A stretch of 58,459 bases of DNA from an uncultured Ignavibacteria bacterium (lineage in GTDB: Bacteria; Bacteroidota; Ignavibacteria; Kapaibacteriales; Kapaibacteriaceae). This document shows positions 1 through 58,459 of the stretch, piece after piece. A program made the translations under genes and the position numbers. The notes under the pieces were generated by a model, which was given only the letters and a program-made list of their open reading frames with translations, did no database searches and was not told the DNA's origin. The DNA lies in assembly GCA_903939735.1 (NCBI GenBank), contig CAJAIA010000015.1, positions 1-58,459 of the forward strand, written 5' to 3'. How positions within the stretch are numbered: position 1 is the first letter of the stretch; each line of letters begins with the position of its first letter.

Positions 1-1401
1 AAGGGATCCAAATGTGAATTCGCCCTGCGCGTATCCACTGATGATGCCTTGGTTTGATGCGCCATAAACATCACTGGTGACCGTGTTGAGTCTGCCCGTT
101 ATGCCACCGGTTACAACAATGCTCGACGTAATCATTGATGTGATCTGGACGTCTAGATTGTGTGCAAGAGCGCGTGAATAGTTCGAGTCAAGACGAACAT
201 CACCGATACGATCCTGAAATGTGCTCGCAAACACGCCATATCGGGCGATGAGAGACGTTGATGCACTAATCAGGTGCGTGAGTTCGGCACCACCTGTGAT
301 ACGATCCGTTTGTAATCTCATCCCAGGATCAACGCTCGACGGAGGGAATGTTGCACTGTCGAGACTTTTCCAATAGACGAAGTTCTGCTTGTCATCTCGT
401 GAGATGAAACCAAAGAGACGTACCGTAGTGTAATCCGACGGTGTCCAGGTAAGCTTGCCATATCCAAATGCACGGAAGCTGTCGTCATACAATCGAAAGC
501 TCTCATCGCGTCGTACACCACCGCTCACGGAGAACGACACGTTGCCTACACGTTGTGCAAGGCGAACATCACCACCCCATTGTGATGTCGCAGACGACGA
601 GTACTGCCACTGCTGGTACGGCCGGTCAGTGTAGATCCCGCCATAGAGGCGGCTATACACAGACAACGTATCACCTGGGTCCTTCGTGATGAGTTGTATC
701 ACGCCACCTAGAGCTCCCGTTCCATAGAGAGCAGAACCAGCCCCTTTCACAATCTCGATACGCTCGATATCCGAGACCGGAAGTACATCAAACTTGATGT
801 CTCCGTTGTCTCCTGAAAGCAGTGAGAATCCATCCAAAAGCACAGCAGCTCGCGATCCTACACCGAGCGCAAATCCAGACGTACCGCGAATGTTCACCTG
901 ATCGCGTGCAACAACAATGCCATTGACGTAGCGAAGTGCGTCGTCGAGGCGTGTGATTGATCGTTGATCGAGGTCCTCGGCGGTCAAAACGCTAACAGTA
1001 ATGGGTACGTCCTGCACAGCCTGTACGCGCCGATTAGCACTCACGATTACTTCGGACTTCGTGTAGAGGGGTGCCTCTGCGTCATTGCTCGTGTTCGTTA
1101 AGCGGAGATCAATCGTAATCGTGTCGGCATCAACCACGACCGTTTGTGTCACTGGAGTATAGCCGATGAAGGTCACACGGATCGTCGCCGTACCTCGAGA
1201 AACATTACGGATGCTGTACTCGCCACGCGCATTCGTTATTGCACCTTGTGACGTGCCTTCAATTCGTACAGTCGCCGCACGAATCGGGAGTTGTGTCGTG
1301 CTATCGCGAACAACGCCACGGAGGAGGGAACCATCTGCTAGCGCGCTTTGAGCAAAGCCGAAGAGTGCCAGTGCAACAACAACAAATGTCTTCACGCGCA
1401 T
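1..1401 (-). CDS. TonB-dependent outer-membrane receptor (C-terminal part cut by window start)
   Basis: An open frame of 467 residues runs off the window at base 1, so the rest of the beta-barrel lies outside. Reading from the ATG at 1401 there is a signal peptide (hydrophobic stretch ending in SALA), then a carboxypeptidase-D-like regulatory domain at about residues 24-100 (LLRGVVRDSTTQLPIRAATV). A TonB plug domain follows at about 115-240, with VNIRGTSGF and the typical IERIEIVKGAGSALYGTGAL. Barrel strands follow. The family sits in the outer membrane and imports ligands using TonB energy; the ligand cannot be read from the sequence. The start overlaps the stop of the upstream lipoprotein gene (TGATG), so the gene is coupled to that lipoprotein and to the PhoD phosphatase. 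This suggests, by inference only, a phosphoester- or phosphate-related ligand. Confidence 0.93.
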   Translation of the reverse strand, partial: MRVKTFVVVALALFGFAQSALADGSLLRGVVRDSTTQLPIRAATVRIEGTSQGAITNARGEYSIRNVSRGTATIRVTFIGYTPVTQTVVVDADTITIDLRLTNTSNDAEAPLYTKSEVIVSANRRVQAVQDVPITVSVLTAEDLDQRSITRLDDALRYVNGIVVARDQVNIRGTSGFALGVGSRAAVLLDGFSLLSGDNGDIKFDVLPVSDIERIEIVKGAGSALYGTGALGGVIQLITKDPGDTLSVYSRLYGGIYTDRPYQQWQYSSSATSQWGGDVRLAQRVGNVSFSVSGGVRRDESFRLYDDSFRAFGYGKLTWTPSDYTTVRLFGFISRDDKQNFVYWKSLDSATFPPSSVDPGMRLQTDRITGGAELTHLISASTSLIARYGVFASTFQDRIGDVRLDSNYSRALAHNLDVQITSMITSSIVVTGGITGRLNTVTSDVYGASNQGIISGYAQGEFTFGSL

Positions 1402-1901
1402 CAGTTAAATGGTTGTGGTGGGAGGTTCGCAAAATCGACTGCAAAGCGGATGTTCACGACATCGCCAGAAGGAACTCGTAACAAACCCGGTTGCGTCTTA
1501 TCACCAGTCGGCGCATAGACATCGAGCATGAGCCAATCTTGCTGAAAATTAGGTCCAACCTGCATTGCAACAACAACGTAGGGGAACACGCGAGGGGGCG
1601 CGAGCACCTCAATTTCAAATGTGCAGGAGTCGATACGTACAGGCAACATGGTCGGTGTGAACGAGGCTCGTTGCCGAATGAGTGACGCGATGATATCCGC
1701 TGGAACCTTGGGTTGTTCCTCAAACGCAACAACGCGTAGGTCGTAGATGCTGTCGGTGGGCCAAGCAGAAGGACCGCCGGAAAACGTAATCGTGCCGCGA
1801 ATACCACTGAACGCGGGTTCAATCGTTGGGTCTAGGCCGCCACATCCCGGAAGAAACCCCATGAGGACGCAGATCGTCACGATAATCGAGCGGCGTTTCA
1901 T
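1401..1901 (-). CDS. small outer-membrane-type lipoprotein, function unknown
   Basis: Encodes 166 residues beginning MKRRSIIVTICVLMGFLPGC. The LPGC lipobox at about residues 17-20 marks a lipoprotein signal peptide. The first beta-rich part contains GIRGTITFSGG, which resembles the start of a small Ig-like or transthyretin-like domain; I recognise no named family. The ATG at 1901 overlaps the stop of the PhoD gene as ATGA, and the stop TGA at 1401-1403 overlaps the ATG of the TonB receptor. It is therefore sandwiched and translationally coupled between phosphatase and receptor. Longer N-terminal readings would lack the signal peptide. A surface or periplasmic accessory of the receptor is the likeliest role, but this is inference from context. 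Confidence 0.85.
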   Translation of the reverse strand: MKRRSIIVTICVLMGFLPGCGGLDPTIEPAFSGIRGTITFSGGPSAWPTDSIYDLRVVAFEEQPKVPADIIASLIRQRASFTPTMLPVRIDSCTFEIEVLAPPRVFPYVVVAMQVGPNFQQDWLMLDVYAPTGDKTQPGLLRVPSGDVVNIRFAVDFANLPPQPFN

Positions 1902-3961
1902 CGTTGAATCACGATCGGTAGTTGCTGTGTGCCACATGAACTGGAGAACGTCACTGTATAAACTCCTTGCGGGAATGTGGACATATCAATCACGACGCTC
2001 CGCATTCCATGTTCAAGCATCGCTGCTGCCGTATGGATCGTCGTGCCACGAAGGTCGGTGATTGTGTACTGCACGAGACTCGGCTGCGCAACAACATAGG
2101 AAATCGAGAAAACAGTTTGTGTTGGGAGTGGCCCATATCCGAGGAGAGTGATACACGAAGGTGGAGCGTCGGAGACGCTAAGGATTGATGACGGTGGGTC
2201 GAGCGGAGCAGGTACTTCCTGTTGAGCCTTAGCCGGCGCAGGTGATGCCGTTGGCTTCAACGTGCTTTGATCACGCAGTGTCGCAAAGCCTCGAACCCAA
2301 CGTTCGCGTGAAGGGCGAACAAGTATTGAGTCAACGAAGTACCAATCACACTGAGCGCGGGCTGATGTGAGATCGAGAATCTCATAACCGTGGTTAACAA
2401 TGTCATGCCACTTGAGGTGCTTGTTGAGTTCTCGGAGTGTCGTGTCGACAGTGCCGATCAGGGCCGGAACAATGCTTCGAAGAAGCGTCACGGAGGAGAG
2501 TGTTTCGTCGAAATTCGGCGCTGATATTGATGGCGTTATCATCTCAACAGGCAATGTCGCAGGTGAATACGGTGGTTTGATCGGATAGTCGAATGCGAAG
2601 GCGCAGTGGAAGTCGCCGGTTGTAATGACAAGGTTGCGCACGTTGTTTTCCATGAGCCGTTGCAACAACATGTTACGTTGTGCAGGGTAGTTCGTCCACA
2701 CATCACCTCGAAACGCTATCTCAAATGTGGACTGTAGCGTTGGGAGCTGTGGGCGGAGTATAAGCGAGAAGAATGGTCCAATGCTCGCAAAGAGATAGTT
2801 GGTGTCGATCGGATTCACTTCGACTGGTGTGAACATGACTTGATTGCCCAACACACGCCACGTCGTAGTACTCGTACTGAGTCCATCAACAAGCCAGTTG
2901 AATTGCCGTTCCGACATAATCTTGCGCGCCGGATCGTTCAGTGAATCCTTCGATGCCTGTGACGCATCGGATCCGACTCCCTGCACTTGTATGTCACGTC
3001 CATCCAGTCGCGTATCGAGCATAAAGAGGTCGGCCATGTCTCCAAGACGGAATCGACGGTAGAGCACAGAGTCGGGACTCTCACGTGTAGGCATCCACTC
3101 GTAGCAGACGCGCTTTGAAACGGCTTTCCGTACCTCCCATGATCCTTCATTAGGCTGATGATTCTCGGCTCCATTTTCATATGCATCATTAGCAGACTCG
3201 TGGTCGTCCCATACGTGCATCATTGGATGCTGTTGATGAAGACGTCGCAAATCTGCATCTAGACGATATTGTGAGTAGCGAACGCGATAATCCGAGAGTG
3301 TGATAATCTCATTGGCGGGTTCATGTGAACGACCGAGTGTGATCCCAGTAGTACCGCCATACGAAGCGCTATCGGCATCATATTCATAGATGTAGTCGCC
3401 AAGATGAAGCACCCCATCAAGGTCGTTACGTCGTGCGATTGCGGCATAGACGTTGAAGTATCCCGTAGGATAGTTTGAACACGACACGATCGCCAAACGC
3501 ACCTGCTCTTGGTTTCCTTCGGTCAGTGTTCGTGTACGCCCAATGAGCGACGACCGATTGTACGCACTAAAGACGTAGTAATACGTTGTTGCAGGACGAA
3601 GGCCCGTCACATCGATCTTCACGGTAAAGTCACGCTCCGATGTCGCCCGCACGGAACCACGTGCCACCGTGGTAGAGAATGATGTGTCGGTCGCTACTGC
3701 ATAGTCCACCATCACGGCAGTATCGCCCGGCTGTGGTGTGGCACGAGTCCAGATGATCACACGGTCCGTGAGGGGATCTCCACTGGCCACTCCGTGATAG
3801 AATGGGCGGAGACGTTCCTCGACAACTGTGACCTCAGAACGGCGGGATCCTGGAGGCTCGTGTCGCGCGCGTCGGTCGAAGCGCAACGAGTCGCTCATGC
3901 TCATTGCAAGTGTCGTCAACGCTGCGAACGAGACAAAGATGGCTGTAATGCGACGTATCAT
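1898..3961 (-). CDS. phoD: exported PhoD-family alkaline phosphatase with C-terminal sorting domain
   Basis: Encodes 687 residues from the ATG at 3961, chosen because it opens a signal peptide (MIRRITAIFVSFAALTTLAM). Farther upstream starts would lack this and run into the divergent gene. Residues of about 50-150 form the N-terminal PhoD domain (YHGVASGDPLTDRVIIWTRA). The metallophosphatase core shows SCSNYPTGYFNVY, LHLGDYIYEYD, HVWDDHESANDAYENG and ITTGDFHCAFAFDY, which carry the expected metal and phosphate ligands. PhoD enzymes hydrolyse phosphomono- and diesters outside the cytoplasm. The last 80 residues form a beta-rich tail with FPQGVYTVTF and end QLPIVIQR, like a type IX (Por) sorting domain. 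It heads the coupled phosphatase-lipoprotein-TonB receptor operon. Confidence 0.93.
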   Translation of the reverse strand: MIRRITAIFVSFAALTTLAMSMSDSLRFDRRARHEPPGSRRSEVTVVEERLRPFYHGVASGDPLTDRVIIWTRATPQPGDTAVMVDYAVATDTSFSTTVARGSVRATSERDFTVKIDVTGLRPATTYYYVFSAYNRSSLIGRTRTLTEGNQEQVRLAIVSCSNYPTGYFNVYAAIARRNDLDGVLHLGDYIYEYDADSASYGGTTGITLGRSHEPANEIITLSDYRVRYSQYRLDADLRRLHQQHPMMHVWDDHESANDAYENGAENHQPNEGSWEVRKAVSKRVCYEWMPTRESPDSVLYRRFRLGDMADLFMLDTRLDGRDIQVQGVGSDASQASKDSLNDPARKIMSERQFNWLVDGLSTSTTTWRVLGNQVMFTPVEVNPIDTNYLFASIGPFFSLILRPQLPTLQSTFEIAFRGDVWTNYPAQRNMLLQRLMENNVRNLVITTGDFHCAFAFDYPIKPPYSPATLPVEMITPSISAPNFDETLSSVTLLRSIVPALIGTVDTTLRELNKHLKWHDIVNHGYEILDLTSARAQCDWYFVDSILVRPSRERWVRGFATLRDQSTLKPTASPAPAKAQQEVPAPLDPPSSILSVSDAPPSCITLLGYGPLPTQTVFSISYVVAQPSLVQYTITDLRGTTIHTAAAMLEHGMRSVVIDMSTFPQGVYTVTFSSSCGTQQLPIVIQR

Positions 3962-3995
3962 ACTGGTGTGGCAACAACTATGGAGAAACGGAAGT

Positions 3996-4010
3996 CTACG
4001 AACATCGTAG
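3996..4010. promoter_or_regulatory. perfect inverted repeat in the divergent phoD/nnr gap
   Basis: CTACGA and TCGTAG (6-base arms) flank a three-base spacer. The repeat lies in the 58-base gap between the divergent starts at 3961 (minus) and 4020 (plus). It is placed like an operator, but it is short and no regulator is known from this window. Confidence 0.3.
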
Positions 4011-4019
4011 TTTCGCTGC

Positions 4020-5537
4020 ATGGTTCCAATTGTTGTACCAGATGATATACATGCACTCGACCTATGGTGTTGTGCCTCACAGGGTATCGATCCAGCAGAC
4101 CTCATGGAACGTGCCTCGCAATCAGTGACGAAGGCGATCCTAACGCAGATTGACGCATTACCCGCCGACGCTACGATTCTGGTAGCAGCTGGCCCCGGGA
4201 ATAATGGTGGCGATGGGCTCTGTGTTGCACGCATGCTGTATCTCCACCGTCAGACCTTGCGTGTCGTCGTTACGCATGTCTCTGCGGATGGACCGTGCTC
4301 GCCCCTTCGACGATGGGCAAACGAGCTGCTGCCTGCAGCCATCGAGGTGATGACAACTACCGATGCAGCAGACCGTCTGAAGCCCGACGTGATCATTGAT
4401 GCAATAATGGGTATTGGTGGCACGGAGGAACTGCGGGATACTATCGCTTATGCACTTGTGAGCCTGTCCGTTCATGATGCTTTTCGCATCGCACTAGATG
4501 TGCCTACCGGACTCAATCCTATGACGGGTATAACACACGCGACGGCGTTCCGAGCTGACACGACGATCACCATAAGCGCTGAGAAGCGCGGTTTCTGGCT
4601 TCATGATGGTCCCGACATCACTGGTCGGGTTGTTGTAGTGCCATTGGGTGTTGACGGTGCTGAAGAGCGCCTTCCATCATCAGTGGTGCGATACACGGGC
4701 CATGATTACGCGCGTCTGCTTCCACAGCGTACGCGTATGTACTCGAAGTTCGATGCAGGAAGGGTCGTTGTTGTAGGGGGCACGACATCAATGCATGGAG
4801 CCCCTTCAATGACAGCCCATGCGGCGCTTCGTGTTGGCGCAGGTCTTGTCCACCTGGCAGCGCCCATCATTCATCCGATGACGCCACGTGAGGTTATCAC
4901 GCATGCGTTGCCACATCATGACGATGGATCGATTGCTGTAAGTGCTCTTTCCGAACTTGACGCGCTCATTAGGCGTGCATCTGTCGTTGTGGTCGGACCT
5001 GGCCTCGGGACCAATAGCGATACGCTTCACATGCTTGCCTCTGTGATCGAGTCACTTGATCAACGCATACCGATCATTATTGATGCCGATGGGCTGCGAT
5101 TACTACCACTGTTGTCTGCCACAAGGCCGTCCATGGTTCTCACACCGCACCGGGGAGAGTTCGCGCGGATGCTCGGAGTCGATGCTCGCGATCTGTCGAC
5201 AGATGCGATGGCATTGGCTCACGAGTGGTGTCAGACGCATGCAGGAGTGCTGCATCTCAAGGACACACCATCCGTTACCCAACAAGCGGATGCGTCCGTG
5301 CTTACTGTCAACGGAACTCCACGTATGGCTACTGCCGGGGCAGGTGATATCCTGACAGGCATTATTGCTGGAGTTGTCGCACAAGGCGTGTCTACCTTTG
5401 AGGGTACCGCACTCGCATCATACTTGCATGCTCAAGCTGGCGTGTATGCGTCAGGGGGCAAGGGAGATCGTCCAATCGTTGCGACTGACATGTTGTGGGC
5501 GTTGCCCCACGTGATGGCTCACTCGCTCTCAGCTTGA
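4020..5537 (+). CDS. nnr: bifunctional NAD(P)H-hydrate epimerase / ADP-dependent NAD(P)H-hydrate dehydratase
   Basis: Encodes 505 residues. This housekeeping metabolite-repair enzyme restores NADH and NADPH hydrates: the N-terminal epimerase interconverts R and S forms, and the C-terminal kinase-fold domain dehydrates the S form using ADP. The epimerase half (about 1-215) shows the YjeF motif VAAGPGNNGGDGL and DVIIDAIMGIGG. The dehydratase half (about 225-505) shows VVVGPGLG, the VLTPHRGEFARML motif and the nucleotide-binding TAGAGDILTGIIAG near the end. The length fits the fused bacterial form. It is divergent from phoD with a 58-base gap and converges on dacB, overlapping its 3' end by 19 bases. 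Confidence 0.95.
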   Translation: MVPIVVPDDIHALDLWCCASQGIDPADLMERASQSVTKAILTQIDALPADATILVAAGPGNNGGDGLCVARMLYLHRQTLRVVVTHVSADGPCSPLRRWANELLPAAIEVMTTTDAADRLKPDVIIDAIMGIGGTEELRDTIAYALVSLSVHDAFRIALDVPTGLNPMTGITHATAFRADTTITISAEKRGFWLHDGPDITGRVVVVPLGVDGAEERLPSSVVRYTGHDYARLLPQRTRMYSKFDAGRVVVVGGTTSMHGAPSMTAHAALRVGAGLVHLAAPIIHPMTPREVITHALPHHDDGSIAVSALSELDALIRRASVVVVGPGLGTNSDTLHMLASVIESLDQRIPIIIDADGLRLLPLLSATRPSMVLTPHRGEFARMLGVDARDLSTDAMALAHEWCQTHAGVLHLKDTPSVTQQADASVLTVNGTPRMATAGAGDILTGIIAGVVAQGVSTFEGTALASYLHAQAGVYASGGKGDRPIVATDMLWALPHVMAHSLSA

Positions 5538-7267
5538 TTCGTAGTATCTGCTGGCATGTCGATGATCGGTTGTTCGAGAACAGCTGAGCCGCCATAGCTG
5601 AATCCTGCGAGTGTTGCCGCAGCCACGTTTTCCAATTGCTTGTACGAGCCAACGGCAGGACCATTCGACATAAAGCAGAATGCGAGAAGCTCACCGTCGG
5701 CCGTCGTTACGTACCCCGTAAGTGAACTAACGTTTCGCAGAGTGCCTGTCTTTGCAGTGACATTGTTCGCAGCTGGTGTGCCATGCATCCGACCACGGAT
5801 TGTGCCATCGTACGCAGCAATTGCCAGCGTGGACCGATACTCACGTCCCCACGGCTGCGCATGGATCTTGCGCAACAACTGCACCTGAGTCGAGGCACAG
5901 ACGAGATTGCGACGGGAAAGGCCGCTGCCGTCGTTGAATGTGCAACCCAATCGTTGAACACCGAGTGTGTCCAGAACATCAAGCACTGTCCGACGCGCCC
6001 GTACGGATGTCGTTGCGTGGTCACCGCAGGTTGCTCCTACCACCTTAAACAAGTGCTCGGCGATGTAATTGTCGCTTCGCTTGTTCACAATGCCAGCAAT
6101 CTCAGTGAGTGGACGTTTGAATTGTGCTACCAACTTTGCGCCTGTTGGAGCTGAACGTTCCAGCACTGAACCATCAATGTCGATCCCACCACTTCGCAAC
6201 CGGTTAGCAAACACGCCAGCAGTAAACACTGCAGGACGGGCCGCGTTCACGTACACAGTTGTTGTCTGATTGCGTCCTGGGCTACCTGAGACAGCAATAC
6301 GTTGAACACCAGAAGGAAGTACCGAACTGGCCGCTCGTATACGACTTCGTGTTCGGCGTGGAGTACGTCGTCGACGTGGCTCGGGTGGGGCATCACCAAA
6401 ACGTTCGATCGTATCTGCGTCGAACACATCTGCTCTGCGACGTTTCTTCGGACGTTGAGCAGGTGTCGTCCGTCGACGTGATGAGCTTTTACGAACTGCA
6501 CGAGACCGTGCAGAAGTAGTCTTCTTCGGAGCCGCAGCACGGGGCGCGGGTGCTGCCGTTGTTGCAACGACCAGATCGATCGCGTCTGATGCTGGTATCG
6601 TCTGCACCGTTGGAATACCTGATCGGCCTGCACTCGCAACCACAGCAATAGTGCCGCGATTCACATTTAGTGCAACGATCGGTGGAAGGGGAACAACGTC
6701 TTCGAAATCGCCAGAATACACCGCTCGATTCGACTGTGACTCGAATGCTGAGCCATCGCCATAGATGTTCCCTGTGATACGACGAATGCCAGCAGCACGA
6801 ACTCGATCGGCAAGCTCCTCAATGTCGTTGACAGAGAGCAATGCATCTCCATGGCCAATCAAGTAGACATTGCCACGCAGGGTTCCGTCGGCAGCGATTG
6901 GTCCGTCTATCCGTACATCTGTTGTGATCGATGAAGCACTACCGTACAGCTGATACAGGGTGCCTGTTGTGAACAGCTTCGTCGTAGATGCAGGTGTAAG
7001 GTTCGCCGTCGGATTCCTCTCGTAGAGGGATGTGTTGCGTGTTATCGACCAAACGCTCACACTCGTGCGTCCACTGCGATATGTTGAGGAAGTGAAGATG
7101 TTGTCGAGCCGCTCGCGCAGGGCTCGCAGAGCGCGTGCTGAATCGTACTGCGTTCGCACCGGTGGCGTGAACCGCTGTTGCGAATACAGTGTGGCGTTTC
7201 CGGTAAGGAATGTGATGGTTGCTGCAAGGACTGCAAACCAGAGTCGACGCGATACATTGATCTTCAT
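5519..7267 (-). CDS. dacB: D-alanyl-D-alanine carboxypeptidase/endopeptidase (PBP4 family) with Arg/Lys-rich insert
   Basis: Encodes 582 residues from the ATG at 7267, which opens a signal peptide (MKINVSRRLWFAVLAATITF). The class C penicillin-binding protein motifs are complete: STTK at 94-97 with the nucleophilic Ser, SDN at 398-400 and KTG at 506-508. The family trims and cleaves peptidoglycan peptides in the periplasm. Residues of about 238-314 form a very basic low-complexity stretch (repeated RRRT, KKRRR and PRRTR blocks) inside the extra domain region between SxxK and SDN. I do not know this insert from the family. It is the last gene of the phoH-cdaA-pcm-miaA-dacB run, starting 13 bases after miaA. 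Its 3' end overlaps nnr by 19 bases in opposite orientation. Confidence 0.94.
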   Translation of the reverse strand: MKINVSRRLWFAVLAATITFLTGNATLYSQQRFTPPVRTQYDSARALRALRERLDNIFTSSTYRSGRTSVSVWSITRNTSLYERNPTANLTPASTTKLFTTGTLYQLYGSASSITTDVRIDGPIAADGTLRGNVYLIGHGDALLSVNDIEELADRVRAAGIRRITGNIYGDGSAFESQSNRAVYSGDFEDVVPLPPIVALNVNRGTIAVVASAGRSGIPTVQTIPASDAIDLVVATTAAPAPRAAAPKKTTSARSRAVRKSSSRRRTTPAQRPKKRRRADVFDADTIERFGDAPPEPRRRRTPRRTRSRIRAASSVLPSGVQRIAVSGSPGRNQTTTVYVNAARPAVFTAGVFANRLRSGGIDIDGSVLERSAPTGAKLVAQFKRPLTEIAGIVNKRSDNYIAEHLFKVVGATCGDHATTSVRARRTVLDVLDTLGVQRLGCTFNDGSGLSRRNLVCASTQVQLLRKIHAQPWGREYRSTLAIAAYDGTIRGRMHGTPAANNVTAKTGTLRNVSSLTGYVTTADGELLAFCFMSNGPAVGSYKQLENVAAATLAGFSYGGSAVLEQPIIDMPADTTNQAESE

Positions 7268-7280
7268 GCTGTCTGCGAAT

Positions 7281-8231
7281 CTACGAACGGCCGGCGTCAC
7301 GAATTGTGTTGATGAGTGTATGAGCTTCGTGTGTGATTGTCATACGATCGCCACGCAACCATACGTAGCGATTGTCACGACGGAACCACGTGCGTTGTCG
7401 CTTCGCATAGCGCCATGTGGAGTGAAGCAAGCGTTGGCGAGCATCGTCCATTGAAGATATGCCGTTGATTACGTCAACAGCCTCAGCATATCCAATCGTG
7501 CGCATGATGTGTGAGGATGGGTCGATCCCTCGGTTGAGCAACTCTTGTGTCTCGTCGACTAGACCTTGCTGCCACATGCGCGTGCAGCGTTGTGCAATCA
7601 AGGTTTTGAGATCTGTATCTGTTTGGTCGACACCGATCCAGGTAACAGCATAGGGTGCTGGTCGTCGGGGTTGCGACCAGGTGTCTGAGAGACGTTGCTG
7701 TGTGGTGTAGTAATACTCAAGTGCACGTTGCACACGACGTGGATTCATATCAGCGTACCGCTCCGCGGCAACAGGATCTATGCTCACGAGTGCATCATAG
7801 AATGCGAGTCGACCGAGTTCATCGAGCATTCGTTGCACGCGATCTCGCACTTCGGCTGGAGTTGCAACTACATCCGTCGAAAAGCCATCGAAAAGTGCTT
7901 GGAGATAGAGACCAGATCCGCCAACGAGGACCGGGATGCTTGTTTCGGGAATCTCATCAATCAAACCACGTGTTGTCTCCGCATACTCAGCTGCAGAGTA
8001 GTCGAATTCGGGATCACGGATGGCATAGCCAACGTGGGGAATGCGCTCCACTTCGTCGGACGTGGGGGCCGCCGTACCGATCTGCATTCCTCGAATAGCC
8101 TGCCGGGCATCAGCGCAGACGATGGTAATGTCGAGGACTTCTCCGAGATCTAGGGCCAGTTGTGATTTGCCTGACGCTGTCGGACCTGCCACAACCACTA
8201 CTGAGCGTAGGTTACTGTCCAATGGTTTCAT
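7281..8231 (-). CDS. miaA: tRNA dimethylallyltransferase
   Basis: Encodes 316 residues. MiaA transfers a dimethylallyl group to the N6 of adenosine 37 in tRNAs reading codons that begin with U. The P-loop GPTASGKS is at residues 16-23. It is followed by CADARQAIRGMQIGTAAP, the counterpart of the family's DSxQVYRGMDIGTAKP, with some divergence around the usual serine and tyrosine. LVGGSGLYLQALFDG and the later RRVQRALE and YAKRQRTWFRR stretches are also characteristic. The start overlaps the end of pcm by 20 bases, and the stop lies 13 bases before dacB, so it is in the same transcription unit. Confidence 0.95.
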   Translation of the reverse strand: MKPLDSNLRSVVVVAGPTASGKSQLALDLGEVLDITIVCADARQAIRGMQIGTAAPTSDEVERIPHVGYAIRDPEFDYSAAEYAETTRGLIDEIPETSIPVLVGGSGLYLQALFDGFSTDVVATPAEVRDRVQRMLDELGRLAFYDALVSIDPVAAERYADMNPRRVQRALEYYYTTQQRLSDTWSQPRRPAPYAVTWIGVDQTDTDLKTLIAQRCTRMWQQGLVDETQELLNRGIDPSSHIMRTIGYAEAVDVINGISSMDDARQRLLHSTWRYAKRQRTWFRRDNRYVWLRGDRMTITHEAHTLINTIRDAGRS

Positions 8232-8895
8232 CCCATCCTGAGCGTCCGATGAGGGGTACGAACTTGCATGGACCTCGCTCCTCTGCCTTCCATGTCTCAG
8301 GTCCAGTTCGCGTTACCCTGTAGAGAACCTGCTGATCTCGTGGTCCCACAGGAACAACGAGCACGCCACCGATAGCGAGCTGTCGCGCTAGAGGCTCCGG
8401 TACGTCCGGCGCACCTGCTGTTACGATGATTCCATCGTATGGTTCTCCATCACGGTAGCCAATGGTGCCATCTCCGACACGACATGTGACGGCATAGCCA
8501 AGCTGCAGCAGGACTGTACGCGCCTTTTGCGATAACAGCGGATGACGTTCAATGCTCACAACGTGCGCACCAAGTTGGGCAAGCACGGCCGCCTGGTAGC
8601 CACTTCCAGTGCCAATCTCAAGAACCTTCATTCCACGTCGAACGTGAAGTTCTTGCGTCATCAGTGCGACGGTATATGGCTGCGATATCGTCTGCCGATT
8701 GTCGATTGGTAGTGCTGAATCTTCATATGCACGTCCCATCATGGCGGGCGGAACAAAGAGCTCACGCGGAATACTGTTCATTGCAGCGAGTACGTGTTCA
8801 TCGAGGATTCCACGAGAGCGAAGAATCTCGATAAGTGACTGGCGCTGACGTTCGTAAACAGTTGCTGTTCGTGTCGGTGACGGTTGTTGATTCAT
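8212..8895 (-). CDS. pcm: protein-L-isoaspartate O-methyltransferase
   Basis: Encodes 227 residues. The enzyme methylates isoaspartyl residues in damaged proteins using S-adenosylmethionine, starting their repair. The family's substrate-side motif TISQPYTVALM lies at residues 69-79. SAM motif I (VLEIGTGSGYQAAVLA) begins at residue 91, followed by VVSIERHPLL and the PYDGIIVTAGAPDVPEPL loop. The length is usual for bacterial PIMT. It lies 11 bases after cdaA and overlaps miaA by 20 bases. Confidence 0.96.
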   Translation of the reverse strand: MNQQPSPTRTATVYERQRQSLIEILRSRGILDEHVLAAMNSIPRELFVPPAMMGRAYEDSALPIDNRQTISQPYTVALMTQELHVRRGMKVLEIGTGSGYQAAVLAQLGAHVVSIERHPLLSQKARTVLLQLGYAVTCRVGDGTIGYRDGEPYDGIIVTAGAPDVPEPLARQLAIGGVLVVPVGPRDQQVLYRVTRTGPETWKAEERGPCKFVPLIGRSGWDETIGQ

Positions 8896-8906
8896 GGAGG
8901 AGGATA

Positions 8907-9686
8907 CTATCCGGCAGAGATTTCAGTTAAGCGATCCTGAAGGAGTCCGCGGAGCTCACTTGGATCGATATCGAGCATGAGCTCGCCTTGATAGGCGAGG
9001 CTGATAGAACCACGTTCCTCGGAGATTATCAGCACCACGACATCGGCTTGTTCCGACAGACCTAGTCCGGCACGGTGGCGTGTACCGAGATTTCGCGTTC
9101 CAATTCGCTGTGTGCTGCTCAAGGGGAGAACACATCGAGCTGCAACGACCGTTTGATTCTCAACTACGACGGCACCGTCATGAAGCGGCGATCGAGGATT
9201 GAAGATCGACGACAAGAGTTCTGATGACAGCTGCGCATTGAGTGTGATGCCTGTGTCAACCGTTACACTGATGTGATCAGCTCGTGAAAACACGATGAGT
9301 GCACCAATATGCTTCGCTGTGAGATCCTGTGTCGTCTCGAGCACGTCGTCAATCACCTCTGAGTTCCGTGAGCGCACGAAGACGCGGAACAATCGGGACT
9401 GCGTGAGCAGCAGAAGCACACGACGCAGCTCGGGCTGGAACAACACAACGAATGCGATCAGTCCAACATCACCAATGCGACGAAGCACCCAGTTCATGGT
9501 CTTCATACCTGCGGCATCGGTGACAAAGCTCAGCAAAAGCACAAGCGCGAGCACCATCAGGATCTGAATCGCAAGTGTGTCACGTAGTGAGCGATACACA
9601 ACGTAGAACAGCACAGCGATCAACACCACATCAAGAATGTCGATAGCCGTGATGGCAAGAAATCCTATGCGGAAGAGTTCATTCAT
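8907..9686 (-). CDS. cdaA: membrane diadenylate cyclase (c-di-AMP synthase, CdaA/DacA type)
   Basis: Encodes 259 residues. It makes the second messenger cyclic di-AMP from two ATP and is anchored in the inner membrane. Three hydrophobic segments occupy about residues 8-85. The DAC catalytic domain follows, with the DGA motif at 170-172 (SPLHDGAVVV) and the RHR motif at 203-205 (GTRHRAGLG), both essential in the family. The ATG overlaps the stop of phoH as ATGA. I see no ybbR/cdaR or glmM gene beside it, unlike the common Firmicutes arrangement. Confidence 0.96.
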   Translation of the reverse strand: MNELFRIGFLAITAIDILDVVLIAVLFYVVYRSLRDTLAIQILMVLALVLLLSFVTDAAGMKTMNWVLRRIGDVGLIAFVVLFQPELRRVLLLLTQSRLFRVFVRSRNSEVIDDVLETTQDLTAKHIGALIVFSRADHISVTVDTGITLNAQLSSELLSSIFNPRSPLHDGAVVVENQTVVAARCVLPLSSTQRIGTRNLGTRHRAGLGLSEQADVVVLIISEERGSISLAYQGELMLDIDPSELRGLLQDRLTEISAG

Positions 9687-10687
9687 GAAGCAGCTGGTAA
9701 TTCCCGTGCGTCTTCGCGTTGTTGTGCTTCGCGCTCATACGCCGCTACAATCTCAGCTACCAGACGGTGACGTACAACATCACTCTTCTCAAATGCACAG
9801 AAGTCTATTCCCTGGATGCCAGAAAACAAACGAGACACATCCAGAAGTCCCGACTCGTGTCGGCGAGGAAGGTCAACCTGTGTTGTGTCTCCAGTGACAA
9901 TAGCCTTCGAATTTCGTCCGAGTCGCGTGAGGAACATCTTCATCTGTGTCTTCGTGGCATTCTGAGCTTCGTCAAGAATGATGAACGAGTTATTGAGCGT
10001 TCGACCGCGCATGTAGGCAAGTGGTACAATCTCAACGATGCGCTTCTCGAGCATGCTCTTGAGCTTATCCGGACTTACCATTTCGCTGAGTGCATCGAGC
10101 AATGGTCGGAGATAGGGATCAACCTTCTCTGAGATATCGCCTGGCAAGAATCCGAGCGATTCTCCTGCTTCAACTGCAGGACGTGACAAGATGATGCGCG
10201 ATACCTCGTTGGCACGGAGAGCGGCCAAAGCCATAGCCACGGCAAGGAACGTCTTGCCTGTTCCAGCTGGTCCGATACAGAACACCAAATCGTTCGAGCG
10301 CACCTTCCGATAATACTCGAGCTGACGTGGGGTGCGGGCTCGAACCATTTCCTTCTTACCCCACAGGATTACCGAGTCAAGCTCCTCCTGACTCAGTGAA
10401 CTCGGGACAACTGCTCCAGCTCGTCCACCCGCAACAAGATCTACGATCATTGAAACATCAGCGACTTGCAAACGGCCGGTCCGCTTCAGCGTATGCATCA
10501 GTTCCTGAAAGATCTGCTCGATCTTTTTGACTTCGATAGGCTCACCACGGAGTACAACGGTGTCGCCGCGGACCGTGATTGCGGTATCGAACTTGTTCTC
10601 AATGAGCTGCAGATTCGCCTCGTTGGCTCCCAACAACTCGACAATGTCGATGTCGGAGAGCTTGACCTTCTTCTCAACGATGTGCAT
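9683..10687 (-). CDS. phoH: PhoH-family ATPase
   Basis: Encodes 334 residues. The N-terminal 70 or so residues resemble the small KH-like domain typical of this family. The ATPase core shows Walker A GPAGTGKT at 139-146 and Walker B FIILDEAQNA, followed by MFLTRLGRNSKAIVTGDTTQVDLP. Members are cytoplasmic ATPases tied to RNA metabolism and ribosome maturation; the exact role is unsettled. It is the first gene of a five-gene minus-strand run and is coupled to cdaA by ATGA. Its 5' side abuts the terminator of the LysM gene at 10740-10757, so its promoter must lie in the short stretch at 10688-10740 or involve read-through. Confidence 0.94.
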   Translation of the reverse strand: MHIVEKKVKLSDIDIVELLGANEANLQLIENKFDTAITVRGDTVVLRGEPIEVKKIEQIFQELMHTLKRTGRLQVADVSMIVDLVAGGRAGAVVPSSLSQEELDSVILWGKKEMVRARTPRQLEYYRKVRSNDLVFCIGPAGTGKTFLAVAMALAALRANEVSRIILSRPAVEAGESLGFLPGDISEKVDPYLRPLLDALSEMVSPDKLKSMLEKRIVEIVPLAYMRGRTLNNSFIILDEAQNATKTQMKMFLTRLGRNSKAIVTGDTTQVDLPRRHESGLLDVSRLFSGIQGIDFCAFEKSDVVRHRLVAEIVAAYEREAQQREDARELPAAS

Positions 10688-10739
10688 GCGCTGGATAGGT
10701 TGGTGATGTGGAAAGAGGGAAGATACACATCAAAAAAAA

Positions 10740-10757
10740 GGGCCCGAACACGGGCCC
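10740..10757 (-). terminator. rho-independent terminator after the LysM gene
   Basis: A perfect 7-base stem (GGGCCCG / CGGGCCC) with loop AACA. On the minus strand it is followed by eight T residues (10732-10739) and lies about 30 bases beyond the stop of the LysM gene. The plus-strand side has only TTTT, so the minus direction is favoured. Confidence 0.9.
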
Positions 10758-10789
10758 TTTTCATTGTCAATCTTCAACATGCAGTGTGC

Positions 10790-11617
10790 TTAATTGCCCG
10801 CTTCAGACTTCTTACCCGCTGGGGCAGTAGTCGGTGCCGCAGGTGCTTGCTCTGCAGCAGCAGCAGCTGCCGCTGCCTGACGCTTCTTGCGCCAGTAGAC
10901 GCGCTCTGCACGCTTTTCATCATCGTTCAGAGGTGCGTTAGCTGGAACCTTCAGCGTCCAACCTGGTTGGATGACATCTGGGTTCTTGATCTGCTCGATG
11001 TTTGCCTGCCAAATGCGAGGCCAGAGCATTGGATCAGCGTAGATCTCGGCACGACCAGCAATATTCCAGAGACAGTCGCGGTTTTCTGCCCACGTTCCAA
11101 CGACGTAGTTCTTCTCTGGATTCTTGACGTACAGGCGCTGGATGTCGCCATGCAGCGATACAATACGATCAAAGAATTCTGGCAAGACAGCCACTTGCTC
11201 TTGTGCGAGGGCATTGAGGTCACGATCAACTGAACGCACATCGGCTTGACGTTGTGCGAGTTGCTCCTGTGTGAGACGCTGGAGTTCGCGAACGCGGCCC
11301 TCGATTTGTCCGAGACGCTGGCGGAATGCATTCACATCTGCTTCGGAAGCACCAACGAGAGCATAGATGTCGTCGTTGCACTTCTTCAGTGACGTAATTG
11401 CTGCCGCAAGATCGCTCTCTGCCTTTGCGATGTCGCCCTTGACGGCATCGAGCTTTGCTTTCAGTGTTGCATTCTGGTCGCTGAACTGCTTAATGCGAGC
11501 ATCAGCTTCTTTGCACTTCAATTCTTCGTCTGGCTTGCTTGCAGGCGGCGGTGGGTCTTGCGCAAACGCTGTGGCAATGGAACCAACGAAGAGGGCAATA
11601 ATCAGAAGGTGTTTCAT
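10790..11617 (-). CDS. exported coiled-coil protein with LysM domain
   Basis: Encodes 275 residues. A signal peptide (MKHLLIIALFVGSIATAFAQ) is followed by a proline-rich linker. A long charged helical region at about 35-145, rich in K, E, A and Q, is probably a coiled coil. A LysM-type module with CLWNIAGRAEIYADPMLWPR and NPDVIQPGWTLKVP sits near 180-230. The C-terminus is an Ala/Pro-rich low-complexity tail. LysM binds peptidoglycan, so a periplasmic cell-wall-associated role is likely. An AAAGGA ribosome-binding site lies just upstream. The lipoprotein gene ends 20 bases upstream, and a strong terminator follows, so the pair forms its own operon. Confidence 0.85.
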   Translation of the reverse strand: MKHLLIIALFVGSIATAFAQDPPPPASKPDEELKCKEADARIKQFSDQNATLKAKLDAVKGDIAKAESDLAAAITSLKKCNDDIYALVGASEADVNAFRQRLGQIEGRVRELQRLTQEQLAQRQADVRSVDRDLNALAQEQVAVLPEFFDRIVSLHGDIQRLYVKNPEKNYVVGTWAENRDCLWNIAGRAEIYADPMLWPRIWQANIEQIKNPDVIQPGWTLKVPANAPLNDDEKRAERVYWRKKRQAAAAAAAAEQAPAAPTTAPAGKKSEAGN

Positions 11618-11637
11618 GGGTATAGTCCTTTCGTTGA

Positions 11638-11973
11638 TTACTTCTTCTTCTTTGGAGTAGTTGCGGCTGGTTCTTCAACAGGTACTGTTGGATCCCAGCT
11701 CGGCCATACGTTCGGCCACTTTGACTTCTTGTCCTGGACAAACGAAAGGCGTTGATTGCACTGACGCACTTCGCCCTGACGCGAGCTGAGCTCTGTCTGG
11801 ATCTTCGAACGGTCAGACTCTGCCTTCTGAATATCGGCCGTGAGTTGCTTCTCCTCGGCGCGGAGCTGGCGAATCTTCGCCAACTGCTCGTCACTGATGT
11901 TGCAACAGGACGTCATCATGAGCGCCGTACCGATGGCAGCTAGGGCCAGGGCGACACTATGTCGTTGCTTCAT
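11638..11973 (-). CDS. short coiled-coil lipoprotein
   Basis: Encodes 111 residues. The ATG at 11973 is chosen because GGAGGATCT lies directly before it and it opens a lipoprotein signal (ALAAIGTALMMTSC, with Cys near residue 22). Residues of about 28-80 are a charged heptad-like helix (ISDEQLAKIRQLRAEEKQLT). The tail is Trp/Pro-rich (KWPNVWPSWDP) and ends in four lysines. The terminal Lys run after a rigid helix recalls Lpp-type lipoproteins that link to peptidoglycan, but the homology is not evident. It is co-transcribed with the LysM protein, which suggests a shared envelope function. Confidence 0.8.
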   Translation of the reverse strand: MKQRHSVALALAAIGTALMMTSCCNISDEQLAKIRQLRAEEKQLTADIQKAESDRSKIQTELSSRQGEVRQCNQRLSFVQDKKSKWPNVWPSWDPTVPVEEPAATTPKKKK

Positions 11974-12076
11974 AGATCCTCCATTAGAATGTGCTGTGTC
12001 GTTTGTGCAGGAGCAAAAAGTGAAGATACGTACGAGCCACCAACTGATAAACACGACCTACTTCACTATGCTCGTG

Positions 12077-12084
12077 CAAATATA
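12077..12084 (-). promoter_or_regulatory. candidate -7 element (TATATTTG) for the lipoprotein/LysM operon
   Basis: The minus strand reads TATATTTG, a full match to the Bacteroidetes -7 consensus TAnnTTTG, 104 bases before the lipoprotein ATG. I see no good TTG at the -33 position, so this is only a candidate. Confidence 0.4.
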
Positions 12085-12128
12085 GGGCCTTCCGATGATT
12101 CTGGGGCCAGGTCTGTGGCTCATCTCGC

Positions 12129-12136
12129 TATCTTTG
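12129..12136 (+). promoter_or_regulatory. candidate -7 element (TATCTTTG) for valS
   Basis: The octamer matches TAnnTTTG and lies 38 bases before the valS ATG, in the 201-base divergent gap. No clear -33 TTG is visible. Confidence 0.45.
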
Positions 12137-12174
12137 TGGCGTTTGTAACTGCATTTTTACGCCACTAGGCCGCC

Positions 12175-14871
12175 ATGTCAACCCCACTCGACAAATCGTA
12201 TAGCCCGACCGACTCCGAACAGCGTTGGTATCAAACCTGGCAGGATCAGGGGATTTACCGTTCTTCTCCCTCCTCAAAGGATGCGTATTCCATTGTTATG
12301 CCCCCTCCAAATGTGACGGGGATTCTTCACTTTGGTCATGTTCTCAACAACACGTTGCAGGACATCTATATACGCTGGGCTCGCCTGCAAGGACGCGAGG
12401 CATGTTGGTTCCCGGGTCTTGACCATGCTGGAATTGCTACCCAAACCAAGGTTGAGCAGGAGCTAAAGAGTCAGGGCGTCTCGCGGCACGACATCGGTCG
12501 AGAAGCATTTGTCGACAAAACGTGGGAGTGGAAGGAGAAGTACGGCGGCATCATCCTCAATCAGCTCCGTACCCTAGGTGTGTCCTGTGATTGGGATCGT
12601 ACACTCTTCACGATGGACCCATCGGCCTCGGAAGCTGTTCGCGACGTCTTTATCCAGCTCTTCGACGAAGGTCTGATTTATCGCGGTAAGCGCATCATTA
12701 ACTGGTCGCCAGTGGCACAAAGTGCATTGAGTGACGAGGAAGTGATGTTCAAACAGGTCAAGGAGCATCTCTACACGTTGCGGTACCACCTCGAGGATGG
12801 AAGTGGCACGCTGCTCGTGGCAACGGTTCGACCGGAGACCATCTTTGCCGACGTAGCAGTAGCCGTCAATCCCCGCGATGAGCGCTATGCGTCGATGATC
12901 GGGAAGCATGTCATTGTTCCTCTTGGCGGACAGCGTGTTCCGATCATCGCCGACGATTACGCAGATCCTGAGTTTGGTACCGGGTGTGTGAAGATTACAC
13001 CTGCTCACGATCCTAATGACTTTGAAATTGGTCTACGTCATGGTTTGGCGATGCCATCATGTATTGCAGCCGATGCAACGTTAACAGAACTTGCCGGCGA
13101 CTACGCTGGACTCGACCGATTCGTTGCTCGGAAGCGAGTTGTTCAGGCGCTGGAAGACGCAGAGCTCCTCGAAGCAAAAGACGACTACACGCACAATGTT
13201 GGCTTCAGCGAACGTGGCGGGGAAGTAGTCGAGCCGTATCTCAGCGATCAGTGGTTTGTTCGCATGGCGCCCCTTGCCGAACCAGCATTGGAAGCCGTTC
13301 GCGATGGTCGGGTGAAGATTCACCCTGAGCATTGGGTGCGCACGTACGAGCACTGGATGTCGAATATCCGCGATTGGTGCATTTCGCGTCAACTCTGGTG
13401 GGGACATCGCATCCCGGTGTATTACACGGAAGACGGTCGGTTTACAGCGGCACAAAACGAGCAGCAGGCTCGTGAGAAGCTTGGACTCGATGCCGCGGCT
13501 CCACTTCGTCAGGATCCGGATGTTCTCGATACATGGTTCTCATCATGGCTCTGGCCAATGACAACGATGCAATGGAGGGGGCCGCTGCTTCACACTGCTG
13601 ATTCACAAAGTGAATCGCTGATGAAGTACTACCTCCCAACACAGTTGTTGGTGACCGGACCAGACATCATTTTCTTCTGGGTTGCTCGCATGGTGATGGC
13701 AACCTTGAAGTTCCGTGGTGATGTGCCTTTCCGTGATGTGTACTTCACATCCATCATCCGCGATGTCAAAGGTCGTAAGCTCTCGAAATCGCTCGGTAAC
13801 TCGCCAGACCCGCTGAAGATTATCGATAAGTACGGTTCTGATGCGGTTCGATACACGATGATCTATCTGGCTCCGTTGGGGTCTGATGTTCGCCTCGATA
13901 TCGACGAGAAAACGCAGGACATCCCGTCGATGGAGTTGGGCCGCAACTTTGCGAATAAGGTTTGGAATGCATGCCGCTTCCTCCAGATGAAACGCGCAGA
14001 GATTGGTGATGAGTCTGTCAGCAATGCGCCGTACCAACTCACGACAGCAGACGCATGGATTGCCTCGCGCTTTGCTACAACTCTGCGCGACGCATCGGCT
14101 GCACTGGCCGCGTATCGCATCACGGAGTATGCCAAGATGCTGCACGAATTCATTTGGCGTGATTTCTGCGATTGGTATGTAGAAGTTGTCAAGGTCCAAT
14201 TCGCTCGTACCCCAGATGCTGCTCAGCGAACGGCAATGATGGATCATGCTTTTGCCATCATTGAGGGAACCTTGCAGCTCCTTCATCCGGTTATGCCATA
14301 CATCACGGAAGAGTTGTGGCACGGTCTTTACGATCGTCCTGTGGCCGATTCGATTTCGGTGCAACCACTTCCATCACAAACTCCAGATAAGATCGATGCA
14401 GCTATCGAAGAACAGTTTGCACTCCTGCAGAATGTTGTCGAGGCGATTCGTCGGCAGCGTGCCGAAATGGTGATTCCACCCGGTGAGCGTCTCGACGTGC
14501 ATCTCTCGGTTCCAGCATCGATGATTGGCTTTGTAAATGAGCAGGTTGAAATCATTCGATCGCTTGGTCGGTGTGCCGAGATTGTTGTTGGCACGGATGT
14601 GTCAAAGCCAAAGGGATCGGTGGCTGAAGTAGTGAGAGGTATTGAGATCTACCTGATTGTTGAGGGCAAGATTGACCTTGAAAAAGAACGTGCACGTCTG
14701 ACGAAGGAGGCTGAGCGTCTTCGTGGTGCAATTGCAGGTGTTGAGAAGAAGCTGTCGAATGCGTCATTCGTTGATAACGCCAAACCTGACGTCGTTCAAG
14801 CCGAGCGTCAGAAGCTCCATGATTGGACGGACGCACTTGAAAAAATCACACGAAATCTGGCGACACTATGA
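12175..14871 (+). CDS. valS: valyl-tRNA synthetase
   Basis: Encodes 898 residues, usual for the family. It charges tRNA-Val with valine. The class I signatures are present: HFGH at 52-55 (in [18 protein letters not shown]) and KLSKS at 535-539. The editing (CP1) insertion lies between them, with [19 protein letters not shown] and the [18 protein letters not shown] motif. The C-terminal 70 residues are a charged helix ([20 protein letters not shown]), the coiled-coil tRNA-binding arm. The gene heads a plus-strand run, and its stop overlaps the thiolase ATG as ATGA. Confidence 0.98.
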
Positions 14872-16085
14872 ACATGAAGTCTGTCTACATCGTCGATCCA
14901 CTACGAACACCAGTTGGTAAGTATGGAGGGGCACTCAAGGGTGTTCGTCCTGACGACCTTGCAGCTGATGTGGTGCGTGAGCTCGTCCAGCGCTCGGGCA
15001 TTGATCCATCTCACATTGATGATGTGATTATCGGTTGTGCCAATCAAGCAGGCGAGGACAATCGCAACATCGCGCGAATGGCATCGCTTCTGGCAGGACT
15101 GCCACATACGGTTCCTGGTGTTACAGTAAATCGACTCTGTGCTTCTTCGTTAGAAGCCATTATCCAAGCAGCTCGTGCCATACGTTCTGATGAAGCGCAT
15201 GTCGTGATAGCTGGTGGCGTTGAGAGCATGACACGTGCGCCCTACAGCATGCCGAAGAACGTATCGGGGTCTGCAACGTTTGGGAACATCACCGCATACG
15301 ATACGGCTCTTGGCTGGCGTTATCCGAATCCGGCAATGGAGAAGATGTTCCCGTTGGAATCAATGGGTGAAACGGCTGAGAATATTGCAGAACGTTGGTC
15401 GATCACACGTGATGATCAAGATGCCTTTGCCACACAATCGCATCTGCGTGCGGTGCAGGCACACGTCGATGGCGTGTTTGCCGAGGAGATCGTTCCTGTC
15501 AAGATTCCGCAACGCAAGGGCGATCCCATCATCGTTGATCGCGATGAAATGCCCCGTGCCGATACATCGTCGGAGCAACTCGCGAAACTCAAGCCTGCCT
15601 TCCGCTCGGGTGGCACCGTCACAGCAGGGAACTCATCGTCGCTCAACGATGGTGCTGCAGCCATGCTCATTGTGAGTGATGAGGCGCTGGAGCGCACGCC
15701 GGGTCTGCGCAATCGCGTTATTGCGCGTGTGCATGCATCGGCAGCCGTTGGTGTTGATCCGCGCATCATGGGGATCGGTCCCGTAGGTGCGATACGTCTT
15801 GCATGTGAGCGCAGTGGCATTGCCGTTGGTGACCTTGGACTTGTCGAGATTAACGAAGCATTTGCTGCGCAGGCGCTGGCCTGTGTCCGTGAACTCGGAC
15901 TCAGTCAGGATATCGTTAACGTGAATGGTGGTGCAATTGCTATCGGCCATCCGCTTGGTATGAGCGGGGCGCGGATTGTTGGACACCTCGCGCGGGAAAT
16001 GCAGCGACGTAATGTTCGCTATGGGGCAGCTGCACTCTGCATTGGTGTAGGACAAGGACTCGGCATCGTCATCGAGAAGGTGTAG
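14868..16085 (+). CDS. acetyl-CoA acyltransferase (thiolase), 3-oxoadipyl-CoA thiolase-like
   Basis: Encodes 405 residues. Thiolases cleave or form 3-oxoacyl-CoA. The acyl-accepting Cys is C91 ([11 protein letters not shown]). The second active-site set is [17 protein letters not shown] with His361, and C391 in ALCIGVGQG. The stretch [17 protein letters not shown] resembles PcaF/PaaJ 3-oxoadipyl-CoA thiolases more than FadA. Without ring-cleavage or phenylacetate genes nearby, the substrate stays open and a general beta-oxidation role is equally possible. Coupling to valS by ATGA is positional and not functionally informative. Confidence 0.9.
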
Positions 16086-16115
16086 GTAGGGCATCTGCAT
16101 GCCCCCTGAAACACC

Positions 16116-16123
16116 TATATTTG
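16116..16123 (+). promoter_or_regulatory. candidate -7 element (TATATTTG) for nuoF
   Basis: A full match to TAnnTTTG in the 72-base gap before nuoF, 34 bases from its ATG. An AGGGAATTGC stretch just before the ATG can serve as ribosome-binding site. A -33 box is not obvious. Confidence 0.45.
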
Positions 16124-16157
16124 TTCACGACATTCCACTCTTCGTTTAGGGAATTGC

Positions 16158-17489
16158 ATGTACACGGCTCCGCACATTGTTCTTCCGCAGATCAAGGATC
16201 TTCACAAGGCAGACGTCTATCTTGCCAATGGTGGCTATGGTGCCTATCGTAAGGCACTCGCGATGACGCCAGATCAGGTGATCGACGAAGTCAAGAAATC
16301 CGGTCTACGTGGTCGCGGAGGCGCTTGCTTCCCAACCGGCCTCAAGTGGTCGTTCATGCCGAAGGGCAACGAAAAGCCAAAGTACCTCGCGATTAATGGC
16401 GATGAATCCGAGCCTGGATCGTTCAAGGATCGTCAGATCTTTGAGCAGAACCCGCACCAACTCATCGAGGGTATTCTCATTGCGGGATATGCAATGGGTA
16501 TTGAAAAGGCATTCATCTACATCCGTGGTGAGTACCACAAGTGGGTGGATCTCATGCAAGATGCTGTCGACGAAGCCTATGCTAAGGGGCTTGTTGGTGC
16601 ACGCATGAAAGAGACGTTCGGTGGTGACTACACGATCGACATCGTCGTGCATAAGGGCGCAGGCGCATACATCTGCGGTGAAGAAACGTCACTGATGAAT
16701 TCGCTTGAAGGCGATCGAGCATACCCACGCTATAAGCCACCATTCCCGGCGAATAAGGGTCTGTGGGGTATGCCGACAACGATCAATAATGTCGAGACAA
16801 TCGCGACCGTGCCGCCAATCCTCACGATGGGCGCGCAGGCATATAGCGCAATCGGTGCAGAAGGTCATGCCGGCACCATTCTCTTCGGTGTAAGCGGGCA
16901 TGTGAACAAGCCAGGCGTCTATGAACTGCCAACGGGCACACTCCTGACCGAAATCATCGAGAAGGTATGTGGTGGAGTTCCGAATGGCAAGCGCGTGAAG
17001 GCAATTATTCCAGGCGGCTCGTCGATGCCACCGCTCCGCGGTGACGAGATCGATGGTATCCGCATGGATGAGGAGTCGCTGAAGAAGATCGGCACGCATA
17101 TCGGAACTGCAGGTATCATGGTGATGGATGAAGACACCGATATCGTTGCCGTAACGCTTCGAATCGCGCGGTTCTACCATCACGAATCGTGCGGACAATG
17201 CACGCCATGCCGTGAAGGTTGCGGATGGATGGAGAAGGTGCTCCACCGTCTCGATCATGGTGATGCGACGCTGTCAGACATCGATCTTCTCTACAATGTC
17301 GCTTCGAATATTGAAGGCAACACGGTCTGCGCACTTGGTGATGCAGCCGCATGGCCGGTCAAGGGATTCATCGAGAAGTTCCGTCCCGAATTCGAAGCTC
17401 GTTGTCGTCAGCAGCGTTCGTTCGTGTCACTGAATGTTGTACACGGACGTCGAGCTACGTCATCAACGTTGGTAGAAACGCTCTCCTAA
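16158..17489 (+). CDS. nuoF: NADH-quinone oxidoreductase subunit F (NADH/FMN/4Fe-4S subunit)
   Basis: Encodes 443 residues. This complex I subunit binds NADH, FMN and cluster N3. The glycine-rich NADH site GRGGACFPTGLKW starts at residue 52. The FMN/NADH motif GAGAYICGEETSL lies in the middle. SCGQCTPCREG at about 344-354 plus the later NTVCALGDAAAWP provide the four cluster cysteines. The gene stands apart from other nuo genes in this window. After the usual core, the last 25 or so residues (from QQRSF) are Ser/Arg/Thr-rich and not obviously conserved. A role in a related NAD-reducing hydrogenase or formate dehydrogenase cannot be excluded, but no partner genes are here. Confidence 0.93.
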   Translation: MYTAPHIVLPQIKDLHKADVYLANGGYGAYRKALAMTPDQVIDEVKKSGLRGRGGACFPTGLKWSFMPKGNEKPKYLAINGDESEPGSFKDRQIFEQNPHQLIEGILIAGYAMGIEKAFIYIRGEYHKWVDLMQDAVDEAYAKGLVGARMKETFGGDYTIDIVVHKGAGAYICGEETSLMNSLEGDRAYPRYKPPFPANKGLWGMPTTINNVETIATVPPILTMGAQAYSAIGAEGHAGTILFGVSGHVNKPGVYELPTGTLLTEIIEKVCGGVPNGKRVKAIIPGGSSMPPLRGDEIDGIRMDEESLKKIGTHIGTAGIMVMDEDTDIVAVTLRIARFYHHESCGQCTPCREGCGWMEKVLHRLDHGDATLSDIDLLYNVASNIEGNTVCALGDAAAWPVKGFIEKFRPEFEARCRQQRSFVSLNVVHGRRATSSTLVETLS

Positions 17490-18311
17490 ATGGATCTCCA
17501 CGTTGTCGGATACGCCTTTGCATTGACGCTCTTTGCGGGACTAGCAACAGGTGTTGGATCGGCGATGGCGTTCTTCACGAAGCGGACGAACACACGTTTC
17601 CTTGCGATCGCACTTGGCTTCTCTGCCGGTGTGATGATCTATGTATCATTCGTTGAGATCCTCGCAAAGGCCATCGCGGCCCTGACAACCGTCTACGGTC
17701 CAACAGAGGGACGTCTGTATGCGGTTCTGTCGTTCTTTCTCGGCATTCTGATCATCGGTGTAATCGACAGACTTGTACCGTCGTACGAGAACCCGCACGA
17801 GAACATGAGCGTTGAGGTCCTGGAAGATCCACTCCGCGGCGAGGAGTATAAGAAGCGGAATCGCCTGCTCAGAATCGGACTCGTTACAGCGCTAGCCATT
17901 GGGATTCACAACTTCCCAGAGGGCCTCGCGACGTTCGTCAGTGCGATAGAGGATCCCCGCCTCGGCTTGGCGATTGCGATAGCCATTGCGATCCACAACA
18001 TCCCGGAAGGCATTGCCGTTAGCGTCCCAGTGTACTTCGCCACCGGTAACCGGAAGAAGGCCTTCTTGTGGTCATTCCTTTCTGGACTCGCCGAACCGGT
18101 TGGAGCGATTATTGGGTATCTGCTGCTCATGCCGTTTATGGGGCCAACTGTGATGGGCGTTCTTTTTGGTGTAGTTGCGGGAGTCATGGTGTTCATCTCG
18201 CTTGATGAGCTTCTTCCAGCCTCTCGCGAGTATGGCGAGCACCATCTTAGCATCTACGGCCTAGTTGCAGGAATGGCTGTGATGGCAGGATCACTGTTGT
18301 TGTTTCTCTGA
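17490..18311 (+). CDS. zupT: ZIP-family divalent metal (zinc) transporter
   Basis: Encodes 273 residues, almost all in hydrophobic segments, consistent with the eight membrane helices of the family. The hallmark metal-site motifs HNFPEG at 140-145 and HNIPEG at 169-174 lie in adjacent helices, as in ZupT, which takes up Zn2+ and other divalent metals across the inner membrane. A charged cytoplasmic loop with [13 protein letters not shown] lies between helices 3 and 4. The ATG follows the nuoF stop directly (TAAATG), so it is probably co-transcribed with nuoF. Confidence 0.94.
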
Positions 18312-18327
18312 GTAGGAAGACACACCC

Positions 18328-18930
18328 ATGCGCATAGGAATCATCGGTGGATCGTTTAACCCAATCCATATAGCGCATCTCATTATTGCGGATCGTTTCT
18401 GCGATCAGGTCGATCTCGATCAATGCATGTTCGTTCCAGCTGCACACTCGCCCTTTAAGATCGATGATCAGAGTCTCGCTGCACCCGAACATCGACTTGC
18501 GATGGTTCGTCTGGCAATCGAGCAGCATCCTCGGTTTACCGTGAACGACGTCGAACTTCGTCGTGGTGGCGTGTCGTATTCGATCGATACCATACGATCT
18601 GTTCAGCAAGCGTATCCTGAGGCCTCGATCTCGTTATTGATCGGGAGTGATCAAGCAGTAGAATTCGTGCGCTGGCGTGAGTGGGAATCCATCTGTCGTG
18701 AAGCACAGCTATGCATCGTACGTCGACCATTTCTGCTCACACCGGAAATGGAAGAGCGTATCTCTGAGACGCTTACGGTGGACGGCAGAGCTCCCGTCTG
18801 GATTACGGCACCTCTCCTCGAGATTTCATCAACGGAAGTGCGTCAGCGAGTCGCATCCGGCAGAAGCATTAACTACCTCACCGTGAAGGCCGTACGCGAC
18901 TACATCCTCGAGTGGGGGCTCTACACATGA
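18328..18930 (+). CDS. nadD: nicotinate-nucleotide adenylyltransferase
   Basis: Encodes 200 residues. The enzyme joins nicotinate mononucleotide and ATP to give deamido-NAD in NAD biosynthesis. The nucleotidyltransferase signature GGSFNPIHIAH is at 7-17. The C-terminal ISSTEVRQRV motif matches the ISSTxxR phosphate-binding element. FVPAAHSPFK and the LLIGSDQAVEFVRWREW region are also typical. The start is 16 bases after zupT. The stop overlaps the next gene's ATG as ATGA. Confidence 0.96.
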   Translation: MRIGIIGGSFNPIHIAHLIIADRFCDQVDLDQCMFVPAAHSPFKIDDQSLAAPEHRLAMVRLAIEQHPRFTVNDVELRRGGVSYSIDTIRSVQQAYPEASISLLIGSDQAVEFVRWREWESICREAQLCIVRRPFLLTPEMEERISETLTVDGRAPVWITAPLLEISSTEVRQRVASGRSINYLTVKAVRDYILEWGLYT

Positions 18931-19757
18931 TTCGTGTGCTCAAACGGATACCGCGTGTCGTAGCGCTGATCACACTCGTTGTTGTGGCGTTCGGCATGAT
19001 CTTTCCCATGGCGTGGATGATCATAACCTCATTGCGTGCTAACCCAGAGCAGTATGGCTCGTTTGGTGAGCTACTCAGTGGTGCTACGACAATCGACAAC
19101 TATGCTGATGCATGGCAGTCTGACAACTTCTTGCGGTACTTCTGGAATTCGCTTCTTGTCGCGGGTACAGTGACGGCAGCAAATGTCGTCTTTTGTTTGT
19201 GGACTGGATATGCGTTAGCGAGAGGGACATTTCGTGGCCGGGGAGTGATGGTTGCAACGATCATCGGCGTTCTCGTGGTGCCACAGCAAGTGATCATGAT
19301 TCCACTCTACCGACTCATCGCTGAGTTTGGATGGATTAATACCTACTGGGCGCTCATTGTGCCATGGCTTGTTACGCCATTCGGCGTATTCCTCGTCAAA
19401 CAGTACATCGAAGCCATGCCTTCGGAAATTGAGGATGCTGCTCGCATCGATGGAGCAGGGGAATGGTACATCATGTTTCGCGTCGTGATGCCCTTGGCAC
19501 GACCAGTGCTGACGGTTCTGGCGATTTATGTGTTTCTCTCGCAATGGAACGCCTTCCTCTTTCCGTTTCTCTTCACGAACGATGAAGCGCACCGAACACT
19601 CCCGGTCGGACTTGCATTCTATCTCGGTAAGCAATCGATTGACTGGGGTCACCTGATGGCTGGTGCGAGTATTGCAGCGTTGCCCATTCTTGGACTCTTC
19701 ATTGTGTTCCAACGGCGCATCATCGAGGGCCTCACCGCTGGGGCGTTGAAAGAGTAA
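18927..19757 (+). CDS. sugar ABC transporter permease, MalG type, without visible partners
   Basis: Encodes 276 residues; the ATG at 18927 is chosen for the ATGA overlap with nadD. Six hydrophobic helices are apparent, with the family's FPMAWMIITSLR start. The EAA loop EIEDAARIDGAGEWYIMFRV contacts the ATPase. MalG-type permeases pair with a MalF-type permease, an MsmX/UgpC-type ATPase and a binding protein, yet none of these is in the window. The substrate is unknown. In some genomes such systems are split across loci, which is the simplest explanation. Confidence 0.9.
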   Translation: MIRVLKRIPRVVALITLVVVAFGMIFPMAWMIITSLRANPEQYGSFGELLSGATTIDNYADAWQSDNFLRYFWNSLLVAGTVTAANVVFCLWTGYALARGTFRGRGVMVATIIGVLVVPQQVIMIPLYRLIAEFGWINTYWALIVPWLVTPFGVFLVKQYIEAMPSEIEDAARIDGAGEWYIMFRVVMPLARPVLTVLAIYVFLSQWNAFLFPFLFTNDEAHRTLPVGLAFYLGKQSIDWGHLMAGASIAALPILGLFIVFQRRIIEGLTAGALKE

Positions 19758-19781
19758 TCAATTCTATCAAGGACAACTACA

Positions 19782-20135
19782 TTGGAACGTGAAGACATCC
19801 AGCTCCTGGCCAGTCTGCTTTCAGCCGAACTCGAGCGGCAGCATAAAGCTGAACTCGCGCCGAAGTGGCAGCATGGAACAATCGTGTTCAAGCCCGGCGA
19901 CCCGTCGCTCAAACAGCACGAGCTAACGATGGAGCGATTTATGCACAAGGTCGTGCTTATGCGTGACAGTTTGCGCGTGCTCGAGCAGCAGATTAATGCC
20001 AACAAGAATCTTGAGCTTGGTGAGAAGATCAAGCTTCAGGGGTACATCACTAAAATCTATGGCTCAATGACGTCGTTCAACTTCATGTTCGCTGAAGATG
20101 AAGATGCATTCGTCGGGAGCACTTCCGAGAAATAA
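19782..20135 (+). CDS. small protein of unknown function (TTG start)
   Basis: Encodes 117 residues. I do not recognise the family. The protein is soluble, charged and mostly helical by composition, with a middle segment (FMHKVVLMRDSLRVLEQQIN) suited to a helical hairpin or coiled coil and an acidic tail. The start is the TTG at 19782, supported by an AAGGA about nine bases before it; a later in-frame ATG would remove much of the protein. It follows the permease by 24 bases and may be in the same transcript. The hairpin at 20140-20162 lies directly after the stop. Confidence 0.72.
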   Translation: MEREDIQLLASLLSAELERQHKAELAPKWQHGTIVFKPGDPSLKQHELTMERFMHKVVLMRDSLRVLEQQINANKNLELGEKIKLQGYITKIYGSMTSFNFMFAEDEDAFVGSTSEK

Positions 20136-20139
20136 AAAA

Positions 20140-20162
20140 CGCCTGGTTCAATGAACCAGGCG
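20140..20162 (-). terminator. rho-independent terminator of the tRNA unit (possibly bidirectional)
   Basis: A perfect 10-base stem CGCCTGGTTC / GAACCAGGCG with a 3-base loop, extendable by one A-T pair. On the minus strand it is followed by TTTTTTATTT and lies 15 bases after tRNA-Asp. It also sits just after the stop at 20135 on the plus strand, but that side lacks a T run. Confidence 0.88.
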
Positions 20163-20177
20163 TCTCCCTACGGGATG

Positions 20178-20251
20178 CGGGACCGACGGGGCTCGAACCC
20201 GCGACCTCCGCCTTGACAGGGCGGCGCTCTAACCAGCTGAGCTACGATCCC
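20178..20251 (-). tRNA. tRNA-Asp (anticodon GTC)
   Basis: A 74-base cloverleaf. The acceptor arms GGGATCG / CGGTCCC pair with one G-U. The D-loop stretch TAGCTCAGCTGGTTAGAGC, an anticodon stem CCGCC/GGCGG with loop CTGTCAA (anticodon GTC), and the T arm with GGTTCGAGCC are present. The discriminator is G and CCA is not fully encoded. Confidence 0.96.
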
Positions 20252-20267
20252 GTGAAACCGTTATGTG

Positions 20268-20340
20268 TGGACCCAAGCGGGATCGAACCGCTGACCTCTT
20301 CAATGCCATTGAAGCGCTCTCCCAGCTGAGCTATGGGCCC
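20268..20340 (-). tRNA. tRNA-Ala (anticodon GGC)
   Basis: A 73-base cloverleaf. The acceptor arms GGGCCCA / TGGGTCC pair with one G-U. The anticodon stem CTTCA/TGAAG has loop ATGGCAT (anticodon GGC), and the T arm contains GGTTCGATCC. It lies 16 bases upstream of tRNA-Asp in the same orientation and should share its transcript. Confidence 0.96.
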
Positions 20341-20359
20341 GTTCACGAAAAACGGAGCA

Positions 20360-20389
20360 CGAATATAGCAGATTCAACGAATCCGACAA
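20360..20389 (-). promoter_or_regulatory. candidate promoter of the tRNA-Ala/tRNA-Asp unit
   Basis: On the minus strand TTG (20387-20389) is followed after 19 bases by TATATTCG (20360-20367). This is close to the Bacteroidetes -33 TTG / -7 TAnnTTTG arrangement and sits 20 bases before the tRNA-Ala 5' end. Confidence 0.55.
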
Positions 20390-20441
20390 AATGCATCGTA
20401 GTTTTACGGACACGTCTGCACAACATTTGATGGGGAAACTT

Positions 20442-23400
20442 ATGAACCGTCTGCTCGCCATCGTTGCAATCCTGATCCTTTCGACAGGTATTGCGTTTTC
20501 CCAAATCTCAGTTACGGCTTCCGCAGGGTTCGGTCCCTTCGCAGAAGGGCAGCAGATACAGAATACGTTTTCCGTCGCAGTTACGGTTTCACGTACTGTG
20601 ATCGATAGTGTCACATTCCAGATCACAAGTGTTTCCGGAACGACCACACAGACATGGGCAACGCAGAGAGGGTCGCGAACGCAGTTCACGGTGAACATGG
20701 GAACACTTCCTTGGCAACCAGAACCACAACTCATTGTCACTGCATACATGCGGCCGACTGATGCGGGTTCGCCGTATACCACAACGCGGACTAACCCGAT
20801 CACAATCTCCGCACCGCAGATCACATATACGGCATCGAATAACTTCGCGCCTGTTCGCTTAGGCTACCCGCATTCTGCGACGTATGGTGTATCGCAGCTT
20901 CCAGCCAATACAACACAGGCAACTATTTCGCTGGTTGATCCATCGGGGAAGGTTGTTGCGACGAACACTGTGCAAGGGACAAACCTCACGCAGGCCACAC
21001 TTGCATACTCGACGCAGAAGTATCCAGGTGCGCTACGGCTGCAGGCATCGATGCGATATACCCTTGAGCCGCCAGGGGGCTATACAGCACCACAAAAGAT
21101 TGTACCTGATTCGATTCCAGCACCAGTCGTAACAGCAAGCGCTGGTTTCGGACCATTCAACAGCTCTGCAGATAACATCAACACGTTTGTGGTTCAAGGA
21201 CTGGGTCCGGGATGTCTCAGCTTGGAATGGTCGCTGCAGTACATCACTCCGTTCGGCGAGTTTCGTGCACCAGTGACGGTGACACGCACGTACAACACGG
21301 CGCAGGACAGCATGCACTTCGTTTACAACATGCGCGATGTTTCTCCGGGCACGAGTCTTGTCGTGACAGCGATCTACGGCACGTTCGCTGAGCAAAGTGC
21401 TACGTTGTCGTATCCATTCACGATTGTGACCTCGCAGACAACGCCATCATATCGTTTCAACGATTCGTTGCCGTTGATCTTTGGCGTAAACCGCCTCGAT
21501 ACGGTTGTGCTCGATAGTCTTCCAGCTCGTATCACAACACTGACAATGCTCCTCACAACCGCATCTGGGGCACAGCTTGCTCAGGCGCAGTACAACACCG
21601 TCACACCGACATATGTGCGATCGGGTAAGCTGACATTCAATGGGAAGGACCTTCCGGTCGGAACGTATTTCATTCGTTCTTCATACCAGAACGATGACAA
21701 TGACGACCCAGTTGAGTTTGATTATGAGTTCGATGTTCGCGACACGAGCAAGTTCTTTCTTGCCGCTGATACATGGGGTCCGTTCACACAAGGGGATTCG
21801 GCGACAATCACACTTGCCGTTACAGATGTGCGGCCTGTCCAGGGAGCGAAGCCAGATCGTGTTCTTGGCCGATTTGCACTGATAGACAGTCTCAATCCAA
21901 CGCAACCGCTTGCTCGTTCAGTGCCAATTGATCTCTCGGGTGTTGTGTCTCGCGACTCCATTCTGTACTGGCCGGATTCGAGTTATGTCCTCGGTGAGGC
22001 AACCTATACACGTGCGCAGATTCAGACAGTGAGTCTGCCACTCTCGACTGTAGCAACGTTTGAACGTCTCATCGTTCGCGGAGCAGATACGACAACGGAT
22101 AATCAGGTGACGCATACGGTTGTGGTTGTTCCTGAGCCCGGCGTTCTATCGTCGGTTCCGCGCATGGATACAACGTTCACCGTAACGCGATCGGCGAATC
22201 TCACATTTACGCTTTCTGATATCACGCCAAGCGCGACGGCGGTGCGTTTCGCTGTGTATGGAATGAAGGATCTTACACCTGTCGCGCAGCAGGAGTTTGG
22301 CATCGCCCCAGGTGAGAATTCCGTGTCGTGGTTCACGAACCCGGGTGCTCTGCCAGTCAATGCGAAAGTGATTGTGAATGCAATCACGCCGGTTACAGGT
22401 AGCAACGGAGCAGTGATCGTACGACTCCTGAATACGGTCCCTGATACTCTGTCGATGCAATCATCAATGCCAATCGACACACTTCGTCTTGGGTGGAATA
22501 CCGACCCGACATCAAAGCTGATCACAGGTGTTGCGCCATACACGACGACGCTTACGTTCTCCCGTATTCCGGCTCAGACGAATGCGATTGTGATTGTATC
22601 GCGCAACGATCGCGGTAATGTTATCGATTCGATTCGTGTTGCTGTGCCATATCGCACTGCATATGATGCGACACTGACGGTCGCAACACCGTTCACGTTC
22701 CGGGCATTCAACACAGCACAGCTTTCGGTGATGTATTTGTCAGATGGCGGACCACAAGGTGGTGTGCGCTATCAGCGTAACATCGTGTCTATTCCGCCGG
22801 TTCTCTCTGCTGCTGTGCGTAAGGTCAATACCCAAACAGTTCCCATCTCGACCGACCCAACTCCGATTCGTCAAGGATCGAATGACGTGGTTGATCTCTC
22901 GATGGGCTGGTCACCGAGTGCGTCAAATGCCGGTTACGTTAGTTCACTCGCCATTGACTCGGTGCTCCTACAGATTCTGGACTGCTCTGGCAGTGTCGTC
23001 GATCAACATACCGTTCGTCCAACGGCAGGGAATGCGGCTACAGGTGTCATCGCAGACACGATGTATACGGTAACAAAGCTTCCACTCTCGACATCACAAA
23101 TCCAGTATCGGATTTACTCGCAGGCAATGACGTTGCCCATCGACGGTGTCGCGGCAACAGCAAGTCTTAATCTCGTTTCGGATCCAATCCTCTCGATACC
23201 TCTTGGTTTCTCGTATCCATCATATCGTGTGACAGACACAAATGCAGTAACGCTGTCACAGGTGATGTACCTGACGAATGTCAACGGTCTCTATGAGATT
23301 GATTCTGTGTCCTTCGTAGACCGTTTCGGTCGCCGTGCACAAACCTTCGCATCGCAGCGTCCACGCCAGGATACAATCTGGTTCCCTGGGTTTGATTTCA

Positions 23401-26400
23401 ATCAACTCGATCCGGACAATGCTCCATACACCATCACAGGTATCTTGCGCATACAGACATGTGAACAATTCGCGCCAATTCTCGATACGCTTGGTGTTGT
23501 TGCCGTACCGCGCGTGCTGGCCGATCCAGCGCGTTCGAACTGGGTTTACTCGTCAAAGGGATGGGGTCCATTCCAGCAGGGACGAGCGCCAACAACATTG
23601 TTCGTAGCGAACTTCGATCCGTCTGCGTTCATTACCACACGATCGTCTGTAGGTGATTCGCTCGAGGTAACTATCGTCGGTATGAGCCCAATCTTTGGGG
23701 TGTTTACTGATACAACGACAACGAAGACGAAGTACATCTACCCAGCAAATCAGGCACTATCAAGTCAGGCTCGCACACGTGCGTCGATTAACCTAACGCC
23801 GTTCGATACCGTATCGTCAATTGCTCTGCATGTTCGCTGGATTCGCAAGGAAACAAATGGGGCCTCGGTTGCTCTCGACAACTACTACAAGTTCCCAGTT
23901 GCAATGCTCGAGTTCCCCGATCAGACGGTTTATGCGAACACAACAGGCTATGAGCAATCAGTTCTCGCAGGGTCGGCTGGTCCAGCCGTCATGCAAGACA
24001 ACTATGACTTCACACTTCTCCCTGAATCTTCGTCAATCGATTCGCTGAAGTTCACGTTCACAAGCTCTTCAGGGTATCTGCTTGATGCTGTCAACATCGC
24101 TCCAACATCACGCAATACGGTAGACACGACATCCGTGTTCAAGATGCTTCGCGATGTAGCGCAGTATCCATGGCCATACATTGCTCGTAACCGCACGTCT
24201 GTTGCGATTGAGTTCGGATATCAGTTCACGGGCGCAGTGAAGCCGACAAAGTATCAAAGCACCGGCATCTCAATTCTACCGCGTGCTGATTGGTTGAATG
24301 GTACCACGGTTACTCTTGATGGAACAGCAACATCGACATCAGTTCCAATCAAGGCGAGTATCCCGATGCCTACATCGAGCTTTGCAGCAACAGCACCGCT
24401 GTTCGGTACGGTCCAGTACGGCATTAGCAGTAGTGCCTCAGGTGCGTCAACAGCCATTAGCGTCCAGTCGTCGTACAATCCTACCACGAAGCAGTTCACA
24501 ATGCGTGGGAGCGATCCAGGAAGTCAGTTCTGGACTCCAAGTGTGAATCTGTTTGGTGGAGCGAATATCAGCTCGTCAAATGTTGCGTCCGACGGACAGA
24601 CGAAGGGTGAGTTTACTGCGTTGTACCGGTTTGAGGAATCGTCACTTGGTGATGACTCTGACAGTACTGTTGCGAATCGCGAACTGCGAATTCGTTCGCT
24701 GTTTACGTCGAACTTCTCTGCCAATAGTGGAATGGCTACGTTTATTGAGGAAATGGGCAAGGTCATTAGTGACCTGATGGGCGAGGAGTCGGAGGTTGAG
24801 TCAGGCGGTACTGTTGAAGTCAAACCACTGTTTGTTGTAGGCGGCTCGATCCAACAAGTGTCGACCATTAACATCGGAACTGAAGAGTCGGGAACACTCG
24901 TCCACCTTGAGGAAGATGGTCCGCCAACACAGAACACTGAACAGAATGCATTCCCGACAAGTCAGGCAGTTGGTCTAACACTGACAGGTGGTGGTGGCCT
25001 TGAGTTGAGCTTCCTTACTGGGGTGTTTGGTGTCGAGGCAACAGTTACGAACGACTACCTGTTTGCCTCAGGTTCTACGTTCAGTGGAGCAATCAATAAT
25101 CGCCGCTCCTTGCTATTCCCGACAACCCTCAATCCAAGCACGTGGTTCAATCTGGAGATTTCGGTCTTCTGGGGTCTGATCAAGATTGACGTGTTCCGTG
25201 GTTGCTTGTATAAATGGTGGTCGCCACTTGCAATGCCTTCATTCCCTGTCTTTACGGAGTCCTGGGAATCGATCTTTGCAGCACGCCAGAAGAAAACAGG
25301 CGAGCGAACACAGTCTATTCTGCCACTTGCCAATCTTCCCGAAGAAACTCCATACTATCGACCTGCACCTGTCATTGCATCGAGCAGTGACGCTCTGTTG
25401 ACTGTACACCTCGAACAATCAGAGCTTGATCATTCTGGTCGATTGGTCCTGTCGCGACTTGATCGAGCGTCACACTCGCTTCGTAACACCGCGGTGATCG
25501 CAAGTAATCGCAACGCCATGCACGATCCAACAATGACGCTGATCGGCAAGGGCGGTAATGCATTTATTGCCTGGATCCAGAACGAACGCAATGCAGGTAA
25601 GGCGTTCGGTCAGTATTCCTACAGTGATCTTCTGACAACGGAAAATGTAGTTGCTGCATTCTATGATGCCTCCTCAAATACCGTTCAGATGGTGCCTTCG
25701 ATCACCGATGCGTCGATTGATCTGATTGATGGTAAGCCAACGATTGCAGCTGCTCTCGATAGTAGCAATGCAATGATAGCCTGGCCTGCTCTTGCACCAG
25801 ATTCATCGCACTGTGACATCTACGTTCGCCGAATCTTCCGTGTTGGCTCGGAATGGCAGTTTGGTGATGCACGTCTAGTATCGCGCGAACAGGGGGCTGA
25901 CCGCGATGTTGATGTGGAAGCACTTGAAGATGGCACGTTCCTCGTCACGTGGATTAACGATGGCTCTGCAGCGAACCGTACTCACACGGTGTACGCTTCG
26001 ATTGTCTCTGAGCAGGGGGCAACAACTCCCGTAGCATTGACCACTGTTGATGCAGCTTCATCAATCAGCGACATCGAGATGGCCTCGAACGGTCGCGACG
26101 CTGTGCTTCTGTTTGGACGTTCGTTGTCGACCGATTCAGGTGCTTATGCGCGTGAACTCAATGTGTTCACCTACAAGAACGGAACATGGTCGAACGGCGT
26201 ACAGCTGAACCTGGGCAATTCTGCTGGTGTGTATCGACACGTCGAGGCCGATTTGAATGAGGATGGTCGCTTCTTCGCCATGATCAATCTTATTGACCAT
26301 GATCAGCCTGGTGTGGTCAAGCATACGCTGCTCTCGTGTACTGGTTCGATTAATGAACGTCCATCAGCATGGAAGATCCATCGCGATCATCCTGCGTTCT

Positions 26401-26930
26401 TCGATCGGGGTCGATCTGTATGGTCAATGAGCGCATCTATCGGTCCAGATCACGTGTTCTATGTGGCAACGCAGGAGCTTGATTCGGTCCGTCAGAATGT
26501 TCAATCGTATCGTAACGGTCTGCAACTTGGTGCGCGCCGGTTGAATTCTGTGATCCGTGCGATGAAGCTCACACCGAACGGTGAGCTCGTGACAGTGCCA
26601 TTTGGTAATCAGCCGACTTCTGTCAATGAAGGTAATGCTGAGGCTCTTGAAGAAGCCCTGCGCTATCGTCCTGTAATGATGGATGCTGCTCCGAACCCAG
26701 CGCGTCAAGCATGCGTTGTTCCGTTGGCGATCCAACGTCCTACAACAATCGTTGCACGACTCTATGATGCCTACGGACAACTCGTGACTACAATCTTCTC
26801 GGGATCCGTCGACACCGGAATTCAGGGCTTGTCATTCGAGGTCACGGATATTCCTTCGGGTCACTACACCGTGGTTCTAACTGACGAGATTGGCATCGTA
26901 GGTACGGTGCCTGTCGTAGTCGTTCACTAA
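20442..26930 (+). CDS. giant exported repeat protein with C-terminal sorting domain
   Basis: Encodes 2162 residues. The ATG at 20442 is chosen because GGGGA precedes it and it opens a signal peptide (MNRLLAIVAILILSTGIAFS). The first half is built of beta-rich modules of roughly 100-125 residues. The best-conserved ones begin with a GFGPF/WGPF motif at residues 29-33, 235-239, 445-448 and 1041-1044, with degenerate module starts between. The middle (about 1280-1600) is Ser/Thr/Gly-rich. Residues of about 1640-2050 hold short repeats such as GNAFIAWIQNERN and GTFLVTWINDGSA, which look like beta-propeller blades. The final 80 residues (MMDAAPNPARQACVVPLAIQ, then IPSGHYTVVL, ending GTVPVVVVH) form a type IX-like sorting domain. 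No family is recognised for the body; a surface adhesin or matrix role is inference. It converges on the ABC exporter with only two bases between stops. Confidence 0.88.
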   Translation: MNRLLAIVAILILSTGIAFSQISVTASAGFGPFAEGQQIQNTFSVAVTVSRTVIDSVTFQITSVSGTTTQTWATQRGSRTQFTVNMGTLPWQPEPQLIVTAYMRPTDAGSPYTTTRTNPITISAPQITYTASNNFAPVRLGYPHSATYGVSQLPANTTQATISLVDPSGKVVATNTVQGTNLTQATLAYSTQKYPGALRLQASMRYTLEPPGGYTAPQKIVPDSIPAPVVTASAGFGPFNSSADNINTFVVQGLGPGCLSLEWSLQYITPFGEFRAPVTVTRTYNTAQDSMHFVYNMRDVSPGTSLVVTAIYGTFAEQSATLSYPFTIVTSQTTPSYRFNDSLPLIFGVNRLDTVVLDSLPARITTLTMLLTTASGAQLAQAQYNTVTPTYVRSGKLTFNGKDLPVGTYFIRSSYQNDDNDDPVEFDYEFDVRDTSKFFLAADTWGPFTQGDSATITLAVTDVRPVQGAKPDRVLGRFALIDSLNPTQPLARSVPIDLSGVVSRDSILYWPDSSYVLGEATYTRAQIQTVSLPLSTVATFERLIVRGADTTTDNQVTHTVVVVPEPGVLSSVPRMDTTFTVTRSANLTFTLSDITPSATAVRFAVYGMKDLTPVAQQEFGIAPGENSVSWFTNPGALPVNAKVIVNAITPVTGSNGAVIVRLLNTVPDTLSMQSSMPIDTLRLGWNTDPTSKLITGVAPYTTTLTFSRIPAQTNAIVIVSRNDRGNVIDSIRVAVPYRTAYDATLTVATPFTFRAFNTAQLSVMYLSDGGPQGGVRYQRNIVSIPPVLSAAVRKVNTQTVPISTDPTPIRQGSNDVVDLSMGWSPSASNAGYVSSLAIDSVLLQILDCSGSVVDQHTVRPTAGNAATGVIADTMYTVTKLPLSTSQIQYRIYSQAMTLPIDGVAATASLNLVSDPILSIPLGFSYPSYRVTDTNAVTLSQVMYLTNVNGLYEIDSVSFVDRFGRRAQTFASQRPRQDTIWFPGFDFNQLDPDNAPYTITGILRIQTCEQFAPILDTLGVVAVPRVLADPARSNWVYSSKGWGPFQQGRAPTTLFVANFDPSAFITTRSSVGDSLEVTIVGMSPIFGVFTDTTTTKTKYIYPANQALSSQARTRASINLTPFDTVSSIALHVRWIRKETNGASVALDNYYKFPVAMLEFPDQTVYANTTGYEQSVLAGSAGPAVMQDNYDFTLLPESSSIDSLKFTFTSSSGYLLDAVNIAPTSRNTVDTTSVFKMLRDVAQYPWPYIARNRTSVAIEFGYQFTGAVKPTKYQSTGISILPRADWLNGTTVTLDGTATSTSVPIKASIPMPTSSFAATAPLFGTVQYGISSSASGASTAISVQSSYNPTTKQFTMRGSDPGSQFWTPSVNLFGGANISSSNVASDGQTKGEFTALYRFEESSLGDDSDSTVANRELRIRSLFTSNFSANSGMATFIEEMGKVISDLMGEESEVESGGTVEVKPLFVVGGSIQQVSTINIGTEESGTLVHLEEDGPPTQNTEQNAFPTSQAVGLTLTGGGGLELSFLTGVFGVEATVTNDYLFASGSTFSGAINNRRSLLFPTTLNPSTWFNLEISVFWGLIKIDVFRGCLYKWWSPLAMPSFPVFTESWESIFAARQKKTGERTQSILPLANLPEETPYYRPAPVIASSSDALLTVHLEQSELDHSGRLVLSRLDRASHSLRNTAVIASNRNAMHDPTMTLIGKGGNAFIAWIQNERNAGKAFGQYSYSDLLTTENVVAAFYDASSNTVQMVPSITDASIDLIDGKPTIAAALDSSNAMIAWPALAPDSSHCDIYVRRIFRVGSEWQFGDARLVSREQGADRDVDVEALEDGTFLVTWINDGSAANRTHTVYASIVSEQGATTPVALTTVDAASSISDIEMASNGRDAVLLFGRSLSTDSGAYARELNVFTYKNGTWSNGVQLNLGNSAGVYRHVEADLNEDGRFFAMINLIDHDQPGVVKHTLLSCTGSINERPSAWKIHRDHPAFFDRGRSVWSMSASIGPDHVFYVATQELDSVRQNVQSYRNGLQLGARRLNSVIRAMKLTPNGELVTVPFGNQPTSVNEGNAEALEEALRYRPVMMDAAPNPARQACVVPLAIQRPTTIVARLYDAYGQLVTTIFSGSVDTGIQGLSFEVTDIPSGHYTVVLTDEIGIVGTVPVVVVH

Positions 26931-26932
26931 CG

Positions 26933-28678
26933 TTAGTCTGCCGACGTAGCAAGAAACTGCAAGTCACACCAGTGCCGGTATCGTTGAGACGTTTGGAGCA
27001 ACTCATCATGTGCTCCAATGTTCTCAATGGTACCGGCATTGAAGACTGCGATCCGATCACACTCACGTACGGTGCTTAACCGGTGCGCAATAATGATCGT
27101 TGTGCGTTGTGCCATGAGTTCTTCAAGGGCCGCCTTGATGAGATGTTCACTTTCGGCATCGAGTGAACTGGTGGCTTCGTCGAGGATAAGAATTGGCGGG
27201 TTCTTCAGCAGCGCACGTGCGATTGCAATGCGTTGACGCTGACCACCACTGAGCTTAACGCCACGCTCGCCAACAATCGTAGCGAGTCCGTCTGGGAAGC
27301 GATCAATAAACTCAGTTGCCTGAGCCCGACGTGCACTTTCTACAATCATCTCCATCGTTGCGTTGTTGTTACCGTATCGGATGTTATCCTCGATCGTTCC
27401 TCCGATCAATACGATGTCCTGAGGAACAACCCCAATACTTGAGCGGATATCTCTAAGTGTCAAAGCCGACGTAGGTAGGCCGTCATATCGAATGGTGCCT
27501 TCTGTCGGTTCATAGAGCCGCTGAATAAGTGCTGCAGTTGTTGACTTACCAGCGCCACTCATACCCACGAATGCGATACGCTCACCGGCCGTTATCGCGA
27601 GATTGAGGTCGTGCACAACGTTCACAGTCGGTCGTTCTGGATACGCAAATGCAACGTTGCGAAGCTCCACGGAATGTGCGCGCATTCCGGTATCAGCACC
27701 AAGATCTTCAGGCGATTGCAACATGATCTCGTGAAACCGCGTCGTTGCGCCCAACGACTTCTGCAGCGAACCGAAGAGCTCAGCAAACGAGCCTAATGCA
27801 CCAGCGACAAACATCGCATACATAAGGAACGACAAGAGCTGTCCCATCGTGATCGAACCCGATGCAACGAGTCCAGCTCCATACAGAATGACAGCCGCTA
27901 TGCCGCCAAAGATCACAAAGATGATGAAGGTCACGAAAGCTGCACGAAGTCGGGCACCCCTTACTGCAAGTGCGACGTTCTCGTTGATAGCTTCGGTATA
28001 GCGACGAATCTCCTGTTCCTCTTGCACGAAGGACTTCACCGAAGCAATGCTCTGAAGAACTTCATCAACAATCGTTGCGGAGCGTGCAAGTGCATCCTGT
28101 GTTTTCACACTCAACGCGCGAATTGCACGACCGAGAAACACAGCCGCGCCGACAATGATCGGGATCCCCATGAGAATCGGAAGAGTGAGCTCAAGACTCG
28201 TTGTAACGATCAGAATGATGGAGCCAACAAGGAGGATCGACTGCCGCAAGAGCTGAAGGAGCGAAAAGGAGAAGGTTTCCTGCACCTGTGTCATGTCGCT
28301 TGAAATACGCGAGGAGAGCTCGCCCACGCGCCGCGCGAGTACAGTTGAGAGGGGCTGCGTGATAATCGCACGAAACAGATCTGTTCGGATATGCCCCATG
28401 ACGCGCTCCGTTGTGCGCGCCAGTGTTACCGATACGATGTAGCCCACAATGGCCTGTGTGATCAGCAACCCGAGAAACAGACCGCCGGTAGAGATCACGC
28501 GATCAACAGAGTTTGACGTAATGATCCCGTCAATGATCGTTCCCGTTAGACGGGGGAATGCGAGCGATATCGCTGTGCTTGGCAACATGAATCCGACGGC
28601 TGCTAGGACACGTCCAGCGTACGGACGGTAGTAGCGAAGCAGGAATGTCAATGGACGCGACGGGATGGGTGTGCTCAT
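26933..28678 (-). CDS. ABC exporter, fused membrane and ATPase domains (MsbA-like)
   Basis: Encodes 581 residues: six-helix exporter domain at about 1-320, ATPase at about 335-575. The ATPase shows Walker A GMSGAGKST, the signature LSGGQRQRIAIARALL, Walker B ILILDEATSSLD and the H-loop IIIAHRLST. This architecture is used by homodimeric or heterodimeric exporters of lipids, peptides or drugs; MsbA-type lipid flipping is plausible but not provable here. It is the third gene after the S8 protease and an SDR, starting 9 bases after the SDR stop. No terminator is visible between its stop and that of the convergent giant gene. Confidence 0.93.
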   Translation of the reverse strand: MSTPIPSRPLTFLLRYYRPYAGRVLAAVGFMLPSTAISLAFPRLTGTIIDGIITSNSVDRVISTGGLFLGLLITQAIVGYIVSVTLARTTERVMGHIRTDLFRAIITQPLSTVLARRVGELSSRISSDMTQVQETFSFSLLQLLRQSILLVGSIILIVTTSLELTLPILMGIPIIVGAAVFLGRAIRALSVKTQDALARSATIVDEVLQSIASVKSFVQEEQEIRRYTEAINENVALAVRGARLRAAFVTFIIFVIFGGIAAVILYGAGLVASGSITMGQLLSFLMYAMFVAGALGSFAELFGSLQKSLGATTRFHEIMLQSPEDLGADTGMRAHSVELRNVAFAYPERPTVNVVHDLNLAITAGERIAFVGMSGAGKSTTAALIQRLYEPTEGTIRYDGLPTSALTLRDIRSSIGVVPQDIVLIGGTIEDNIRYGNNNATMEMIVESARRAQATEFIDRFPDGLATIVGERGVKLSGGQRQRIAIARALLKNPPILILDEATSSLDAESEHLIKAALEELMAQRTTIIIAHRLSTVRECDRIAVFNAGTIENIGAHDELLQTSQRYRHWCDLQFLATSAD

Positions 28679-28687
28679 AGCGAGTAT

Positions 28688-29323
28688 TTAGGGCGTGCAG
28701 CGCCCATACATTAGAATAACCGTCCCTGTAACGGACGATGACGGGTCGATGAGACGTGTTATGGCATCGGCAATTTCATTTGGAGTAACCCACGATGCGC
28801 GATCATCGTCACTGCCCCATGAGCGGTTTGCAGGTGTATCGATGATGTGGGGGACGATGCACGAGGCTCTCACGCCATGGTGCTTTCCTTCTTCTGCAAG
28901 CGCAAGGGTCAAGGCAATAACGCCAGCCTTCGTAGCACCATACAGTGCCTTGCCCGACACTGGATGGACGGCAGCAGATGCGCCAATGGTGACCACCGCT
29001 CCGCGCGTTCCCGATAGAAGGGGCAGCGCATGCCTAAGCACAGAAAATGTGGTGCGAAGATTCAAATTGACCATCATGTCGAAGTCTACTGATGACGACG
29101 CATCGAGTGTTTGACCACCAACGATACCACCTACAAGATGGACAATGGCGTGAAGCGGCTTTTGTAGCTGTTCAACCGCAACCAACGTAGCTGCATCATT
29201 CGTCAGATCCACATCAGCGTGTGACCATCCTGTAACGTCCCAGCCATGTGAGGTGAGAACTTCCACGACCGCTGCTCCGAGTCCACCCGACGCACCGGTA
29301 ACAAGAACATGTTTGTCACTCAT
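28688..29323 (-). CDS. short-chain dehydrogenase/reductase
   Basis: Encodes 211 residues, slightly short for the family. The Rossmann motif TGASGGLGAAV is at the N-terminus. Other motifs are VHLVGGIVGGQTLD in place of the NNAG loop, a central Ser region (VVTIGASAAV) and the catalytic YGATK (Tyr-x3-Lys). The enzyme is an NAD(P)-dependent oxidoreductase with unknown substrate. Its ATG overlaps the protease stop as ATGA. The neighbours do not suggest a pathway. Confidence 0.9.
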   Translation of the reverse strand: MSDKHVLVTGASGGLGAAVVEVLTSHGWDVTGWSHADVDLTNDAATLVAVEQLQKPLHAIVHLVGGIVGGQTLDASSSVDFDMMVNLNLRTTFSVLRHALPLLSGTRGAVVTIGASAAVHPVSGKALYGATKAGVIALTLALAEEGKHHGVRASCIVPHIIDTPANRSWGSDDDRASWVTPNEIADAITRLIDPSSSVTGTVILMYGRCTP

Positions 29324-31302
29324 CGGACGACCAATGGTAGGGTTCGTGTTTGGAGACTATCGCGCAATACAATGAGGTAGCCACCCCGAGCAAGTGGCTG
29401 TGCTACACAGAGCTGAACGCGGTCCGCACCGTGGCGCTCATGATTTGCGTGTTCTACGACTCCCGTGACGGTATGCACAATCAGTGCCGATGCGATTTCA
29501 TCTATGCTGCCCACGATGTCGATGCATTTCGTGCCAGCGTCTACTGGGTTGTCTGCAATCTGGAAGAGTGTCGTTGTCTGTGCGACGTCGACGGATGTAA
29601 CAGATCCAGGCATGCGCACGCCGCATGGAACGATGAGTTGATTCGCCGGCAGCGCGAACCATGATGTGTCGCGCGGATACGATACAGGGCTGCCGCCTGA
29701 TGTTGGCGTCACGATAATGCGCGCATCCATACGATCGCGAAAGAGCTGCTGCGCCTCAAGAGGGAACACATACCATGGAGATTCAATCCGAAGACCCGTC
29801 GATGTGCTTGTCGTGCCAGTGATGGGGTCGCGAACAATCATCTGTGCAGAGACAGTCCGGTTGGTGTATATGCAGACAAACACGCTTCGCTTGCTATCGA
29901 TCGTTGAGATCACAGGGAGTCCAATACCGGGTCCGAGGAGCTGTGCGGCCCGCGTCACATCCGGAGCACCAAACCCGGCGACAGTATCTGGTTGGGCACC
30001 TCGTTGGGACGACTGACGCAGAGCTTCGCGAAGAGTCCATGGAGGTAGCGTTGGATAGAGCTGACGCAAGAGAGCAACGCCTCCTGCGAACAACGGGGCC
30101 GCTATTGAAGTACCTGACGGTCGTGAATAGGAGTTGTCGGATTCCTGACAACGAATGCCTACACCAGGAGCAGAGAACTCCGGCTTTTGCCGTCCATCCG
30201 CTGTTGGACCCCATGAAGACTTCGTCCAGGGACTCACTCCATCTTGCGCAAGAGCTCCAATGGTAACCACGCTATCGGCATCAGCAGGTGTGATTATTGT
30301 CCGACCCGATGGGCCGTCATTTCCCGCTGATGTTACGCAGAACACACCGCGCATTGCTGCAATGTTGATTGCACGAGCTGCCCATGTCGTTGAGCCGTCG
30401 AGATCGTCATACCGTGTCGAGTCCTGTCCTTCATCAAAGATGCGATAGCCGAGAGATGATGAAACAATGTCGACACCTCTTCGCTCTAGGATCATGACGA
30501 CACTCGCATAGGCCTCTTCTTCAATGCGATGCTCATATCGCATGTCCTCGGTCTTTGCTAACAGGAATGAAGCAAACGGCGCGATGCCAATCAACGAGTC
30601 TTGCTCCCATCCGGCAAGTACGGACAATACGCTGCTGCCATGTCGTTCCTGCGAGCTCGGATCTAGGGAATCGTTCGCCGTATTGGTATCCCCTTGGATG
30701 AGATCGATCTCGCCAAGGACGTCGAGGTGATTGGAGAGCGATGACATCTCCCTCCAACGAAATCCCGTGTCTATGACGCCGATGAGAACATCTGAGCCAT
30801 ACACGCCGCCATTATGAAGTGCAGACGTCTGTAGAACCTCGTGTGGCAGATCTTCATCACCATACACTGGCGGTGAGCAATCAAGCTCTGCATTGGCAAC
30901 GTAGGCTCTTCGTGAGACGGGTGTAACAGAGGAAACACATGGAAGTTGCGCGATGCTCGACGAGTCATCGGGTCCACACTCGACAACTATTGTGTTGAAC
31001 CACGGCAGACTCAGCACAATTCGATCACTCGCTTTACGAACAGCATCAACGTACGGCGCGTAGATCGGTGCATCCAGACTATCAAGCAGTGGAGTCGTTC
31101 CGATCATTGCGCGACGTGCAAGTGCACGCGGCGAGAAGGTCCGCAGGACAGAGTCATACAGGGGAGATCCTGGAACGAACGCTACTGGCCCCTTATCGAC
31201 GAATTGAATGCGGTAGGGAATGCCCTGCGCCTGGCCAAGAACCGTCATGCACATGGTAAGTGCTACGGCTATGATTGCTCTTTCGTAGGTTTGATGTCTC
31301 AC
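29320..31302 (-). CDS. exported subtilisin-like (S8) serine protease with C-terminal sorting-type tail
   Basis: Encodes 660 residues from a GTG at 31302, preferred because it opens a clean signal peptide (RHQTYERAIIAVALTMCMTV). Longer readings have a non-signal N-terminus and overlap the divergent gene, but no good ribosome-binding site is seen, so the start is uncertain. The catalytic triad is complete: Asp178 (GVIDTGF), His221 (ERHGSS) and Ser399 (SGTSIAAP), with oxyanion Asn328 in SAGNDG. The last 75 residues form a degenerate sorting-type domain with ARGGYLIVL, ending TLPLVVR. It should act outside the cell or on the surface. It is the first gene of the protease-SDR-ABC run. Confidence 0.9.
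   Translation of the reverse strand: MRHQTYERAIIAVALTMCMTVLGQAQGIPYRIQFVDKGPVAFVPGSPLYDSVLRTFSPRALARRAMIGTTPLLDSLDAPIYAPYVDAVRKASDRIVLSLPWFNTIVVECGPDDSSSIAQLPCVSSVTPVSRRAYVANAELDCSPPVYGDEDLPHEVLQTSALHNGGVYGSDVLIGVIDTGFRWREMSSLSNHLDVLGEIDLIQGDTNTANDSLDPSSQERHGSSVLSVLAGWEQDSLIGIAPFASFLLAKTEDMRYEHRIEEEAYASVVMILERRGVDIVSSSLGYRIFDEGQDSTRYDDLDGSTTWAARAINIAAMRGVFCVTSAGNDGPSGRTIITPADADSVVTIGALAQDGVSPWTKSSWGPTADGRQKPEFSAPGVGIRCQESDNSYSRPSGTSIAAPLFAGGVALLRQLYPTLPPWTLREALRQSSQRGAQPDTVAGFGAPDVTRAAQLLGPGIGLPVISTIDSKRSVFVCIYTNRTVSAQMIVRDPITGTTSTSTGLRIESPWYVFPLEAQQLFRDRMDARIIVTPTSGGSPVSYPRDTSWFALPANQLIVPCGVRMPGSVTSVDVAQTTTLFQIADNPVDAGTKCIDIVGSIDEIASALIVHTVTGVVEHANHERHGADRVQLCVAQPLARGGYLIVLRDSLQTRTLPLVVR
31286..31293 (+). 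promoter_or_regulatory. candidate -7 element (TAGGTTTG) for the ygfZ run
   Basis: Matches TAnnTTTG and lies 23 bases before the proposed GTG of ygfZ, inside the 5' end of the divergent protease gene. No -33 TTG is visible at the right distance. Confidence 0.3.
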
Positions 31303-31316
31303 AAGGAACACGAATA

Positions 31317-32321
31317 GTGACAGAACAGATACCTCAGCGTCGCGCTGTGATGAGCGCACGCACGTCAGCCGCCTGGACACGTCATTCCGGAGCGGCTGTC
31401 ATTCGATGTACAGGAACCGATCGTATCGATTTCCTGCATCGACTGACCACCAATGACATGACAAAATTACTTCCGGAACATGGCATCCAGACTGTCATTG
31501 TCACGGAAAAGGCCCGAATAATTGATGTCGTCATGGTGCTGCAAGGTCAGGACGATGCGCTCCTGATAGGCTCCAACGATTGTTCGTCCCAGATCGTTTC
31601 GTGGCTCCGGAAATATGTGATCACTGATGATGTACGTTTTATCGATCGTACACAGCAACAGCATTGTCTGGAAATCATGGGTCCGCACGCTGCCGAAGTC
31701 GTCGAGGGTCTCCTTGGAATCGACTGCAGCCGTTGGGCGCTCGGCACCTGGACACGCGCGGATATCGAGGGTGGGCAAATCGTTGTTGCTCGGATGGCAT
31801 CATCCTGTGAAGTGTCGTACTGGATCGTCGGTGATCCTGATCCCATCGAGGCAATTGTTACCTCGCTCAGAGCTAATGAGCATGCAGTTCCAGAGTTACG
31901 CGATGTCGATGCCAGGTATGTGCGAGTACTCAGTGGTATGGGCTGCTACGATCATGAATGGTCGGAAGCCTACAATCCTCTCGAAGCAGGACTATTGCAC
32001 CTCACGTCGTTTACGAAGGGATGCTACATAGGTCAAGAAGTAATAGCTCGTCTGGACAGTTACAACAAGGTCAAGCAGCGCATCATGGGGATTGTCGCTC
32101 CTGCTCGTTTGGAAGAGGGTGATGTGCTTGTCATTGATCAACATCCGGTTGGAGTTGTAACAAGCGTTGTACAATCCTGCGATGGGGCAACATGGCTCGC
32201 GCTTGGGTATGTGCGCGGTGAACATGCCGTGAGCAATACGCCGATATCTGTGCAGTCTGAGCGTGGTACAATCATAGCCACCCAATACCTGCCACCACTT
32301 GTGGATGCATCATGCCTGTAG
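31317..32321 (+). CDS. ygfZ: YgfZ/GcvT-family folate-binding protein
   Basis: Encodes about 334 residues. The GTG at 31317 is preferred because AAGGAA lies eight bases upstream; the next option is the ATG at 31350. The N-terminal half shows RCTGTDRIDFLHRLTTND, typical of the GcvT-like fold. The family signature KGCYIGQEV with its conserved Cys lies in the C-terminal half, followed by a beta-barrel domain. YgfZ proteins bind tetrahydrofolate and support repair or maturation of Fe-S enzymes such as MiaB. The start lies only 14 bases from that of the divergent protease. The gene overlaps the next SDR gene by 10 bases. Confidence 0.92.
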   Translation: MTEQIPQRRAVMSARTSAAWTRHSGAAVIRCTGTDRIDFLHRLTTNDMTKLLPEHGIQTVIVTEKARIIDVVMVLQGQDDALLIGSNDCSSQIVSWLRKYVITDDVRFIDRTQQQHCLEIMGPHAAEVVEGLLGIDCSRWALGTWTRADIEGGQIVVARMASSCEVSYWIVGDPDPIEAIVTSLRANEHAVPELRDVDARYVRVLSGMGCYDHEWSEAYNPLEAGLLHLTSFTKGCYIGQEVIARLDSYNKVKQRIMGIVAPARLEEGDVLVIDQHPVGVVTSVVQSCDGATWLALGYVRGEHAVSNTPISVQSERGTIIATQYLPPLVDASCL

Positions 32322-33049
32322 CATGGATTACTGGTGGTGCCCGCCGTATCGGCAAGGGGCTTGCGTTGCGTCTGGCAGAACTCGGCTACGATATCAGCTT
32401 TACCTATCGAACATCGCAACAAGAGGCCGAGACTGTACGTGATCAGATCACGGAACTCGGGCGTGTGTGTGTGACGATGGAATGTGACGTTCGTATCGAG
32501 GGAGAGCTTGAGAACGTGTTCCGACGTTCAGCCAACGACATTGGCGTTCCCGATGTAGTGATCAGCAACGTCGGTGTCTATCCTGCCCGACAGAATATCT
32601 CGATGGTGAATGAGCAGGATGTTACCGAAGCGCTGGCCATCAACACACTTCCTCTCCTTACAATCGGACGAGTCTATCACGAGCTATGCACGCAGCATGG
32701 TTCCGTAGGACGTATAGTCAGCATCGGATCTCTTGGTGCACATGAGATCTGGCGAGACCGGATAGCATACAACGTGAGCAAGAGTGCGCTACACACAATG
32801 GTTCAGACGCTTGCGCGTGGTCTTGCTCCGGTGATCTCAGTCAACTCGGTCGCGCCGGGGATTATCGAACAGTCTTCAGACGTTGCTGAGCACGAGCGGT
32901 CGGGATTGGTTGGTCTAGACCGCATCCCGATGCAGCGTTATGGCAACATAGATGACGTCTTCGAAGCGGTATGGTTCTTCACCAACGCCACGCCCTATAT
33001 TACCGGTCAGACGATCCTCGTTGATGGGGGATATCATCTGACTCGGTGA
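32312..33049 (+). CDS. short-chain dehydrogenase, pteridine-reductase- or FabG-like
   Basis: Encodes 245 residues. The cofactor motif TGGARRIGKGLALRL carries the two Arg typical of NADPH-preferring pteridine reductases (FolM/PTR1), and TYRTSQQEAE matches the following beta strand. The active site shows ISNVGVYPAR, SIGSLG and the catalytic YNVSK. The C-terminus ITGQTILVDGGYHLTR is the standard SDR end. The overlap with ygfZ, a folate-binding protein, makes a dihydropteridine or dihydrofolate reductase role attractive, but a 3-oxoacyl-ACP reductase cannot be excluded. Confidence 0.88.
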   Translation: MPVAWITGGARRIGKGLALRLAELGYDISFTYRTSQQEAETVRDQITELGRVCVTMECDVRIEGELENVFRRSANDIGVPDVVISNVGVYPARQNISMVNEQDVTEALAINTLPLLTIGRVYHELCTQHGSVGRIVSIGSLGAHEIWRDRIAYNVSKSALHTMVQTLARGLAPVISVNSVAPGIIEQSSDVAEHERSGLVGLDRIPMQRYGNIDDVFEAVWFFTNATPYITGQTILVDGGYHLTR

Positions 33050-33090
33050 TGCATTCTCAACTCTGCCATCTCTTTTTCCAGGTACAATCA

Positions 33091-34977
33091 ATGAATCTCG
33101 TGTTCAAGACCATCACCGTTATCGTCACTCTCGTATGCTTTGCGCAGTCTGCGTTTGCTGGAACGGTTACGATGCTGCCAACGGCTCCACGACAGGGCAG
33201 TGAGCTTACGATTGAGTACACACCATCAGATGCCGATAAGGGGCTGTTGTCGAAAGGCAAGATTCATGCTGTTGTGTACACATTCACGGTAGATGCTGAG
33301 TCGCCAGTAGCATTGGAAGTATCACTCTCGAAGAGTGGTGGACGTTGGAATGGCGTTGTCAAGCTTCCAGAGACGTCTGTGTATGGAATTGTCAAGATTG
33401 GGAATGGGTCTGCCTACGACACGAATAAGGACCTTTACTGGGAGTTTCTATGCTCGAATGATCGTGGCAGTGCTGTCGAAGGTGCACACCTGCGTGCTGG
33501 TATGGCACGATATGGTCAGCTCCCAAAACAGTGCCGTATGAGTGAAGATTTTGAGGGCGCAGTTGAAGAGATCGATGCAGAAGTACGCGCATATCCATCA
33601 AACATGGTAGCACGTATCAACTCAATCATGTTGATGAAGAATCTCGGTACACTCGAGGAAACGGAGGCTATTGCAAAAGCCCGCGAGATTACGACATCGG
33701 TACGCCAGGTGCGTTCGCCGTTGGAAGCTATTGCCATTGCACAAGCCTATGAGATGCAAGGTCGTGGCGAGGACGCGCAAAAGGTGATGATGGACGCTGG
33801 AGCGCGGTTTCCAAGATCAATCGTCGAAGAACAGATAGCTCTCAGCAAGCTAGGAGCAGCGCAGTCTGCAGATCAGTTCATGCAGATGGCGTCGGATCAC
33901 CTGATTGCTTGGCCGGAGTCGTTTGCACGTCAAAATCTTGTCAATGCTGTTATCGACGCTGCCATGAAGCAGCGTACCATGCATCAACTGGCAAGGTTCT
34001 TCGAGGTAACACCTGGATTGTATGCCATGAGCTACCATCAAGCCGTGAACTATGTTGGAGCAGTCGATTCATTGCAACCAGCGGCACTTGCACTTGTGCA
34101 GCTCGGACTCAAGTCCGCTGCGAATACATCGCTCAAGCCCCCTTCCTACGGGGCATCTGAATGGGCAGAAGAGCAGCGCATTGCTGTCTCTGAACTTCGG
34201 TTTGTTGAAGGAGCGGTCCATCGTGCTCAGAAGCAACAAGAGAAGGCCATCGCATCCTTGGAGAAGAGTTTTGAGGTCGGCGGAAGCCAGACAGAGAAGG
34301 GATGCCTCGAGATGCTCATCAGCCTCTACCGTGATGGCCAAATGAATGACAAGGCATTGGCGACTGCTGAGCGAGCTTTGGCACAAGGGGCCAGCACACA
34401 GGGAATCATTGATGCCTACCGAGCTCTCTTAGCTCTGAACGGACTCGACAGTGTGGCAATTGCAGGAAAGGAAGCATCGCTGCGCCAGGCTGGACGTAGC
34501 GTGTTGGCTGAACGCGTTGTTCGCGAGATGTTGAATCAGCCATTGATCGATGGAACATTCACCACATTAGATGGTGCGCCACTGAAGATTTCTGATTGGA
34601 AGGGGAAGGTTGTCATCATTGACTATTGGGCCACATGGTGCGGTCCATGCCGACAGTCATTCCCGAGTCTTCAGAAATTGTACGATCGCTACAAGACAAA
34701 CCCCAACGTTGTCATTGCTGTTGTCAACGTCTGGGAGAAATCAGACAACCGAGCCACTACCGTACGTGACTTCCTCAAGACCAACCCTACGCTCAAGTTT
34801 CCCATGTATATCGATCCGTCTGACGAGGTTGTTCGGAAGTACGGCGTAACGGGCATTCCTACGAAGTTCTATCTTGGGAAAGATGGTCGGATTCAATTCA
34901 AGGAAGTTGGCTTCACACCTGAAGAACAATTCCTCGAAGAAGCGACAACACGAATTGAAGCACTCCTCGCGCAGTAA
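33091..34977 (+). CDS. exported TPR-type protein with C-terminal TlpA-like thioredoxin domain
   Basis: Encodes 628 residues from the ATG at 33091, which opens a signal peptide (MNLVFKTITVIVTLVCFAQS). Residues of about 20-125 look like a beta-sandwich domain. Residues of about 130-470 are helical and TPR-like, with repeated A/E-rich pairs such as AIAIAQAYEMQGRGEDAQKV and ALATAERALAQGAS. The C-terminal 145 residues form a TlpA/ResA-like thioredoxin domain with active site WCGPC (DYWATWCGPCRQSF) and the cis-Pro loop GIPTKFYLG. It probably works as a periplasmic thiol-disulfide protein with a docking region. It follows the SDR gene by 41 bases and converges on the next gene with 18 bases between stops. 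Confidence 0.88.
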   Translation: MNLVFKTITVIVTLVCFAQSAFAGTVTMLPTAPRQGSELTIEYTPSDADKGLLSKGKIHAVVYTFTVDAESPVALEVSLSKSGGRWNGVVKLPETSVYGIVKIGNGSAYDTNKDLYWEFLCSNDRGSAVEGAHLRAGMARYGQLPKQCRMSEDFEGAVEEIDAEVRAYPSNMVARINSIMLMKNLGTLEETEAIAKAREITTSVRQVRSPLEAIAIAQAYEMQGRGEDAQKVMMDAGARFPRSIVEEQIALSKLGAAQSADQFMQMASDHLIAWPESFARQNLVNAVIDAAMKQRTMHQLARFFEVTPGLYAMSYHQAVNYVGAVDSLQPAALALVQLGLKSAANTSLKPPSYGASEWAEEQRIAVSELRFVEGAVHRAQKQQEKAIASLEKSFEVGGSQTEKGCLEMLISLYRDGQMNDKALATAERALAQGASTQGIIDAYRALLALNGLDSVAIAGKEASLRQAGRSVLAERVVREMLNQPLIDGTFTTLDGAPLKISDWKGKVVIIDYWATWCGPCRQSFPSLQKLYDRYKTNPNVVIAVVNVWEKSDNRATTVRDFLKTNPTLKFPMYIDPSDEVVRKYGVTGIPTKFYLGKDGRIQFKEVGFTPEEQFLEEATTRIEALLAQ

Positions 34978-34995
34978 GTCTTCATCGTCCAGCAC

Positions 34996-36183
34996 TTACA
35001 CGAACAAACAGCCGGAGCTGCCTGTCCAGGGCTCTGTGTTGTAGCGTGCTCCCATATAGGCGCCGCGTCCAGTTCGCGCGAGCGACATCACGGGAAGCGG
35101 CTCGGAGAAGCGATCGGGCCAGAGGCACATCACACGTATTTCAACGGCATTATCTCCATGCGGAGTAGGAATGCAGCGTGCGTATGTAACGCGCTCTTGG
35201 AGGATCCACAGATGCCGATCAGCTGCCGGTATAACGGCAACATCGTGATGCGTCGGACCAACAATCACGCCTTTGCCAGCAAATGCATAGAGCGGCTTGA
35301 GAACATAGCGATCGAGGTCTGCCGGGAGTTCATCGATCTCATTGAGGAACATTGACCGCGGAACTGTCGGATGATCAAGGTACGGCATCGATGACTTACT
35401 CATCAAGAAATACCAATTCGGGTTACCCGCCCATTCGACGTCGAGATCATCATCCCATCGGAAGTTGAGGTGCACGTGATGATCGCGGAGCTCATCGACA
35501 ATGGCTCGGTTGAAGATGCGGCGGAGAACATGCTTCTGTCCGCGTGCATCTGTGTGCACTAACTGACGTCCATCGCGGTACACATCTCGAATGTCAACCG
35601 TTTTGAGTCCAATCATCTTTTCGAGCGCAATAAAGTCAGGACGGGTCTTCTGACGCAAAGGGTCTAACTCAACGAGTGCGACATTGTCAGCATCATGCCC
35701 GCCTATGATGCACTCGCGTAGAAGTGCCGAATAGGAGTCGTAGGAAAGATCAGACAAGAACGGTGTCGAATCGTCAAGACCGTACACTGCGCGCATCTGC
35801 GACGTATACAGAAGTTGATAACCGAACAGCGAAGGGAAGCCCTGTAACTCAATCAGACGTGGAACAAACGTTCCGTCGTCACTCATTGTGATCGCAAAAT
35901 CAACAACGGAGAACAGCGGACGATCGGACTCCTGACGAACACGCACTTCCTCGTCAATCAATCGTGTTGTATGAGCTAGTGTCGTAGGGCGAGCGCTCTG
36001 AAGCGTTATAGCGATTGCTGCGTCCTCGAGCTGCCGTCGCATCTCGTGTGAGACGAAGATGGGCGTTTCACAGACACGGAACTCAACCGGAACGCCAAGA
36101 ACTGATTGCATCTGGGCGCAGACTTCTGCGTGCGTCTCAGCAGAGACGCGCTCGATAAATGACCTCTGAAGGTCAGGTCTCAA
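34996..36183 (-). CDS. uncharacterised protein, probably ATP-grasp-like
   Basis: Encodes 395 residues if it begins at the TTG (36183) that overlaps the upstream stop as TTGA; an ATG about 24 codons later is the alternative. I cannot name the family. Segments recalling ATP-grasp ligases are RYVLKPLYAFAGKGVIVGPT (a Lys followed by a Gly-rich loop), LWILQERVTYARCIPTPHG and EIRVMCLW. The N-terminal half contains RLIELQGFPSLFGYQ, which recalls the substrate-side Glu region in glutathionylspermidine-synthase-like proteins. No signal peptide or membrane segments are visible. It is translationally coupled to an amidohydrolase, suggesting that one makes and the other breaks an amide, by inference only. 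Confidence 0.75.
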   Translation of the reverse strand: MRPDLQRSFIERVSAETHAEVCAQMQSVLGVPVEFRVCETPIFVSHEMRRQLEDAAIAITLQSARPTTLAHTTRLIDEEVRVRQESDRPLFSVVDFAITMSDDGTFVPRLIELQGFPSLFGYQLLYTSQMRAVYGLDDSTPFLSDLSYDSYSALLRECIIGGHDADNVALVELDPLRQKTRPDFIALEKMIGLKTVDIRDVYRDGRQLVHTDARGQKHVLRRIFNRAIVDELRDHHVHLNFRWDDDLDVEWAGNPNWYFLMSKSSMPYLDHPTVPRSMFLNEIDELPADLDRYVLKPLYAFAGKGVIVGPTHHDVAVIPAADRHLWILQERVTYARCIPTPHGDNAVEIRVMCLWPDRFSEPLPVMSLARTGRGAYMGARYNTEPWTGSSGCLFV

Positions 36184-37649
36184 GCGCTGTATCGCAGTCT
36201 ACCTGCGGTGAAGGTTGCTTGGATGCGGATGTCATCACCAATGCGATCACTGTACTCGCATACATCATGAGACGTTACAACAAGGTCGGCGTCGAATCCA
36301 ACTCGAAGAGCGCCGCGACGATACTCCATACCTGCAGCGTGATGGGCGATCGACGTGTAGGCGTCAACCGCTTGCTGACTCGTGATGCGCTCAGAGGGCA
36401 TCCACGATGATTGCATACCGTATGGCGTTCTGTGAACGAACGCACGAAGACCATCGAGGACTGATGATGATTCAATAGGAGCATCAGAACCGCCAGTCAT
36501 GGTGATGCCAGCGTCAAGCAGCGTCTTCCAACGATACGACCACGGCAACCGATCGGCACCGAGGCGCTTCTCCGCCATTGTTGCATCAGAACAGCAATGC
36601 GTGGACTGTACACAGGCGATCACGCCCAGTCGTGCAAAACGCTCGACATCATCAGGGTGAATATGTTGTGCATGCTCGATACGCAGGATAGCGTCCCGTC
36701 CATCCGGCAGCCCACGAACTACGTCGTAGGCATCAAGCACATTGCGTACAGCAGCGTCGCCAATAGCGTGGACAGCTATGCATGGCCACCCAGCATCAAC
36801 AATCTCGCGCATACGGGACGTCAGAACATCTACTGAAAGGAGTTCAATTCCATGTATGGTTGCATCGTCGGAATAAGGCGAACGCAGATAGGCGCCGCGA
36901 GAGCCAAGCGCACCATCGGCGAAGAGTTTGACCCCTGCAATACGATGGAGCTCACCACCGGCGGGCAACAAACCGGCCTCTATCCATTCTCGGTCCTGTC
37001 CTCGAACGAAGCTCTGGATACGTACAGGCAGATGCCCAGATTCAGCAAGTTCTCGAAATGGTTCGAGCCATTCGGGTGCAACGTCCATGTCGTGAATCTC
37101 CGTCACGCCATGCTGCACCCATTCGTTGGTAGCACGAAGAATCTGCTCGCGAACTTCTTCACGGGAAAAAGCCGGCAGGGCCGACCACACTGGACGCATC
37201 GCATCATCGATAAGAAGACCTGTGTGGCCTGTGGGGTCAATACCAGCAGCACGTAATGCAGCAGTATTCACCCACATCGCGTGCCCATCGACGCGCATTG
37301 CTACGATGGGAATCACAGTTGAGCAGCGATCGAGATCATCTCGAGAAGGCCACTGGTTGGACGACCAACGTTCCTGATTCCAGCCCATGGCACGAACCCA
37401 GGAAGTACCGTCGGTGATCGAGCTTGTGATACGTGACAGACAATCTTCAAGGCTTACCGCGTCGTGAAGTGATACGGCAGATAAGCGTTCTCCAAGCCCA
37501 ACAACGTGGGCATGGGAATCAACGAATCCTGGCGATACATGACACCCCGGGAACTCGTATGAATCGGTTTCCGTACGGACTATCGTGCCGATAGTGCAGG
37601 GGAGTACTGCTCGGATTCTGCCACGTTCAATGTGGATTTCAGCAAACAC
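36180..37649 (-). CDS. amidohydrolase, YtcJ-like
   Basis: Encodes 489 residues from a GTG at 37649, with AAGG a few bases upstream and the ferredoxin stop five bases before. The metal-binding HAH is at residues 46-48 (GFVDSHAHVVGLGE). Later motifs are AVHAIGDAAVRNVLDAYD, RIEHAQHI and TGGSDAPIESS, as in the amidohydrolase_3/YtcJ group. These are metal-dependent C-N hydrolases with mostly unknown substrates. It sits between the ferredoxin gene and the ATP-grasp-like gene and is coupled to the latter. Confidence 0.92.
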   Translation of the reverse strand: MFAEIHIERGRIRAVLPCTIGTIVRTETDSYEFPGCHVSPGFVDSHAHVVGLGERLSAVSLHDAVSLEDCLSRITSSITDGTSWVRAMGWNQERWSSNQWPSRDDLDRCSTVIPIVAMRVDGHAMWVNTAALRAAGIDPTGHTGLLIDDAMRPVWSALPAFSREEVREQILRATNEWVQHGVTEIHDMDVAPEWLEPFRELAESGHLPVRIQSFVRGQDREWIEAGLLPAGGELHRIAGVKLFADGALGSRGAYLRSPYSDDATIHGIELLSVDVLTSRMREIVDAGWPCIAVHAIGDAAVRNVLDAYDVVRGLPDGRDAILRIEHAQHIHPDDVERFARLGVIACVQSTHCCSDATMAEKRLGADRLPWSYRWKTLLDAGITMTGGSDAPIESSSVLDGLRAFVHRTPYGMQSSWMPSERITSQQAVDAYTSIAHHAAGMEYRRGALRVGFDADLVVTSHDVCEYSDRIGDDIRIQATFTAGRLRYSA

Positions 37650-37654
37650 GAGCC

Positions 37655-38002
37655 TTAGTTCCGAAGACGGATCTGATCGATGCTATCGAGATAATCCTTC
37701 TTCTTGAGAAGCCCCTCTTCTGTCTCCACGTTGTTCGGATCGGGCAGACAGCAGTCCACTGGACAAACAGCTGCACACTGGGGTTCATCATGGAATCCCT
37801 TGCACTCAGTGCATTTGTCTGGGACGATGAAGTAGAACTCTGGCGAAAAGAACTCACCAGTAAATCCACCTGGCGATGTGCTGTCGTGGTGCTTCGCACC
37901 CGCGAGTTCCCATTCAGCGCCAGCCTCGTAGATGGCAGTATTTGGGCACTCCGGCTCGCATGCGCCGCAGTTGATACAGTCACTGGTAATGTAGATCGCC
38001 AT
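37655..38002 (-). CDS. dicluster 2[4Fe-4S] ferredoxin
   Basis: Encodes 115 residues. Cluster ligands are C9, C12, C15 and C19 ([12 protein letters not shown]) and C64, C67, C76 and C80 ([18 protein letters not shown]), with further Cys at 84-85. The C-x2-C-x8-C-x3-CP second motif and the long spacer between clusters are typical of the low-potential ferredoxins of Chlorobi and related bacteria. It carries single electrons in the cytoplasm; partners are not encoded nearby. It is the first gene of its minus-strand run and faces the TonB-receptor gene across a 148-base gap that holds a TAAGTTTG element. Confidence 0.95.
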
Positions 38003-38150
38003 TGAAGGTCTCGAGATTTATCGAACAAACGTTACAAACTTAGCCAACGAACAAACACGATAGACGTTTGAACAGTTCAGGCACTTTTTTACCGCTAACC
38101 GTGTTCTGTATGCAACATTGAGTACGGCTATTCGTTTCTGCACCCTTCGT
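38003..38150. promoter_or_regulatory. divergent ferredoxin/TonB-receptor promoter region with short repeats
   Basis: On the minus strand TAAGTTTG (38035-38042) matches the TAnnTTTG -7 consensus 32 bases before the ferredoxin ATG. CGAACAAAC occurs twice as a direct repeat (38022-38030 and 38048-38056, 26 bases apart), flanking that element. CAAACGT (38026-38032) is also repeated inverted as ACGTTTG (38064-38070). These are placed like regulator sites, but the pattern is A/C-rich and could be chance. No clear promoter for the plus-strand gene is seen. Confidence 0.4.
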
Positions 38151-40436
38151 ATGCCACGTACACCCCTGCATCTCTCGCTCCTCCTCATCATTGTTACCGC
38201 ATGTACCATTCCTGCATGGTCCCAAGACCAGCCAGCAGGGGAGGTGTTGGGTACCATCAGCGGATTCATCGAAGATTCCCTCTCGAAGGAAACTCTTGTT
38301 GGCGCTACGGTCAAGGTCAATGGAACCAACCGTGGAGGCTTTACCAACAAGAGCGGATACTTCTCAATATCGAAGATCCCCGCTGGAACGTATACGCTTA
38401 CGGTCACCAGCGTCGGATATGTACGACGCGAATACGTTGTGACACTGGCGCGCGGAGAAGCACGTAAAGTGCGCATTCCTATGCGGCAATCGAAGTCAAC
38501 AAGTAAGGAAGTGCAGGTTACTGCTGATCGAGACGAGGGTAAGCGTCAGGTATCGATCTCGCAGGTCAACATTCCCATGGAGCAGCTGTCGCAGATACGA
38601 ATTGGTGGAGAGGCAGATATCTTTCGTGCTCTCCAGATGCTGCCCGGCGTTCTCTCGTCGTCGCAGATCTCATCGGGTTTGTTTATCCGCGGAGGATCGC
38701 CCGACCAGAATCTTGTGCTGTTGGACGGCATGACGGTCTACAATCCAACCCACTTGTTCGGATTTATCTCGGCCTTCAACAACGATGCTGTAAAGGATGT
38801 CGACCTCCTCAAAGGGGGCTTTCCAGCTGAGTTCGGCGGACGTATGTCGGCTGTCCTTAACATCACACAAAAGGATGGAAATCGCGACAAGTTCGAAGGT
38901 CTCGTAGGACTTGGCATACTTTCTTCGCGTGCAAGTCTCCAGGGTCCACTCGGTAACGGGTCGTTCTTCCTCGGAGGCCGCGCAACATATCTCGATCTGA
39001 TCTTGAACGTCATTCCGGAAGATCCGGAGAGTCCGTTCCCGAACTTCAACTTCTACGATGTGAATGCGAAGATCACGCAGAACCTCTCTGAAGATGACAA
39101 GCTGTCGATAAGCGGGTTTCTTACACGTGATGCGCTCTCGTTTACGCAGCCAGGACTCCTCTTCAACGTAGGCATCGGTAACAGGGCAACATCTGCTCGG
39201 TGGTCGCACATCTTCGCACCGGATCTGTTCTCTAATGTCACCGTAAGCGCTAGCCGTTACGATAATGGCTTTGCTGGGAACAACGCCGGATTCGAATTCT
39301 CGATCGACAACAGCATCACAGACTACACAGTCAAGGCCGAATTTGAATGGTTCACTGCGGAGGACTTCACTCTCAAGTTCGGATATGAGGGTGCTATCTA
39401 CAATTTCCAGTACCTTCAGAACACGACCGGTCGGACCGATGGGTCGACGCAGACGCAAAGTGATGTCTTCCAATTGAATATCTGGGACAACATCCACGGG
39501 GGCTATGCGGCCTCTACGTGGAACGTGGATGACTACACGACACTCCAGACAGGCTTGCGCGTAAACTATTGGGGCGATCGTCAAGAGCTCTTGTTCGATC
39601 CTCGAGTCGCTATTCGATACCAACTTGCTGATGGCGTGTTTGTAAAGGGGGCATGGGGTATCTATCACCAGTACCTGCGTCTTGCGTCATCGCCTGATTT
39701 CAGCTTCTTCGACACATGGCTCCCCACAGACAACTCGGTTCCACCAGGACGTTCGCAACACGTTATCGCGTCGATTGAAACACAGCCCTTCGAGGGATTT
39801 GACCTGAATTTTGATGTCTACTACAAGTCGCTCGACAACATCAACGAGTTGCGACAGAATCAGCGTCAAACACGTTCGGTAACAGATGTGTTCTACATCG
39901 GTAACGGTCGTGCGTATGGTGCTGAGGTGTTTCTTCAGAAGAAGATGGGACAGTTGACGGGATGGATTGGGTATGCGCTCGGTTTCGTCTATTCGCAGTT
40001 TGATAGCGTGAATCAGGGTAACGAGTTCAGACCAAAGTTCGACCGACGACACGATTTGAAGATTACCGCTATGTATAAGTTCAACGAGCGGTGGGAAGTT
40101 GGAGCGACATTTATGTTCCAATCTGGGCAGTCCTATACTGGTGCAACGTCAACTCTTGGTGGACGCATGCCGGGCTGGGACGGTGGTATCGTCATGGTCA
40201 ACCCGTCGCAGCGCTGGGGTCTTCGTCTGCCATCATCGCATCAATTGAATCTGAACGTGAATTACAACACGACATTGTTCGATCTTCCATTCCGGATGTT
40301 TATCGACGTCTTTAACGTGTATTCACGTCGGGACATCTGGTTCCGCTTCTATGACACATCAAAGGCGATCCCAAGCGTCACAGATGTGCGACTTCTACCG
40401 ATCCTTCCAACGTTGTCATGCGAGCTGAGGTTCTGA
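38151..40436 (+). CDS. TonB-dependent outer-membrane receptor
   Basis: Encodes 761 residues from the ATG at 38151, which opens a signal peptide (LHLSLLLIIVTACTIPAWSQ). The carboxypeptidase-like domain at about 35-125 shows ISGFIEDSLSKETLVGATVK and TLTVTSVGYVRREY. The plug at about 130-240 shows LPGVLSSSQISSGLFIRGGS, NLVLLDGMTVYNPTHLFG and FPAEFGGRMSAVLNI. The C-terminal beta-barrel ends TLSCELRF with a terminal Phe, as in outer-membrane proteins. The substrate is unknown. Its stop overlaps the start of a DUF4249-type lipoprotein gene (TGATG), a pairing known in Bacteroidetes, so the two probably form one uptake complex. Confidence 0.95.
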   Translation: MPRTPLHLSLLLIIVTACTIPAWSQDQPAGEVLGTISGFIEDSLSKETLVGATVKVNGTNRGGFTNKSGYFSISKIPAGTYTLTVTSVGYVRREYVVTLARGEARKVRIPMRQSKSTSKEVQVTADRDEGKRQVSISQVNIPMEQLSQIRIGGEADIFRALQMLPGVLSSSQISSGLFIRGGSPDQNLVLLDGMTVYNPTHLFGFISAFNNDAVKDVDLLKGGFPAEFGGRMSAVLNITQKDGNRDKFEGLVGLGILSSRASLQGPLGNGSFFLGGRATYLDLILNVIPEDPESPFPNFNFYDVNAKITQNLSEDDKLSISGFLTRDALSFTQPGLLFNVGIGNRATSARWSHIFAPDLFSNVTVSASRYDNGFAGNNAGFEFSIDNSITDYTVKAEFEWFTAEDFTLKFGYEGAIYNFQYLQNTTGRTDGSTQTQSDVFQLNIWDNIHGGYAASTWNVDDYTTLQTGLRVNYWGDRQELLFDPRVAIRYQLADGVFVKGAWGIYHQYLRLASSPDFSFFDTWLPTDNSVPPGRSQHVIASIETQPFEGFDLNFDVYYKSLDNINELRQNQRQTRSVTDVFYIGNGRAYGAEVFLQKKMGQLTGWIGYALGFVYSQFDSVNQGNEFRPKFDRRHDLKITAMYKFNERWEVGATFMFQSGQSYTGATSTLGGRMPGWDGGIVMVNPSQRWGLRLPSSHQLNLNVNYNTTLFDLPFRMFIDVFNVYSRRDIWFRFYDTSKAIPSVTDVRLLPILPTLSCELRF

Positions 40437-41317
40437 TGGTGCGATTAGTGTCTCTATGGCTCCTGCCGGCTATCGCTGTGCTTCTATTGGTGGGATGCGG
40501 CGATCCCGTTCCAACTGATTATCAGGAAGAGCTCGTAGTTGAGGGGTTTGTGTTCGTTGGTGAACCCATCAGTGATATTCGTGTCCTGCGTACGCTTCCA
40601 ATTACCGACACGTTCCGCTTTGTGGATGCATCAATTCGTGATGCCCAAGTCCGTATCACTGCCGACGGGGTACCTCTACCAGTAGAGTATGTATCCGACT
40701 CGCTTGGTGGCACGTATCGTGTGGCTGATCAGCAGTATCGCGCTGTATCTGGCGTGACATATGCTATAGAGGTCATTGCAGCTGGTAAAACAGTAACGGG
40801 TTCTACGACCACACCTGATACGCTGTCGTGGGTGAAAGCACCGAAGGACACCCTTCAATATCCAGGTAGGTTGTTCGAGCTAACACGAAACGATTCGCTC
40901 GAAGTTGGTTGGACCGCAGTGCCGGGCGTCGGACAGTACGTGGTTGCTGTAGAGTGCTTAGATACACTTGGCTACGGACAGTATCTATCACCCGCAACGA
41001 CTGATTCGAATCGACGTATCCGTGATCAGGATCGGTTCGATGACGGAACATTGATAGCGAATGAGCGTGTACGGTTCGGTTTTTCTATTCTCACCCGAGC
41101 ACCGACAGTATGGTCGGTCTTCAAGTGGTTTGGGAAGCAGGAGATACGCGTCTACGCTGGTGACTTGGCATTCCAGGAGTGGTTCCGAATGGTTGGATTC
41201 GGACGACGCAGCTCGTACGACTATCGACTCAGCAACATCAAAGGTGGCCTTGGAACATGGGGATCAGCCTCCCTGATCCGCAAGTCGACGTTCCTGAAGA
41301 TGGATCAGATCAAGTAA
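40436..41317 (+). CDS. DUF4249-type outer-membrane lipoprotein
   Basis: Encodes 293 residues from the ATG at 40436. A lipoprotein signal (LLPAIAVLLLVGC, Cys near residue 21) leads into beta-rich sequence: ELVVEGFVFVGEPISDIRVL, ISDIRVLRTLPITD and AQVRITADGVPL, then a Thr-rich TTTPDTLSW. This order matches DUF4249 proteins encoded next to TonB receptors. A role as the receptor's surface partner is therefore likely, though uncharacterised. The last 54 bases overlap the convergent RdgB-fusion gene. Confidence 0.85.
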   Translation: MVRLVSLWLLPAIAVLLLVGCGDPVPTDYQEELVVEGFVFVGEPISDIRVLRTLPITDTFRFVDASIRDAQVRITADGVPLPVEYVSDSLGGTYRVADQQYRAVSGVTYAIEVIAAGKTVTGSTTTPDTLSWVKAPKDTLQYPGRLFELTRNDSLEVGWTAVPGVGQYVVAVECLDTLGYGQYLSPATTDSNRRIRDQDRFDDGTLIANERVRFGFSILTRAPTVWSVFKWFGKQEIRVYAGDLAFQEWFRMVGFGRRSSYDYRLSNIKGGLGTWGSASLIRKSTFLKMDQIK

Positions 41318-42505
41318 GCGCTTACTTGTTCCGACTCCATAGAGCTCCGTGACAGCGTGTTCTACCGCACGCAAATCATCAAACGTGGCGCCAACGCGAA
41401 GCGCACCACGCACGTGTGACACAAGTTGCTGTTGTCGACCGAGAACTGTGAGCATAGCCACGATACACAACTCGCGCGTACATGTATCGACTCCCTCACG
41501 AGACAGTGTCTTACCGTACCCTTCAACGATCATCCATGTTGCAAGATCTGGAGATACGTCAGATAGGGTCGACGTCATTTTATCATAGACAGAACCATAG
41601 ATCTCACGGCAGAGAGCTTCACCGCGTTTGCAGTACTGTGCGACATCATACATGCGATCGACATCACCGACTGATGGCGGAATGCCATGAATTCGATATG
41701 CCGCGCTCAATCCATCGAGGGCTGTCGGAAATCCACCGAACAGGTAGGACTGCAGAAGTACCTCATATAACTCGCGATGATGTGATGTCGGCACACGACG
41801 AATTGCTTGTTCGAGTTGGTCAACTTCGGTCGTCATAGCACAGAGCGCAACATCGATGAGCAGGTGGCGCACCTCGAGCAATGTGAGAGAAGTCGGCAGC
41901 ACAGCTACGGCAGAGAGAACATCGACCATTGCCGACATCGCCTTGCTACGATGGCTCGTCTGATGCTTTTCTGATGGTGTCATTTCGCCGTACGTTTTAT
42001 CTGCGCCAAGTGGGATGAACATTGCATCGTATCCGAATCCATGCTCGCCCCGTTCATCGATATGCACATGTCCATGGCTGACCCCCTCGGTGAGATGTAT
42101 GCGCATGCTATCAACAACGCATATCACACATCGAAAACGAGCAGGGGACGATGTTGCATCTCGCGCAATGAGATCTGACCGAAGTTTCGTTCTGTTCGTG
42201 CTGTCTGTAGCATCAGCCCCTGCATACCGAGCTGAGCGCACACCTGGAGCTCCGTTGAGAATGTCTACCTCGAGGCCACTATCATCCGCGAGAACTGGAA
42301 GGCCTGTAGCGCGATGTACCTCGACGGCTTTGATGAGTGCATTCTCTTCGAAGGTGACACCGGTTTCCTCAATTGTGCCGTGAAAACCTACATCCGTGAG
42401 CGTGAGGACATCAAATGGAAGTCCTGCGATGTCGAGCATGTGCTGCAGTTCCGTTGCCTTGTGTGCATTGGACGTAGCTAGAACGAGCGGTGTCTTTTCA
42501 GGCAT
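41264..42505 (-). CDS. fusion of RdgB/HAM1 nucleotide pyrophosphatase with a carboxymuconolactone-decarboxylase-like domain
   Basis: Encodes 413 residues, about twice the usual RdgB length. Residues of about 1-203 are a complete RdgB-type XTP/dITP pyrophosphatase with TSNAHK at 11-16, ADDSGLEVD at 73-81, GAPGVRSARYAG, GFGYDAMF at 156-163 and the HQTSHR motif. This enzyme removes deaminated purine triphosphates. Residues of about 204-413 resemble a two-part AhpD/carboxymuconolactone-decarboxylase fold (CTRELCIVAMLTVLGRQQQL followed by HVRGALRVGATFDDL). The second domain has no CxxC, so AhpD-type peroxidase chemistry is unlikely. No stop or frameshift separates the halves; the join is near base 41896. 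The 3' end overlaps the convergent lipoprotein gene by 54 bases. Confidence 0.9.
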   Translation of the reverse strand: MPEKTPLVLATSNAHKATELQHMLDIAGLPFDVLTLTDVGFHGTIEETGVTFEENALIKAVEVHRATGLPVLADDSGLEVDILNGAPGVRSARYAGADATDSTNRTKLRSDLIARDATSSPARFRCVICVVDSMRIHLTEGVSHGHVHIDERGEHGFGYDAMFIPLGADKTYGEMTPSEKHQTSHRSKAMSAMVDVLSAVAVLPTSLTLLEVRHLLIDVALCAMTTEVDQLEQAIRRVPTSHHRELYEVLLQSYLFGGFPTALDGLSAAYRIHGIPPSVGDVDRMYDVAQYCKRGEALCREIYGSVYDKMTSTLSDVSPDLATWMIVEGYGKTLSREGVDTCTRELCIVAMLTVLGRQQQLVSHVRGALRVGATFDDLRAVEHAVTELYGVGTSKRLLDLIHLQERRLADQGG

Positions 42506-42512
42506 GTCTCAC

Positions 42513-43580
42513 TTAGCGTGATATGATCGAATCAATTGCGTCAAAAAGTATCGAGTACCGCTCAGAGGTGTATGAGCCGCAAAGTCCAAAGCGAACAACC
42601 TCTCCGGCCATTGCATCCTGTCCGTTGGCAATGATCATGTTATGCGTGTGCTCGAGTTCGCGTCGAATACCGTCTCCATCAGGATGCGTCATCACGAGAA
42701 CACCACGCGAGGTTGATTGACCCCACACTGAAAAACCGCGTGACTCGGCACGGGCGCGCACATCGTCGTAGAGCGCATTATGATGGCTCCAAACAGATGG
42801 AAGCCCCTTCGAGAGAATGCTGTCGACGGCAACAGAGAGCTGCGCGACAAGTGACGTCGGAGGGGTCCACGTCATGCGGTCGTTACGAAGATTCTCAACG
42901 ACACGATGGAGATCGAGTGTAAAGAGCGGTCGTGATTGCGAAGTGCGCTCGCGCGCGCGATCGCTTAACGCTACCAACGCCAAGCCAGGTGAGCAAGAAA
43001 GTCCCTTTTGTATTCCAGTAACAACAGCATCTAGACCCCATGCTGAGGAACGAAGCTCCTGAATGGCGACGCTTGTTACGGCATCAACGCACACGAGCGC
43101 TTCAGGGTGATACCTGCGAACAATCGATGCAATGGATTGTACATCGATACTGACGCCCGTTGACGTTTCGCTATGGACGCACCAGACAACGTCGAGCTTC
43201 GCTACAGACGAACAATACCGTTCAACTGCGCCGTTATCGATTGCGTTTCCCCATGGAGCAGAGATGCTCTCGACCGTTGCACTGTAGATACGAGCGATAT
43301 CCAATAGACGTTCACCGAAGCGTCCATGATGCAGAACTAGAACATGATCTGATGCATGCTGCAACGACGCTGCGCTCGCATCAATACCTGTCATGCCACT
43401 GCCAGACAGCATCAGCACTGGTCCATCCGAGAGGAATACTTCCTGCAGACGATGTGAAAGATCGTGCACAACCGATGTGTAGGCATCGCTCTGATGATAC
43501 AGCTCGACATGTGCACCAGCGGCTGCTATCTCATCAGTGAGTGGTACCGGACCCGGTGTAAAGAGAAGTTGGTTCTTCAT
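42513..43580 (-). CDS. class V aminotransferase (alanine-glyoxylate / serine-pyruvate type)
   Basis: Encodes 355 residues. The ATG at 43580 is chosen for its ATGA overlap with the upstream methyltransferase gene and because MKNQLLFTPGPVPL is the usual family start. The PLP-binding Lys is K192 in VVTGIQKGLSCSPG. CVDAVTS carries the Asp that contacts the pyridine nitrogen, and LMLSGSGMTGIDA forms the phosphate-side loop. Phosphoserine, alanine-glyoxylate and aspartate relatives share this pattern, so the substrate is unresolved. It starts after the RNA methyltransferase and ends eight bases before the RdgB-fusion ATG. Confidence 0.9.
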   Translation of the reverse strand: MKNQLLFTPGPVPLTDEIAAAGAHVELYHQSDAYTSVVHDLSHRLQEVFLSDGPVLMLSGSGMTGIDASAASLQHASDHVLVLHHGRFGERLLDIARIYSATVESISAPWGNAIDNGAVERYCSSVAKLDVVWCVHSETSTGVSIDVQSIASIVRRYHPEALVCVDAVTSVAIQELRSSAWGLDAVVTGIQKGLSCSPGLALVALSDRARERTSQSRPLFTLDLHRVVENLRNDRMTWTPPTSLVAQLSVAVDSILSKGLPSVWSHHNALYDDVRARAESRGFSVWGQSTSRGVLVMTHPDGDGIRRELEHTHNMIIANGQDAMAGEVVRFGLCGSYTSERYSILFDAIDSIISR

Positions 43581-44335
43581 TGAGCTTCGTACATCAGCAC
43601 TGCACATGCAATGCTCGCGTTGAGTGACTCAACGGAGCCTGATCCTGGAATCGTAACCGTATGAGCGCACATTGAGAGAAGTTCTGGACGCACACCATGT
43701 GCCTCGGATCCCACAACCACTGCACATGCTGGTAGCGAACGAAGGACGCGCGGATGTTCGCCATCTCTGGTCACTGCAGCAACCATTGGAACACTACCAA
43801 GCATCGCACGCAACGCGTCTGTTTCAATATCACGGAGGATGTTTACGTGCATCAGTGATCCTACACTTGATCGAACAACCTTTGGCGCGTAGGGATCAGC
43901 ACACCCAGCGAGTAGGACAACGTCAGTAAATCCAAACCACGCAGCTGTGCGAATGATCGTACCTACATTGCCTGGATCTGCGACGCCATCGAGCACAACT
44001 ATGCGGTTGCCAAGAGGTGCAGATTCGGGAATCACGACCACGGCCAGTATGTCTCGTGGTGACGTAGTGTCAGACATACGCTCCATGTCGCGCCCACCGA
44101 CTGCATAGACTGGAGTGCCACGGTGTTCAAACACCTCAGCGCACGCACGTGAACGTGGATCAGCGTCGTCACGCAGAACAACACATTGCACAATAGCATG
44201 CGACTGTGCCAGTTCCTCGCACGCATGCGGACCTTCGACGAGGAATGTCTGTGTTTCGCGACGTGACCTGACCGTGTGAAGATCACGGATGTCGTTTCGT
44301 AGTTTGCTCGTACAACGAGGGTACTCTGAATTCAT
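43577..44335 (-). CDS. TrmH/SpoU-family RNA 2'-O-ribose methyltransferase
   Basis: Encodes 252 residues. The N-terminal 80 residues form the substrate-binding domain (KLRNDIRDLHTVRSRRETQ, FLVEGPHACEEL). The SPOUT catalytic domain carries the three knot motifs: DGVADPGNVGTIIRTAAWFG, VVVGSEAHGVRPEL and IPGSGSVESLNASIACAVL. It methylates a ribose in rRNA or tRNA; the exact site cannot be told. It diverges from the phosphorylase gene with only 11 bases between start codons. It is coupled to the aminotransferase by ATGA. Confidence 0.93.
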   Translation of the reverse strand: MNSEYPRCTSKLRNDIRDLHTVRSRRETQTFLVEGPHACEELAQSHAIVQCVVLRDDADPRSRACAEVFEHRGTPVYAVGGRDMERMSDTTSPRDILAVVVIPESAPLGNRIVVLDGVADPGNVGTIIRTAAWFGFTDVVLLAGCADPYAPKVVRSSVGSLMHVNILRDIETDALRAMLGSVPMVAAVTRDGEHPRVLRSLPACAVVVGSEAHGVRPELLSMCAHTVTIPGSGSVESLNASIACAVLMYEAQ

Positions 44336-44346
44336 CCTGCAAACCT

Positions 44347-45645
44347 ATGAAGTCCACGAAAGAACTCCTGCGTCATAAACGAGATGGTCAACCATTAACT
44401 CCGGATGAGATCCATCGTTTTATCGATGGCGTTGTGGACGCGTCTGTTTCCAGTGCTCAGGTTGGCGCGTTCTGTATGGCAGCCTGTACCCGAGGATTGA
44501 GTATCCAAGAAACATCTGCGCTCACACTGGCCATGGCGCGCAGCGGCACGATACTTGAACCCAGTCGATCTGGACGTCCCCGTATAGACAAGCACTCAAC
44601 CGGTGGGGTAGGTGACAAAGTCTCCCTACTTCTCGCGCCATTAGCAGCCGCTTGTGGCATCGATGTGCCCATGATTAGCGGCAGGGGGCTTGGTCATACC
44701 GGGGGAACACTTGACAAACTGGAGAGCGTACCGGGGTTTACGACGCAGCTAACGCGTGATCAGATGCAGACACTGCTCGGTGAAAGTGGACTCTTCATGG
44801 CGGGCCAGTCGCACGATCTTGTACCCGCAGATCGTATCATCTATGCAGTTCGTGATGTCACCGGGACCGTTGAGAATATCGGCCTTTTAACGGCCTCTAT
44901 CTTAAGCAAGAAGCTCGCCGAAGGCCTCAGCGGACTCGTGATGGATATGAAGGTTGGATCTGCTGCATTCATGGAAACTCTAGACCAGGCACGAGCGCTC
45001 GCCGAATCGATGAAACACGTGTGCGATGCCGTTGGAATGCCTGTACGCTTTGTCTTTACCCGCATGGATGAACCACTTGGATATGCTGTGGGCAACTGGC
45101 TTGAGATCGCCGAAGCCGAGAATGCACTCGCAACAACTGCCGAACGCTCACTAGCACAGGTTACCATTGAACTCGTTGCACAGATGGTTCATCTTGGTGG
45201 TATTTGCAACACGCTTGAAGATGCCCGTTCATTGGTAGTCAACGTCTGGAAAAACGGCGATGCCCATCAAATGTTCCACCGGATGATCGCTCAACAGGGC
45301 GGTCGGTGGTCTGATGCAATTGAGCGGTATGCACCCGCTGAGCCGGTAATCATACGAGCATCTCAGAACGGCTGGATAGGGACCGTGGACGCTCGCGATG
45401 TGGCTGTCGCCGTCTTAGCTGCTGGTGGTGGAAGGCTTCGTGAATCAGACACAATTGACCCGCTTGCCGGTGTAGTGTTCCATGTCAAGCGCGGAACGGA
45501 AGTACAAACAGGCGATGAGATCGCAAGCGTATATGCACAAGACCGTCAGCGTCGAGACACACTGGCAACGGCGTTGCAAGGTATGATACAAATAGAAACG
45601 GCCCCCGTGGAACGGGAGCCGTCGATGATTCTTGAGGAGTGGTAG
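44347..45645 (+). CDS. deoA: thymidine / pyrimidine-nucleoside phosphorylase
   Basis: Encodes 432 residues. It phosphorolyses thymidine (or uridine and deoxyuridine in the Pdp subtype) to base and (deoxy)ribose 1-phosphate for nucleoside salvage. The N-terminal helical domain and the phosphate site KHSTGGVGDKVSLLLAP are clear. Further motifs are PMISGRGLGHTGGTLDKLES, DVTGTVENIGLLTASILSKK and MDMKVGSAAFM. The last 15 or so codons contain the hairpin that acts as the terminator of the convergent tlpA operon. It is a single-gene unit with divergent and convergent neighbours. Confidence 0.95.
   Translation: MKSTKELLRHKRDGQPLTPDEIHRFIDGVVDASVSSAQVGAFCMAACTRGLSIQETSALTLAMARSGTILEPSRSGRPRIDKHSTGGVGDKVSLLLAPLAAACGIDVPMISGRGLGHTGGTLDKLESVPGFTTQLTRDQMQTLLGESGLFMAGQSHDLVPADRIIYAVRDVTGTVENIGLLTASILSKKLAEGLSGLVMDMKVGSAAFMETLDQARALAESMKHVCDAVGMPVRFVFTRMDEPLGYAVGNWLEIAEAENALATTAERSLAQVTIELVAQMVHLGGICNTLEDARSLVVNVWKNGDAHQMFHRMIAQQGGRWSDAIERYAPAEPVIIRASQNGWIGTVDARDVAVAVLAAGGGRLRESDTIDPLAGVVFHVKRGTEVQTGDEIASVYAQDRQRRDTLATALQGMIQIETAPVEREPSMILEEW
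45598..45622 (-). terminator. rho-independent terminator of the pepA-sigma-antisigma-tlpA run, inside deoA
   Basis: On the minus strand ACGGCTCCCGT and ACGGGGGCCGT pair over 11 positions (one U-G) around loop TCC, followed by TTCTATTTGT. On the plus strand the same position is a C-A mismatch, so the hairpin is stronger in the minus transcript. It lies about 30 bases after the tlpA stop. Confidence 0.75.
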
Positions 45646-45651
45646 GGGGCC

Positions 45652-46206
45652 TTACAATGCCTTCGTAATGGCAGCTCGGAATCCCTCTTTCGATTGCATG
45701 CCAACGATCTTCTGGACAATGTTGCCTTGACGATCGATGATGAACGTCGTTGGGATTGATTGGATACCACCGTACGCGTCGGCAATCTTCAGATTATCGA
45801 TGACATTGACATACGGGATACCCATCTTCTCAACGAATGTCTTCACGTTCTGAAGGCGCGGCTCTTTCTCATCGAGACTTACACCAACAATCACGACGCC
45901 CTTTGATGCCATCTCTTGCGACAACGCCACGAGGTCTGGAAGCTCACGGCGACATGGACCACACCATGTTGCCCAAATGTTCAAGAGAACGACTTTGCCC
46001 TTTGTAAGCTCAGAGAACGACACCGTCTTCTGTCCATCTTTCCACGTAAACTCTACGGCCTTGTTTGTGCCGCGAGGCGTGACCTGCTCAACCATATAGA
46101 CTTTTGCAGGCGATGTTGTCGTAGCCTGTGGCTGAAGTCCAGCAGATGTTAGGGCTACACCGGCAACGGTGGCACCAACAAGTAAGAGGGCGATCAGTGT
46201 TTTCAT
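45652..46206 (-). CDS. exported TlpA-family thioredoxin
   Basis: Encodes 184 residues. An N-terminal signal or anchor (MKTLIALLLVGATVAGVAL) leads into a thioredoxin-fold domain. The active site is WCGPC (NIWATWCGPCRRELPDLVAL), and GIQSIPTTFIIDRQGN holds the cis-Pro loop. It should reduce periplasmic disulfides or cytochrome c apoproteins. The ATG overlaps the anti-sigma stop by one base (TAATG), so it is the last gene of the sigma-factor operon. Its output may be linked to the extracytoplasmic sensing domain of that anti-sigma factor. Confidence 0.93.
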   Translation of the reverse strand: MKTLIALLLVGATVAGVALTSAGLQPQATTTSPAKVYMVEQVTPRGTNKAVEFTWKDGQKTVSFSELTKGKVVLLNIWATWCGPCRRELPDLVALSQEMASKGVVIVGVSLDEKEPRLQNVKTFVEKMGIPYVNVIDNLKIADAYGGIQSIPTTFIIDRQGNIVQKIVGMQSKEGFRAAITKAL

Positions 46207-47060
46207 TACAGGGTCTCGAGTCGGAATAGTGCAGAAAACTCTTGTGTCGGCATATCAGAGACGGCCGTGCACATCACATTATTGCTCTTCCACACAAACA
46301 ACGTGCCGATCTCGTCGCGTTCTTCCCAATGCCAGCGGCTTTGCTCCACATCTTGACGTATCTCCTGGTCAAGCTGGACGCTACCATCGACAACATCGTT
46401 GTTGTCTGCCTCAAGGAGGTACACCGTCTTCGGACCGGCCGCATACACAAGCTGTGCGCACTGCTGACCATTGATCGTTACCACGCTCCCGCCACGCAAT
46501 GTTGCGTCGAGCTGCGGGAAGAAGATCGGGAAATCAACACCCTGCGACGCAAAGAACGAACGAAGTTCGCTCTCATTTGAGCTTTCGCGTTCGATAGCAA
46601 ACGATCCGTTAACAACCGTGCCGAACGAAGTGTAGGCGAGCGACGACAGTTCGGAACTGCTCGTTGGGGACGTGCGGAGTAGGAACAGGGCCACGAGAGC
46701 AACCGCAACCACAGAACCGGTCACGATCAACCCGCGTACGTAGCGTGGTGACGCAAAGATGCCTTGGAGTGCTGCCGTAAGCGACCATGCCTGACGTGAT
46801 TGAGGCTGCCGCTCAAGCGCTCGATCTGCCTCGTCCATTCCTCGCGTGATGCGCAACAGAAGGTCGTTAGGAACATCAGCGCGTAGGGAGTTGGAACGTT
46901 GCCGAACAAGACGCCGTGTTGCTTCTTGAAGAGCAAGGTCGCGTCGAGCAGATTCGCTCGAGCTGAGTGCACGCTCTACAGTGCTACGCTCTGATGGATC
47001 GAGTCGTTCGCCATCAGCATATGCACTGAAGAGTGCGTTAAGTTCATTTCCGGTCGTCAT
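46206..47060 (-). CDS. membrane anti-sigma factor
   Basis: Encodes 284 residues. The cytoplasmic part at about 1-105 begins NELNALFSAYADGERLDPSE, typical of anti-ECF domains, and lacks the HxxxCxxC zinc motif. One transmembrane helix spans about 108-128 (VRGLIVTGSVVAVALVALFL). The periplasmic part at about 130-284 holds the only two cysteines (C201 in NGQQCAQLVY and C264 in NNVMCTAVSD) within a fold that resembles other anti-sigma sensor domains. It should bind the ECF factor whose gene overlaps it as ATGA. Signal and release mechanism are unknown; the downstream TlpA suggests a thiol or envelope redox signal. Confidence 0.88.
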   Translation of the reverse strand: MTTGNELNALFSAYADGERLDPSERSTVERALSSSESARRDLALQEATRRLVRQRSNSLRADVPNDLLLRITRGMDEADRALERQPQSRQAWSLTAALQGIFASPRYVRGLIVTGSVVAVALVALFLLRTSPTSSSELSSLAYTSFGTVVNGSFAIERESSNESELRSFFASQGVDFPIFFPQLDATLRGGSVVTINGQQCAQLVYAAGPKTVYLLEADNNDVVDGSVQLDQEIRQDVEQSRWHWEERDEIGTLFVWKSNNVMCTAVSDMPTQEFSALFRLETL

Positions 47061-47686
47061 TCCGGTGTCCTCCCGTCTGAAACATGCAACTCTTCGTCAC
47101 GATCGTTCTCCGACGGTACCTCGAATCCACGCTCGCGAGCGTAGGATGCGAGTTGAGCCGCGAGAATTTTGCGCGCACGGTGCAGACGTGAACGTACTGT
47201 CCCAATAGGACAATCAATAAACTCAGCTATTTCTTCGTAGGTGAAATTCTCAATGTCACAGAGAATAATCACTGTACGAAACTCATCAGGTAGGCGATTC
47301 AGAGCTGTTGAAACTTCGTCATCGAGCGCTTGCGAGAACAATTGCTCTTCCAACACTGACGTTTCAACTGAACTGTCTCGTATCGTCTCGTAAAACTCTT
47401 CGATAACATCGTACTCAACGGTGTCCGGAGCCTTTGAAGACTTCCGGAACCGGTTGATATACGAGTTCTTCAAAATTCGGAACAGCCATGCTTTGCAGTT
47501 AGTTCCCCGTTCAAACTTATCGAAGAATCGATACGCTTTGAGATAGGTTTCCTGCACAAGGTCGGAAGCATCATCTTCATCACGAGTCATCCGAACGGCA
47601 AACGAGTACAATGCCGCCATATGCGGAATTGCTTCGCGTTCAAACTCGGTGCGTAGTGAGTCCACCTCGGCCGTACTTTTTGGCAT
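47057..47686 (-). CDS. ECF-type RNA polymerase sigma factor
   Basis: Encodes 209 residues. Region 2 shows DDASDLVQETYLKAYRFFDK and KAWLFRILKNSYINRFRK. Region 4 shows ALNRLPDEFRTVIILCDIEN and the helix-turn-helix YEEIAEFIDCPIGTVRSRLH. It is close to the RpoE/SigR-type group. It lies seven bases after pepA and is coupled to the anti-sigma gene. Autoregulation is usual for such pairs, but no internal promoter is recognisable. Confidence 0.95.
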   Translation of the reverse strand: MPKSTAEVDSLRTEFEREAIPHMAALYSFAVRMTRDEDDASDLVQETYLKAYRFFDKFERGTNCKAWLFRILKNSYINRFRKSSKAPDTVEYDVIEEFYETIRDSSVETSVLEEQLFSQALDDEVSTALNRLPDEFRTVIILCDIENFTYEEIAEFIDCPIGTVRSRLHRARKILAAQLASYARERGFEVPSENDRDEELHVSDGRTPE

Positions 47687-47693
47687 GTGAGTC

Positions 47694-49178
47694 TTACCAG
47701 TGGCGAATCATGTCAGCAAGAAGGCGAACACCGACGCCAGAACCGCCCTTTGGCGTGTAATGACCAGCCTTCGGTTGGATACCAGTTCCCGCGATGTCGA
47801 GGTGTACCCATGGGTACGAAACAAAGTGCTTCAGGAACAGGGCCGCTGTGATAGCTCCTGCATTTCGGCCACCAGAGTTCTTGATATCGGCATAGTCGCT
47901 GGAGATCTGCTCTTCATATTCTTCATAGAGAGGCAGTTCGCAGACGTACTCACTTGTCCGGTCAGCAGCAGCACGAAGACGATTCTTCGTCTTTTCGTCG
48001 GTGCCCATCATGCCTGTTGTAACCGTTCCAAGCGCAATAACGCAAGCACCTGTGAGTGTCGCTAAGTCAATGACAGCGCTAGGCTTAAAGCGGTCTGCAT
48101 AACACAATGCATCAGCCAAAATCAGACGCCCCTCGGCATCCGTATTGTCGATCTCTGCTGTTTTACCGTTCATGAACGTCAGGATGTCACCAGGGACATA
48201 GGCAGTACCGCTTGGCATATTCTCTGTTGATGGGACGAGCGCGATGACATTGCGCTTCAGACCCATCTTGGCGATCGTGTACATGGTGCCGATAACGGAC
48301 GCTGCGCCATGCATGTCGCTCTTCATGTCGCTCATGCCCGCAGCAGGCTTGATCGAGATACCACCGGTGTCGAATGTGATTCCCTTACCGACAAGAACAA
48401 GGGGCTTCTCGTTCTTCGGTCCCTTCATGTGCTCCATCACGATAAAGACGGGAGGGCGAACACTGCCGGCATTGACACCCAAGAGGCCACCCATCTTGAG
48501 GTCCTCAATCTTCTTCTTGTCCAGCACAGTCGTCTTGAAGCCAGCCTTCTTGCCAACCTCTTGCACCTTCTTCGCCAGCGTCTCAGGGTAGATCTCGCAA
48601 TTAGGGGCATTTGCCAAATCACGAGCAAGCGTTACGCCACCGACGATATGTTCGCCCATAGCAGCACCCTTGGTGACGGCCTTTAGATGCGGGCGATCAG
48701 TGACGAGTGTAATCTTCTTAACGAGTCCATTCGAGGATTCGTTCTTGATGGTCTTGTACTTGTCGAAACGATACTGCGACAACAATGCACCTTCAGTGAT
48801 CGCCTGAGCGACCGTAGCCGAATCAATACCATTCATTGGCATTGTTTCGAGGGCAATTGTCGAGCAACCAGCTGCGCCTGCACGCTTAGCAGCAGCTGCT
48901 GCAGCACGACGAATGCGTTCTGGCGTTATCGATGATGTCTGTCCCATACCTACGAGAATCACACGAGGTGACACCGTTGCCGATCCTCCATAGGCAAGTG
49001 CGGTTTGATTCGCCTTTGCCGTGAAATCGCCAGAAGCGAAGAGCGGCAGCAAATGCGGGATGTCGGATGTCAGCGACTTTTGCGCGGCATTGAAGTGCTT
49101 TTCATCCTGTACGACAAACACAACGATTGCATCAGCTTTTGCTGTGCGTCGGGTACCAACAACAGATGTAACGGACAT
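47694..49178 (-). CDS. pepA: leucyl aminopeptidase (M17)
   Basis: Encodes 494 residues. It is a cytoplasmic, two-metal, hexameric aminopeptidase. The catalytic core shows LVGKGITFDTGGISIKPAAG, DMKSDMHGAASVIGTM and the family signature NTDAEGRLILADAL. The N-terminal third is the more variable macro-like domain. The gene starts after a TATCTTCG element (49215-49222) and appears to head the run pepA-sigma-anti-sigma-tlpA. The gap to the sigma gene is only seven bases, an unusual linkage for this housekeeping peptidase. Confidence 0.96.
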   Translation of the reverse strand: MSVTSVVGTRRTAKADAIVVFVVQDEKHFNAAQKSLTSDIPHLLPLFASGDFTAKANQTALAYGGSATVSPRVILVGMGQTSSITPERIRRAAAAAAKRAGAAGCSTIALETMPMNGIDSATVAQAITEGALLSQYRFDKYKTIKNESSNGLVKKITLVTDRPHLKAVTKGAAMGEHIVGGVTLARDLANAPNCEIYPETLAKKVQEVGKKAGFKTTVLDKKKIEDLKMGGLLGVNAGSVRPPVFIVMEHMKGPKNEKPLVLVGKGITFDTGGISIKPAAGMSDMKSDMHGAASVIGTMYTIAKMGLKRNVIALVPSTENMPSGTAYVPGDILTFMNGKTAEIDNTDAEGRLILADALCYADRFKPSAVIDLATLTGACVIALGTVTTGMMGTDEKTKNRLRAAADRTSEYVCELPLYEEYEEQISSDYADIKNSGGRNAGAITAALFLKHFVSYPWVHLDIAGTGIQPKAGHYTPKGGSGVGVRLLADMIRHW

Positions 49179-49214
49179 GCGTGTAATCCTGGGTTAGACT
49201 TCAAGAAATCGTAA

Positions 49215-49222
49215 CGAAGATA
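49215..49222 (-). promoter_or_regulatory. candidate -7 element (TATCTTCG) for the pepA run
   Basis: One mismatch to TAnnTTTG, 36 bases before the pepA ATG in the 59-base gap after the penicillin-acylase gene. No -33 TTG is visible at the expected distance. Confidence 0.4.
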
Positions 49223-49237
49223 GGGAAAGCGGTTGTC

Positions 49238-51745
49238 TTAGGGCACAAAGACATGGAACAGGCGGAAGGAGATGTCCGGTGATGCACCCACAGGTATCCG
49301 CACATATCCACCTTTGAGCCACAACTGCAGCTGATCAGCATAGTGAGCACTGAGGGGTTGTCCAGACGCGCCGCCAGGTACAACAGAGTACTGTATGGAA
49401 TCTCGCATCATTGAAACAACCCGCATGCTGGCAGCGACACGTGTAGCATAGGGGTTGCCAATGGACCACTCGGTTGCTTGAACGGTTGTTTGGCTGCCAG
49501 ACACTTCAAACGGACCCTGGTTCATGACGGGACGCATGAGTGGGTGGTCGCCAAACAGGTGTGGGAACGTTACCGTATGCACGCGACCATATGTCCACGT
49601 CGGGATATCCTCATTGTCAAAACGCTCACGGAGTTCAGCGACTGCTTCGATAAATGATCGAATAGTGATCCATGCAAGATCTTCACGCTGAGCCGTTGAC
49701 ACATCATCCCATACCACAGCAGATGGGTCATTGATCATTTCGTCAAGCTTTCGCAGCGGGAGGTTGCTCACAAGCGACCAATCGTAATACAGCTGCTCAC
49801 CCAATTCATCCTTGAACGTATTCCAGAGCATACGCTGGAGAAACACGGCATAGAGCGTCGACGCTGGATCAAGGGATGTCTGCGTTCCATCCCACCGCGC
49901 TAACACCTTCAGCGCACGTTGTTCGATATCGCCATAGCGTGATGCGCCACGGCGAAGAATCGGCACAAGTCGACTACACATTGCGCGTGCATATGGCGAG
50001 ACGATATCAAGCTGCATAACTTGATGATCGCGTGCATTAGGTGAGCGGTAGATCGACAGTAACTCGTGAATCCGCTGAATCCGCGAGGGTGGTTCGTAGA
50101 TCGAACCGATAAACATTGGGGGATTTGGTGCAATTGCATTGTTGGCTGAAGCCACGAATCCGCGAGATGGGTTCATTAACAACCCGAGCGAGCGCGATGA
50201 CGCGACACCACTCCAATCTGCGCCTTGCACGTCTGTGGGAATTGGCAGATGGGGGTCAGCACTGCCTCGGCGAGGAACATAGCCTGCGATTACGGTGCCG
50301 ATTGATCCATTCTTGGCAGCAACACTAAATGTGAGTGTCGGCGCCCCCCAGGTGGCCACCGCTGCAACAACGTCGTTGACCGACGTGCTACGATTGATCT
50401 TGAACAGTGCCGTAATCTCATCACTGCGATAACGGGCAGTCCAGCGCATGGTCAGACACGACGAATTCAGAATCGTTGTCGACATTGTACGAGGCGTCTT
50501 CGTGATCACCGATGGTGTCCGAAACAAATGATAGTCTGAGACGACACACGAACGGTTGGTGAAGCGCAGATCAATGAGCGAGTCGGCTCGATCGCGGATC
50601 TTTATCGTATCGCGTCGATAGCGGAACTTGACGCGACCTCCGTTGCCGTCGAAGTAGTAGTTCGAATTCTTGGGATCAACGCGTTCGAGGACGTAATCGA
50701 CGTCATCAATCATCGTGTTGGTGAAGCCCCATGCAACATGATCGTTGCGTCCAGATAGCACGAATGGGATACCTGGCAGACTCATACCAACGACGTTGAA
50801 CCCTGGCGCACTCATGTGAATCTGATACCACTTAGGGGGCATCGAGACAGAGAGGTGAGGATCATTAGCAAGGCTTGCACTGCCATCTTCACCGCGCACT
50901 GCCCAACAGTTACTTCCGAATCCTGATCCCTGCATGCCGAGTCGTTCACGGACGGCCCGAAGTGAGGACAACAAGTGTTGGGAATGGTGAAGCTCGTCGT
51001 TGTTACCTGATGCGGAGTTGGAATGCGCTGCCGAGATCGACCGTCCCGTAACAAACCCAGTATCGGCCTTGCGCATCGACGAATCAAGCACATACGGTCC
51101 AATATCCGAGCGCGGTATAAACAGCTTCTCTGCACCACGCCCACGCTTCGATGCGATTTGCGCGAACACAAGATCAGACCAAAATGCAAGCGAGACCTCG
51201 AATGCGAGCGCCCGACCAACTACGAGACAATCCTCTGGTGTCCATGGTGCTGGAGTGTAGCCAAGTGCATCGAATTCAAACGGTAGGTCTTCAAGGTTCC
51301 GCTCGATAAACGTATTGATGCCTCTCGAATACGCTTCAAGGAGCCGCCGAGTTCGCCCATCAATAGAGCGGATATTCTGTCGAGCTATTCCAGCAATGTC
51401 GATAGTCCGCATGAACGCATCAACCGCTACCGCCTCGCTACCCAATACTTCAGCGAGTGTCCCTCGTCCGACGCGTCGCCATACATCCATCTGCCAGAGT
51501 CGATCCTGCGCATGTGCAACACCCTGCGCAAACACGACGTCCTCCAATGACTTGCCAACGACATGCGGAATACCGAAGCTGTTTCGGTAGATACGGACAG
51601 TATCTCCGACGGTCGCCTGCTCTTCTTGATATGGCACGGGATGGCTTCTCGTTGCAAGAAGCACAGCAAAGAGTACGAAGCATCCAGCAAGAACGATTGC
51701 TGTGATCGTTAAGCCAATCGCACTTTGCAGCCACGAGCGCATCAT
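49238..51745 (-). CDS. penicillin acylase-family Ntn hydrolase
   Basis: Encodes 835 residues from the ATG at 51745, which overlaps the epimerase stop as ATGA; a GTG two codons earlier is possible. An N-terminal hydrophobic segment at about 8-32 (SAIGLTITAIVLAGCFVLFA) is a signal peptide or anchor. The alpha-chain start YRNSFGIPHVVG and AQGVAHAQDRLWQMD are family marks. The autocleavage nucleophile is Ser278 in GFGSNCWAVRG; many relatives have GSNAW or GSNNW here. The beta chain contains GIPFVLSGRNDHVAWGFTN. Such enzymes cleave amides of acylated amino acids, lactones or beta-lactams in the periplasm; the natural substrate is not evident. Confidence 0.93.
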   Translation of the reverse strand: MMRSWLQSAIGLTITAIVLAGCFVLFAVLLATRSHPVPYQEEQATVGDTVRIYRNSFGIPHVVGKSLEDVVFAQGVAHAQDRLWQMDVWRRVGRGTLAEVLGSEAVAVDAFMRTIDIAGIARQNIRSIDGRTRRLLEAYSRGINTFIERNLEDLPFEFDALGYTPAPWTPEDCLVVGRALAFEVSLAFWSDLVFAQIASKRGRGAEKLFIPRSDIGPYVLDSSMRKADTGFVTGRSISAAHSNSASGNNDELHHSQHLLSSLRAVRERLGMQGSGFGSNCWAVRGEDGSASLANDPHLSVSMPPKWYQIHMSAPGFNVVGMSLPGIPFVLSGRNDHVAWGFTNTMIDDVDYVLERVDPKNSNYYFDGNGGRVKFRYRRDTIKIRDRADSLIDLRFTNRSCVVSDYHLFRTPSVITKTPRTMSTTILNSSCLTMRWTARYRSDEITALFKINRSTSVNDVVAAVATWGAPTLTFSVAAKNGSIGTVIAGYVPRRGSADPHLPIPTDVQGADWSGVASSRSLGLLMNPSRGFVASANNAIAPNPPMFIGSIYEPPSRIQRIHELLSIYRSPNARDHQVMQLDIVSPYARAMCSRLVPILRRGASRYGDIEQRALKVLARWDGTQTSLDPASTLYAVFLQRMLWNTFKDELGEQLYYDWSLVSNLPLRKLDEMINDPSAVVWDDVSTAQREDLAWITIRSFIEAVAELRERFDNEDIPTWTYGRVHTVTFPHLFGDHPLMRPVMNQGPFEVSGSQTTVQATEWSIGNPYATRVAASMRVVSMMRDSIQYSVVPGGASGQPLSAHYADQLQLWLKGGYVRIPVGASPDISFRLFHVFVP

Positions 51746-52725
51746 AGCCACTTCGCCTCACGATACCATTGCACAGTGTCGCGGATACCATCGAGCAGCG
51801 ACATCTCCTGACGATATCCAAAGTCTCGACGAGCTTTGTTTGTGCTGCAGATCCAGTACTTCTGCGTTAGATCGATACCCTTTTCGTAGTCCAGGACAGG
51901 TGGCTTACCAGACAGTTTTCCAAAGAAGCCAACTGTTCCAGCTATCGAGAGCACAGCGGCATGGGGTAGGCGAATACGGAACAGCTTGCGCTTTCCCATT
52001 ACAGTTGCTGTGATGGCTGAGATCTGATCCCAGGTGTATGTTTCGTCAGACGAAACAAAGTATGTTTCACCGACGGCGCTTGGAGCGAACGCCGCATCAA
52101 CGATACCACGAGCAAGATCACGCACATGGATAAGGCTCACGCGCTTTTCATCGAAGCCGATGAACGAGGCGACACCTTTGTTAATCGTTTGAAAGAACGT
52201 CAGGATTGCTTCATCGCGTGGACCATACACTGCGGGCGGACGAACAATTGTCCATGGAATGTCCGTGCAGGATACGACGGCCTCTTCCGCAAGTTTCTTG
52301 GTGCGTCCGTATGCTGTAATTGGACGAAGCTGCGATTCTTCTGTGATTGGATCATCGCTGTAGGTCGCTGGACCGCATACGGCAAGTGAGCTAATGTGAA
52401 CGAATCGCTGCAACGATGGTGCATATGCACGCACTGCATCGAGAAGATTCTGTGTTGCATCACGATTACCGCGCAGGAAGTCCGCTTCATTCTTCGCTGC
52501 CGTGAGACCTGCAACGTGAATGACAACGTCCATACCCTCGACGGCACTCTTGAGAGAGTGGACATCAAAGAGCGATCCATCGACGCGTGTTACCTTCTTG
52601 CCCTCGAGCCAGCGGAAGTTGCTTGTCGCGCGTGCGATGTAGTACACCTCATGACCGCGCTCGAGTAAGACGTCCACGACGTGACTTCCTACAAAACCTG
52701 TCGCCCCTGTGACCATGATCTTCAC
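51742..52725 (-). CDS. NAD(P)-dependent epimerase/dehydratase (extended SDR)
   Basis: Encodes 327 residues. The cofactor motif GATGFVGSHVVDVLLERG is at the N-terminus. VIHVAGLTAAKNEADFLRGN, the Ser region HISSLAVCG and the catalytic YGRTK follow. The protein resembles 3-beta-hydroxysteroid-dehydrogenase-like and sugar-nucleotide epimerases found in FCB genomes; the substrate is unknown. It overlaps the penicillin-acylase-family gene by ATGA. It lies 20 bases downstream of the giant exported protein gene, with no terminator seen between. Confidence 0.92.
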   Translation of the reverse strand: MKIMVTGATGFVGSHVVDVLLERGHEVYYIARATSNFRWLEGKKVTRVDGSLFDVHSLKSAVEGMDVVIHVAGLTAAKNEADFLRGNRDATQNLLDAVRAYAPSLQRFVHISSLAVCGPATYSDDPITEESQLRPITAYGRTKKLAEEAVVSCTDIPWTIVRPPAVYGPRDEAILTFFQTINKGVASFIGFDEKRVSLIHVRDLARGIVDAAFAPSAVGETYFVSSDETYTWDQISAITATVMGKRKLFRIRLPHAAVLSIAGTVGFFGKLSGKPPVLDYEKGIDLTQKYWICSTNKARRDFGYRQEMSLLDGIRDTVQWYREAKWL

Positions 52726-52745
52726 GCTGTTCTCCTTGCTCAGTA

Positions 52746-55700
52746 TTATCGTGTAATTGCGATTGGTAGCGATCGCACATGTCGACCGTGTTCGTAGACG
52801 ATGATGTAGGTGCCACTTGCGAGGTGTCCAACATCGAAGCGTAACGTATAGCTTCCTGGAGGCAGCATCGACGCCAAAGGCGTCGCCACGTGATCTCCGG
52901 ACATTGCGTACATCGTGATTCGCGTCTGATCGTTTGTAATCGTTGAGATGCCTAATTCCATGCTTGTGTTATCGTTGCGAATCACACGTGCATCTACACG
53001 ATTTGTTAGATCTGCAAGCTCAGCTGAAATGATGCAGGATCCCAGCACAGCTATGCGACCATCACGACCTGTGATCTGTACCTTCTTCGCAATCACCGAG
53101 TCGATGGTCAGTGGCGTGATTGCAACTGGCGCTAGGTAGGTTTGGAACGCGAGTGTCGTAAGCTGTTGCGTGGACAGAATAGGCTGCGTATGTGTTACGG
53201 TAACAACGGCACGGCCTGGTCGATCCTCACGCACAAACGCTATCTCTCCGCGAGATCCAACAGAAGCTGTGAGAGGGCGAACCAAGGATGCGTCGTATGA
53301 AAGATAGACTGTCATCTCACGAAGATTCGCACTGTCGAGAGCTGACATCGACTCAAGTGCCAGCGGAACTTGAACTGTTTTACCTGCTGTACCTACAACA
53401 TCGAGTGGAGCAACAAGCATGACACCCGTAATTGTACCCTCGGAGACCGTTGATCCACGTAGTCCCACGGATAATGTGTCGGCACACAGGCCGCTTGTAA
53501 CAACCCGTAGAGCTTGGTCATCGGTACGTTCGTAGCCCACAAAGGCATATTCGACAGTAGCTTGAAGAGACTCGGCCGGGGCCAGAATCGCTGGCAATGT
53601 TGGAAGTGGCGCAAGAAGTTGGAACGGAGCGATCAGACCATCTATTGATGCAATGGTGATGGTGTCGCTTCCTGTGTTTGTAACAGTGAGAGTTGTGGTC
53701 GTGCGCTGTCCGTTCCCGAGAGGTCCGAGAACGGCCTGGTTGACAGCAGCCGACCAACGGCGTTCCGTCGCTGTGACGCGAATCGGAATAACGAACTCCG
53801 TGTTACACGGACCGATGGAAAGTGTGATTGTGCCAGAATTGACTCCGACGACAAGTGGAGATACTGCAGCCACGTCGACGATGAGTGTATCGCGGAAGAA
53901 TGAGCCCGACTGCAACGTAGTTGTGAATGGGCCAGTTACCCGAACGTCATTCACGCGAGACCGAAGTCCGGATAGCCCCTTGGCAACAAACACAACTTGT
54001 GCTGATGGCATAGACGAATCGTCACACGGACGAATCGTTCCTAACGATAGCGATGTCGTAGATGGCGTGTACGACGGTGCAATCACGAGTCCTTCGAACG
54101 TAACCGGTACCCGGATGTCGCACGGTGTACCTATGACGACTGCCGAACGCGTAATCGGACCCGGCGTAACGGGTGCTACAATGCGAACGGGAATGCTCTT
54201 CGATGACGACGGCGGAATCGTGACAGATGGACCGATCAATGAGACACCGTCTGCACTCTCAATACGCTCGATTGTGACACTAACAAGCGAGGTGTTTGTC
54301 ACGGTAACAATCGTATCGATTTCTGATTGACATGACAGCAAGACACCGAGATCAGTAACTTCTGGATCAACGGTAAACTTGGGCTGATAGCTTGCTGCCT
54401 GTACCTGAGCGCGTAACGTGTCGCTACACGTAAGAGAGGTAAACGGGAATGCGATTTGTTGTGTCACGCCCTGGTTGAGATCGGCGCCTAGCGGTCGGTA
54501 CTGGATCTGAATCTGAAGTGAGGATCCTGGCGCGACTGGTTTAGGAGCAGGGAAGTCTGTGAGCAAGTAGAATGGCGGACGAACTTGTGGAACTTGAACA
54601 ACGAGCTCGCCTTGACCATTGTTGACGATGAGGAAGGTTGAATCAACCTTGACAATTGATGACGGACACGCTGAGAACGTGCCGAAATCGACAAGAGCGC
54701 GATCGAGACTTGCAGCACTTTCAACACGCTCGCCAGTGAGCGTGATAGGGATCGCGAGTGAGCACGGAAGCGCTGTAAAGACAGCCTGTCCATTAAACGT
54801 ACCCGACGACGGTGGTGCAAATGTTATGCGCACCTGCTGCGACTGTCCAGCCTTGATCATAAATCCAGGTGCAGGCGAACGCAGCGCAAAGCCAGGAGGG
54901 AAGGTTGTTGATGCAATCGTAACATCAACCATACCAGTGTTTACAAGCGATATGATTTGCTCGCGCGACGACTCGCAACTGCCAAGCTTACCAAAGGCGA
55001 CACTGCTTGCAGAAAATCCTACGCGCACGTCTTGAATGCGGACGCGCACGATGGGAGAAACGCCCGGACAGCCTTCATTCGAAGCAGTTCTGACAATGTA
55101 GTCACCACCTTGACGCACGATCAAGGATCTCGCAGTTTGGCCCGCAATCACTTGTCCATCGCGGATCCATTCATACGATACTGCATCAGTGAGAGCCGTG
55201 ATTGTCAAGGAGTCGCCGGCACAGAGCTGTTGCGTACCACGAGGCGTTACATCGACTTCTTTCGCTGGTAGCGATGTAATCGTTATCGGCTCTGATGTCG
55301 ACGAACACCCGCCATTAGCTGTGATCGTTAGTCGGTATGTACCTGGTTGCCGCACAACTATTCGTGTTGTACCACCGACAGGCACGGGGGTGCCGTCGAC
55401 GGTCCAATCGTATCGATCAGCAACAGTTGAGGTTGTCAGCGTGACTGTATCGCCCACACACACTTGCAGCTTCGACGCCGCTATCAATGGCTTCGCAGGA
55501 TTTGGCTTCGAGATAGCTTGCGATTGCGCGAATCGGGTCTCCGTGTACTGTCGACCGCGTGCCGTTGTATCATCCGTGCGAGAGAGTTGTTCATCTGCTG
55601 AATAACGATAACCATAGACACGGTATGTATACGTTTCGCCGCAAATGAGACTCAAGGAGTCGACATACTGATATCCGCCATCTTCTACTGGACGAACGTC

Positions 55701-56651
55701 GAGCACCAGGGCCGATCCGATGCGTTGGCCCTTTGAGATAATCGTGCCGTCAACAATGCCATTGGACGGAAACGTCGTGAAGCCAAGCGTATCACGGAGA
55801 ATGACGTATCCAGTTGATCGATCGGAAGGTCTTGTGTCATCAACCGGTGTCCATTCAATCCTGTGTGCCCTCGCTGTCTGACTCACTAGAACGACTGTTG
55901 GGTTACTCGTCCACTGTGGCTCACGTGTCGTGCGCCAGAACCAGTGATTGACGTTTTGAACTCCAGCGTTCGTACGAGCAAGGTCAAAGCGATTGGGTAA
56001 TCCCTTCGATTCATTAAACCCGCCCACGACCGAATCTTTGGTGAGGCCCATGCCGTACGCGGCTAGCGTTCTCCCCGTAACACGGCATGAACGGCCAGCT
56101 CCAACTGAGGTTGAATCGAAATTCACCTTCGGAGATGGAATGGAGTTGTAAGCGGCACCTGTCGGCTTGTTGTGTCCAAGAGCATGTACGTGTGACGTAT
56201 CTGCCTTGATGATTTGCAGGACGTCGCCAGCATCAGCAATGTTCAGATCTGCGAGATCTGATGGAGGGGCGAAATACTGGGTCGTGAAGAATCGTACATC
56301 ACGCGAAGAAAGCTCGAGGTAGCCATCGGCAGCGGATGAATCTAGTTTGGCTGTGACAGGCATCAACCGGTGCCAGAGCACAATGATCGTACCTGCACGG
56401 AGATTCCTCCACAAGGGGATATCATTGAACTTGGGTCCACCTTGGCGTGCCACTTGACCTGTATTCGCATCCGTGAGCGCCCATCCAACAACATTCAGGT
56501 TGTCCTTAACGACAAGCAGCTCAGTCCATTCACTGTTGACGTCCTGAATGTTGAAGTATTCACTCACAACCATCTCTTGCGACCGCAACGATACTGTGGC
56601 GAACGCCGACATGAGCGATGCAATAACGAGGAGAACAAGCGACCGTTTCAT
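52746..56651 (-). CDS. giant exported modular protein (lamin-tail-, Ig-, HYDIN- and cohesin-like domains, sorting tail)
   Basis: Encodes 1301 residues from the ATG at 56651, which has AAGGA just upstream and a signal peptide (RSLVLLVIASLMSAFATVS). The modules in order are: a lamin-tail-like domain (about 25-190, VVSEYFNIQDVNSEWTELLV); an FN3-like segment (about 250-360); two PKD/Ig-like domains (about 390-540); and five HYDIN/ASPM-type repeats of about 105 residues (about 545-1065). Four of those repeats have an early Cys in a FGxLxxC-like turn (C559, C662, C774, C876) and all five a late Cys. A cohesin-like domain (about 1075-1205, VGTAGKTVQVPLALESMSAL) and a sorting-type domain ending SLPIAITR complete it. 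A surface or secreted structural role is inferred. Confidence 0.9.
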   Translation of the reverse strand: MKRSLVLLVIASLMSAFATVSLRSQEMVVSEYFNIQDVNSEWTELLVVKDNLNVVGWALTDANTGQVARQGGPKFNDIPLWRNLRAGTIIVLWHRLMPVTAKLDSSAADGYLELSSRDVRFFTTQYFAPPSDLADLNIADAGDVLQIIKADTSHVHALGHNKPTGAAYNSIPSPKVNFDSTSVGAGRSCRVTGRTLAAYGMGLTKDSVVGGFNESKGLPNRFDLARTNAGVQNVNHWFWRTTREPQWTSNPTVVLVSQTARAHRIEWTPVDDTRPSDRSTGYVILRDTLGFTTFPSNGIVDGTIISKGQRIGSALVLDVRPVEDGGYQYVDSLSLICGETYTYRVYGYRYSADEQLSRTDDTTARGRQYTETRFAQSQAISKPNPAKPLIAASKLQVCVGDTVTLTTSTVADRYDWTVDGTPVPVGGTTRIVVRQPGTYRLTITANGGCSSTSEPITITSLPAKEVDVTPRGTQQLCAGDSLTITALTDAVSYEWIRDGQVIAGQTARSLIVRQGGDYIVRTASNEGCPGVSPIVRVRIQDVRVGFSASSVAFGKLGSCESSREQIISLVNTGMVDVTIASTTFPPGFALRSPAPGFMIKAGQSQQVRITFAPPSSGTFNGQAVFTALPCSLAIPITLTGERVESAASLDRALVDFGTFSACPSSIVKVDSTFLIVNNGQGELVVQVPQVRPPFYLLTDFPAPKPVAPGSSLQIQIQYRPLGADLNQGVTQQIAFPFTSLTCSDTLRAQVQAASYQPKFTVDPEVTDLGVLLSCQSEIDTIVTVTNTSLVSVTIERIESADGVSLIGPSVTIPPSSSKSIPVRIVAPVTPGPITRSAVVIGTPCDIRVPVTFEGLVIAPSYTPSTTSLSLGTIRPCDDSSMPSAQVVFVAKGLSGLRSRVNDVRVTGPFTTTLQSGSFFRDTLIVDVAAVSPLVVGVNSGTITLSIGPCNTEFVIPIRVTATERRWSAAVNQAVLGPLGNGQRTTTTLTVTNTGSDTITIASIDGLIAPFQLLAPLPTLPAILAPAESLQATVEYAFVGYERTDDQALRVVTSGLCADTLSVGLRGSTVSEGTITGVMLVAPLDVVGTAGKTVQVPLALESMSALDSANLREMTVYLSYDASLVRPLTASVGSRGEIAFVREDRPGRAVVTVTHTQPILSTQQLTTLAFQTYLAPVAITPLTIDSVIAKKVQITGRDGRIAVLGSCIISAELADLTNRVDARVIRNDNTSMELGISTITNDQTRITMYAMSGDHVATPLASMLPPGSYTLRFDVGHLASGTYIIVYEHGRHVRSLPIAITR

Positions 56652-56710
56652 GGTATCCTTCACCGTGCGTGTGCCCGAGATTCATATCCACGGAAATTGC
56701 TGTCAACAAA

Positions 56711-56739
56711 CGAGGGGGCACGCAAAGCATACCCCCTCG
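56711..56739 (-). terminator. long GC-rich hairpin between the two giant genes
   Basis: On the minus strand CGAGGGGGTATGC and GCGTGCCCCCTCG pair over about 13 positions (two U-G) around loop TTT, followed by TTTGTTG. It sits 38 bases after the stop of the partial Ig-protein gene and 60 bases before the next ATG. A terminator or attenuator is likely; the weak T run makes the strength uncertain. Confidence 0.6.
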
Positions 56740-56776
56740 GAGATTACGTAGTCAACACCAATCGGTTGATTGGTGA

Positions 56777-58459
56777 TTACTTGATGACGACGAACGACTG
56801 TGTTGCTGCCATACCGTTGACAGTTGTGATCACAGTGTACGTACCAGCTGCAAAGCTTGATACGTCGAGACCAATACGGTGGTTGCCTACTGCAAGCTCA
56901 CTTGCCGCAATAGTTGCAACCGTCGCACCAACACCATTGACGATACGGATCGTTACAGAGGCTGGCGCTGTCACAGTAAGATCTACATGCGCAGCACCCG
57001 TTGATGGGTTCGGAGAGATGCGACCGACAGTTGTGCCGGCAACGACGTCTTCGTCAGCACCAACAACCGACGGACGAACAGTAACATTTGATGTGTCCGA
57101 GATAACATCGCCGCACTCAGAGCGGACACGGCACCAGTACTTACCGGCATCGCCATTTGCTGCTGCTGCAACCGCAAACGTTGGAGCAACTTCACCAGCG
57201 ATCTGTGTGCCTTCCTTGAACCACTGATACTGGACCGTTCCAGCGCCTGTTGCAGCTACTGTGATCGACAATGGCTGACCAACTTGGACAGAAACAGTTG
57301 CAGGTGGTTGTTGTGTGATCTCTGTTGCTGGGCGGACTGTGACTGTTGCCACATCCGACTCGATTGAGCCGCATGATGTACGAATACGAACGCGGTATGC
57401 ACCACCACGAGCCGCGGTAGCATTTGCAACAGTCAGCGTAGCTGATGTTTCACCAGGGAGGGCAGTGCCATCCTTCGACCACTCGTAGGAAACTCCGCCA
57501 GTTGCCGATACAGATACGTTCAGAGAGAACGCGACACCTGCACAAACGGATGTGTTCTGAGGTTGCTGCGTGATCGACGGTGTCGAAGCGATAACAAGTT
57601 CAACTGATTCTTGCGCCGCTTGTGATGGATTGTCTGCGAGTTCTGCACGGAGGATGTAGTCGCCCTCATCAGCTGCCGTAACGTTGGCAATCACCAGTGT
57701 TGACGTTGCAGTACCGGAGTACTGTCCACCATCAACCAGAGGTGAGCCATTGCGCCACCAGCGAACAACGAGGTTGTCGCTCTTCGGATTGGCGTAAGCC
57801 TGACCCGAAATTGTCGCCGAGAGACCGGCACAAGCATTTACTGTTGGAGTAGCGAACTCAACGTATACACCCGTTGTGAAGACGCGAACCATGCGGGACG
57901 TTGCTGTTCCGCATACGCCTTCTACAACACAGTAATATTCCGGTGAGATATCAGCTGCTTCTACACCGCGGATTTCAAGACGACTTGATGTTGCGCCGAA
58001 GTACTTCTTACCCTCGACAAGCATCGTTTGGCCCTTGTACCACTGGTATGAGATTGCTTCATCAGGAATCTCAGCTTCTACCGTCAACGTCGCTGTTTGA
58101 CCAAGTGCTACAGGAACATTGCGTGTTTGATTGACAATGCGTGTAGGACGAGCAACACGTACGTGCGCTGTGTCTGTGACTGTATTACCACATGTACCAA
58201 ATCCCCAGATACGGCAGTGGTAATAGCCCGACGAGTTGAACTGTGCGTCTGTAATCTGAAGAAGTGGGCTCGTCGCACCTGGAATAGGTGAACCATTCTT
58301 AAACCACTGGTATGCACGAACGGCACCACTTGTAAGTGCCAGGAGTGAGTGCTGACCGCCAACACACAGATTCGTTGAAGCAGGGGACTGCGTAACGATG
58401 ACTTCCGAAGCAACCGCAAACGTTGTTGTTGTTGCTGTGATATCAGTACGCTCTACACC
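56777..58459 (-). CDS. exported multi-Ig-domain protein (N-terminal part beyond window end)
   Basis: The frame stays open to base 58459, giving the last 560 residues of a larger protein. There are five Ig-like domains of about 90 residues. Most have the core Trp (YQWFKNG, YQWYKG, VRWWRNG, YEWSKDG, YQWFKEG) and several have a late YxC (GYYHCRIWG, PEYYCVVEG, GKYWCRVRS). Linkers resemble SITQQPQNTSVCAG. The C-terminal 80 residues contain RISPNPSTGAAHVDLTV and FAAGTYTVITTVNG and end QSFVVIK, a type IX sorting domain in its clearest form here. Internal TTG or ATG codons such as near 58087 are not the true start. It is followed by the hairpin at 56711-56739. Confidence 0.92.
   Translation of the reverse strand, partial: GVERTDITATTTTFAVASEVIVTQSPASTNLCVGGQHSLLALTSGAVRAYQWFKNGSPIPGATSPLLQITDAQFNSSGYYHCRIWGFGTCGNTVTDTAHVRVARPTRIVNQTRNVPVALGQTATLTVEAEIPDEAISYQWYKGQTMLVEGKKYFGATSSRLEIRGVEAADISPEYYCVVEGVCGTATSRMVRVFTTGVYVEFATPTVNACAGLSATISGQAYANPKSDNLVVRWWRNGSPLVDGGQYSGTATSTLVIANVTAADEGDYILRAELADNPSQAAQESVELVIASTPSITQQPQNTSVCAGVAFSLNVSVSATGGVSYEWSKDGTALPGETSATLTVANATAARGGAYRVRIRTSCGSIESDVATVTVRPATEITQQPPATVSVQVGQPLSITVAATGAGTVQYQWFKEGTQIAGEVAPTFAVAAAANGDAGKYWCRVRSECGDVISDTSNVTVRPSVVGADEDVVAGTTVGRISPNPSTGAAHVDLTVTAPASVTIRIVNGVGATVATIAASELAVGNHRIGLDVSSFAAGTYTVITTVNGMAATQSFVVIK

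Follow-up and report, generated by a model that had tools for sequence, protein, structure and literature searches.

The gene described here raises the question of why RdgB, a very widespread enzyme of nucleotide-pool sanitation, should share a polypeptide with a carboxymuconolactone decarboxylase (CMD)-like domain, and what that second domain might contribute. In the window (the whole 58,459-nucleotide stretch of DNA that was analysed), one open frame of 413 amino acids spans positions 41264–42505 of the minus strand; on the plus strand, frame 1 of the same region holds several stops. The first-pass annotation had described an uninterrupted frame between these positions, leaving its strand unstated, with a complete RdgB followed by a CMD-like half devoid of a CxxC pair, and each of these points was borne out. 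Combining the open frame with Pfam matches and an AlphaFold model of the whole protein (mean pLDDT 94.5, pTM 0.69), we divide the chain into an RdgB/HAM1 domain (residues 7–195, window 41921–42487, minus strand), a linker placed by pLDDT (about residues 201–207, 41885–41905, minus), an N-terminal CMD half-copy delimited from alignments, model and conservation (about residues 209–273, 41687–41881, minus) and a C-terminal CMD copy with a complete fold, located by Pfam, model, structure alignment and conservation (about residues 288–412, 41270–41644, minus). The lowest pLDDT of the chain (74) falls in the block of residues 201–210 and, because the whole-protein pTM is 0.69, the modelled placement of the RdgB and CMD domains relative to one another is uncertain.

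The N-terminal half matches Pfam Ham1p_like (PF01725) over residues 7–195 with an E-value of 9.4e-56 (189.1 bits against a cut-off of 22.5), the fusion protein scores 161.5 bits on TIGR00042 (cut-off 145.35), and the TSNAHK, ADDSGL, GFGYD and SHR motifs noted at first pass are all present. Residues N13, K16, E47, D74, D75, F157–D160, K180 and S184–R186 are invariant in all 36 fused and adjacent RdgB sequences; the predicted fold agrees with that of E. coli RdgB and further HAM1 structures (PDB 1k7k, 2pyu, 2q16), such that the whole domain, its motifs and its fold are shared with this family. From family membership, intact motifs and predicted fold, we infer that this half is an ordinary RdgB XTP/dITP diphosphatase. 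The matched solved HAM1 chains comprise ~181–221 residues, whereas the window protein adds a second domain after HAM1. A profile search of the 2.47 Mb genome gave the fused gene as its single PF01725 match, and an RdgB match was present in all 14 control genomes. No sign of an anti-phage role, such as that of the HAM1 defence protein KomB, came from a PADLOC search (2023 library, which may lack a KomB model), in which neither the fusion nor any of three neighbours had a match at E≤0.01.

The second half is a helical domain of ~200 residues. Its match to Pfam CMD (PF02627), which had been set as the test of the CMD assignment, is significant (37.8 bits over residues 326–386, E=2e-9; cut-off 23), and all 80 members of our CMD sequence set A3 match the same profile at E≤0.01 (all but one of the 65 stand-alone CMD proteins are in A3, the exception being L146, dropped for an overlong start; a further set, A2, holds 34 of the 65). 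Modelled alone, this half gives a mean pLDDT of 95.8 and a pTM of 0.92, and structural comparison, also suggested at first pass, returned a CMD fold. The nearest solved sequences are 2af7, an archaeal gamma-CMD with a single CMD (the closest structure by sequence, and a structural-genomics entry by its title), and 4g9q, a 4-carboxymuconolactone decarboxylase of 269 residues with two CMD copies per chain. The model aligns in order with 4g9q (Z 18.5, 188 residues, 2.8 Å), and its C-terminal part aligns with the whole of 2af7 (Z 13.5, 119 residues, 1.6 Å). By sequence the match to 2af7 is permuted: the last helix of 2af7 corresponds to the start of the CMD half (the N-terminal copy) and the rest of 2af7 to its later part. 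Our first reading, made from sequence, was accordingly a circular permutation of a single CMD, which was set aside since the in-order alignment to 4g9q is described equally well by two CMD copies in tandem, the first of them cut.

We therefore read the CMD half, from alignments and model, as a double CMD in which an N-terminally shortened first copy precedes a full second copy, a feature that the first-pass annotation missed. The first copy keeps an E248-x3-Q252-x-Y254-x-F256-x-G258-x-P260 helix but lacks the R-E and H that a full copy would have; the second carries Y330-G331-K332, R336, R344-E345, Q360 and H364, with no E-x3-Q-x-Y-x-F-x-G-x-P motif in its own last helix. Although 4g9q likewise has two copies per chain, the first copy of the window protein is cut at its N-terminal end relative to that structure; only the second copy retains R-E and H, and only the first has the Y-x-F-x-G-x-P helix. 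The C-terminal copy has YG, R, R-E, Q, S-H and R-G in common with 2af7.

Conservation was assessed over 112 rows (18+5+1 fused sequences, 12 adjacent, 11 unlinked and 65 stand-alone frames from named genomes), among which some genomes are repeated and 99 rows are distinct over the core. G295, Y303, Y330, G331, R336, R344, E345, Q360 and H364 are identical in 112 of 112 rows (99 distinct), as is E248 in all 111 rows besides L069, which is cut there and whose aligned Glu is an alignment accident. Positions Q252, Y254, F256, P260, P319, W324, G329, K332, S363, R366 and G367 vary in some rows, with several of the changes in family f5: K332 is lost in all five f5 fusions and W324 in four of them, and each is absent from one of the 18 fusions of family f1, to which the window genome belongs. 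Among these 18 the CMD half evolves faster than the RdgB half (mean identity 41.6% versus 50.0%). The dN/dS values of close pairs are low (about 0.12 and 0.19 for RdgB; about 0.13, 0.17 and 0.27 for CMD; synonymous sites in the remaining three pairs are saturated or nearly so), which argues that both halves are maintained by purifying selection.

The invariance of the polar positions bears on the proposal, put forward at first pass, that the CMD half acts as an oligomerisation scaffold. Such a role would suit the short linker and the habit of CMD/AhpD-like proteins of forming hexamers or trimers (according to a passage of PMC3141380), but R336, R344, E345, Q360 and H364 are kept throughout the alignment in fused and free proteins alike, and 65 of 80 named loci have the CMD domain in a frame without RdgB; we consider a pure scaffold for RdgB, whether for oligomerisation or stability, unlikely, while oligomerisation could be a side role.

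From conservation, together with alignments to single and tandem CMDs, we propose that the motifs of the two copies form one composite site at a pseudo-dimer interface, in which the R-E, Q, H and YG(K) elements of the C-terminal copy would meet the E/Q/Y/F/G/P helix of the degenerate N-terminal copy, the latter standing in for a second subunit. The putative core of this site runs from R344-E345 to H364 (window 41414–41476, minus strand; placed by sequence and conservation). Judged from spacing, E345 and H364 appear to sit where AhpD has E118 and H137, and the model does match M. tuberculosis AhpD (1gu9; Z 11.5, 129 residues, 4.2 Å), although a Z of 11.5 may reflect a mere common helical arrangement. 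In both proteins the active copy lies near the C-terminus of a longer chain, and a passage of PMC3141380 describes the helices of the M. tuberculosis protein as transposed relative to other AhpD-like proteins. Peroxide or thiol chemistry of the AhpD kind is nevertheless very improbable: the window protein, unlike AhpD, has no CxxC and so, by that measure, is not a thiol peroxidase. Some CxxC occurs in nine of 129 partly overlapping rows, and between R-E and H only in L010 and L014, where it is a CIVC directly after R-E rather than beside the H as in AhpD; the window genome, moreover, encodes a separate CMD protein (contig 10) with a CPYC, which looks like the ordinary redox type. We thus rejected an AhpD-like peroxidase on the absence of CxxC between the conserved E and H, and AhpD-like E and H positions free of CxxC point to a chemistry that is likely non-redox and acid–base.

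Another candidate is PcaC, the 4-carboxymuconolactone decarboxylase of protocatechuate breakdown. It is the top NCBIfam match of the CMD half, and every A3 member (80 of 80) reaches E≤0.01 against it, the best value being 1e-27, but on TIGR02425 the whole protein scores 49.2 bits and the half 51.7, far below the cut-off of 155.7. PcaB exceeded its cut-off in none of seven genomes (the weaker matches found in all seven occur also in all 14 controls), and an intradiol dioxygenase domain was present in one of the seven, which is not the window's. We rejected this identity, which is highly improbable. The CMD half is probably a non-redox acid–base enzyme that is PcaC-like in kind, with one site per single-chain double CMD, and it may catalyse decarboxylation, isomerisation or lactone opening of some metabolite; a search for an enzyme of known mechanism with the same R/E/Q/H site found none, making this putative chemistry a guess. 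According to a passage of PMC3141380, a paper on AhpD, how the active site of carboxymuconolactone decarboxylase is arranged had yet to be determined.

The distribution of the two domains in the order decides whether the union is genuine. A profile search found a CMD domain (E≤1e-15) in 63 of 123 genomes of the order, and in 25 of the 123 the CMD profile lies inside one open frame of 404–485 amino acids (18 genomes of f1 including the window's, five of f5 and two of f9); RdgB in the same frame was confirmed for the window, for 23 relatives and for G122 (read as locus L096). A detailed sample of 60 genomes (the window's own and 59 relatives) contains 24 fusions, 12 pairs of separate neighbours and 12 genomes with the genes on different contigs (some at contig ends), the last including nine genomes of f4 and f7. 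Of the rest, six are f2 genomes with RdgB alone, two are partial (G005 retains the CMD part only, near a contig end, and G021 the RdgB part only, at a contig end) and four are without a match, PF01725 having no match at all in G007, G020 and G022 (f1) and in G053 (f5). An unfused RdgB was not seen in f1, for which G005, G007, G020, G021 and G022 are uninformative either way. RdgB is thus present in most sampled genomes of the order, and the CMD gene is optional; all six sampled f2 genomes (G023, G032, G039, G046, G051 and G056) have RdgB without the double CMD, which was found in none of the f2 genomes listed in the 123-genome scan (40 genomes had no match there and are not in the list). Most of the best-matching named records bear the label Candidatus Kapaibacterium, Ignavibacteria or Bacteroidetes, and NCBI taxonomy places Kapaibacterium within Bacteroidota.

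In all neighbour pairs but one (11 of 12) the two genes can overlap by 4–20 bp, a CMD start codon lying out of frame before the end of rdgB; the exception, L035, has a gap of at least 17 bp. Some pairs offer extra start codons, one of which (L045) would leave a 4 bp gap. In genus g25, two of seven genomes are fused (G050 and G122), and in the remaining five the genes could overlap, by 4 or 8 bp. Two-gene relatives, which had been named at first pass as grounds for suspecting a sequencing error, hence do exist, and lend some plausibility to an artefactual joining of two genes; one open frame in 25 genomes of three families rules out both chance and a one-off sequencing error, however, and we rejected an assembly error as exceedingly improbable. 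The fusion is a real, recurrent union of two known families, of which the second half is a distinctive double CMD.

Both domains are known from other long proteins with different partners. NCBIfam PcaDC (NF051488) and PcaCD (NF051487) join CMD to a lactonase, and PRK02491 (NF002698, 328 positions) has HAM1 in its C-terminal part; against these fusion models the window protein scores 37.8, 16.7 and 141.7 bits, respectively, with cut-offs of 390, 430 and 301. The RdgB–CMD fusion was not found in the literature searched: no paper paired carboxymuconolactone decarboxylase with RdgB or HAM1, none paired Kapabacteria with carboxymuconolactone, and none combined any three of ITP pyrophosphatase, RdgB, fusion and RNase PH; circular permutation came up in one paper, within a reference on another subject.

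Trees inform on how often the genes were joined. A joined RdgB and CMD tree was built from 24 fused sequences and 12 neighbour pairs, and a CMD-only tree included 17 of the 65 stand-alone CMD proteins; both exclude G005 and G052 (cut genes) and the g25 genomes except G050 and G055. On the joined tree the genes must have switched between the fused and the separate state a minimum of three times. The f5 fusions group with neighbour pairs of f3 (four of five f3 pairs; support 100/99), G050 groups with the overlapping pair of G055 (99/98), and the f1 group, with L018 inside it, has support of 94/83; the CMD-only tree places L018 outside that group, on a poorly supported branch (82/25). AU tests reject one clade of all 24 fused rows (p-AU 0.00014) and a grouping of f1 with f5 (p-AU 0.0002), and marginally reject f1 with G050 (p-AU 0.033). 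A single fusion event is rejected; on these groupings and tests two events are firm, and a third, with G050 apart from f1, is likely but weakly supported. Since the neighbouring and stand-alone states are widespread, the direction of change would be fusion rather than fission.

In the window, the fused gene is preceded directly, after a 7 bp gap, by a class V aminotransferase gene (42513–43607, minus strand; Pfam), with which it probably shares an operon. Next lies a SpoU-family RNA methyltransferase (43577–44335, minus; open frame and Pfam), the frame of which overlaps that of the aminotransferase by 31 bp if both begin at their first start codon; this arrangement recurs in many relatives. 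On the other side, a convergent gene for a DUF4249 protein (40418–41317, plus; open frame and Pfam) shares its final 54 bp (41264–41317) with the end of the fused gene; a gene similar to it by eye stands in the same place in L061, L064 and L067. Within the order a D-Ala-D-Ala carboxypeptidase S13 gene often follows the CMD gene and is its most frequent neighbour (profiles for S13, aminotransferase, methyltransferase and PYNP were custom-built from four to seven frames each). S13 after CMD, often with a 4 bp overlap, was observed in L034, L037, L043, L045, L049, L050 and L063 (Pfam-tested) and in others, also where rdgB is elsewhere.

We also surveyed 80 of 248 named loci, with flanks of at most 5 kb, less at contig ends, and scan patterns that favour close relatives. 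Fifteen are fused, in nine rdgB immediately precedes the CMD gene, and the flanks of the other 56 contain no rdgB. The loci that carry rdgB, 24 in all, bear the labels Bacteroidota (13), Ignavibacteriota (9), Chlorobiota (1) and just bacterium (1), and in the flanks of surveyed loci from other phyla no rdgB was found. The double CMD domain occurs alone in Gemmatimonadota, Zixibacteria, Eisenbacteria and others amid other neighbours (identified by Pfam for one member per neighbour group), namely asparaginase II and ObgE on either side in several Gemmatimonadota loci, DapF after the CMD gene in Eisenbacteria and a trypsin-like PDZ protease before it in Zixibacteria. RdgB is therefore no obligate partner, and the want of a constant one speaks for a general role of the CMD enzyme, with RdgB one of several operon neighbours. 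From the neighbours, S13 being commonest in the order and others elsewhere, we concluded nothing on the function of the CMD half.

These neighbourhoods also weigh on a shared pathway, in which the CMD half would act on a nucleotide-derived or damaged metabolite and the fusion would couple two steps of metabolite repair. Such coupling would fit the recurrence of the fusion and the close overlap of the genes within the order, and the presence of RdgB in most sampled genomes beside an optional CMD gene would allow a special link only where the two are joined. We regard it as unlikely, given the 56 named loci with no flanking rdgB, neighbours that vary by phylum (asparaginase II, ObgE, DapF, peptidases) and the separation of the genes in f4 and f7, where the CMD gene stays with S13 in f4 and in some of f7. 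The first-pass suggestion that purine-triphosphate clean-up is tied to a second reaction is possible in principle and drew no support from these comparisons. Its most specific form, a two-step repair enzyme whose double CMD removes or rearranges a toxic product tied to non-canonical purine nucleotides and whose two steps were fused repeatedly in Kapaibacteria-group lineages, is quite unlikely; if true, it would give a first function to a double, half-degenerate CMD family of several phyla.

The explanation that we favour, and hold to be reasonably probable, is a bifunctional protein that arose by fusion of overlapping operon genes and combines RdgB with a single-chain double CMD enzyme. In the ancestral operon the CMD start codon would have overlapped the rdgB stop codon, as it does in relatives, and loss of the frame offset between the two genes would have fused them. 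The benefit to the cell would most likely be a fixed 1:1 supply of two housekeeping enzymes rather than the passing of substrate, with RdgB dimers perhaps joined to CMD oligomers. The series from different contigs through neighbouring and overlapping to fused genes illustrates how overlapping genes can come to be fused; RdgB being so widespread, a partner that is repeatedly fused to it gives a hint about its cell biology; and the comparison brings out a conserved CMD subfamily that carries its own partner copy and whose invariant R/E/Q/H site has a directly testable reaction.

Three further observations concern neighbouring frames. A 395-residue frame beside an amidohydrolase gene (window 34996–36183, minus strand) had no Pfam match at E≤0.001. 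In L086 the aminotransferase before rdgB was matched as two overlapping pieces (3567–4318), as if its frame were broken. Finally, G038 presents a second kind of RdgB fusion (L052:4123–5859, minus strand), again between genes of this operon: an aminotransferase, identified by visual inspection of its start, shares one frame of 578 amino acids with RdgB, and the CMD gene lies on another contig.
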